DNA from: Candidatus Gastranaerophilales bacterium
GTDB lineage: Bacteria > Cyanobacteriota > Vampirovibrionia > Gastranaerophilales > Gastranaerophilaceae
Assembly (NCBI GenBank): GCA_944323995.1
Contig: CALUUN010000012.1
Coordinates: 1 to 35,926, forward strand
DNA: 35,926 nucleotides
Direction: 5' to 3'
Shown: positions 1 through 35,926 of the stretch, in pieces
Position numbering within the stretch: position 1 is the first letter of the stretch
Layout of the letters: each line of letters opens with the position of its first letter
Position numbers and translations under genes: made by a program
The notes under the pieces: model-generated
Database searches by the model: none
Told to the model about the DNA's origin: nothing
What the model saw: the letters and a program-made list of their open reading frames with translations, nothing else

Positions 1-2
1 AT

Positions 3-83
3 CAGAGAGGAGAAACTATTTTGAACCAGGAACAGACGAATATTACAACAGGAAAGCAAATACGTCATCTGCGAACAGGGTGA
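3..83 (+). other. possible 3' end of an upstream gene (frame uncertain)
   Basis: The first ~95 bases lie before a terminator. One frame runs open from base 3 to a TGA at 81-83, so it could be the C-terminus of a gene starting outside the window. A second frame closes at 22-24 and is equally possible. An AGAGGAG-like site before a TTG at 21 could also start a 20-codon peptide. Nothing here is recognised. Confidence 0.25.
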
Positions 84-97
84 GATATCCCTCTATG

Positions 98-129
98 AAA
101 AAAACTCCGGAGATACCGGAGTTTTTTAT

Positions 130-130
<1 letters not shown>
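98..130. terminator. bidirectional rho-independent terminator
   Basis: ACTCCGG (104-110) pairs with CCGGAGT (116-122) around a 5-base loop. An A-run lies on one side and a T-run on the other, so it can work in both directions: for whatever ends near 83 on the plus strand and for the tRNA on the minus strand. Confidence 0.8.
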
Positions 131-203
<73 letters not shown>

Positions 204-213
204 TCACCGTCTT

Positions 214-242
214 ATTTTATATAAAATATATTTTTTTTTCAA
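214..242 (-). promoter_or_regulatory. promoter of tRNA-Arg
   Basis: On the minus strand TTGAAA (242-237) and TAAAAT (219-214) are 17 bases apart, which puts the start about 4 bases before the mature tRNA 5' end. Confidence 0.55.
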
Positions 243-330
243 GTAAAAAAATAAATTTTTTTAAAGGGGAATTATTATTAATGTATTTAAAAAAATATAT
301 GTTATTCTTTAAATATAAGGAGGAAACGGC

Positions 331-525
331 ATGTTTGATTTAACAGAACGAGAACAGGAAGTATTGGGACTAATGACACAAGGGCTGTCAAATACTCAGA
401 TTGCGGAGAAGTTGTGCATAAGCCGGCACACGGCAAAAGCGCACGTAAGTGTAATAATCAAGAAACTCAATGTTTGTTCACGCAGTCATGCCACATTTTG
501 GGCGGGCAAATATAATTTATACTAA
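331..525 (+). CDS. single-domain LuxR/GerE-type HTH regulator
   Basis: The 64-residue protein is almost entirely a GerE-like DNA-binding domain. It has the classic opening LTEREQEVLGLMTQGLSNTQIAEKL cut into helices, followed by the recognition helix region SRHTAKAHVSVIIKKL. There is no receiver or sensor domain, so it resembles stand-alone LuxR-type regulators rather than a response regulator. AAGGAGG (317-323) lies 7 bases before the ATG and fixes the start. It stands alone between the tRNA (minus) and the amidase gene (plus). The function is clearly DNA binding; its targets cannot be told from the sequence. Confidence 0.8.
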   Translation: MFDLTEREQEVLGLMTQGLSNTQIAEKLCISRHTAKAHVSVIIKKLNVCSRSHATFWAGKYNLY

Positions 526-586
526 TATTGTTACAATTTGATTGTATAAAGAAATAGGGTTATAATAAAATTTGAGATTTCTTAAT

Positions 587-2419
587 ATGAAAAAAATTTT
601 TATAACAATAATCCTATTTTTAATATCAATATTTACACAGAATGTATTTGCCGAGGATGTATTCAAAATAACGGCAGCGAATTTTGACACTTCAAACTCG
701 CTGATAGTATTGAACATACCTGACGAATCCGAAAAACCGGTTTTAGACGAAATAAAACTGGTTGAGATGGAAAATCCCAGAAGAGCATACTTTGACATAC
801 CTTCTTCGATATTAATAATTCCGAAACAGGACTGGAACTTCAACTGCAAAGGCATCACACGGGTCAGAATAAACCAGTTCACAACAAACCCTAATACCGT
901 TCGGGTTGTAATATATTATGATGATGATTTCAACCCGTCGGACTTAAAATTCATAAGAATCAAGAATAATTTAATAATAAAACTAAAAAATCCGGAATGG
1001 AGCGACAATTATTTTCACAGAACCTACAGGGACGAACACGCCTCAGCAAGCGATTTTTACGAATATTTAACGGTAGAAGTTCCTGACGATACCCCGAAAG
1101 AATCCATAGCTGATCAAATTCATCAGGCATTTAACACCACAGTGCAGCAAACCCCGAAAATGGATTCGGAACCCCGTGTTAAAAAAGATTTAAAACTCAA
1201 TACAAAATACTACATAAGCCAGATAACTCCGCGCCCCAACGGTGTTTTGTTGAGCGGTTTCGGCTCGGTTACAATTGAAAAACCCATGATTTTGCAAAAT
1301 CCGCAAAGAATTGTCTATGATATTCCAAACACCCTTGTTAACAGGGAGATAAGAAATTCCGAATACCAGATTAACGAAACCGATAAAGTGAAAATCGGTC
1401 AGTTTGAAGTCAATAAAGCACGTATCGTTATAACAACACCTGATGTAACAAAATACATTCCGGTATATTCAACCGACAACCAGTCGTTATTGCTTGCTCG
1501 TCTTGACAAACTCAACCACACATCACTTTTCAACAACACAAGCGACATAATTTCGTACAACAAAGAAAAAAATGACTCAAGAACAAGCTCAATGATTCTT
1601 TCATTCAATCACCCTATAGTACACGGGATAGACAGAAACAATTCAAGGCTTGTAATCTATCTGTATAACGTAGCAAGGTACAACGAAGACAACTACAACA
1701 CGACATACAAAAACACAGCATTTGAAAACAGCAGTCTGACACTGTTACCGCAGGTAGGTATGAAACTTGTCATTCCGACAGAGCCGGATACACTTGTGAA
1801 CACCTATCTGGGAACAGACAGCAAAACCTTAAAAGTTCAAATAACTTTGCCGAAAAAGACAAAACCGCCGGTCACATCACACGGCACAAGAAAAATCGTA
1901 ATAGATCCGGGCCATGGCGGAACTGACGTCGGTGCAATCCGTGGTGATATTGATGAAAAATCAATAACACTGGATGTTTCCAAACGCGTTTGCGAAATTT
2001 TGCAAAAGAAAGGTTATACGGTTGAAATGACACGCGATACCGATAAAACAGTATCACTTCAAGACCGAGTAGCATTCAGCGAAGAACGGAAACCTGATAT
2101 TTTTGTAAGCATTCACGTAAACTCAAGCGAAAAGCCGGAAATCACCGGCATAGAAACCCATTACTACAGGCAGGAAAGTTTGTCGCTTGCGCAAACGGTT
2201 CACGCATCACTTGCCAGCAATATTGACAGCAATAACAGAGGCTTGTTCAAATCCAAATTTTATGTTATAAATCATACTACCTGTCCGGCAATATTAGTCG
2301 AAATCGGATTTATTTCAAATGACTCTGAGCGGGCAGAGCTGGTAAGCAGCAAACGCAAACAAGCTACCGCAAAAGCCATTGCGGAAGGAGTCGAAAATTA
2401 CTTCAAAAATAACAAATAA
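587..2419 (+). CDS. N-acetylmuramoyl-L-alanine amidase (AMIN + Amidase_3)
   Basis: A zinc-dependent amidase that cuts the bond between MurNAc and the stem peptide of peptidoglycan, acting outside the inner membrane during cell separation and wall turnover. Residues 1-22 form a signal peptide. Two AMIN-like beta domains (about 25-135 and 205-305) probably bind the wall. The catalytic Amidase_3 domain fills about 430-605: IDPGHGG gives the first zinc His, the Glu of DEKS the second ligand, SIHVN the third, and VEIGF the catalytic Glu. A TTG at 572 in the same frame is possible, but ATG 587 places the signal peptide at the N-terminus. The 3' end overlaps the start region of murI, so the two are probably co-transcribed. 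Confidence 0.92.
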   Translation: MKKIFITIILFLISIFTQNVFAEDVFKITAANFDTSNSLIVLNIPDESEKPVLDEIKLVEMENPRRAYFDIPSSILIIPKQDWNFNCKGITRVRINQFTTNPNTVRVVIYYDDDFNPSDLKFIRIKNNLIIKLKNPEWSDNYFHRTYRDEHASASDFYEYLTVEVPDDTPKESIADQIHQAFNTTVQQTPKMDSEPRVKKDLKLNTKYYISQITPRPNGVLLSGFGSVTIEKPMILQNPQRIVYDIPNTLVNREIRNSEYQINETDKVKIGQFEVNKARIVITTPDVTKYIPVYSTDNQSLLLARLDKLNHTSLFNNTSDIISYNKEKNDSRTSSMILSFNHPIVHGIDRNNSRLVIYLYNVARYNEDNYNTTYKNTAFENSSLTLLPQVGMKLVIPTEPDTLVNTYLGTDSKTLKVQITLPKKTKPPVTSHGTRKIVIDPGHGGTDVGAIRGDIDEKSITLDVSKRVCEILQKKGYTVEMTRDTDKTVSLQDRVAFSEERKPDIFVSIHVNSSEKPEITGIETHYYRQESLSLAQTVHASLASNIDSNNRGLFKSKFYVINHTTCPAILVEIGFISNDSERAELVSSKRKQATAKAIAEGVENYFKNNK

Positions 2420-3197
2420 CAGACCAATAGCATTTTTTGATTCCGGAGTGGGAGGGCTGACAGTTTATACAAAACTGAAAGAGCTGCTGCCGCTTGAGGA
2501 CTACATATACTTTGGCGACACAAAACACATGCCCTACGGCGAAAAAACAGAAAGCCAACTGCTTGAATATGCAGCAAGAATTTTTGAATTTTTTGTCAAA
2601 AAAAATGCCAAAGCGGTTGTCATGGCATGTAATACAACCTCATCGGTTATTTATGACAAAGTCAAAGACAAATATGATTTAAAAATTTATCCGATTATTC
2701 AATCAAGCGCAAAAATTATTGCAAACCTTCCGATAAAAACAGCCGGAGTTTTTGCAACACATGCAACCGTAAATTCAAACGCTTATAAAAGAGAAATTCA
2801 AAAATACAATCCGGATATTGAGGTTGTCCAAATCGCCTGTCCGGAATGGGTCAAAATTGTTGAAGGGAACAGAATTTCAGCACCGGAAAGCAGAGAAAAA
2901 ATAAAAGAAAAAATTACTCAAATGCTCAAATTCAAACCTGACAGAATAATTTTGGGCTGCACGCATTATCCGTATTTGATTAACGTATTATCTGAATTTG
3001 CACCGCGTGATATGTTTATAGATCCGGCAGTTTATTTTGCGGAATACATTAAAAACGATTTAGAGAAAAACCATCTTTTGGAAAATTCCAAATCTGTTGA
3101 AGAAATCTACGTAAGTTCCTCACCCGAAAACTTTAAACAGTCGGCAAAAATGTTTTATGATATAAAAGAACTTCCGCAATTAGCTTTGAATGATTAA
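2379..3197 (+). CDS. murI: glutamate racemase
   Basis: Converts L- to D-glutamate for peptidoglycan stem peptides. FDSGVGGLTV near the N-terminus carries the catalytic Asp. The two catalytic cysteines lie in ACNTTSS and LGCTHYPYL. Length (~265-272 residues) fits the family. The start is unusual: no ATG or GTG precedes the conserved domain. TTG at 2379 has no ribosome site, whereas GGAAGGAG (2383-2390) sits 6 bases before an in-frame ATT at 2397. The gene overlaps the amidase gene, so both wall genes form one transcription unit. Its 3' end overlaps the convergent DUF3326-like gene by 18 bases. Confidence 0.93.
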   Translation: MRKESKITSKITNNRPIAFFDSGVGGLTVYTKLKELLPLEDYIYFGDTKHMPYGEKTESQLLEYAARIFEFFVKKNAKAVVMACNTTSSVIYDKVKDKYDLKIYPIIQSSAKIIANLPIKTAGVFATHATVNSNAYKREIQKYNPDIEVVQIACPEWVKIVEGNRISAPESREKIKEKITQMLKFKPDRIILGCTHYPYLINVLSEFAPRDMFIDPAVYFAEYIKNDLEKNHLLENSKSVEEIYVSSSPENFKQSAKMFYDIKELPQLALND

Positions 3198-4154
3198 TTG
3201 CAGACATTCTTCGTAAGTTTCGGCGGCCGTAATTTTACTTGATTTAAACAGATTTTCATTTGTAACATTAAGTACGGTTGTATTTTCTTTAACCGCGAAC
3301 ACCGGAATATTTCTTTTTACAGCTTCAAAAACCGGAGTTGAACCCAGAGAATTATAAGGCATAACAAGAAAATCAAGGAGTGAAACATCAATATCACCGC
3401 CGATTAAAGGAGCATTTGAAAGTCCTAAAAGTATACAGGGCAGAAATGTCGGAGTAATATATTCAGACGCTGATTTCGGATTAACGATTTCAGAGGAGAT
3501 TGAATAATCGGCAAAAGCCGGCGAGTGCGCGCATGGAACTTTTAATTCTTTAGAAATATAATGCGAAATAATGGCCTCAACCCCTCCGACAGGATCGGTT
3601 CCTATACCGTTTGCGTAATCCGGATTATCATCCTGCGGATCATCAAACATGCAGACAATCGCAATAGCGTCAGCACCTTGATTTAAGAGTTTTAGAGCAG
3701 CGGCTTTGAGAGTTTCAATATTTTTAACTCTGCCTGATGACATTCCGACATCAGACATAAAAAATTCAACACCTGCATCCTCAGATGTAATCTCATACCC
3801 TGTAATATCAACTCCGTAAACTGTTTTGACAGCATTCATCGTATTTATATGAACATTCAAAACATCTTGAGGAACAGCTTTGTCAAAAACAATTCCGATT
3901 TTGTTACCGTAAGACTGCTTCAATGAAATTTCGCCTTTAAAAAAGCTGTCGAGCGAATACCCTTCAACATAGAGCATATTACCCGTAATTCCTGAGAATC
4001 CGCCTGCGTTCACGACATTCGGATTAACAATAAGTTTTGCGTGTTCTGCAAAACGACGTGCCCAAACGCTTGCATCGCCCGCATAACCGCCGACAGAAGC
4101 TCCTATGCCGGTCGGCACGATAAATGCCCCGAGTTTTTCACCTGTTTTTAGCAT
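3180..4154 (-). CDS. DUF3326-like protein
   Basis: A 324-residue protein that I recognise, from memory of the family, as DUF3326-like, found in cyanobacteria and plastid-bearing organisms; its biochemical role is not known to me. It opens with a Gly-rich stretch (VPTGIGASVGGYAGDAS) and keeps several conserved-looking Gly/Asp motifs (NAGGFSG, MFDDPQDDNPDYANGIG, APLIGGDIDV). No signal peptide or membrane segment is seen. ATG 4154 is preferred: TATTAT ends 6 bases upstream, consistent with a leaderless transcript. An in-frame TTG exists at 4172. It is convergent with murI. Confidence 0.6.
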   Translation of the reverse strand: MLKTGEKLGAFIVPTGIGASVGGYAGDASVWARRFAEHAKLIVNPNVVNAGGFSGITGNMLYVEGYSLDSFFKGEISLKQSYGNKIGIVFDKAVPQDVLNVHINTMNAVKTVYGVDITGYEITSEDAGVEFFMSDVGMSSGRVKNIETLKAAALKLLNQGADAIAIVCMFDDPQDDNPDYANGIGTDPVGGVEAIISHYISKELKVPCAHSPAFADYSISSEIVNPKSASEYITPTFLPCILLGLSNAPLIGGDIDVSLLDFLVMPYNSLGSTPVFEAVKRNIPVFAVKENTTVLNVTNENLFKSSKITAAETYEECLQLIIQS

Positions 4155-4188
4155 ATTTTTATAATACAACAAAAATATTTCAAAAAAA

Positions 4189-4215
4189 AATGCGCCTGAC
4201 GGCGCACTTTTTTAA
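4189..4215 (-). terminator. terminator of the prepilin-like gene at 4221-5083
   Basis: On the minus strand GTGCGCC and GGCGCA pair around a GTCA loop (4191-4206), followed by a run of T. It lies just past the stop codon of the prepilin-like gene and shields the downstream DUF3326-like gene from read-through. Confidence 0.75.
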
Positions 4216-4220
4216 TAAAC

Positions 4221-5083
4221 TTACCTGCAATAAATATCTAAGCCATAACCTGTAGTCTTAATACACTTACCATCTAGCCACCACACGCCCGATATCCAAC
4301 AGGAAAATTCAGAACCATTGTGAGCATCTGCCATACTTTTGCATTCATCTTCTGTTTTACAGCCATCCGGATTTTCCAAGGTACACGCAGAAACTTCTTT
4401 TAACTCGCCGGAAACATCCGCAAGCAAACCGTTTCCGGAAATCGAGAATTTATACAAATCTTTCCCGACCATGTTCGGAGAAGATGCTCCGTTTATATCA
4501 GCATATATGTATAAGTTATTTAACTCTTCTCCCTGTTCTATACCGTACAGCATTCCGTCAGTTGTCTGAAATGCGTACGATACATCTTCCCAGTTAAACT
4601 GTGAAGGGCTGTCGTTATCTTCTATCGCATAATCTTTCGGCAATGTTTCCGCATCAAGACCGCCCTTTGTATCGGATAAAATTTTGAATACGTCTTTATG
4701 CGCCTGCGCCACATATTCATCAAAATCGTTTGTGAATGGCAGTTGTGATACATCAAATACCTGATCTTTTGCCATCATTAATTTGTAGCCGTTGATTAAA
4801 ATACTCTTTGTCTTTTTGTATTTAGTTTCAAGAACTTTGTCGTTGTAATGATTTATCAGCGACGGAATAGCAATTGCGGCGACAATACCGATTACGCCTA
4901 TTGTTATTAAAACTTCCGCGAGAGTAAATGCATAGTTTGCGGATTTATAGTAATCAAAAGCGTCGTTCAGCCCGACACTTTCCGAAAAACATGACTTATT
5001 CTCAAAAACCCCCGAAACCCTGTCATAGAGAGGTTTATTATTTACCCCCCCCCAACTTTACATTTCTTAACATCTTTAAACAT
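4221..5083 (-). CDS. prepilin-like protein, frame broken at a poly-G tract (OFF as sequenced)
   Basis: A type IV prepilin/pseudopilin-like protein. ATG 5083 has a strong ribosome site (AGAAGGAG, 5092-5099), but the frame reaches TAA after 13 codons, immediately after nine G. One extra G, or two fewer, joins it to the long downstream frame and gives about 287 residues. That frame carries a long leader, then AFTLAEVLITIGVIGIVAA with the prepilin cleavage site and Glu at +5, then a basic linker and a secreted domain with a DINGASSPNMVGKD motif and several Cys. The N-terminal half is nearly the same as the paralogue at 8212-9069. An internal Met-Met near 4778 is not the start. Slippage in the run would switch the gene; a sequencing error is the alternative. 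Confidence 0.8.
5045..5053 (-). repeat. G9 homopolymer (candidate contingency tract)
   Basis: Nine consecutive G on the coding strand, 31 bases after the ATG of a prepilin-like gene. In a low-GC genome such a run is rare. The length sets the reading frame: 9 closes it, 10 or 7 opens it. Confidence 0.8.
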
Positions 5084-5118
5084 TGCTTTTCTCCTTCTTG
5101 TTAATGTGCTACATGTTT

Positions 5119-5147
5119 AATATATCAGATTTTTTGTTTTTTGGCAA
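5119..5147 (-). promoter_or_regulatory. promoter of the prepilin-like gene at 4221-5083
   Basis: On the minus strand TTGCCA (5147-5142) and TATATT (5124-5119) are separated by 17 bases, giving a start near 5112, about 29 bases upstream of the ATG. Confidence 0.55.
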
Positions 5148-5168
5148 GATTAAATAATTTTTACGTAA

Positions 5169-5201
5169 AAAAATCGGATTTTGAACAAAATCCGATTTTT
5201 T
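5169..5201. terminator. terminator of the small coiled-coil gene at 5219-5614
   Basis: ATCGGATTTT (5173-5182) pairs with AAAATCCGAT (5187-5196) around GAAC. A and T tails lie on both sides, so it could act in both directions; on the minus strand it closes the gene ending at 5219. Confidence 0.8.
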
Positions 5202-5218
5202 CTTATAATCACATTTAC

Positions 5219-5614
5219 TTAACCTTGACCTGCTCCTCCGTAAGAGAAATCGTTTTTGATATTCTGCTGCAGCAGTTTTGTCCAGCTGTTTTCAAAAGAA
5301 GTAATCTCATTCAATCTGGTTTCAAGATTATTCTTTTCAAGTTCAAGCTCAGATTCCCATGATTCAAGGTTTGCAAGCTCAAATTCATGGTCATTTTCAT
5401 ACTGCTCAACAATAATCATATACTCATCCGTTCCGTAACCGTAATCCGGATCATAGTAAGCGTTTTGAAGTTTCTGATTATATTGCTGCTGAATATCGGC
5501 ATTTTTTCTTGATGCTGCCATCAAGTCGAACATAACACCCGATAACTGCTCGTTAATAGCTGATTTTTGCTTTGTGTACATTAACAATGTTTCATGAATG
5601 TTTGAAATAGCCAT
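5219..5614 (-). CDS. small coiled-coil protein, function unknown
   Basis: A 131-residue protein that I do not recognise. It starts MAISNIHETLL, is mostly helical and rich in Gln, Glu and Leu, and has a likely coiled coil at about 75-105. It ends in a short Gly-rich tail (SYGGAGQG). There is no signal peptide or Cys. It resembles the protein at 6510-7028 in its MAI start, coiled-coil body and C-terminal I-K-x-x-F pattern, so the two may be distant paralogues on either side of clpP. AGAGGA precedes the ATG. Its leader carries the sequence block shared with several other genes here. The general size and shape recall secreted or secretion-apparatus helper proteins, but nothing proves that. Confidence 0.75.
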   Translation of the reverse strand: MAISNIHETLLMYTKQKSAINEQLSGVMFDLMAASRKNADIQQQYNQKLQNAYYDPDYGYGTDEYMIIVEQYENDHEFELANLESWESELELEKNNLETRLNEITSFENSWTKLLQQNIKNDFSYGGAGQG

Positions 5615-5631
5615 CGCTCTGTCCTCTTATT

Positions 5632-5676
5632 TTTTATCTCTTACATATATAAAAACATTTAAAAATGCCTGATTTC
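5632..5676 (-). promoter_or_regulatory. shared upstream element (copy A)
   Basis: On the minus strand GAAATC (5676-5671), 14 bases, then GTTTTTATATAT followed by GTAAGAGATAAAA (5656-5632). The same parts at the same spacing occur before the genes at 14977-16557 and 18328-19167. It probably contains the promoter, with TATAT as a -10-like part. Confidence 0.5.
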
Positions 5677-5780
5677 AAGAGTTGTTCAATTCTTTACAAT
5701 TGTTAACATATTACAATACATCCCGCGGATGATGATTTTTAAGGATTTGTGATATAATAAATATATTAGGAGAGAAAAAT

Positions 5781-6395
5781 ATGGATCAACAAACTTATTT
5801 AAAAATTATGGGCTATGTCCCGACGGTTATAGAGGCATCATCAAGAGGCGAAAGGTCTTTTGATATATTTTCAAGACTACTCAGAGAACGTATAATTTTT
5901 CTGGGCACCGAAATTGATGACGAAGTTGCAAACTCAATTGTAGCACAGCTTTTGCTGCTTGACAGCGAAAATTCCGAAAAAGACATTATGCTTTACATAA
6001 ACAGCCCGGGCGGCGTAATCACGGCCGGTATGGCGATTTATGACACAATGCAGCTGATAAAATCCGATGTTTCAACAATCTGCCTCGGCGATGCCGCATC
6101 AATGGGAGCATTTCTGCTGTGTTCAGGCGCCAAAGGCAAAAGAATGGCGCTGCCTAATTCGCGCGTTATGATTCACCAGCCTCTGGGCGGTGCTAAAGGT
6201 CAGGCTACCGATATCGAAATTGAAGCCAAAGAAATTTTAAGAATGAAAGATATGTTAATCAAAATTATGGCTGAAAATTCCGGACAACCTTATGAAAAAG
6301 TTAAAGAAGACTGCGAACGCGACCACTTCTTAACCGCTCAGGAAGCTCTTGAATACGGCTTGATTGACAAAGTTATTACAAGAGATAAAAAGTAA
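5781..6395 (+). CDS. clpP: ATP-dependent Clp protease proteolytic subunit
   Basis: The barrel-forming serine peptidase of the Clp machine, which degrades proteins fed by an AAA+ unfoldase. The 204-residue length fits the family. The catalytic Ser lies in [11 protein letters not shown], the His in MIHQPLGG, and the Asp follows in the C-terminal third. INSPGG marks the oxyanion-side loop. AGGAGAG sits 6-7 bases before the ATG, and TATAAT (5753-5758) upstream gives a promoter. The gene is monocistronic: no clpX follows, and a terminator closes it. A stretch of small coiled-coil genes surrounds it. Confidence 0.96.
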
Positions 6396-6422
6396 CTCTG
6401 TAACAAAACTTAATAAAACCCG

Positions 6423-6464
6423 TAAAAACATGCAATAACCTTAAGTTGCATGTTTTTATATATT
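6423..6464 (+). terminator. clpP terminator
   Basis: AAAACATGCAA (6425-6435) pairs with TTGCATGTTTT (6445-6455) around a 10-base loop and is followed by T-rich sequence. The same stretch also provides the start of the shared upstream element of the next gene, so termination and the next promoter overlap. Confidence 0.65.
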
Positions 6465-6478
6465 TGTAAAGGTTAAAA
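6452..6478 (+). promoter_or_regulatory. shared upstream element (copy B)
   Basis: GTTTTTATATATTTGTAAAGG followed by TTAAAA resembles copies A, C and D. GCAATA stands in the place of GAAATC, 14 bases before it. It lies 32 bases before the ATG of the Met-rich protein. Confidence 0.4.
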
Positions 6479-6509
6479 GGTTAGTTATTTAAAGGTAGGA
6501 GTTACGACG

Positions 6510-7028
6510 ATGGCTATTTTAATGTTTATCGCTCGCAAACATGACTTAATCAGTCAGCAGTACAAGTATCAGGCAAGGCTGCAGGAGTTAACAAGAAAGT
6601 TAAGCGACATGCAGCAATATGCCGCAAATATTGCTGACGGATCTGTTTCAATGTTTGACATGATGAATACGCCGGCATCAATGTTCGGTCGTACAATGAT
6701 GTACATGACGTATTCTCATAACATGGCGGTTCAAAATGCACAGATGAACTTTATGAACATGCAGCCGATGATTGCTCAGCAAATGATGCAGATGGATCCG
6801 ACATCTCAAATGATGTATCAGCAATGGATTCAGCAGAGTTTGTACAAGCAGGAACGTGAACGCATGGCAAAAATTGAAGCTAAATTAATGAATCAGCAAG
6901 AGCAGGAAATCATGCAGGAAAAACAAAAGATTGAAGCTCAGTTAAAAATGATTGAGCAGGAGCTTGAAAGTGTAAAACAAGCTGAAGAAGCCGGAATTAA
7001 GGCATTTGCTCCGAAATATACGGGTTAA
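6510..7028 (+). CDS. Met/Gln-rich coiled-coil protein, function unknown
   Basis: A 172-residue protein with no recognised family. About 24 residues are Met, concentrated at 45-115, with many Gln. A long charged coiled coil covers about 112-158, and the tail is IKAFAPKYTG. There are no cysteines and no signal peptide. TAGGAG lies 8 bases before the ATG. The start (MAI) and the C-terminal I-K-x-x-F pattern resemble the gene at 5219-5614, and both share the upstream sequence block, so they are probably co-regulated. Met-rich stretches can bind metal or form flexible interfaces, but no function can be assigned. Confidence 0.75.
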   Translation: MAILMFIARKHDLISQQYKYQARLQELTRKLSDMQQYAANIADGSVSMFDMMNTPASMFGRTMMYMTYSHNMAVQNAQMNFMNMQPMIAQQMMQMDPTSQMMYQQWIQQSLYKQERERMAKIEAKLMNQQEQEIMQEKQKIEAQLKMIEQELESVKQAEEAGIKAFAPKYTG

Positions 7029-7072
7029 TAATTTAGCAAAACAAATTTTATCATATCCTTAAACTAACCTTT

Positions 7073-7101
7073 AAGGACTCACTTAAACGTGGGTCCTTTT
7101 T
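7073..7101 (+). terminator. terminator of the Met-rich protein gene
   Basis: AAGGACTCAC (7073-7082) pairs with GTGGGTCCTT (7089-7098) around TTAAAC, followed by T. It overlaps the last codon of the convergent folate gene. Confidence 0.75.
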
Positions 7102-7603
7102 ACGTTGTTATGACAAAATCAATTTTGACGTCAAATTTTTCGCACGGCAAAGAGTCAACAAACAACTCTTTAGGAATCGCGGTAATTGTTTTGACCTTGC
7201 AGCCCGCAAGAAATCTGTCGTAAAACCCGCCGCCGTAACCGAGCCTGAAACCGTTTTTATCCGCCATCAATGCCGGTACGATAACAAGATCCAAAACCTC
7301 CGGATTAACAGGCTTTGAACATGGTTCCATAATATTAAACGCCGATTTTTTAAGGTTTTGCCCGAACGGACAAACAAGCAGCTCTTTACCTGAAACTTTC
7401 GGCAGGTAGAAGTTTTTTTTATCATCTAAAAGTTCCAGCAGGTCGACTTCGTATTTCACAGGATAAAAAATCATGACATGCTCTGCCTTGACATAAAATT
7501 CATTCTGCCGGATTTTTGCGGCAAGAACTGCACTTTCCGCTTTCATGTCAAGTTTTTTTCTTAATTCTTTAGCATATAAACGATAGTCGGTTTTACTCTC
7601 CAC
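7100..7603 (-). CDS. 5-formyltetrahydrofolate cyclo-ligase
   Basis: Uses ATP to convert 5-formyl-THF to 5,10-methenyl-THF, returning a stored folate to one-carbon metabolism in the cytosol. The diagnostic phosphate-binding motif GFRLGYGGGFYDRFL is present at about 122-136. The N-terminal basic helix (KELRKKL) and the FYPVKYEVDL strand are as in the family. The 167-residue length is slightly short but complete. It diverges from the first cobO-like gene, and the 36-base gap must hold both promoters. ATG 7603 is the only good start. Confidence 0.9.
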   Translation of the reverse strand: MESKTDYRLYAKELRKKLDMKAESAVLAAKIRQNEFYVKAEHVMIFYPVKYEVDLLELLDDKKNFYLPKVSGKELLVCPFGQNLKKSAFNIMEPCSKPVNPEVLDLVIVPALMADKNGFRLGYGGGFYDRFLAGCKVKTITAIPKELFVDSLPCEKFDVKIDFVITT

Positions 7604-7639
7604 TTTTTTAATATATAATAAAAACAGGATGAGGGCAAA

Positions 7640-8215
7640 ATGGAAAATTGCGAAAACAATTTAATAAATCCTAACTGGGCACAGCACGGTTATATTCAGG
7701 TTTATACCGGAAACGGAAAAGGCAAAACAACCGCATCACTCGGGCTTGCAATGCGGGCGCTCGGCAGATGCTGGAAAGTGCTTATAATAATGTTTACAAA
7801 AGGCGGGGACGATTACGGCGAACTTAATTCGTTCATGAATCTCTCGCCCTCAATCAAAGACAACCTGAAAATCGTTCAGGCAGGTTTGGACAGAATTGTA
7901 TACAAAAATAACGAAACCGAAGACGACGTAAGAGAAATTAAAAAAGGCTGGGAACTTGCAAAAAAAGCCATCAAAAATGACGAATATCAGCTCATAATTC
8001 TTGATGAGGCAAATATCGCAATTGATATGGGAATCCTTGACGTTGACGAAGTTGTAGACGTGCTGAAAAACAAACCCGAAGAAATGGAAATCGTCCTGAC
8101 AGGACGAAATGCTCATCCTAAAATCGTCGAAATTGCCCATCTGGTTTCGGAAATCAAACCGGTGAAACACTACTGGGATACCGGAATCGCTGCAAGAAAA
8201 GGTATTGAATATTAA
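7640..8215 (+). CDS. cobO: corrinoid adenosyltransferase (CobO/BtuR family), copy 1
   Basis: Transfers the adenosyl group of ATP to the cobalt of cob(I)yrinic acid diamide or cobalamin, making the coenzyme form. GNGKGKTT (residues ~21-28) is the P-loop. LIILDEANIAIDMG carries the Walker B-like segment, VLTGRNAH is conserved, and the C-terminus KHYWDTGIAARKGIEY is the family ending. The 191-residue length is normal. GATGAGGG lies before the ATG. A second copy is at 19742-20275. The last 4 bases overlap the convergent prepilin-like gene. No other cobalamin genes are nearby. Confidence 0.93.
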   Translation: MENCENNLINPNWAQHGYIQVYTGNGKGKTTASLGLAMRALGRCWKVLIIMFTKGGDDYGELNSFMNLSPSIKDNLKIVQAGLDRIVYKNNETEDDVREIKKGWELAKKAIKNDEYQLIILDEANIAIDMGILDVDEVVDVLKNKPEEMEIVLTGRNAHPKIVEIAHLVSEIKPVKHYWDTGIAARKGIEY

Positions 8216-9069
8216 CGGCAATACATATTTACACAACTGTAAGTACCAGTCCCTGTAGAAAAATCGTAACTATAATACCATGTACGACAACCTCGACCAT
8301 TACTCCCTCTTTCTCCAAGCCAGTCATTTGAGGCATAACACTGCTCTAATGTCGTGCAATTATCAGGATTGTCAACACACGCCTGCAAATCTGCGGGAGG
8401 TGTTTCTTCCTCTTCCGGTGGGTCAGGAAGCATTTCGCTTGTCCTGTCAACGAATACCCCGTTGCCGGACATTTCAAACATAAAGAAATCTTTACCAACA
8501 ATATTCGGACCGCTTCTACCATTTGTATCTACATAGAAACCAGTTGATTTAGATAATACGTTACCGTCAGTATCTACAGAGCTTTGGCCAAAAACAATAT
8601 AAGACATTCCGTCTGTAATCTGAAAAAAAGGAATTTGATTCGGGAAGGCACTTGCAAAATTTAATTTTTGGTCAGTATTCGGAATACTGTATTCATCTGC
8701 AAAAGCATCTGATAATTGTGCGTTTGTAAAATCCTTTGTTGTTTTAAACACTTCTTTGTGTGCATTTATAAAACAATCAAAATCCTGACATTGCAAAAAG
8801 GCTAAATCTTTTATATCAAAAACCTGCTCTTTTGCCATCATCAGCTTGTAACCGTTGATAAGAATATTTTTTGATTTTTTGTATCTTGTTTCAAGCACTT
8901 TGTCGTTATAGTGATTTATCAATGACGGAAGTGCAATTGCTGCGACAATACCGATTACGCCGATTGTTATTAATACTTCCGCAAGCGTAAACGCATAGTT
9001 TGCCGCCCCGTAATAATCTCCGTTCAGGTTTAAATTTTCTTTATTGATTGCACTTAAGTCTTTTTCCAT
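8212..9069 (-). CDS. prepilin-like protein with 31-residue leader
   Basis: A type IV prepilin/pseudopilin-like protein of 285 residues. The leader is followed by AFTLAEVLITIGVIGIVAA, with the expected cleavage before Phe and Glu at +5, and a membrane-spanning helix. A basic linker and a Cys-containing secreted domain with DTNGRSGPNIVGKD follow; it ends in CVNMYCR. It is a close paralogue of the poly-G gene at 4221-5083, but has no poly-G run. ATG 9069 follows a GAGG site; upstream in-frame starts lack one. TTGACA (9146-9141, minus) with TAATGT 17 bases later is a possible promoter. It diverges from an XRE regulator at 9212, the likely controller. Confidence 0.85.
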   Translation of the reverse strand: MEKDLSAINKENLNLNGDYYGAANYAFTLAEVLITIGVIGIVAAIALPSLINHYNDKVLETRYKKSKNILINGYKLMMAKEQVFDIKDLAFLQCQDFDCFINAHKEVFKTTKDFTNAQLSDAFADEYSIPNTDQKLNFASAFPNQIPFFQITDGMSYIVFGQSSVDTDGNVLSKSTGFYVDTNGRSGPNIVGKDFFMFEMSGNGVFVDRTSEMLPDPPEEEETPPADLQACVDNPDNCTTLEQCYASNDWLGERGSNGRGCRTWYYSYDFSTGTGTYSCVNMYCR

Positions 9070-9199
9070 GTCGCACCTCATATAATATATCATTTTTTAA
9101 CTCTTATTTTATGTATAACATTAACATATTTGATATAATATGTCAATAATTATATTTTATATAATGTGTTACATGATTATTCTTTTGCCCCGAATAGGG

Positions 9200-9205
9200 T
9201 TTAAT
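9200..9205 (+). promoter_or_regulatory. -10-like box 6 nt before the XRE gene ATG
   Basis: TTTAAT is followed by six bases and then ATG 9212. No convincing -35 or ribosome site is seen, consistent with a leaderless transcript. Confidence 0.35.
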
Positions 9206-9211
9206 AAAAGA

Positions 9212-9526
9212 ATGGACATAAGAAAAAAACTCGGCAAACGAATAAAAGAAATCAGACTGCAGCGCAGCCTCTCACAAGAATACGTCGCAAATAAACTGGA
9301 TATAAATCCGTCCAATTATTCAAGAATTGAAACGGGATATTCCTATCCCAAAGCGGAAACTTTGCAAAAACTCTGCCAAGCCCTCAACGTACAGCCAAAA
9401 GACCTCTTTGATTTTGAACACCACAAAGATTTAAGTTCTATTAAAGCCGAACTGATTGATTCTATTCAACAAAATGACGAGCTGGCCGTACTTTTGTATA
9501 AATTTATGAAAACTGTCACGTTCTAA
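9212..9526 (+). CDS. XRE-family HTH regulator (divergent to prepilin-like gene)
   Basis: A 104-residue DNA-binding protein. Residues ~7-62 form a Cro/CI-type HTH (LGKRIKEIRLQRSLSQEYVA, then SNYSRIETG and the PKAETLQKLCQAL helix). The C-terminal ~40 residues are helical and may mediate dimerisation. It is the same length as, and clearly similar to, the regulator at 17967-18281, and both diverge from a prepilin-like gene. An in-frame start at 9140 would add 24 residues without domain sense; ATG 9212 fits the domain. Its stop overlaps that of the small convergent gene at 9523. A local repressor or activator role is inferred from position. Confidence 0.88.
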   Translation: MDIRKKLGKRIKEIRLQRSLSQEYVANKLDINPSNYSRIETGYSYPKAETLQKLCQALNVQPKDLFDFEHHKDLSSIKAELIDSIQQNDELAVLLYKFMKTVTF

Positions 9527-9696
9527 GCACTTCTGCGCATCAGATCGGAAATTTTTATATCCTTTGAGGCTTTCAAAACCAGTTTGCGGGGCTTTTCAAC
9601 AGGAGCTTCGGTCTTGAACTGACACAATCCTACTTTTCTGTCATTGCACTCTTTTATCATAAATATATCTTTGAAAAATTTTACTAAATCGTCCAT
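9523..9696 (-). CDS. small basic protein, 57 residues, function unknown
   Basis: An unrecognised short gene with good translation signals: AAGGAGAT (9702-9709 on the plus strand, read on minus) about 7 bases before ATG 9696. The protein begins MDDLVKFFKDIF, then has a CNDRKVGLCQF segment with two Cys, and ends in a Lys/Arg-rich part (KPRKLVLKASKD). No signal peptide or membrane helix. Its stop codon overlaps the stop of the convergent XRE gene by 3 bases, which often happens with real, compact genes. It could also be a chance frame. Confidence 0.6.
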   Translation of the reverse strand: MDDLVKFFKDIFMIKECNDRKVGLCQFKTEAPVEKPRKLVLKASKDIKISDLMRRSA

Positions 9697-9779
9697 GGGT
9701 AAATCTCCTTAATATATATAATACATTAAAACCTCAAGAAGTGCAAATTTCATTAAACTTTATGTTATATTAAATATGT

Positions 9780-10511
9780 ATGGCAAAAGAAATGCAAAAT
9801 TTGAATACCGGTTATTATCAAACTTTAGATGAAAATTTCAATCAGGCGCTGAACCTCTTTGAAAAAAATCTCTCGCAAAATGAGCTTATTTCAATGCTCG
9901 AAGAAGGCAATATCGTACAAAAACAAATCGCTGCCTTAAAACTTTCGCACATCGAAAATTCAAATCAGGCAAAAATCCTTGCCAAAAACCTGACAGGTCA
10001 GGACGGAAAAATAAGAGAAGCTGTTTCTTTGAAAATCTTTGAACTTATGCAAAATCAGGAATGTGTTCGGTATTTTTATGACAGAACCGTTTATGATATC
10101 TTCCTTAACGCCATAATCGACGTCAATTCAAATGTCTGCCGCAACATAATTTCCGCAATCAAATTGATGAAAATCAACCCTGATTTCACAGAGTATTTTA
10201 CAAATAAATTAGTCAGCCTCACCGAAAACCTTATTGAAAAAGTTAAAGAATTTGATTTTCAAGACGGCAAATACAAAGTCAACAAAGAAGTTTTTAAACT
10301 CTACTGGTGCCTTGAAACAATCTGTGAATTTTCAGGATACATTGATATCGCCATAATTAAAAAAATTACCTGCCAAACCGCATTCATCAACGAATATACC
10401 ATCCGCGAAAAAACCGCAAAAATTCTCTCCCAAAATCCTGCAGTCCCCGAACTTGATAAATTACGCAATATGCTGAAAAATGATAAAAACTACTACGTGC
10501 GCAGATTTTAA
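9780..10511 (+). CDS. HEAT-repeat-like helical protein
   Basis: A 243-residue, almost wholly helical cytosolic protein. Repeated helix pairs such as IVQKQIAALKLSHI, DGKIREAVSLKIFELM and SNVCRNIISAIKLM look like degenerate HEAT/ARM repeats, a protein-binding scaffold. The exact role is unknown. There is no ribosome site before the ATG; TATATT (9766-9771) ends 8 bases upstream, so the mRNA may be leaderless. It stands between a convergent-minus small gene and the two ribbon-helix-helix genes, all separated by AT-rich gaps. Confidence 0.7.
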   Translation: MAKEMQNLNTGYYQTLDENFNQALNLFEKNLSQNELISMLEEGNIVQKQIAALKLSHIENSNQAKILAKNLTGQDGKIREAVSLKIFELMQNQECVRYFYDRTVYDIFLNAIIDVNSNVCRNIISAIKLMKINPDFTEYFTNKLVSLTENLIEKVKEFDFQDGKYKVNKEVFKLYWCLETICEFSGYIDIAIIKKITCQTAFINEYTIREKTAKILSQNPAVPELDKLRNMLKNDKNYYVRRF

Positions 10512-10576
10512 CCGTTTTTATATACTCCTTATATAAAGTTTTGTTAAGCATTATTTAACAAAATAACACCTTACCG

Positions 10577-10617
10577 GCAATTTTTTAACTGAAAAATTTT
10601 TTATATAAATACAAGGG
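10577..10617 (+). promoter_or_regulatory. shared upstream element (weak copy E)
   Basis: GCAATT (10577-10582), 14 bases, then TTTTTTATATAAATACAAGG. This matches the layout of copies A-D before other genes with less conserved sequence. It precedes the first ribbon-helix-helix gene by 30 bases. Confidence 0.3.
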
Positions 10618-10646
10618 GAATATCGGAAAATAAAAGGAGTTACACA

Positions 10647-10835
10647 ATGGCAAGAGTTCTAATTTCAATGCCTGAAAAATTCTTAGACGAAATTGATTCA
10701 ATCGCAACAAGCGAAAACCGCACTCGCTCAGAATTAATCAGGGAAGCATTAAGATCCTATATGTACAGATCACAAATCAGAAACAACACAAGAGCAGCAT
10801 CAAATGCAGAACTCTTGGACGCACTTCTCGGATAG
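10647..10835 (+). CDS. ribbon-helix-helix (CopG-like) DNA-binding protein
   Basis: A 62-residue RHH protein. The N-terminal strand ARVLISMPEKFLDEID is followed by helix 1, the turn ENRTRSELIREAL and helix 2. Such proteins bind DNA as dimers through the paired strands. The C-terminus (NAELLDALLG) matches that of the next gene (NAKIVEALLA), so the two are tandem paralogues. AAAAGGAG lies 7 bases before the ATG. No toxin gene lies next to it, so an orphan regulator is more likely than an antitoxin. Confidence 0.85.
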   Translation: MARVLISMPEKFLDEIDSIATSENRTRSELIREALRSYMYRSQIRNNTRAASNAELLDALLG

Positions 10836-10872
10836 GCCGACAAAAATATTTCAAAAAAGGGATTGGGGAAAA

Positions 10873-11100
10873 ATGAAAAATCGTGACTACGCAATGGCAA
10901 CAATTGAAGAATTTTTAGCAATACCGCAGGATAACACTAATCTTGTTATCGCACTGCCGCAAAGAGCTTTGAATGAAATTGAAGCTGTCAAAAACGCTAA
11001 AAACAGACAGGAGCTTGTAACCAGAGCATTAAAAAAATACGTTATTAATGCCCGTCAGGCACAAACAAATGCCAAAATCGTAGAAGCGCTTTTAGCATAA
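10873..11100 (+). CDS. ribbon-helix-helix-like protein, paralogue of the preceding gene
   Basis: A 75-residue protein with an RHH-like core: strand NLVIALPQRALNEIEAV, then KNRQELVTRALKKYV. A 20-residue N-terminal extension distinguishes it from the first copy. GGGGAA precedes ATG 10873; a start at 10804 inside the previous gene is in frame but has no signal. The gap of 37 bases to the previous gene suggests an operon. The N-terminal extension and changed basic residues suggest it has drifted in target or now works as a partner of the first copy. Confidence 0.75.
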   Translation: MKNRDYAMATIEEFLAIPQDNTNLVIALPQRALNEIEAVKNAKNRQELVTRALKKYVINARQAQTNAKIVEALLA

Positions 11101-11116
11101 AAATGGTTAAACAATA

Positions 11117-11150
11117 AAAAAAGGACTTGAAAAATTCAAGTCCTTTTTTA
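11117..11150. terminator. bidirectional terminator between RHH genes and tuf
   Basis: GGACTTGAA (11123-11131) pairs with TTCAAGTCC (11135-11143) around AAA, flanked by A and T runs on both sides. It ends both the RHH unit (plus) and tuf (minus). Confidence 0.88.
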
Positions 11151-11167
11151 TTATCTTTACAGTGTTA

Positions 11168-12376
11168 TTAAGCGATAATTTTGTCAACAACACCGGCACC
11201 AACCGTACGGCCGCCTTCACGAATAGCGAATCTCATACCTTCTTCAATAGCAACAGGTGCAATCAATTCAACTGTCATAACAACGTTGTCGCCCGGCATA
11301 ACCATTTGACCGTCAAATTGGATAGAACCGGTAACGTCAGTTGTTCTGATGTAGAACTGAGGTCTGTAACCCGGGAAGAAAGGAGTGTGACGTCCGCCTT
11401 CTTCTTTAGTCAGAACGTAAACGTTAGCTGTGAATTTAGTGTGCGGGTGGATAGAACCCGGTTTTGCAAGTACTTGACCGCGTTGGATTTCAGTTTTATC
11501 AATACCGCGGAGCAAAGCACCGATGTTATCACCTGCTTGACCTTGATCAAGCTGTTTTCTGAACATTTCAACACCGGTAACGGTTGTTTTCTTAGTTTCG
11601 CCAAGACCAACCAGTTCAACTTCGTCACCAACTTTAACAATACCACGTTCAACACGGCCTGTAGCAACAGTACCGCGACCTGTGATAGAGAATACGTCTT
11701 CAACAGGCATCAAGAACGGTTTGTCAAGGTCACGTTCCGGAGTCGGGAAGTAAGAGTCAACAGCATCCATCAATTCCCAGATTTTGTCAACCCACTGATC
11801 TTCACCGCGCTGGATGTTCGGATTTTTCTGAACAGCTTCAAGAGCTTTCAAAGCTGAACCGTGGATGAACGGAATGTTGTCACCGTCGAATTCGTAAGAA
11901 GAAAGAAGTTCTCTAACTTCCATTTCAACCAATTCCAACAATTCAGGATCATCAACCATGTCGCATTTGTTAAGGAATACAACGAGGTTAGGAACACCAA
12001 CCTGACGTGCTAACAGGATGTGTTCACGAGTCTGAGGCATAGCACCGTCAGTTGCAGCAACAACGAGGATAGCGCCGTCCATTTGAGCAGCACCTGTAAT
12101 CATGTTTTTAACATAGTCAGCGTGGCCCGGGCAGTCTACGTGTGCATAGTGTCTTGAATCTGTTTCGTATTCTACGTGAGCAGTAGAGATGGTAATACCT
12201 CTTGCTTTTTCTTCAGGAGCAGCGTCAATTTCATCGAATTTTTTTGCTTGAGCTTTACCTGCTGCAGCCATAACACCTGTGATAGCTGCTGTCAATGTTG
12301 TTTTACCGTGGTCAACGTGGCCGATTGTACCGATGTTAACGTGCGGTTTGGTACGTTCGTACTTTTCTCTTGCCAT
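11168..12376 (-). CDS. tuf: translation elongation factor Tu
   Basis: GTPase that delivers aminoacyl-tRNA to the ribosomal A site. G1 GHVDHGKT, the switch I region (EEKARGITI), G3 DCPGHADY and G4 NKCDMV are all intact, followed by domains 2 and 3 (RTTDVTGSI, ending GVVDKIIA). The 402-residue length is normal. AAGGAG precedes ATG 12376. It has its own promoter in the gap after nusA. In most bacteria tuf follows fusA in the str operon; here it follows nusA with no other translation gene downstream. EF-Ts, its exchange factor, is in the same window at 21373. Confidence 0.98.
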
Positions 12377-12437
12377 GAGATTAATCTCCTTTTTTTTACC
12401 TATATACTACTATTTTTGGTTTTTATGCCATAATACT

Positions 12438-12465
12438 ATAATATTTGCTCAAATATTTTTGTCAA
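12438..12465 (-). promoter_or_regulatory. tuf promoter
   Basis: On the minus strand TTGACA (12465-12460), 16 bases, then TATTAT (12443-12438). It lies between the nusA stop and the tuf ribosome site and would give a leader of about 55 bases. Confidence 0.65.
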
Positions 12466-12472
12466 CAGGATA

Positions 12473-13711
12473 TTATTCTTCTTCAGAAGTTTCATCTTGT
12501 TCAACGGTATCTTCAGTTTGAAGGTCTTCTTCATCAAGCGCCTGCTGATTCATTTCTTCTTCGATTTCCTGTTGAAGTTCATCTTCGTCAACCGACGGGG
12601 TTTCGTCGATTTCTTCATCGGAGTAATTATCTTCAAAATTTTGAGCTTCAGCTTTTTCCATCTGGGAAACGCTCTTGATGTCAATTTTCCAGCCTGTAAG
12701 TTTGTGAGCGAGTCTTACGTTCTGGCCTTCTCTGCCGATAGCAAGCGAGAGTTGATCGTCGGGAACAACGACCATAGCTTCGTGAGCATACTCATCATCT
12801 GCCAGAATATCGACTGAAACAACTCTTGCCGGAGAAAGCGCATTTACGATATATTCTACCGGATCATCGGAGTATCTTACGATGTCGATTTTTTCATTTT
12901 TCAATTCACCGACAATTGTCTGGATACGGCTTCCGCGCGGGCCGATGCAGGCACCTACGCTGTCGACTTCAGGGTCATTAGACCAGACGGCGATTTTGGT
13001 TCTGTAGCCGGCTTCTCTTGAAATTGATTTAATTTCGACGATACCGTCTTCAATTTCGGGTACTTCAAGTTCAAAGAGTTCTCTGACTATTTCGGCATGT
13101 GCGTGGGAAACTATTACCTGCGGAAGTCTTGTAGTTTCTTTAACATTCAGAACAAAAACTCTTATTCTGTTACCGGGTTTGTAATATTCGCCGGGGATTT
13201 GTTCTTTTTGGGGCATAATGGCGTCTGTTTTGCCGATATTAACTATAACGTTGCGGTTTTCGACGCGCTGGATAATACCTGTTGTCAAGGTCCCTTTTTT
13301 ATCCATAAACTCTTGCAAAACGAGGTTTCTTTCAGCTTCTCTGATCCTTTGAGTGATAACCTGTTTTGCTGCCTGAGCGGCGATGCGTCCGAACTGGTCG
13401 GGTGTAACTTCAATTTTAACTTCGTCATCAAGTTCGACATCTTCGTCGATTTCTTTTGCATCGTCGAGAGAGATTTGGGTTTCCGGGTCTTCGACTTTGT
13501 CAACAACGACTTTTGTGCTGAAAACACCGATTTCACCGGATTGTTCATCGAGGATTGCCTCAATATTTGTTGCTTCTTTTGTTCTCATGTGTTTTTTGTA
13601 AGCTGCTACCATTGCGTCGCAAAGTGAAGCTATAAGAACTTCTTTTGAAATTCCTCTTTCTCTTTCCAACTGTTCGCATGCTTCAAATAGTGCTGTTCCG
13701 ATTTTAATCAT
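12473..13711 (-). CDS. nusA: transcription termination/antitermination factor NusA
   Basis: Binds RNA polymerase and controls pausing, termination and antitermination. Order: N-terminal polymerase-binding domain (~1-130), S1 domain (~135-200, TTGIIQRVENRNVIVNIG), and KH domains (GACIGPRGSRIQTIVGEL and LAIGREGQNVRLAHKLTGW). After residue ~350 comes a ~60-residue acidic tail of Glu/Asp/Gln, without the E. coli-type C-terminal repeats. GAAAGGAT precedes ATG 13711. It is downstream of rimP, as usual, but infB and ylxR do not follow; tuf does. A small cassette separates it from rimP. Confidence 0.97.
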   Translation of the reverse strand: MIKIGTALFEACEQLERERGISKEVLIASLCDAMVAAYKKHMRTKEATNIEAILDEQSGEIGVFSTKVVVDKVEDPETQISLDDAKEIDEDVELDDEVKIEVTPDQFGRIAAQAAKQVITQRIREAERNLVLQEFMDKKGTLTTGIIQRVENRNVIVNIGKTDAIMPQKEQIPGEYYKPGNRIRVFVLNVKETTRLPQVIVSHAHAEIVRELFELEVPEIEDGIVEIKSISREAGYRTKIAVWSNDPEVDSVGACIGPRGSRIQTIVGELKNEKIDIVRYSDDPVEYIVNALSPARVVSVDILADDEYAHEAMVVVPDDQLSLAIGREGQNVRLAHKLTGWKIDIKSVSQMEKAEAQNFEDNYSDEEIDETPSVDEDELQQEIEEEMNQQALDEEDLQTEDTVEQDETSEEE

Positions 13712-13737
13712 TTTGTTATCCTTTCTATTTATAGTTG

Positions 13738-13773
13738 TTAATAAGTTAATAAGTAAATAAGGGAATAAGTTTT
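13738..13773 (+). repeat. 8-bp repeat array, left inverted-repeat end of the cassette
   Basis: Four units of the form NNAATAAG run without gap from 13738 to 13769. Bases 13754-13773 are repeated exactly, in inverted orientation, at 14145-14164 on the other side of the four-helix-bundle gene. Confidence 0.8.
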
Positions 13774-13774
13774 A

Positions 13775-14128
13775 TCATTCGCTTCGCTCAATATAATATT
13801 TTCTTAGTCCCATAGCCAGGGCATTAACCTGCTTTAGCAAATCCAATTCCTGTTGTACAGAATCGACAAAAACCAGTTCTTTGGCGATAATTAACTGGGT
13901 TTCCAATTCTGAAAGGGAGCCGAGTGCAATATCCACAAACCTGATGGCATCTTTATGTGAAGATCTTGCGCTGCCTTCAGCAATGTTGGAAGGGATGGAG
14001 ACGGCGGCTCTGCGTATTTGAGAAACCAGCCCGAATTGTTCCTTTGCCGGAAATTTTTCTGTTAACTTATATATCAACTTAACCAGTTCTATTGATTTTT
14101 TCCAAATTTCTAAATCCGTATGGTACAT
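13775..14128 (-). CDS. four-helix-bundle protein (23S rRNA IVP / bAvd-like family)
   Basis: A 117-residue protein of the family first found in intervening sequences of 23S rRNA and related in fold to the Avd proteins of diversity-generating retroelements. Hallmarks are the start DLEIWKKSIELVKLIY, LVSQIRRAAVSIPSNIAEG at ~34-52, and the later helix SELETQLIIAKEL. The function of free-standing members is not established. It sits between rimP and nusA, exactly inside a 20-bp inverted repeat, and its start region has been copied twice upstream. AGAGGA precedes the ATG. No reverse transcriptase or 23S gene is near, so it is not here as a DGR or rRNA insert. Mobility of the cassette is inferred. Confidence 0.9.
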   Translation of the reverse strand: MYHTDLEIWKKSIELVKLIYKLTEKFPAKEQFGLVSQIRRAAVSIPSNIAEGSARSSHKDAIRFVDIALGSLSELETQLIIAKELVFVDSVQQELDLLKQVNALAMGLRKYYIERSE

Positions 14129-14353
14129 TGTATCCTCTTTATTAAAAACTTATTCCCTTATTTACTTATTTACTTATACATCTATTAACTTCTAAGTCCG
14201 TATGGTACATTGTATCCTCTTTATTAAAAACTTATTCCCTTATTTACTTATTTACTTATACATCTATTAACTTCTAAGTCCGTATGGTACATTGTATCCT
14301 CTTTATTAAAAACTTATTCCCTTATTTACTTATTTACTTATTTACTTATTCCC
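14115..14353 (-). repeat. 82-bp tandem repeat array (nearly 3 copies) including the cassette gene's start
   Basis: The unit recurs with a period of 82 bases (TCCGTATGG at 14115, 14197 and 14279). Each copy, read on the minus strand, has 8-bp NNAATAAG units, a ribosome site and ATG with the first seven codons of the four-helix-bundle gene. Copies 2 and 3 then diverge into 14-codon mini-frames (14210-14166 and 14292-14248). The array ends at the TAA of rimP. Confidence 0.9.
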
Positions 14354-14839
14354 TTAATCAATATACAACTTAGCGGACTGGATGTTATCTTTCGGAATTA
14401 AGAGTTCTTGACCGTCATCGAAACGGAAGAACCTCAATCCGGTATTTGTGTCATAATCAAGGATTTCGCCCTTGAACACTTTTTCTGTTTCGCCTTCAAG
14501 AGGATTTTTGAGCTTAATACTGACCCTTTTGCCTTTGAAAATTATGAATTCTTTTTCAGATTTGAATTTTCTCTCAAGCCCCGGCGATGACACTTCCAGA
14601 TAGTATTTAACCGGAATAATCTCGTCTAAAAAATCGCTAAGACTTCTTGTGACATTTTCGCAGTCGTCAAGTGTAATGTCTTTTTCTTTTGAATAAAGAA
14701 AAATTCTCAAAAACCACCTGTGATTTTCCTTTGAAAAATCAATCTCAATCGGTATTGTGTTAAATCTCATGGCCGTGTTTTCAATTAACGGTGTAATCTT
14801 TTCAATAATTTCATGCCTGTTAATATCCTGTTTTGCCAT
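14354..14839 (-). CDS. rimP: ribosome maturation factor RimP
   Basis: Needed for maturation of the 30S subunit. The 161-residue protein has the N-terminal alpha/beta domain with DCENVTRSLSDFLDE and the signature YYLEVSSPGLERKF, then an SH3-like C-terminal domain (FKGEILDYDTNTGLRF). AAGGAAAGG precedes ATG 14839. rimP-nusA is the usual pair; here the cassette of 13.74-14.35 kb separates them and begins right at the rimP stop codon. Read-through transcription to nusA is still possible, since no terminator is seen between. Confidence 0.95.
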   Translation of the reverse strand: MAKQDINRHEIIEKITPLIENTAMRFNTIPIEIDFSKENHRWFLRIFLYSKEKDITLDDCENVTRSLSDFLDEIIPVKYYLEVSSPGLERKFKSEKEFIIFKGKRVSIKLKNPLEGETEKVFKGEILDYDTNTGLRFFRFDDGQELLIPKDNIQSAKLYID

Positions 14840-14861
14840 AACACACTACCTTTCCTTGAAA

Positions 14862-14892
14862 GAAAAAGAACGGGGGTTCCCGTTCTTTTTTC
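14862..14892 (-). terminator. terminator (or attenuator) before rimP
   Basis: On the minus strand AAAGAACGGG and CCCGTTCTTT pair around a 4-base loop (14867-14887) with flanking T-rich sequence. It ends the coiled-coil gene. As it lies only ~23 bases before the rimP ATG, it could also attenuate the rimP-nusA unit. Confidence 0.75.
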
Positions 14893-14976
14893 TGCTGCAA
14901 TACTGCTATGAGATAATTATAATATAGTAAATTCTGTTTGTAAAGTTTTTAGTTATAAATCTTTACGTCAAAACAC

Positions 14977-16557
14977 CTATTCTTCATTATTGTGCTCATC
15001 TAAAATTCTCTGATATTCAGCGTGGTCTATTTCATGGTTGTTCAACATAAATATAGCATCACCGTTGCGGTCAATAGTAGATCTTAACGTACCTTCGGCA
15101 GTTTCAATACCGGGTTTTTGAAGCAGTGCGGTTATATCGTTTCTGCGCTGGATAGGATCCTGTTTTGCGATTAAATCATCAATCTTTCCTGCAAGCCGAT
15201 TACCGCCGAACTTTTTATTCTGCAGACGGTCATTCTTCCTGTCTATTTTGTCGCCAAGATCGGTTTCAGCCTTTTGATCTTTTTCTACAAGTTTTTCTAA
15301 CCTGTCTTGCTGCGACTTGATTTCATCTTGCATTTTTTTAATGGAATTTGAACCGTCTTCGTATTCTTTTATAGTCGCATTCAAATCTTCAAGCTGCGAT
15401 TTTTGCTCAGAAAGCTCCTGTTCTTTTGTTTTTATAGTATTTTCATTTTTTTCCTGATTTTCTTTGGCTTCAACAAGGGCATCCTGCGCGGCTTTTAAGT
15501 TTTCTTCCGCAGATTTCATTTTCTCATTTGCCTGATCAACACTTTCGCCTGCGGCTTCAACTGCGCTTTGAGCATCAGCTTCTACCTGTTTTGCAGTCTC
15601 AAGAGCTGTCTGTGCTTGTTCAAGTTTTGTTTCGGCCTGCGTTTTTGCCTGCTCAGCGGCCTGCATTCGTGCCTGCAGAATTGATTTTTGCGGACTGTCT
15701 GCAGGACAAGCATCGTAAGCTGCTTTTGCAGTATCGTAATTTGCCGTTGCAAGCTCAAGACTGCTTTGTGCAGTTGCGACTCCGGCTTCCGCATTCATTC
15801 GTTCTTCTTTTGCGAATGCATATTCTTTCTGCTTGGCTGACAAATCTTTTGTGGCGTCACCGTAATCGTTTTTGGCCTGAGCAAGAGCCGATTCTTTTTT
15901 AGTTACTTCTGAATCGTATTTCTGTCTTGCGTCTTTTGCTTTTTTCAATTCGCCTTCGGTTGTTTCAATATCTTTTTTAAGTCCTTCAAGACTTTGTTTT
16001 GCAGTTTCATATTCAGCTTTACCTGCAGCATGCTCGGATTCCATCTTTGAAAGTTCACCCTGCGCCGTTTCAATAGCAGAACGCAATGAAACAGAATCCT
16101 GAGCGCCTTTCATCGCAGTAATAGAATTACCGGCTGAAGTACCTGCCAGTGTATTTGCGGTTTGTACCGGTGCATTACCGTTATTACTGTTTACATTCGT
16201 CATGGTTGCGGGCTTGTTACCGGGGCCGTCAGCCTTATTATTGCCGACCGCTTGTTTTATTGCAGCGGCCAATCCGACTATGCCCTTGCCTAACGCCATA
16301 CCGACCTGTACACCCATAATTGCACCTGCCATGTCATTCGCATTTGATGAAGGCACAACACCTGCCATTTCGGCACGCATGTTAATTCTGCCTGCAAATA
16401 TGTTAGAATCAGCTCTCATGCGGGCTATTTTATTAGCGTAATTGGTCGTATGGTCATAAGGATTAAACCCTCTGGCCGCAGGGACATTTCCCCCGCCTAA
16501 CGGACGGGTGCCCACAGTTACGGTTTTATTAAATTTTCCGATGTTTGGACCTGCCAT
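14977..16557 (-). CDS. long coiled-coil protein with Gly/Ala-rich hydrophobic N-terminal segment
   Basis: A 526-residue protein of unknown function. Residues ~1-60 are polar, ~75-105 form a hydrophobic Gly/Ala segment (AGAIMGVQVGMALGKGIVGL) that could span or insert into a membrane, and ~110-145 are Asn/Gly-rich. Residues ~155-430 are a long Ala/Glu/Lys/Gln-rich coiled coil with heptad character; the end is again mixed. There is no signal peptide. The layout recalls translocon- or tail-fibre-like and structural proteins, but no family motif is seen. Its leader closely matches that of the gene at 18328-19167 over ~80 bases, pointing to shared control. Confidence 0.75.
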   Translation of the reverse strand: MAGPNIGKFNKTVTVGTRPLGGGNVPAARGFNPYDHTTNYANKIARMRADSNIFAGRINMRAEMAGVVPSSNANDMAGAIMGVQVGMALGKGIVGLAAAIKQAVGNNKADGPGNKPATMTNVNSNNGNAPVQTANTLAGTSAGNSITAMKGAQDSVSLRSAIETAQGELSKMESEHAAGKAEYETAKQSLEGLKKDIETTEGELKKAKDARQKYDSEVTKKESALAQAKNDYGDATKDLSAKQKEYAFAKEERMNAEAGVATAQSSLELATANYDTAKAAYDACPADSPQKSILQARMQAAEQAKTQAETKLEQAQTALETAKQVEADAQSAVEAAGESVDQANEKMKSAEENLKAAQDALVEAKENQEKNENTIKTKEQELSEQKSQLEDLNATIKEYEDGSNSIKKMQDEIKSQQDRLEKLVEKDQKAETDLGDKIDRKNDRLQNKKFGGNRLAGKIDDLIAKQDPIQRRNDITALLQKPGIETAEGTLRSTIDRNGDAIFMLNNHEIDHAEYQRILDEHNNEE

Positions 16558-16570
16558 ACTGCTCTCTCGT

Positions 16571-16615
16571 TTTTATACCTTATATATATAAAAACTTGAG
16601 AACTCCTCCGATTTC
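16571..16615 (-). promoter_or_regulatory. shared upstream element (copy C)
   Basis: On the minus strand GAAATCGGAGGAG (from 16615), then GTTTTTATATATATAAGG with ATAAAA (16595-16571). With copy D it also shares a TTTTGTAACAAA box further upstream and an AGAGAG stretch before the ATG. Confidence 0.6.
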
Positions 16616-16767
16616 ATGTTTTGCCCGTTTTGTTACAAAAGTTAACATGCAATTTTATGGACATTTATACTCCGACCTGATAATTATTATGCCCGTTTCT
16701 CGCACTGTTTATTCACAAAGGATATGGAGAAGTAAAGAGTTTTATTAGAGTTTCTGCAAATATTTGT

Positions 16768-17829
16768 TTACTTCATCAGGCATACCGTTTGTTCTGTGAC
16801 ACCTGCCCTATTTGTATAACACCCATGTGATGATGTAGGCCCGAACGCTGCATGAATCGCTCCCTCAATATCACCGCTGCTGCTGACAATACCGGTATCA
16901 GAGCCCCACAAAGAAACAGCATCATCAACAAGGATTTCAAACGAAAATCCCAATTCGGACAACTTTTTATCCTCACGCTGTAAATCCGCCACATCACCCG
17001 GAATAGGCAACCCTGAAGTATTATAAACATAATCAGCTATTTTCGCGATTTGCTCTTTTGTCAACAAATTGGCTGTGCCGCCGCATGCTTTTACCGCAGC
17101 AGCCCAATTATCATTTTCAACAGGACAGGAGTCTATGCCCAAATCATCTTTAACAGCCTCACACTCTGCAATTGATAATGCACCGGCATAAAACGGAGTT
17201 CCGAAACATGCCCCGTCAACCTTAAATGCGCATTGCCCCTTTAATGCAGCATTCAACCCTCTTAAATCTTTTCCGTAGGTATTTGGACTTTTAAACCCCG
17301 AAGTATCATAAATTAATGCAATACAGCTTAAACCGGTAACCTGATTACTGTATTGATCTTGTTTGCAATCTTTATTATTGTAAGCAATCAATCCTGATAT
17401 TCCGTTTGCAAATTGCACACCCCATATTTCAGTTGTCCAATCATCTTTTCCTAAATCAGAGGCTGTTTTTATTGAACTTATGTCAACCTGATTGTTTGAT
17501 AAACTTTTTGTTCCCACATCAATTACATTCCAAACCACATTATCGCTGAAACATTCATCCAAACTGTCAGAATCGCACATTCTGGTTATTTTAAAATGAT
17601 TTTTGAGTTCATTTAAAAAGTCTTCGGTTGTTTGATATCCCGCAAGAGTTCCTTGCACATTCATAACTTTTAAGGCTTCTTCAAGTTTACGTTCAAAAAC
17701 CGCTGATGCAGTGCTCCATGCCCGCTCTTGATAACTCAATATTAAATTAGGGATTGTTAATGCCGCAACAATGCCGATTATGGTCAGTGTAATTAATACT
17801 TCTGCAAGTGTGAAAGCATTTCTCTTCAT
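16768..17829 (-). CDS. prepilin-like protein, short leader, large Cys-containing domain
   Basis: A 353-residue prepilin/pseudopilin-like protein. MKRN is followed directly by AFTLAEVLITLTIIGIVAA, so the leader is only 5 residues, with Glu at +5. The secreted part has about 14 Cys, probably in disulphides, and the motif YDTSGFKSPNTYGKDL, shared in form with the other paralogues. AAGGAG precedes ATG 17829. TTGACA (17891-17886) and GATAAT (17868-17863) with a 17-base spacer give a strong promoter on the minus strand. An XRE regulator diverges from it at 17967. Substrate or assembly partners (peptidase, ATPase, secretin) are not in the window. Confidence 0.88.
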   Translation of the reverse strand: MKRNAFTLAEVLITLTIIGIVAALTIPNLILSYQERAWSTASAVFERKLEEALKVMNVQGTLAGYQTTEDFLNELKNHFKITRMCDSDSLDECFSDNVVWNVIDVGTKSLSNNQVDISSIKTASDLGKDDWTTEIWGVQFANGISGLIAYNNKDCKQDQYSNQVTGLSCIALIYDTSGFKSPNTYGKDLRGLNAALKGQCAFKVDGACFGTPFYAGALSIAECEAVKDDLGIDSCPVENDNWAAAVKACGGTANLLTKEQIAKIADYVYNTSGLPIPGDVADLQREDKKLSELGFSFEILVDDAVSLWGSDTGIVSSSGDIEGAIHAAFGPTSSHGCYTNRAGVTEQTVCLMK

Positions 17830-17862
17830 ATTTTTCTCCTTTATTTTGCTATTTTTAAAATT

Positions 17863-17891
17863 ATTATCACATGTTTTGATTATTTTGTCAA
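17863..17891 (-). promoter_or_regulatory. promoter of the prepilin-like gene at 16768-17829
   Basis: Minus-strand TTGACA (17891-17886), 17-base spacer, GATAAT (17868-17863). It lies in the gap shared with the divergent XRE gene, where a regulator would bind. Confidence 0.7.
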
Positions 17892-17954
17892 ATATACTGA
17901 TGATTTATTTAAAATTAGATGTTATATAGTATAAAATTATCTGTCATGAATATT

Positions 17955-17960
17955 TATTAT
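17955..17960 (+). promoter_or_regulatory. -10-like box 6 nt before the XRE gene ATG
   Basis: TATTAT, six bases, then ATG 17967. No ribosome site is present, consistent with a leaderless transcript. Confidence 0.45.
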
Positions 17961-17966
17961 AGAGAT

Positions 17967-18281
17967 ATGAACACTAAAGAACTTTTAGGAGTAAGAATAA
18001 AAGAGTTCCGCCGTCGTAAAAAAATGACGCAGGAACAGCTGTCGGAAATTATAGGACTTGACAACGGTTATATCAGCAAACTTGAAATCGGACAGAATTT
18101 TCCGACAATAGGAACACTTGAAAAAATAGCTCAGGCTCTTGATGTTGAGCTTTATGAACTATTCCGCTACACAAATTTAAAAGAACAGGATTTCAAAGCT
18201 GAAATCACGAAAATCTATGACAAATTAAACAAAGAAAAACAGCTTACGCTGTATATGGTTGCAAAAGGTCTTTCGGAATAA
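17967..18281 (+). CDS. XRE-family HTH regulator (divergent to prepilin-like gene)
   Basis: A 104-residue protein with an N-terminal Cro/CI HTH: LLGVRIKEFRRRKKMTQEQLSE, then GYISKLEIGQNFPTIGTLEK. A helical C-terminus follows. It has the same length and layout as the regulator at 9212-9526, and like it diverges from a prepilin-like gene. An in-frame start 16 codons earlier adds no domain and has no ribosome site. A stem-loop after the stop separates it from the convergent gene at 18328. Control of the neighbouring pilin-like gene is inferred from position. Confidence 0.88.
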   Translation: MNTKELLGVRIKEFRRRKKMTQEQLSEIIGLDNGYISKLEIGQNFPTIGTLEKIAQALDVELYELFRYTNLKEQDFKAEITKIYDKLNKEKQLTLYMVAKGLSE

Positions 18282-18308
18282 CAGCCTGTGTTAAAATAAC
18301 ACAGGCTG
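18282..18308. terminator. stem-loop between convergent genes
   Basis: CAGCCTGTGTT (18282-18292) pairs perfectly with AACACAGGCTG (18298-18308) around 5 bases. No T-run follows on either strand, so it may stall polymerase weakly or protect 3' ends. Confidence 0.6.
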
Positions 18309-18327
18309 CTTTCAAGATTATTTAAAT

Positions 18328-19167
18328 TTATTTTGCACTCAACCGCGCAATAAGTTCATCCGCGGTTATTATATTACCGTTATTGTCCTTGTAAGTGCCG
18401 TCACGCTGTGCGGAATATACCGTTCCTTGAACAGAAAGTTTTTTACAATCCGCTGCAAGGATTTTACCGTAGACACCCTGCATATATTCATCAAACTGCG
18501 ATTCTGTATAGACTGATTTGCCTATCATATAAATTGTTTCGCCTTCTGAATTTACCGAGGTTCTTACTTCGACCTTGTCTATTGTCATATAAGGCGGAGC
18601 CTCTTTCAAGACTTTTTCGTCTTCTTTTGCCGTCGATTGCGTTTCCTGAGAAACAGGAATTGCGTTGATTGACTCGAATACATTGCTTTCTTCGCGTTTC
18701 GGTGTTTCCGGAATATTGACAAATTCGACCGGCTCTGTAAATGCAGATTTTTCCTTGACCGGTTCCTGAAGTATCGGGGTGTTTGCCATAAGGATTTCCA
18801 TATCCGTCGGTTTGACCTCGGCAATCTTTTCGGGTTTAACCTTTTCAATCTTGTCAAACTTAGTTTTAGCCGCATGTTTCGTTTCCGATTTAGATTCGGC
18901 TTTGACACGTTTGGGTTTTGCTTCCGCTTTGTCTGTGATTTCCAACGGAATGACAATGTTGTCCGCTGTCATAGGAAGCCATGTAAGTTTCAATGAATCA
19001 GCGTACATTTCAGTAAATGTACTTTCTTTTTCCGCCGTCGGCAATGCTACAACTGCCAGCTGCTTTGTCGGATTAGAAATTGCAGAAGACTTTGATTGTT
19101 TGTAATCTGAATCACTTCGCACTAATCCCGGGTTGATACTCGGTTTTTTCTTGTTTGTTTCTGACAT
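18328..19167 (-). CDS. Lys/Glu-rich protein, function unknown
   Basis: A 279-residue protein without a recognised family. Residues 1-190 are mostly low-complexity and probably disordered, rich in Lys, Glu, Pro and Ser. The C-terminal ~85 residues look folded: a strand-rich part (MTIDKVEVRTSVNSEGETIYMIG) and a part with AQRDGTYKDNNGNIITADELIARL. No signal peptide or membrane segment. It carries shared upstream element D, nearly the same as that of the long coiled-coil gene, so the two are likely expressed together. Confidence 0.72.
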   Translation of the reverse strand: MSETNKKKPSINPGLVRSDSDYKQSKSSAISNPTKQLAVVALPTAEKESTFTEMYADSLKLTWLPMTADNIVIPLEITDKAEAKPKRVKAESKSETKHAAKTKFDKIEKVKPEKIAEVKPTDMEILMANTPILQEPVKEKSAFTEPVEFVNIPETPKREESNVFESINAIPVSQETQSTAKEDEKVLKEAPPYMTIDKVEVRTSVNSEGETIYMIGKSVYTESQFDEYMQGVYGKILAADCKKLSVQGTVYSAQRDGTYKDNNGNIITADELIARLSAK

Positions 19168-19183
19168 ATTCTACTCTCTATCG

Positions 19184-19227
19184 TTTTATCCTTATATAGA
19201 TAAAAACTTTAGATCTCCTCCGATTTC
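19184..19227 (-). promoter_or_regulatory. shared upstream element (copy D)
   Basis: On the minus strand GAAATCGGAGGAG (from 19227), then GTTTTTATCTATATAAGG with ATAAAA (19207-19184). The spacing from GAAATC to GTTTTTAT is 14 bases, the same as in copies A and C. Confidence 0.6.
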
Positions 19228-19722
19228 ATTTTTTGATTAATTTGTTACAAAATTTAATATATAAAAACAAATTTTTAACTTTATTTCGACCTTGTATGTA
19301 TTATTCCCGTAAATCATAAAAATTCAACAAAATATGTTAAAAATTTTCACATTTCTAAACAGGCTGAAACCTTTCGGGCATGAGTTCTTCGGCGACTTGC
19401 AAGAGATTTTTAAGATTGATTAAGAATTTTTATGTAAATTTTTCCGAAAAAAAGTTTAAAAGCTAAAATTCCGACCAACTCCCCATCTTCGGATTTGTTA
19501 AAAAATATTATGTAAAGACTTTGGCATGGAAGGGGTAAAACCGCTTTATTTTTTTAAAATTTGTCTTATGATGGATATACAAATCTTGGGAATGGGGATT
19601 TGGGAAGTTTAACAGAAACAAAAAGGGGTTTTGGTTTCTATTTACTCCGCAATTAATCCATCCAAAGAACGATTAAAATTCATTTAAGAATCGTTTAAAA
19701 TACGGATAGAGTTTATAGTCTT
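19228..19722. other. ~500-bp stretch with no clear gene
   Basis: Stop codons are dense on both strands. Three things are visible: a TTTTGTTACAAA-like box at ~19240-19252 shared with copy C; a 21-codon minus-strand run ending LQVAEELMPERFQPV (~19358-19420) that looks like the tail of a lost gene; and a hairpin AGAAAC/GTTTCT at ~19613-19640 without a T-run. No tRNA, riboswitch consensus or rRNA piece was recognised. Confidence 0.5.
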
Positions 19723-19741
19723 TATAATCTTGGAGGTTATT

Positions 19742-20275
19742 GTGTTACAGCACGGGTACATACAAATTTATACGGGAGACGGCAAAGGAAAAACAACGGC
19801 ATCATTAGGACTTGCCCTGAGAGCTCTGGGGCATGGCTGGAAAGTTCTTATTATCCAGTTTACAAAAGGCGACAGCGCAACTTCCTACGGCGAAATTGTT
19901 TCTTCTTCAAAATTTTTGCCCAACCTTGATGTTGTTCAGTTCGGTATGGACAGAGTATGCTATTCACACAATGTCTGCATGGATGACTACAAAGAAGCAA
20001 AACGCGGCTGGGAATTTGCTAAAAAAGCAATTCAATCAGGTGAATACCAGCTTATAATCCTTGATGAAATTAACATCTGCACCGCAATGAACATGATTAA
20101 AGTTTCAGATGTTAAAGAAGCACTTTTGAATAAACCCGAAAACCTTGAAATCGTACTTACGGGACGCTATGCGCACCCTGAACTTAAGGCAATGGCCCAC
20201 CTTGTAACCGAAATGAAACCGATAAAACACTATTTTGATATCGGCGTTATGGCAAGACAGGGCATTGAATATTAG
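19742..20275 (+). CDS. cobO: corrinoid adenosyltransferase (CobO/BtuR family), copy 2
   Basis: Second copy of the ATP:corrinoid adenosyltransferase, 177 residues. P-loop GDGKGKTT, LIILDEINICTAMN, VLTGRYAH and the ending KHYFDIGVMARQGIEY correspond part by part to copy 1 at 7640-8215. The two differ at many other places, so the duplication is not recent. GGAGGT lies 5-6 bases before GTG 19742, which I take as the start; TTG 19730 is in frame but overlaps the ribosome site. TATAAT at 19723 gives a nearby promoter. It is monocistronic, ended by a terminator before the rpsB promoter. Confidence 0.92.
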   Translation: MLQHGYIQIYTGDGKGKTTASLGLALRALGHGWKVLIIQFTKGDSATSYGEIVSSSKFLPNLDVVQFGMDRVCYSHNVCMDDYKEAKRGWEFAKKAIQSGEYQLIILDEINICTAMNMIKVSDVKEALLNKPENLEIVLTGRYAHPELKAMAHLVTEMKPIKHYFDIGVMARQGIEY

Positions 20276-20312
20276 CTTAATGTAAATCCTTTTTGTTTCA
20301 GAAATGAGATAC

Positions 20313-20350
20313 CGGACTTAACTATTTGGGGAGAGTCCGTTTTTATTTTG
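20313..20350 (+). terminator. terminator of cobO copy 2
   Basis: CGGACT (20313-20318) pairs with AGTCCG (20334-20339), followed by TTTTTATTTT. Confidence 0.7.
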
Positions 20351-20372
20351 TAAACATAGTTAAAAAACATGT

Positions 20373-20403
20373 TTGCAGATTTGTATGTTTGTAATACTAT
20401 AAT
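20373..20403 (+). promoter_or_regulatory. probable rpsB promoter
   Basis: TTGCAG (20373-20378), 19-base spacer, TATAAT (20398-20403). It gives a leader of about 115 bases before rpsB. Confidence 0.5.
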
Positions 20404-20409
20404 ATTGGT

Positions 20410-20520
20410 TACACCAGCCCGATAGGCACAGCTTAGTCCCAAAAAGCAAAACCGGCAGCGGATACTTTTACGGATGGGGCGGTTTAGCCCGTAGTACAAC
20501 ACATTTAACATAAGGAGAAA
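20410..20520 (+). promoter_or_regulatory. possible structured rpsB leader
   Basis: The ~110-base leader is more GC-rich than other gaps and has stems such as GGGC (20477-20480) with GCCC (20487-20490). S2 autoregulates rpsB-tsf through its leader in other bacteria; a similar site here is an inference. Confidence 0.4.
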
Positions 20521-20524
20521 ACCG

Positions 20525-21316
20525 ATGCCAACAGCATCTATGATTGAACTTTTAGAAGCAGGTGTACATTTCGGACACCAGACACAAAGATGGAACCCCA
20601 AAATGAAACCGTATATTTACGGTGCAAGAAACGGTATTTACGTTCTTGATCTTCGCAAAACAACAGATTTGCTTGATCAAGCCTATGCGGTAGTAAGAGA
20701 ATTCGCTGCACGCAACAAAAACGTATTGTTCGTAGGTACAAAAAAACAGGCGGCCGAAGTTGTTGCTGAAGAAGCTGTAAGATCCGGCGCTTATTATATC
20801 AACAGAAGATGGTTAGGCGGCATGTTGACTAACTTTGACACCATCCGTTCAAGAGTTAACAAATTGAGAGAAATTGAAGACTTTATCTCTTCAGGCCATG
20901 CCGAAAAACTTCCGAAAAAAGAAATCGCTCAATTGAACCGCCAATTAGCTAAATTAAGCAAAACTTTAGGCGGTATCAAAGATATGAGAGGATTGCCGGA
21001 TTTAATCTTCATCGTTGACCAGAAAAAAGAAGATATTGCTATAAAAGAAGCTAACAAACTCGGCATTCCGGTTATCTGTCTGGCTGATACAAATGCAGAT
21101 CCGGATGGAATTGACTATATTATCCCGGGTAACGATGATGCCATCAGATCAATCAAATTGATTACTTCAAAACTTGCCGATGCTGTTCTGGAAGGCAAAC
21201 AGTTAAGAGAAAACAACGCTAACCAGAAAGCTAAAATCGAAGAAGTAAAAGCCGAAGATGCAGGCGTAACAGCAGAAGAAGTTAAAGCTGAAACTGCCGA
21301 ACAGGCTGCAGAATAA
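20525..21316 (+). CDS. rpsB: 30S ribosomal protein S2
   Basis: Primary part of the small subunit, binding late in assembly near the 16S head and neck. The family start [19 protein letters not shown], the [10 protein letters not shown] motif and the LPDLIFIVD / [13 protein letters not shown] region are intact. After residue ~230 there is an acidic Ala/Glu/Lys tail. The length of 263 residues is normal. AAGGAG lies 7 bases before the ATG. It forms an operon with tsf, with a GC-rich stem-loop in the 56-base gap. Confidence 0.98.
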
Positions 21317-21328
21317 TTACAAATTTTA

Positions 21329-21351
21329 CCGCGGGCGGATTTTGCCCGCGG
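21329..21351 (+). promoter_or_regulatory. stem-loop in the rpsB-tsf gap
   Basis: CCGCGGGC (21329-21336) pairs perfectly with GCCCGCGG (21344-21351). No T-run follows, so it is more likely an mRNA-stability or partial-attenuation element that sets the S2:EF-Ts ratio than a terminator. Confidence 0.6.
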
Positions 21352-21372
21352 ATATAAAAAGGAGAGAATTAA

Positions 21373-22236
21373 ATGAACATTACAGCACAAATGGTTAAAG
21401 AACTCCGTGACAAAACCGGTGCAGGCATGATGGATGCAAAAAAAGCACTTGTTGAAACTGACGGAGATATGGAAAAAGCAATGGAAGTCCTTCGCCAAAA
21501 AGGTATGGCTTCTGCAGATAAAAAAATGGGCAGAATTGCAGCAGAAGGTCTTGTTGCTTCTTATGTTGACGATAAAGTCGGCGCAATGGTTGAAGTTAAC
21601 TGCGAAACTGACTTCGTTGCAAAAAATGCTGAATTTAAAGAACTTTCAAACTGCCTTGCTCAGGCTGTTGCAGAATCAAATCCGGCTGACGTTGATGCTT
21701 TTGTAAACTCAACCTGCCCGAAATGCGGCAAAACAATTGCTGACGTAATTAAAGAAAAAATCGCTTCTATCGGCGAAAAAATTACCTTCAGAAGATTTGT
21801 CCGCTATGAAGGCTGTGTTGCAACTTATATCCACAACGGCAAAATCGGCGTACTTTTGAATACCGATAAAAATGATGCGGAATTGATGAACGATATCTGT
21901 CTGCACATTGCATCAAATGCTCCCGAATTTGTTTCAAGAGATGAAATTCCCCAATCAGTTATTGATGAAGAAACAAGAATTGAAATGGGTAAAGAAGACA
22001 TCCAGAAAAAACCTGAAACAATCAGAGGCAAAATCGTTGAAGGCCGTGTTAACAAACTTATGGCATCAAGAGTTCTTCTTGAACAGCCGTTTGTTAAGAA
22101 CCCCGATATCACAATTCAACAGTTGATTGAAGGCAAATTGGCCATCAAAGCGTTTACCAGATACACTCTCGGCGAAGGTCTTGAAAAACGTCAGGACAAC
22201 TTTGCGGAAGAAGTTATGAATCAGGTTAACGGCTAA
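21373..22236 (+). CDS. tsf: translation elongation factor Ts
   Basis: Nucleotide exchange factor that regenerates EF-Tu-GTP. The N-terminal UBA-like domain (LRDKTGAGMMDAKKAL) and the core motif NCETDFVAKN are present; 287 residues is normal. Residues ~114-119 carry a CPKCGK segment where most EF-Ts proteins have no Cys pair; a single CxxC cannot make a full zinc site alone. AAGGAG precedes the ATG. Second gene of the rpsB-tsf operon, closed by a strong terminator. Confidence 0.97.
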   Translation: MNITAQMVKELRDKTGAGMMDAKKALVETDGDMEKAMEVLRQKGMASADKKMGRIAAEGLVASYVDDKVGAMVEVNCETDFVAKNAEFKELSNCLAQAVAESNPADVDAFVNSTCPKCGKTIADVIKEKIASIGEKITFRRFVRYEGCVATYIHNGKIGVLLNTDKNDAELMNDICLHIASNAPEFVSRDEIPQSVIDEETRIEMGKEDIQKKPETIRGKIVEGRVNKLMASRVLLEQPFVKNPDITIQQLIEGKLAIKAFTRYTLGEGLEKRQDNFAEEVMNQVNG

Positions 22237-22253
22237 TCAATATTTGTAAACAC

Positions 22254-22285
22254 AAAGCGGCGGCAAATATGCCGCCGCTTTTGTA
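22254..22285 (+). terminator. rpsB-tsf operon terminator
   Basis: AAAGCGGCGGC (22254-22264) pairs with GCCGCCGCTTT (22271-22281) around 6 bases, followed by TTGT. It also faces the end of the minus-strand EF-hand gene. Confidence 0.85.
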
Positions 22286-22300
22286 TTCTAACAATTGAAA

Positions 22301-22804
22301 CTACGGCATCGGCGGATATACATCATTATGCTCTTCGCCTTGTACATGACTTTCCGGAGCATATAGATTTTTAAATTCATCAATATTTGCCTTTTCGTCA
22401 GAACCCGCATTTCGTCTGAATTTATCCGTGATTTGCGTAATATAATCGGAAATATTCATTCCTTCCGGAACCTGTTTGCCGTTCGTCATGTAATCAGTCA
22501 AAATATGATCAATAAATTCCTGCTCGGTTACATACAAATCCTTATTTTTATCGTAAATTTTGAAGGCTTCCGTCAAAAGTTCCTCTTCCGAAAGCGGAAC
22601 ATCTTTTGCAGGAACCTTTCCTGAATCAGGAAGCGCATCTGCAGGAAGTTCCGGCTTAGCCGCGTTAAAAATTGAAGGCTCAATGTTCTGTGGTGTTTTT
22701 TGAGCCGGCGTCTGCGGAAGTTTCGGGTAAGAACTTTCAACTTTTGTTTGCGTTGTTTTCGGCAGGTTTGAATACGTGTTTTTACCATCCGGAATCAAAG
22801 ACAT
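22301..22804 (-). CDS. EF-hand-like protein, Pro-rich N-terminus
   Basis: A 167-residue protein. Residues ~1-80 are Pro/Lys/Thr-rich and probably disordered. A calcium-binding EF-hand-like loop DKNKDLYVTEQE lies at about 98-109, with acidic residues at positions 1, 5 and 12 and Asn at 3, but Leu in place of the usual Gly at 6. A second, degenerate hand may lie around NAGSDEKANIDEF. No signal peptide. AAGGAG precedes ATG 22804; a start 12 codons earlier has no ribosome site. Function beyond likely calcium binding is unknown. Confidence 0.75.
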   Translation of the reverse strand: MSLIPDGKNTYSNLPKTTQTKVESSYPKLPQTPAQKTPQNIEPSIFNAAKPELPADALPDSGKVPAKDVPLSEEELLTEAFKIYDKNKDLYVTEQEFIDHILTDYMTNGKQVPEGMNISDYITQITDKFRRNAGSDEKANIDEFKNLYAPESHVQGEEHNDVYPPMP

Positions 22805-22884
22805 AATAAATCTCCTTTCGTGTTTATCTCTCAAGCACACAACTGCTTATGCATTAGTAAACACATTTTGTATAAAATTATTGC

Positions 22885-22960
22885 CATGAACCTGTTTCCC
22901 GCATACCGGAACCCGTAGCCGGACGACAGCTTTTCCGCTGCTTTGCACCTCGTTTTTACA
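22885..22960 (-). other. GC-rich, structured-looking intergenic segment
   Basis: This stretch is far richer in GC than its surroundings and has short stems on the minus strand (CAGC with GCTG; CCGG with CCGG). It lies 80-160 bases before the EF-hand gene. No riboswitch family could be matched. Confidence 0.35.
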
Positions 22961-23024
22961 TTTTGTTACATTTGATATACAGAAAAGAAAAACATTGTAT
23001 CGGAAACCTCAATCCGCAGTTTTT

Positions 23025-23648
23025 TTATTCTTCCATTGTATATTCATAGTTAGGTTTGTCAGCCTGCTGCTCGTCTTTGGTTTTAAAACTCATTATAAAA
23101 ATCTGATCTTTTTTAATTTCCATTTCTTTGCCTTTGTTGGCATAAGAGAGCGGCGTGCTTTCGTAGAGAGAAACCGCGGCTGATTTTGCCCTGTTGCCGT
23201 GTTCATTCTTAACTGCACCTTCCACAATCGCTATACCCGGACCGAAAAGTCCGTCAGCAAGTTTGTTACCGACATATACGGCACCCTGCTTAGCGACGGA
23301 ACCGGCACTGACACCGCTTAACGAACTATATTTACCCTTAACATTCTGCTCTATTGCAAAAGTCTGTTTTTTACCGGCATCATAGAGGCTTACCGGAACA
23401 AATGTAAACGTTGCGTCGCGTTTAAGTCTTTTCGGATCGGTAACATCAACAACTTTGCCTTCAATAATACTGCCTGCGGGAATTACATATTCACTTTTTG
23501 TCTTTACATCTTCGACAACCTTGAGTTTCCAGGTTTCAGGCGGATTTGCCGTTGTAAAATCCGACATGGACTGCACTTTAACATTCAAGGCCAGAGCCGG
23601 CTGCAAACCTGCAAGCATTAATGCTAAAACTAAAAATGATTTTTTCAT
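23025..23648 (-). CDS. exported protein, function unknown
   Basis: A 207-residue protein with a clear signal peptide (MKKSFLVLALMLAGLQPALA, cleavage after ALA). The mature part is mostly beta, with short strands such as SEYVIPAGSIIEGKVVDVTDP and FTFVPVSLYDAG, and a Gly/Ala-rich centre. The pattern of a stable beta core with VIPAGSxxxGKV recalls TrbI/VirB10-like barrels, but the match is too short to claim. It starts 7 bases after the uvrA stop, so it is probably translated from the uvrA transcript. Confidence 0.75.
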   Translation of the reverse strand: MKKSFLVLALMLAGLQPALALNVKVQSMSDFTTANPPETWKLKVVEDVKTKSEYVIPAGSIIEGKVVDVTDPKRLKRDATFTFVPVSLYDAGKKQTFAIEQNVKGKYSSLSGVSAGSVAKQGAVYVGNKLADGLFGPGIAIVEGAVKNEHGNRAKSAAVSLYESTPLSYANKGKEMEIKKDQIFIMSFKTKDEQQADKPNYEYTMEE

Positions 23649-23655
23649 ATTAACC

Positions 23656-26484
23656 TCACTTGTTGAAAATTGTATTCAAATACTGTCCCGTAAACGATTT
23701 TTTATTTTTGGCAACCTCGCGCGGTGCACCTTGAGCAATTACCTGCCCGCCGTTATTACCGCCTTCGGGGCCGAGATCTATTATGTGATCCGCAACCTTA
23801 ATCAAATCAAGGTTGTGTTCAATAATCAAGATTGTATTTCCTTGATCGGCAAGCCGCTGGAGAATTTTTATAAGTTTATCAAGGTCAGCCCAGTGCAAAC
23901 CAACAGAAGGCTCGTCAAGCAGATAAAGTGTTTTCCCGGTTGCGCGTTTATTTAATTCAGACGCCAATTTTATTCTCTGGGCTTCACCGCCGGAAAGAGT
24001 TGTAGCACTCTGTCCCAGTTTTATATAATCAAGTCCGACATCGTTCAAAGTTTTCAGTTTATTTTTTATTGAAGGAATACTGTCAAAAAATTCCAGAGCC
24101 TCTTTTACGCTCATCTCAAGCACATCCGAAATTGTTTTGCCCTTATACTTAACCTCAAGAGTCTCGCGGTTATAGCGTTTACCCTTGCAGACATCGCATT
24201 TTACGTAAACATCTGAGAGAAAATTCATCTCAATTTTTACAAGTCCGTCGCCTTTGCATGCTTCGCAGCGGCCGCCTTTAACGTTAAAACTGAACCTTCC
24301 GGGTTTGTAGCCTCTTACTTTTGCCTCGTTTGTTTTGGAATAAAGTTCTCTGATATGGGTAAAAACATCAGTATATGTTGCAGGGTTTGACCTCGGGGTT
24401 CTGCCTATAGGCGACTGATCAATGTCTATAATTTTGTCAATATACTCAAATCCGGTAATCTCTTCAACACCCTGCGGTTTGGGTTTGTTGCCGCGGAGTT
24501 TGTGAAGCGCGTATTCGTAAATTAAATCCTGCATCAAGGTTGATTTTCCCGAACCTGAAACGCCAGTGAGGACAACAATTTTACCCAGCGGAATATCGAC
24601 GTCAATATTTTTAAGGTTATTTAGATAAGCATTTTTTACATGCAAAAAGTGTCCGTTGCCCTCTCGAATTTTTTCAGGGACAGGTATAAACTTTTCACCG
24701 CTCAAATATTTTCCGGTTATTGAACGTTTTGCGGCAATAATATCGTCAACCGAACCCTGCGCAATTATTTCGCCGCCGTTAATACCCGCTGCAGGCCCGA
24801 TATCGACAATATGGTCTGCATTTCTTATTGTTTCTTCATCGTGTTCGACCACAACAAGAGTATTGCCGAGGTTTCTTAGTTTTATCAAAGTTTTTATGAG
24901 CCTGTCATTATCTCTCTGGTGCAATCCGATTGAAGGCTCGTCAAGAACATATAAAACACCCGAAAGTCCGCTTCCGATTTGGGTTGCAAGTCTGATTCTC
25001 TGGGCTTCGCCGCCGGATAAAGTTCCGGCCATACGCGCGAGATTGAGATACCCGAGCCCGACATCTTTTAAAAATCTTAAACGCGCACGGATTTCATCAA
25101 GAATTTGTTTTGCAATCTGAATGTGATAATCCGACAAATCAAGGTATAAACTTTCTATAAAATCATATTCATCTTCTACCGACATCAAAGTAAATTCATA
25201 AATATTTTTATCTTTGACAGTAACAGCGAGCGAAAACGGTTTTAATCTTGCACCTTTACATGCCGGACACGGAGTAGTTATCATATATTTTTCAATTTCT
25301 TCGCGCCAGTATTCACCGTTTGATTCGTTATAACGTTTTTCAAGATAAGGGATTACGCCGATGTGCCTGTGATATTGTGTATAATATCTTTTTGTACCGA
25401 ATCGTTTTACATGGAATGCAATAACATCATCGCCGCCGTACAGAATAATTTTTTGCTGTTCTTCCGGCAATTCTCCGAAAGGTTTGTTCATATCAATTCC
25501 GTAATGAGATGCGACCGATTGCAAAACATCGTCATAATAAGTGTTTGTGGTTTTTGCCCAGGGATAAATCGCACCGTCTGCAAGGGATTTTGTTCTGTCC
25601 GGCACAATGAGATTAGGGTCTATTACAAAATCGGCACCGAGTCCGGAGCATCTTTCACAGGCACCGTAGGGGTTATTGAACGAAAAAATCCTCGGCGCCA
25701 GTTCTTCAAAACTCAGGTTGCATTTCGGACAGGCAAGTTTTTCGCTGTAGATAACTTCTTTATCCCCGATAACATCAACTATGGCAATTCCGTCCGCTTT
25801 TTTCAAAGCAATCTGAACACTGTCTGCGATACGGGATTGAGCGCTTTCTTTCACAACAATTCTGTCGACGACAACGTTTATTGTGTGTTTTTGCGTTTTA
25901 TTCAATTTAATTTCATCTTCGTCAAGGTTATAAATGACGTCATCGACTTTTACTCTTACGAAACCTTCCTGCCGCAATTCTTCAAAAGTTGACTGAAATT
26001 CGCCTTTTTTACCTCTTGCAATGGGTGCAAGAATTTGGATTTTGGTTCCCTCTTCAAGTTTCATTATACTGTTTACGATTTCGTCAATGCTCTGGGGTTT
26101 AATTTCAGAGCCGCATTCCGGACAGTGAGGGATTCCGACGCGAGCATACAAAAGCCTCAAATAGTCATAAATTTCAGTAACAGTACCGACCGTAGATCTC
26201 GGGTTATTGCTTGTGGACTTTTGATCTATGGATATAGCAGGTGAAAGTCCGTCAATATATTCGACATTGGGTTTGTCCATCTGTCCCAGAAATTGTCGTG
26301 CGTAAGTTGAGAGGCTTTCGATATAACGCCTCTGACCTTCCGCAAAAATTGTATCAAAAGCCAGCGAACTTTTTCCGCTGCCTGAAACCCCCGTAAAAAC
26401 AACAAGTTCGTTTTTGGGAATTTCCAGCGAAACATCCTTTAAGTTATGCTCTTTTGCACCTTTAATTTTAATCGTATCCTGCAT
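23656..26484 (-). CDS. uvrA: excinuclease ABC subunit A
   Basis: DNA-damage sensor of nucleotide excision repair; a dimeric ABC ATPase that loads UvrB. Both ATPase halves are complete: P-loops GVSGSGKSS (N-half) and GVSGSGKST (C-half), two LSGGEAQRI signatures, and zinc-finger Cys sets including CPKC, CERCSG, CEACKG and CDVCKG. The 942-residue length is standard. TTGAAA (26518-26513), 16 bases, CATAAT (26496-26491), 6 bases, ATG: the promoter places the start at or next to the ATG, and there is no ribosome site. The exported-protein gene follows in the same unit. Confidence 0.98.
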
Positions 26485-26490
26485 AACTGT

Positions 26491-26518
26491 ATTATGACAT
26501 GTAAAGCAGGAATTTCAA
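26491..26518 (-). promoter_or_regulatory. uvrA promoter, leaderless layout
   Basis: Minus-strand TTGAAA, 16-base spacer, CATAAT, then 6 bases to ATG 26484. It lies in the 35-base gap after the upstream gene. No LexA-type site is evident. Confidence 0.55.
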
Positions 26519-26519
26519 A

Positions 26520-27365
26520 TTAATTATTATACCCGCTGTATGTTGAGGTTTCATCCTCAATTGTAACTCTGCGGTTATTTACAATATCGTTTTTGCCTGC
26601 CGTAACCGATACATCTTCGGTATATTGTCTTGAACCGTCAGGCAAAACACGGTATCTTTGAACCAGCACTCTGTCAATTCTGTCATCGCCGCCCACATCA
26701 ACGAGAGTATTTTTGCATCCGTTCAATGTGTATCTGTCGCGGTTGTCAGAGCCTTGGACGAGCGCTCCGTAAAGCCCTTCAAATTTATAACCGTTGTTAT
26801 CCCTGTAAATTGCCGGATAATTGTCCTCATCCTGTTCCGGAAAACTTACGCTCGTACCGTTTTTGAGAACAACATTGTGATATACAACATCGTCATGCTC
26901 ATAGGCACCGACTGATTTTATATCCTGCTTATTAAACGCAACACCGCCTACCGAAACCGGAGTAACAGGTGCAGTATAAACATTTGTCAATGCGGCAACC
27001 GACTGCATGTATTGAACCATCAATAACGTAGGCAGCACAAAGTCATACGCATAAGGATTGTAATAATAGATTACCGGCGGCGGAGGAGGGCACGGAATAA
27101 AAGGCGGTATATGATAATGCGGATGATGCGGATACCATTGCATTTCTGTCATGGAATTATTCAAAGGCGCAGCATCAACCCTGTTTGCCGGAGCCGGACT
27201 CCCTATCATTGCAAGCACCAGAGCCGCTGTCGGAACCGCTTTTTTCAGTCCGGAATTTTTCAAACTTGACGGCATTGTCATGCTTGAAGATTCATCTTTT
27301 TTCTTTGCTTCAAAATTAACATTATTGTTTTGATAAGAGATCTGTGATACAGGTAAAATTTTCAT
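26520..27365 (-). CDS. probable exported Pro/Tyr-rich protein
   Basis: A 281-residue protein of unknown function. The N-terminus MKILPVSQISY is followed by a basic part ending NVNFEAKKK, then a hydrophobic segment at ~45-65 (AVPTAALVLAMIG) that could be a late signal or anchor. Residues ~75-110 are very rich in His, Pro and Tyr (HPHYHIPPFIPCPPPPP), then a second hydrophobic stretch. The C-terminal ~150 residues are beta-rich and hydrophilic. AAGGAG before ATG 27365 fixes the start. The gene ends 35 bases before uvrA. Confidence 0.72.
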   Translation of the reverse strand: MKILPVSQISYQNNNVNFEAKKKDESSSMTMPSSLKNSGLKKAVPTAALVLAMIGSPAPANRVDAAPLNNSMTEMQWYPHHPHYHIPPFIPCPPPPPVIYYYNPYAYDFVLPTLLMVQYMQSVAALTNVYTAPVTPVSVGGVAFNKQDIKSVGAYEHDDVVYHNVVLKNGTSVSFPEQDEDNYPAIYRDNNGYKFEGLYGALVQGSDNRDRYTLNGCKNTLVDVGGDDRIDRVLVQRYRVLPDGSRQYTEDVSVTAGKNDIVNNRRVTIEDETSTYSGYNN

Positions 27366-27414
27366 ATACACACTCCTTTTGTTTTTTTATTAAACCACTA
27401 AAAAATTTTTTTTG

Positions 27415-27630
27415 CTAGACGATTTTTTTAAAATCAATTTCATAACCTAAAATATTGCAGATTTCAAGCATTTCGTTAAACTTCAAGGTGCCGTTGATAA
27501 GTTTTGCCGATAAAGTCTGCTGGTAGACCTTTTTTTCATCAGTAGAAAGAAGCTGAGCAAGTCTGCTTATAGACATGTTTTCTTTCATCAACAGAAGTTT
27601 AACAATTTCACGAGCGTTTGTTATTTTCAT
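27415..27630 (-). CDS. small HTH protein divergent to prepilin-like gene
   Basis: A 71-residue protein of Cro/CI type: LMKENMSISRLAQLLST, then a turn and YQQTLSAKLINGTLKFNEMLEICNILGYEI. It is shorter than and only distantly like the other two regulators beside prepilin-like genes, but its position is the same. TATAAT (27642-27637) ends 6 bases before ATG 27630, so the transcript may be leaderless; a GGAG lies too close to the ATG to act normally. Function as local regulator is inferred from position. Confidence 0.8.
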   Translation of the reverse strand: MKITNAREIVKLLLMKENMSISRLAQLLSTDEKKVYQQTLSAKLINGTLKFNEMLEICNILGYEIDFKKIV

Positions 27631-27636
27631 TCTCCA

Positions 27637-27642
27637 ATTATA
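27637..27642 (-). promoter_or_regulatory. -10 box 6 nt before the HTH gene ATG
   Basis: A perfect TATAAT on the minus strand, six bases, then ATG 27630. No clear -35. Confidence 0.45.
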
Positions 27643-27684
27643 AAATTAACAATTGATTTTTTCCCGAATATTAACTATACGCTG

Positions 27685-27713
27685 TTGACTTTTTTGAAAT
27701 ATCACATTATAAT
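27685..27713 (+). promoter_or_regulatory. promoter of the prepilin-like gene at 27766-28599
   Basis: TTGACT (27685-27690), 17-base spacer, TATAAT (27708-27713): a near-consensus promoter with start about 27720 and a ~46-base leader. Confidence 0.8.
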
Positions 27714-27765
27714 TCATGTAATTACAGTAAAATTATTGTTTATATATGAAGAAAGGTTAAAAAGT

Positions 27766-28599
27766 ATGAAAAAAAGTGTTAAGAAAAAGAACGGATTCAC
27801 GCTGGCAGAAGTTTTAATTACCTTAGCGATTATCGGCGTGGTAGCGGCATTGACAATCCCGACACTTGTGATGAATTTCAATGAAAAAAGCTGGGATTCA
27901 GCAAACAAAGTTTTCAGAGCAAGATTTGAAGAAGCCATGCGGCTTACAAATGTTACTCAAGGAATTTCAGGTTATGCAACGACAAAGGATTTTGTAAATG
28001 CTTTATCAAAAAATTTCAAAATAGGAAAAATCTGCGACAGTGACGAATTAAGTTCTTGTTTCGGACAAAAATTTACTTTTCGTGATACAGAATACGAAAC
28101 TGATGAGTTACAGGCGAGTTCAAATCTTGGTCTGCCGGACTGGAACAGCGAAGTCATAGGTTTGATGTTTGACAGCGGAGTGTCGGCACTGATTACATAC
28201 GACAAAAACTGCGCATTATCAGACCCTTATTCAAACAACACGGCTGAATTAACATCCTGTGTTGCGCTTTTATATGACGTGAACGGCAACGGCAACCCGA
28301 ACAGCTATGAACAGGATATCAAAGCATACGGTGAAATTACATTGAGCAACACACCCGATGTACTGCTTCCGGACGAAGTTTCATCTTACTTTGCTGCCGG
28401 TTCTTTTGAATGGACAGATGATTCATTTACAAGATTCAACGGAACAGGAAGCTGGTCTGCATATCAAAATTGCTCTTGGCAAGGGAGCGATTATACATAC
28501 TTTCACTGCAGTAATGCTATGATGTGTACTAAAAATTCGGAAACAAGCTGGGCTTGCGGAAATCATACCGGCGGCCATACCGGCGGCGGGGCTAATTAA
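27766..28599 (+). CDS. prepilin-like protein, basic leader, Gly/His-rich C-terminus
   Basis: A 277-residue prepilin/pseudopilin-like protein. MKKSVKKKNG is the leader; cleavage before FTLAEVLITLAIIGVVAAL is expected, with Glu at +5. The linker (EKSWDSANKVFRARFEEAMRL) resembles the gene at 16768-17829, as do NVTQGISGYATTKDF and the following strand region. The motif YDVNGNGNPNSYEQD matches the motif of the paralogues. The end is HTGGHTGGG-rich. A TTG at 27685 is in frame but is the promoter -35. GAAAGG precedes ATG 27766. Confidence 0.9.
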   Translation: MKKSVKKKNGFTLAEVLITLAIIGVVAALTIPTLVMNFNEKSWDSANKVFRARFEEAMRLTNVTQGISGYATTKDFVNALSKNFKIGKICDSDELSSCFGQKFTFRDTEYETDELQASSNLGLPDWNSEVIGLMFDSGVSALITYDKNCALSDPYSNNTAELTSCVALLYDVNGNGNPNSYEQDIKAYGEITLSNTPDVLLPDEVSSYFAAGSFEWTDDSFTRFNGTGSWSAYQNCSWQGSDYTYFHCSNAMMCTKNSETSWACGNHTGGHTGGGAN

Positions 28600-28626
28600 T
28601 GCATAACAAATCAAAATAAATTACTT

Positions 28627-28668
28627 AAAGCGGTATTCGTGAATTTTTCTTGAATACCGCTTTATTAA
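28627..28668 (+). terminator. terminator of the prepilin-like gene
   Basis: AAAGCGGTATTC (28627-28638) pairs with GAATACCGCTTT (28652-28663) around 13 bases, followed by ATT. Confidence 0.75.
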
Positions 28669-28678
28669 AGAACTTAGC

Positions 28679-28739
28679 GGATTTGCGAACGGAGCGCTGG
28701 CCGGTAGATAGCGAAACACTGTGAGCGCAGAGCAAATCC
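28679..28739. other. GC-rich stem-closed element
   Basis: GGATTTGC (28679-28686) and GCAAATCC (28732-28739) close a 61-base GC-rich segment with an inner GCGCT/AGCGC pair. It lies between the pilin terminator and the small membrane-protein gene. It could be a structured RNA, a REP-like repeat unit or the 3' region of the small gene. Confidence 0.45.
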
Positions 28740-28759
28740 AAGACTTATCGTCTTAACGA

Positions 28760-28894
28760 CTATATAATAAAATACAACACTGCAAACATAGAGCAGAGAG
28801 AAACCGCGCTGAGCAGGAACCAGGTGTGCATAACAGGATGCTGGTATTGCCAGATTTCTTTAATTGTGGTTGCAGCGTTTTCTATTGTTTGCAT
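28760..28894 (-). CDS. 44-residue single-pass membrane protein
   Basis: A short gene with good signals: TTGGAG (~28904-28899, minus) about 5-6 bases before ATG 28894. The protein begins with a polar amphipathic part (MQTIENAATTIKEIWQYQHP) and ends in one strong hydrophobic helix at ~24-44 (WFLLSAVSLCSMFAVLYFII), so it is likely tail-anchored. No family is recognised. It diverges from trhP. Confidence 0.6.
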   Translation of the reverse strand: MQTIENAATTIKEIWQYQHPVMHTWFLLSAVSLCSMFAVLYFII

Positions 28895-28964
28895 ATTATT
28901 TCTCCAAATAAACTCTATATATTCTATTTTCTACACAAATCAAAAAACAACATCACCTAATCGG

Positions 28965-28993
28965 TTGATTATTTATCGTCTTTTGAGTATCAT
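28965..28993 (+). promoter_or_regulatory. trhP promoter, leaderless layout
   Basis: TTGATT (28965-28970), 17-base spacer, TATCAT (28988-28993), 6 bases, ATG 29000. No ribosome site lies before the ATG. Confidence 0.55.
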
Positions 28994-28999
28994 TCTGGT

Positions 29000-30244
29000 A
29001 TGCGGGATGTAGAACTTTTAATGCCTGCGGGCAATCTGGAAAAACTTGAATATGCAATCCGGTACGGCGCAACAGCTGTATATCTCGGTGTTGTTGATTT
29101 CAGCCTCAGAGCAATGAGAAAAGGTGAAATAATTACGCTTGACAACCTGAAAACCGCGGTTTCACTGGCGCACAGATTAGGGGCAAAGGCATATTTAACC
29201 CTGAATATTTTTGCGTTCAACAATGACATAAAACTTCTGGAAAGTTCAATCGAACGGTTGAAAGAATCTAATCCGGATGCGGTTATCGTAAGTGATTTCG
29301 GAATAATAAATCTGGTAAAAAAATACATGCCGGAAACTCCGCTCCATATAAGCACGCAAACAAACACCCTGAATTATGAAAGCGTAAAATTCTGGCGCGA
29401 TTTTGGCGCAAGCCGTGTTATTCTGGCCCGCGAACTTTCAATATCGGATATTGCTGAAATAAGACAAAAAGTTCCCGACATTGAGCTGGAAAGTTTTGTC
29501 CACGGCTCTCAGTGTGTTTCTTTTTCTGGAAGATGTCTTTTGAGCGATTATTTTACAAACGGCGAAAGAAAAGCAAACCACGGAAACTGCTCGCAGCCCT
29601 GCCGCTGGAGTTACAAACTCGTTGAAAGCACCCGCCCCGGCCAATATTACGAAATCAATCAGGACGAACGCGGCTCACACATCTTAAGCCCCAAAGACCT
29701 CTGTCTTGTCGAACATTTAAAAGAACTCATAGAAGCAGGCGTGGATTCTTTAAAAATTGAAGGCAGAACAAAAAGTCTTTATTATGTTTCGGCGGTTGCA
29801 AAAACTTACAGAAACGCGCTTGATGAACTCAAACAAAACCCCGCTGCAGATATGCATAAATATTTTATTGAATTGCAAAAAGTCGGTAACCGAGGTTATA
29901 CAACAGGATTTGCACTCGGCGAAAACACGCCGGACAGCTACAGTTACAACATTTCAAAAGGTCTTGCGGGCGCGGATTTTTTGTTTGAATTTCACGGAAA
30001 GCAGGACGAAAGCTATCTTGTAAAAATTAAAAACAAAATCCACTTGAATGACGAAGTTGAGATTATAACACCGTCCGAACAATTTATAACAAAAGTTATT
30101 GAAATAAAAAATCAAAACGGCGAAGAACAGCCCCTCGGCAACACAAATGATGATGTTTATCTGAAATTTGAAAAAGCGCCGAAAGATTACAAATACGCAC
30201 TTGCACGAACTATCGGAGTAAAAGAATATGTTTCTAAAGCCTGA
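29000..30244 (+). CDS. trhP: peptidase-U32-type tRNA hydroxylase TrhP (YegQ family)
   Basis: Member of the U32 family. TrhP makes 5-hydroxyuridine at tRNA position 34 using prephenate, with an iron-sulphur cluster; despite the name it is not thought to be a peptidase. The U32 signature is clear: ELESFVHGSQCVSFSGRC, then SQPCRW; the Cys residues here bind the cluster. DLCLVEHLKELIEAGVDSLK and IEGRTKSLYYV match TrhP closely in order. Length 414. YqeG overlaps its 3' end by 17 bases, so they are co-transcribed. Confidence 0.88.
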   Translation: MRDVELLMPAGNLEKLEYAIRYGATAVYLGVVDFSLRAMRKGEIITLDNLKTAVSLAHRLGAKAYLTLNIFAFNNDIKLLESSIERLKESNPDAVIVSDFGIINLVKKYMPETPLHISTQTNTLNYESVKFWRDFGASRVILARELSISDIAEIRQKVPDIELESFVHGSQCVSFSGRCLLSDYFTNGERKANHGNCSQPCRWSYKLVESTRPGQYYEINQDERGSHILSPKDLCLVEHLKELIEAGVDSLKIEGRTKSLYYVSAVAKTYRNALDELKQNPAADMHKYFIELQKVGNRGYTTGFALGENTPDSYSYNISKGLAGADFLFEFHGKQDESYLVKIKNKIHLNDEVEIITPSEQFITKVIEIKNQNGEEQPLGNTNDDVYLKFEKAPKDYKYALARTIGVKEYVSKA

Positions 30245-30707
30245 TTATAACCTTAAAAGCATATATGATATCAACCTTGAAGAACTTAAATCAAAAGGCA
30301 TTAAGGCAATTTTATTCGACCTTGACAGCACGCTTATGGCGTCAAAATCAGCCTGCTATTCAGACAAAATGAACGACTGGCTTAAAAAAGTCAAACAAAA
30401 CTTTTTCATCGGAGTAATTTCAAACAACAAAAATCCGGATTACATTGAAAAAGTAAAAAAAGTGTCTGATTTTCCGCTGTTATTTGATGCCGGCAAACCC
30501 AAGACCCGCGCGGCTCAAGAATTTTTACAAAAACACAATCTTTGTGCAAAAGACTGCGCGCTTACAGGCGACAGACCGCTTACCGATATTTTGTGCGGAA
30601 AACTCCTTGGCTGCACAACAATCCTTGTAGATTCAATAACCGCTGATACCGAATCCAAAATAGTAAGGTTTGTAAGAGCACTTGAACGCTGTTCAATAAG
30701 AAACTGA
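30228..30707 (+). CDS. yqeG: YqeG-family HAD-type phosphatase
   Basis: A 159-residue haloacid-dehalogenase protein of the YqeG class (IIIA). Motif I is ILFDLDSTLM with the nucleophile and acid/base Asp pair; motif II the SNN of GVISNNKN; the conserved Lys lies in AGKPKTRAA; motif III is LTGDRPLTDI. The substrate is not firmly known; relatives act on phosphoglycerol-type or nucleotide phosphates. ATG 30228 lies in the last codons of trhP, with GGAG 10 bases before it. Confidence 0.9.
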   Translation: MFLKPDYNLKSIYDINLEELKSKGIKAILFDLDSTLMASKSACYSDKMNDWLKKVKQNFFIGVISNNKNPDYIEKVKKVSDFPLLFDAGKPKTRAAQEFLQKHNLCAKDCALTGDRPLTDILCGKLLGCTTILVDSITADTESKIVRFVRALERCSIRN

Positions 30708-30771
30708 TTTGTAAATTTTTATTCACAAATCAGCAATTTAATATTTTCAGCGATATTATAACGGACAGGAA

Positions 30772-31695
30772 ATGAAAGTAACAAACAATACAACAAAACC
30801 TGTCACACAACCGAACAACGACCGCAAGAAAAATTTTAAAACCGCGGCGCTTGCTTATGCTGCGGGTGCGGCAGCCGACAACAGTATTACAACCGCATAT
30901 AATTTAACAATTAATAACGCCATAGCAAGATTAATTGCAACAGCACCGGAACCGGCTCTGAATATCTCGGCAAAATTACAAACAGCACTTGAAAACTCAA
31001 AACTTAAAAATACCGAACTCATAGATATCGCAAAATTTAATTCCGTAAGTCAGAATGCTCAATTAAAAAAAACAGCCGAATTTATTGAAAAAGAATACAA
31101 AAACCATCCTTTCAGCAAAATAATAGCAAACTGCGACAACCCTTTAATAAAAAACTTTTTGCAGAAAAAATATAACACAATAGCCTATCTTTTAAAGGAA
31201 GGCAAAAATGCAATCTACCTGATGACAACGAATAAAATATTAATCAATTCCGAAAAAGCCGGCTTTGCGGGATTTCACGAAATAGGACATGCAATGAACA
31301 GGCACCTGTCGCATTCCGGCAGATTTCTTCAGACAATACGTGTTCCGTCAGCAATGGCGGCAAGTATAATCCCGACGGTTGCGCTTTTGACAAACAAACG
31401 CACGGATAACAACCCGCCGGAAAACTTTTGGCAGAAAACAACGGCATTTATAAAAGAAAATGTCGGAAAACTTACCGCGATTGCATTTGTCCCGATACTT
31501 ACGGAAGAAGCCATGGCATCAGTTAAAGGTCAAAAACTTGCAAAATCAGTTCTTCCGAAAACCTTAATGAAAAATGTTACAAAAGCAAACCTTGCCGGTT
31601 TTGCAACTTATATCGGCTTAGCGTTAGTAAGCGGTTTTGCGGCATATACAGGCAACAAACTCCGTGACAAAATAGTCGAAAAACGTAAAGGATAA
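30772..31695 (+). CDS. membrane-associated HExxH protein (putative metallopeptidase)
   Basis: A 307-residue protein with the zinc-binding motif FHEIGHAMN at ~167-175. A possible third ligand is the Glu of ILTEEAMAS (~244). Hydrophobic segments lie at ~190-205, ~230-245 and ~270-290; the last is followed by a basic tail, as in membrane proteins. No signal peptide at the N-terminus, which is polar. The layout suggests an integral membrane gluzincin, but the family is not recognised. The next small gene starts 3 bases after its stop. ATG 30772 follows GGACAGG. Confidence 0.7.
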   Translation: MKVTNNTTKPVTQPNNDRKKNFKTAALAYAAGAAADNSITTAYNLTINNAIARLIATAPEPALNISAKLQTALENSKLKNTELIDIAKFNSVSQNAQLKKTAEFIEKEYKNHPFSKIIANCDNPLIKNFLQKKYNTIAYLLKEGKNAIYLMTTNKILINSEKAGFAGFHEIGHAMNRHLSHSGRFLQTIRVPSAMAASIIPTVALLTNKRTDNNPPENFWQKTTAFIKENVGKLTAIAFVPILTEEAMASVKGQKLAKSVLPKTLMKNVTKANLAGFATYIGLALVSGFAAYTGNKLRDKIVEKRKG

Positions 31696-31698
31696 ATT

Positions 31699-31998
31699 AT
31701 GAATATAACACCTATTTCATTCACAGGATTGGTTCCGCTAAAAAAATACAACGGCCCCTTATTGCAGCTTACAAAATCGGAAAAAACTAAAATCGCAGCC
31801 CTGCAGGATAATATCAGCCGTCTGGAAATTGATCTTTACCGGATTAACAAATTTTATGAAGGCAAACACTTAACAACACAGCAAAGCAGCAGTTATTTAA
31901 ACAAAATCAATACGATTAGTGTAAAAATAGATGATCTGAAACAGCTTATCCGCGACATAAAAACAAACCGGCTTAATATACAGAAAAAGGAAATATAA
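31699..31998 (+). CDS. small coiled-coil protein, function unknown
   Basis: A 99-residue protein. It begins MNITPISFTGL, then has a coiled coil at ~28-90 (KIAALQDNISRLEIDLYRI and KINTISVKIDDLKQLIRDI). No Cys, no signal peptide. It starts 3 bases after the metallopeptidase-like gene, so it probably is its partner in one operon. AAAGGA before the ATG is the ribosome site. Confidence 0.75.
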   Translation: MNITPISFTGLVPLKKYNGPLLQLTKSEKTKIAALQDNISRLEIDLYRINKFYEGKHLTTQQSSSYLNKINTISVKIDDLKQLIRDIKTNRLNIQKKEI

Positions 31999-32001
31999 GA
32001 T

Positions 32002-32064
32002 TTGTTAAATTCATACGAACAAATAATATATGTTATTTTGTTTGTACTAATATGAATTTAACAA
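32002..32064 (+). promoter_or_regulatory. long inverted repeat upstream of the LicD-like gene
   Basis: TTGTTAAATTCATA (32002-32015) pairs with TATGAATTTAACAA (32051-32064), 14 perfect pairs, and the inner part can extend the helix. The right arm reaches the AAGGA ribosome site of the LicD-like gene, so the fold could block its translation. It could also be an operator. Confidence 0.55.
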
Positions 32065-32073
32065 GGATTTTAT

Positions 32074-33033
32074 ATGAATTTTAAAAATATTTTCAAATAC
32101 ATATTTTCTGTTGATACAAAAAGCACAAACAGAATAATCGTATATTTTTTAGGGATAAAATTCCGGCATCTCAAGCCCGGAGTAAAAGAGGCTGGAGAAA
32201 AATTCAACAAACTTGATTGTCCGGTGACGGAAATTCCAAAAGCATCCGGAACTTTACGAAAAATCCAGCTTGCAAATTTAAAGATGATGCTTATTTTTGA
32301 CAGACTGTGCTCCGAAAACGGGCTTGAATACTGGCTTGATTTCGGCAATCTTCTCGGTGCGGTCAGACACAAAGGCTTTATTCCGTGGGATGATGATGTT
32401 GACGTCAGCATGACAAGGGATGATTATGAAAAATTTATTGAACTTTTTAGAAACGGAATCCCGAAATACGGCGACCTTTATCTGAAATTTAACAACAACG
32501 GAAAAAACAAATGTTTTTTAAAAATTCTGCACAAAAAATTACCGAATATTGCGGTGGACGTATTCCCGTACGATTTTTACCATAAAAAAATTAATCAGGA
32601 AGAACAAAAACATATAACAAAAGAAATAAAGAAAATAATACACAATCCGTTTTACAAACTGCTCTGTCCGTTTTTTATAAACAATCCCGACGGCATGCGA
32701 AAAAGATTTAAAAAACTGAGGGACGCAAAAATCCTGAAAAATATAATCCCTGAAAGGGAAGTAAGCCCCCCCCTATTTTACGGTATTGATTATCCGCACA
32801 GTTATAATAACTATTTTTTTGATTACGACAAAATATTTCCGCTCAAGAAAATACTTTATGAGGGTTTGGAATTTTCCTGTCCGAATAATCCTGATTTTGT
32901 ATTGAAGCAGATTTTCGGCGACTATATGAAACTTCCGCAGGATTGTTATCCGCGCCATACAGGCAACGAAATTTTTCAGGGCGAACTCAAAGAAGAATTA
33001 GATAAATTTACGGGTGATATATATGCAAAATAA
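32074..33033 (+). CDS. LicD-family phosphotransferase-like protein
   Basis: A 319-residue LicD-type nucleotidyltransferase-fold enzyme. Relatives transfer phosphocholine or other phospho-groups from CDP-linked donors to surface glycans. The core is LEYWLDFGNLLGAVRHKGF followed by PWDDDVDV (~92-110), with the metal-binding Asp residues. A run of eight C (32766-32773) lies at about codon 231; the frame is intact as sequenced. AAGGA precedes the ATG, partly inside an inverted repeat. It overlaps the aminotransferase by 11 bases, and the four genes to 35558 look like one surface-glycan set. Confidence 0.9.
   Translation: MNFKNIFKYIFSVDTKSTNRIIVYFLGIKFRHLKPGVKEAGEKFNKLDCPVTEIPKASGTLRKIQLANLKMMLIFDRLCSENGLEYWLDFGNLLGAVRHKGFIPWDDDVDVSMTRDDYEKFIELFRNGIPKYGDLYLKFNNNGKNKCFLKILHKKLPNIAVDVFPYDFYHKKINQEEQKHITKEIKKIIHNPFYKLLCPFFINNPDGMRKRFKKLRDAKILKNIIPEREVSPPLFYGIDYPHSYNNYFFDYDKIFPLKKILYEGLEFSCPNNPDFVLKQIFGDYMKLPQDCYPRHTGNEIFQGELKEELDKFTGDIYAK
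32766..32773 (+). repeat. C8 homopolymer inside the LicD-like gene
   Basis: Eight C in coding sequence (Ser-Pro-Pro-Leu). Any change by one or two bases would cut the protein at about 73% of its length. It is the third long G/C run in the window. Confidence 0.7.
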
Positions 33034-34108
33034 AAAATTACTTATGGTTTTAGGACCGACCGAGATTGAAGAAGATGTTTTAAGAGCCGGCGCCGAACCG
33101 CAGGTTTATATGAGAACACCTGATTATTCCAAACGGCTGGAAAGCATTTTCAAAAACCTTCAATATATATTCCAAACAAAAAATCCTGTCATATTTTTTG
33201 CATCATCCGGCACCGGTGCAATGGAAGCCGCAGTTACAAATGTTTTATCAAAAGGAGATACCGCATTGTACATAAACGGCGGCTCTTTCGGTGAAAGATG
33301 GGGCAAAATATGTACACTGCACGGCGTAAATGCAATTGAATTAAAAGTTGATTTCGGCAAAAGCATTAACCCGTCAGCAGTTGAAGAAGAACTGAATAAA
33401 AGACCTGAAATCAAGGCGGTATTTGCAACACTTGATGAAACATCTTCCGGCGCGCTGACAGATATAGAGTCTATAGGCAGGATTGTAAAAAATTATCCTT
33501 CAACAATATTTGTTGTTGACTGCGTATCGGGATTAATCGTAGAACCCTTGCAAACGGATGAATGGAATATTGATATTGCGGTTTCAAGCTCACAAAAAGC
33601 CATGGCAATCCCGCCGGGGCTCGGATTTATGTCAATAAGCGGCAAGGCGCTTGAATTTGCTAAAATGGCGGATTTAAGAACATTTTATTTTGATATTTTT
33701 GACCACATAGCAAATCAAAAACGGAACCAGACACCGTTTACGCCGGCTGTAAGCCTGTTGAGCCAGCTGGAAAAAAGGCTTGAAAAAATAAAATCGGAAG
33801 GCCTTGAAAATTACAGACACAGATACACAAACCTTACATCAAAAATCCGCAATGGGTTGAAAGAATTCGGCTTTGAAGTATTTGCGGAACATCCGGCAAA
33901 CTGTGTCACCGGTGTTTTGACCGAAAAATACGACGCCTCCGAAATTGTCAGAATAATGAGAGAAAAACACAACATAGAAATCGCACCTTCGGGCGGCGAA
34001 TTAAAAACAAAGTTTTTCAGAGTGGGAAATTTCGGCAATATAACCGAAAACGATATAGAAAGATTTTTAAACGCGATGAAAGAAACATTAAAGGAGTTGG
34101 AACAGTGA
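33023..34108 (+). CDS. class V aminotransferase (PLP-dependent)
   Basis: A 361-residue fold-type I aminotransferase of class V, close to alanine-glyoxylate and 2-aminoethylphosphonate-pyruvate transaminases. The start MVLGPTEIEEDVLRA, SSGTGAMEA (cofactor phosphate), VVDCVSG (Asp to pyridine N) and the Schiff-base Lys in SSSQKAMAIPPGLG are all present. Lying between a LicD-like gene and a cytidylyltransferase, it may make an amino-alcohol or aminoethylphosphonate head group for a CDP donor; this is inference. GGGTGA lies 5 bases before ATG 33023, with GTG 33014 as an alternative start. Confidence 0.9.
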   Translation: MQNKKLLMVLGPTEIEEDVLRAGAEPQVYMRTPDYSKRLESIFKNLQYIFQTKNPVIFFASSGTGAMEAAVTNVLSKGDTALYINGGSFGERWGKICTLHGVNAIELKVDFGKSINPSAVEEELNKRPEIKAVFATLDETSSGALTDIESIGRIVKNYPSTIFVVDCVSGLIVEPLQTDEWNIDIAVSSSQKAMAIPPGLGFMSISGKALEFAKMADLRTFYFDIFDHIANQKRNQTPFTPAVSLLSQLEKRLEKIKSEGLENYRHRYTNLTSKIRNGLKEFGFEVFAEHPANCVTGVLTEKYDASEIVRIMREKHNIEIAPSGGELKTKFFRVGNFGNITENDIERFLNAMKETLKELEQ

Positions 34109-34566
34109 TCGGAAACAAAACGGTTGTTTATACCTCGGGAACATTTGACATGCTTCACTACAATCATTTAAAAATGATTGAATACGCAAGGGCGCTCGGT
34201 GACATATTAATTGTCGGAGTAAACACAGATGAACTTGTTGCATCATACAAATCTCAGCCGATAATCCCTTTTGAAGAACGTATAGCATTGATGAAAGCAA
34301 TCAAGGGGCCGGATATAGTTATACCGCAAAGATCACTTGATCATACTGATAAAGTTGACAAACTTCACTTTGACATATTTGTTGTAGGTGATGACTGGGC
34401 GGGAAAATATGATTACTTAAAAGAACAGGGAGTAACAGTGGTTTATTTTCCATACGGAGCCGGTGTAAGTTCTTCAAATTTAAAAAAGAAAATTTACGAA
34501 AATTACAAAAAGTTACAGAAAAAAGTCGACAATCACCTGCCTGCCGATATTGAGATTAAAAAATAG
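34105..34566 (+). CDS. cytidylyltransferase (TagD-like family)
   Basis: A 153-residue nucleotidyltransferase of the glycerol-3-phosphate/phosphoethanolamine cytidylyltransferase family, which makes CDP-alcohols. The HxxH-type motif is changed to YTSGTFDMLHYNHLKMIE (HYNH), GVNTDEL follows, and the C-terminal ISSxxR-type signature is altered to GVSSSNLKK. GTG 34105 overlaps the aminotransferase stop by 4 bases; AAGGAG lies 8 bases before it. Probably supplies the CDP-linked donor for the LicD-like enzyme. Confidence 0.9.
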   Translation: MIGNKTVVYTSGTFDMLHYNHLKMIEYARALGDILIVGVNTDELVASYKSQPIIPFEERIALMKAIKGPDIVIPQRSLDHTDKVDKLHFDIFVVGDDWAGKYDYLKEQGVTVVYFPYGAGVSSSNLKKKIYENYKKLQKKVDNHLPADIEIKK

Positions 34567-34592
34567 ACATTCAAACTTAAATATTCTATAAT
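34564..34592 (+). promoter_or_regulatory. possible promoter of the Stealth-type gene
   Basis: TAGACA (34564-34569), 17-base spacer, TATAAT (34587-34592). The start would be about 9 bases before ATG 34608. Confidence 0.5.
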
Positions 34593-34607
34593 AATTTTGT
34601 TGGAATT

Positions 34608-35558
34608 ATGGAAAAAGAGCGCTTGGAAAATCAGGAGATAGATCTTGTATATTTGTGGTGTGACGCCGGTGATGAATTGTGGGCGAAGAAGAAAGCCTGC
34701 ACCATGCAAAAACTTCAAAAAAGTTTTGACAAAGATGCCTCAGACGATTGCAGATTTATTCAATCTGATGAACTTAAATACTCTTTGAGATCGGTTGAAA
34801 AATACGCACCGTGGATTAATAAGATTTTTATAGTCACAGATAACCAGAAACCGGCATGGCTTGACATAAATAACCCCAAAATTAAAATAGTCGACCATAA
34901 AGAGATTTTGCCGGCGGATGCTCTGCCGTGTTTCAATTCAACAGCAATAGAAACCGGATTACCCTATATTAAAGATTTGTCTGAATGTTTTCTTTTTGCA
35001 AACGATGACACATTTTTTTGGGATTACGTTGATAAATCCGACTTTTTCACCGGAGATTTAAAGCCTGTTTGCAGATTAAGGCAGCGAATCAAGAACAAAA
35101 AATACAAACACTTGTACGGTTATATTGTGAAGAAGGCCTATGACATGATTAAACACAGATACGGGATTAACATGCCGTATTTTCCGCACCACAATATTGA
35201 TGCGTACAGAAAATCATATTTTTTGGACTGTATGGCTGAATTCAGGGAAGAATTTGAAAAAACAGCACACCAGCAGTTCCGCGAATTTGATTCGGTTCAA
35301 AGAAGCATTGTAACATATTATATGGCAGCAAATAACCTGTGTGAAGTTAAACATGTTGCAAAACCGTGGTACAACCCGTTTTTCAAAAGCGATTCCAGAT
35401 ATGTAAAATGCCTTGCAAAACCGCTTGCGGAACTCAAGACCGCAAATTGCAAACTTTTGTGCGTAAATGACTGCAATAGAACAACAAACAAAGACAGAGA
35501 ACTTATGAAAAAACTTCTGGAAGAAAAATTTCCTGAAAAATCGGGATTTGAAATATAA
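34608..35558 (+). CDS. Stealth-family sugar phosphotransferase
   Basis: A 316-residue protein with the conserved regions of Stealth proteins, which transfer hexose-1-phosphate to build phosphodiester-linked capsules: CR1 DLVYLWCDAGDELW, CR2 ELKYSLRSVEKYAPWINKIF then VTDNQKPAWLD, the central LFANDDTFFW, and CR3 PHHNIDAYRKS. It has a basic tail and no membrane helix. Together with the three genes before it, it suggests a phosphodiester-containing surface glycan. It may also have its own promoter. The gap to the poly-G prepilin-like gene is short. Confidence 0.88.
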   Translation: MEKERLENQEIDLVYLWCDAGDELWAKKKACTMQKLQKSFDKDASDDCRFIQSDELKYSLRSVEKYAPWINKIFIVTDNQKPAWLDINNPKIKIVDHKEILPADALPCFNSTAIETGLPYIKDLSECFLFANDDTFFWDYVDKSDFFTGDLKPVCRLRQRIKNKKYKHLYGYIVKKAYDMIKHRYGINMPYFPHHNIDAYRKSYFLDCMAEFREEFEKTAHQQFREFDSVQRSIVTYYMAANNLCEVKHVAKPWYNPFFKSDSRYVKCLAKPLAELKTANCKLLCVNDCNRTTNKDRELMKKLLEEKFPEKSGFEI

Positions 35559-35567
35559 AAAAATATC

Positions 35568-35596
35568 TTGCAAAAAAATAAAAAAAACAGTATAAT
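35568..35596 (+). promoter_or_regulatory. promoter of the last prepilin-like gene
   Basis: TTGCAA (35568-35573), 17-base spacer, perfect TATAAT (35591-35596). It would give a ~28-base leader to ATG 35631. Confidence 0.8.
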
Positions 35597-35630
35597 AGGT
35601 TTTATGGAAGAGAAAACGGAGGAAAAACAA

Positions 35631-35926
35631 ATGACCAAAAACGCAGACTACATCACCTCCTTGAGTGGGGGGGGGGCTGTAAATCAGCTTCACGTGCTGA
35701 ATACAGCGATTTGATAACCCAAAAAGCTAAATCAGCCTTCACTTTAGCGGAAGTGACTGAAACACAACAACACATTGGACTTTGCTCTAGAGGCTTTACG
35801 CTTGCCGAAGTCTTGATAACCTTAGCAATTATCGGCATAGTAGCCGCACTAACAATCCCGACACTTGTGCAGAACTTTCAAACAAGATCATGGGATACAG
35901 CATCAGAAGTATTTCAAAGAAAACTG
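35631..35926 (+). CDS. prepilin-like protein, frame broken at a poly-G tract (OFF as sequenced), cut by the window end
   Basis: ATG 35631 has GGAGG 8 bases upstream and a near-perfect promoter. The frame runs through ten G (35667-35676) and stops at TGA 35712-35714 after 27 codons. With one more G, or two fewer, it joins a frame that stays open to the window end and encodes a long leader, then GFTLAEVLITLAIIGIVAALT with the prepilin cleavage site and Glu at +5, and a NFQTRSWDTASEVFQRKL linker like those at 16768-17829 and 27766-28599. The leader contains a second, earlier AFTLAEV copy, 21 residues upstream. ATG 35604 in the same frame lies too near the -10. An assembly error in the run is the alternative. 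Confidence 0.8.
35667..35676 (+). repeat. G10 homopolymer (candidate contingency tract)
   Basis: Ten G starting 36 bases after the ATG of a prepilin-like gene. Lengths 8 or 11 open the pilin frame; 10 and 9 close it (9 meets TAA at once). Confidence 0.8.

Follow-up and report, generated by a model that had tools for sequence, protein, structure and literature searches.

The best-known cases of phase variation through runs of guanines come from a few pathogens, whose tracts affect genes of many functions; the poly-G contingency loci of Campylobacter jejuni, for example, comprise tens of G8-G11 tracts in a genome of ~1.7 Mb. On average, a Neisseria genome carries 15-19 poly-G tracts with a modal length of 9-10, and the phase-variable loci of the Neisseria phasome comprise pilC (G 9-20), pgl, lgt and opa (PMC5953494). 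In Bifidobacterium breve UCC2003, an early G-tract in the first gene of a sortase pilus splits off a short 5' ORF, which encodes the signal sequence, from the main ORF; the two are fused by replication slippage, and lengths of 10-12 occur in related strains (PMC9187656). Error-corrected sequencing revealed mixed tract lengths in this organism, the length that permits expression being enriched in mice (PMC9187656).

Anatomy of the prepilin-like locus

The window, i.e. the whole stretch of 35,926 nucleotides that was analysed, comes from an uncultured gut bacterium with cyanobacterial affinities, whose genome measures 1.75 Mb in 35 contigs and is 99.9% complete. It carries on its minus strand, at 5147-4221, a prepilin-like gene that is OFF as assembled. 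The locus comprises (i) a sigma-70-type promoter, TTGCCA-17-TATATT with TG before the -10 element (5119-5147; 10 of 12 consensus positions), (ii) a ribosome-binding site, AGGAG (5091-5095), (iii) an ATG (5083-5081) opening the 10-codon leader MFKDVKKCKV (5054-5083), (iv) a frame-setting run of nine G (5045-5053, C9 on the plus strand) that begins 30 nt 3' of this well-placed ATG, (v) the stops that close both non-prepilin frames (5037-5044, with TAA at 5044-5042 and TAA at 5040-5038), (vi) a pyrimidine element, CCTCTC (5028-5033), which recurs 3' of G runs and is predicted to pair with the run, (vii) the remainder of the long leader, which ends at the predicted A/F cleavage site (4929-5044), and (viii) the mature prepilin-like body, FTLAEVLITIG..., of 235 codons plus stop (4221-4928). 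A terminator-like hairpin lies at the 3' end of the gene (4191-4206).

As assembled, the ATG frame encodes MFKDVKKCKVGGG and then ends, the TAA at 5044-5042 standing directly after the run; the prepilin frame contains no stop over 277 codons. A computed frame check over run lengths 8-11 discloses a single length, 10, that joins the ATG to the prepilin frame, the other three giving short peptides, with lengths 8 and 11 likewise terminating at once. The prepilin frame cannot initiate alone because its earliest ATG/GTG/TTG, at 4778, comes after the pilin helix. The run also stands above chance expectation, since G7 words occur nine times in the window against 1.0 in shuffles. The initial annotation had described a promoter, ribosome site, ATG and pilin frame that are all present, a nine-G run placing the ATG one base out of frame, and ~280 downstream codons without a stop; each of these was located or computed as described above.

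The encoded protein passes the profile cut-offs of the prepilin cleavage/methylation motif, with Glu at +5 (PF07963, 21.8 bits against a cut-off of 21.2; TIGR02532, 20.9 against 16.3). A structure model built with 40 relatives displays an N-terminal helix (residues 5-56) followed by a β-sheet (pLDDT 75.7), and the VIA list was headed by solved type IV pilins, but with a modest Z of only 5.3; a Foldseek search of the PDB with the prepilin model gave no significant match. The genome encodes one PilD-like prepilin peptidase and four T2SSE-type ATPase genes. The product is taken to be a type IV prepilin-like surface protein; its secretion through the single PilD-like peptidase and its assembly into pili are inferred. 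A tblastn search with the protein against genome contigs, its own genome excluded, returned no relative. The closest paralogue, on contig C5, is 74% identical over the whole protein and the paralogue within the window 54%; the near-identity to a paralogue originally proposed holds for the N-terminal ~60 residues only.

G runs and prepilin leaders in the genome and the family

The protein matches 80 sequences in its own genome, ~75 of them distinct prepilin-like genes. Inspection of the surroundings of all 38 G8+ runs placed 34 in the 5' leaders of prepilins and the remaining four elsewhere; 28 of the 38 lie on the sense strand of a leader whose prepilin motif follows on that contig, and six, bearing the same leader sequences, are found at contig ends, where the assembly breaks. 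Prepilin leaders make up ~1% of the strand-length, which rules out chance placement of the 28 runs (binomial, ~1e-47). Several leader types carry G runs, and near-identical copies of one type read G10, G12 and G13. Contigs C2, C3, C11, C14, C20, C25, C27 and C28 break off precisely at the repeated leader and its G run or within them, and the count of tract-bearing prepilins is consequently a lower bound.

A second G run in the window, G10 (35667-35676, plus strand), lies in another leader type (ATG 35631, MTKNADYITSLS) and is also out of frame as assembled; its prepilin body (35795-35926, plus strand) is truncated by the contig end. Read in frame, 35631-35926 contains two consecutive prepilin motifs (SAFTLAEV...RGFTLAEV), as if one leader had been inserted before another. 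An internal start at the run was considered for one leader family (TAAATGGGGGGGGG) and dropped as not general. One of the four G8+ runs outside prepilin leaders is an eight-C run (32766-32773) inside a LicD/cholinephosphotransferase-like gene (32074-33033).

Beyond this genome, G8+ runs occur in all 16 genomes of the genus, with 11 to 107 in each. Among 244 genomes drawn from the phylum, a search for nine G followed after 21-81 bases by [A/G]-FTLAE gave matches in 52 of ~110 genomes sampled from this bacterium's family, covering 12 genera, and in none of ~134 genomes outside the family; the reversed control pattern matched none of the 244. In a scan of named genomes, the matches listed are mostly labelled Candidatus Gastranaerophilales or Melainabacteria, the others listed being unnamed bacteria, labels such as CAG:439 and one Spirochaetales, and these other labels preclude a claim of exclusivity from that scan. 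The Spirochaetales record (L121) could reflect a mislabelled bin, transfer or an independent origin.

Proposed slipped-strand phase variation

We hold with considerable confidence, from sequence evidence alone, that the best explanation of this locus is slipped-strand phase variation that extends across a single large prepilin family, neither expression nor switching within a population having been shown. According to the proposed mechanism, the ribosome would initiate at the ATG upstream of the G run; at the in-frame length (10, among 8-11) it would enter the prepilin frame, and with one base more or fewer it would terminate after only a few codons. Slippage during replication would lengthen or shorten the run reversibly, and cells of one population would then differ in whether they make this prepilin. 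Because the same switch stands on ~34 prepilin leaders of the genome, many independent switches would together determine which fibre proteins are made. The anatomy, the frames, the recurrence, the length differences and the selection are read directly from the DNA; slippage as their cause, and its reversibility, are inferred.

The locus resembles a contingency locus in three respects: (i) a homopolymer of at least 8-9 bases sits in the 5' part of the gene and sets the frame, (ii) close copies differ in run length and frame and in little else, and (iii) the gene is kept intact by selection though out of frame. The second point relies on a comparison of all run loci between two congeneric genomes, G005 and G010, where loci L345 and L276 share ~1.4 kb including the promoter, leader, run and pilin gene and differ by one SNP and one G; the G10 copy reads through a complete prepilin, the G9 copy encodes a 15-residue peptide. 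Loci with common upstream neighbours also differ in run length (9/10, 9/10, 8/9 and 10/12), which is weaker evidence because their leaders have diverged too. The initial annotation had suggested comparing run length among relatives, and at matching loci it does differ and shift the frame. Three caveats apply: homopolymer lengths in draft assemblies may be wrong, identical leaders have perhaps been collapsed (one leader reads G9 in all of its 12 copies), and start codons were given by rule.

The third point relies on dN/dS values of 0.18-0.25 between the 5147-4221 gene and five paralogues, and of 0.10-0.33 for the other informative pairs, some of which have both members out of frame as assembled; one additional pair was identical in the pilin body. 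Judged by these ratios, purifying selection acts on pilins even where the assembly has them out of frame. In tract leaders from other genomes, the frame from the run to the motif is open in 136 of 139. Both the selection on the frame and the slipped-strand switching first proposed for this gene are thus supported as far as genome comparison reaches, the latter by frame-changing run lengths, selection, closed wrong frames and recurrence in 12 genera and, within a genome, in dozens of prepilin genes.

Alternative explanations

Out-of-frame copies could instead be silent donor cassettes that feed recombination into expressed pilins, as Neisseria pilS does. The case for this is one of modularity: pilin bodies 80-93% identical follow leaders of different kinds, some carrying a run and some not, and the L345/L276 block, which spans ~-255 to +1181 around the run, is common to two genomes whose flanks are 15-20% divergent. 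The divergence of the flanks implies that the block was recently exchanged and that the run has changed since or is misread in one of the two assemblies; whole leader-plus-pilin cassettes have recently been exchanged between the two species. However, each out-of-frame copy still has a complete gene with its promoter, ribosome site and start codon, and its defect invariably lies at the G run. The absence of promoter and start codon that marks a pilS-like copy is not met at 5147-4221, where both are present. We therefore regard donor cassettes as an unlikely account of the run, while exchange may well occur in addition to switching.

The same modularity bears on prepilins without a tract. Tract-free relatives that read in frame exist in the window (8212-9093, minus strand, 54% identity) and in G010 (L085). 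Loss of the run in relatives with the gene in frame had been named as an observation that would refute phase variation; such relatives are found, and they are not judged a refutation because tract-bearing and tract-free leaders coexist and exchange. A divergent XRE/RstR-like HTH gene lies directly upstream of 12 of 44 tract-free prepilins, whereas the 29 tract-bearing prepilins have none (Fisher p 0.002), which suggests two alternative modes of control, by an HTH regulator or by a G run. Within the window, the tract-free paralogue at 8212-9093 has such a divergent regulator at 9140-9526 (plus strand); HTH genes at 9140-9526 and 17919-18281 (both plus strand) adjoin the prepilins at 8212-9093 and 16768-17829 (both minus strand). 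Two similar ORFs, at 7640-8215 and 19730-20275, resemble ATP:corrinoid adenosyltransferases, from reading of the translations only.

A second alternative leaves the DNA unchanged and places the correction on RNA, either by a -1 shift of the ribosome at the slippery run or by addition of a G by RNA polymerase, so that a one-short gene would be expressed at a fixed level. This recoding remains a rival because runs one G short are the commonest: the 111 non-redundant leaders comprise 64 one short, 26 one long and 21 in frame (chi-square p 3e-7, with in-frame copies rarer than one third), and the 64 are in a phase that a -1 shift would rescue. The excess of one-short runs is also seen genome by genome (37 of 50 in G005, 22 of 30 in G010, 19 of 28 in the own genome), the nearest in-frame lengths being nearly all 10 or 11. 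A CTCC-type element is enriched after the run, in 53 of the 111 leaders against 11 in shuffles, and its role is unassigned; it is predicted to pair with the run, but such pairing is common in shuffled sequence too (104 of 111 leaders against 91). Complementarity between the ribosome site and the post-run element lies above shuffles and slightly above swapped partners (8 of 2000). Sequestration of the Shine-Dalgarno sequence in a hairpin of these two elements was examined separately and is not claimed, because swapped partners fold as often (44 of 111 against 41-57).

Against recoding, a programmed -1 frameshift site requires a fixed, -1-rescuable phase, which only the 64 leaders have; in-frame copies exist, 26 leaders are in a phase beyond -1 rescue, and one leader family shows multiple phases (G10, G12, G13). 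Moreover, nearby stops are found in both wrong frames and not in the zero frame alone. The one-short frame meets a stop at a median of 9 nt, within 15 nt in 84 of the 111 leaders, and the one-long frame at a median of 13 nt, within 15 nt in 65, against 34 in shuffles. This double closure is expected of an ON/OFF switch and unnecessary for a -1 frameshift site. Recoding is accordingly held to be rather improbable. Under slipped-strand phase variation, the excess of one-short runs calls for a further factor, as symmetric slippage alone does not predict it; contraction bias together with selection for the OFF state, loss of one G in assembly, or rescue on RNA could each contribute.

The assembly might also be in error, the true run being in frame and the assembled one a G short. 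Homopolymer lengths in drafts are error-prone, and run lengths in databases are reported to depart from the error-corrected ones (PMC9187656). Nevertheless, the same phases appear in records from many different assemblies, the G12 and G13 copies deviate in other directions, and independent early stops in both wrong frames are no effect of assembly, which leaves this reading very doubtful. Decay into pseudogenes, for which only the broken frame as assembled speaks, is hardly tenable given that 136 of 139 leaders from elsewhere have no other stop, that dN/dS is ~0.2 and that the defect is confined to a single site.

Meaning and comparison with known systems

Taken at its widest, slipped-strand phase variation would amount to a genome-wide bank of dozens of independent switches, with one G short as the usual state, both wrong frames closed, an HTH-controlled set beside it and a combinatorial fibre coat as the outcome; this larger picture is offered tentatively, the balance lying slightly on the side of doubt. 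In a widespread, uncultured gut lineage, nearly all G runs of a 1.75 Mb genome stand on one large family of fibre proteins. If the switches work, each cell could display one of very many fibre sets, with consequences for how gut Gastranaerophilales attach, escape phages and are recognised by the immune system. Annotation of such genomes will miss many pilins, because these are out of frame as assembled.

In the literature searched, a concentration of G runs on the prepilins of gut Gastranaerophilales was not found, nor a paper linking Gastranaerophilales or Melainabacteria to phase variation; papers on Melainabacteria mention type IV pilus genes in general terms only. The kind of switch is already known, since the G-tract systems of B. 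breve and Neisseria have been described. What differs is the distribution of the tracts. Campylobacter jejuni also carries tens of G tracts in a genome of similar size, but mostly in glycan, modification and surface enzymes rather than in a prepilin family. Neisseria likewise turns frames ON and OFF through poly-G runs of nine or more in surface genes, several of them linked to type IV pili (PMC5953494); there, however, the tracts serve many different functions and variation of the major pilin arises through recombination, whereas here ~90% of the runs stand on one prepilin family. The nearest described system is that of B. breve, a gut commensal in which an early G-tract also switches a pilin gene (PMC9187656). 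That organism is Gram-positive and has one or two sortase-pilus clusters per genome, in contrast to the type IV-like prepilins and the ~34 switches in a single genome described here.
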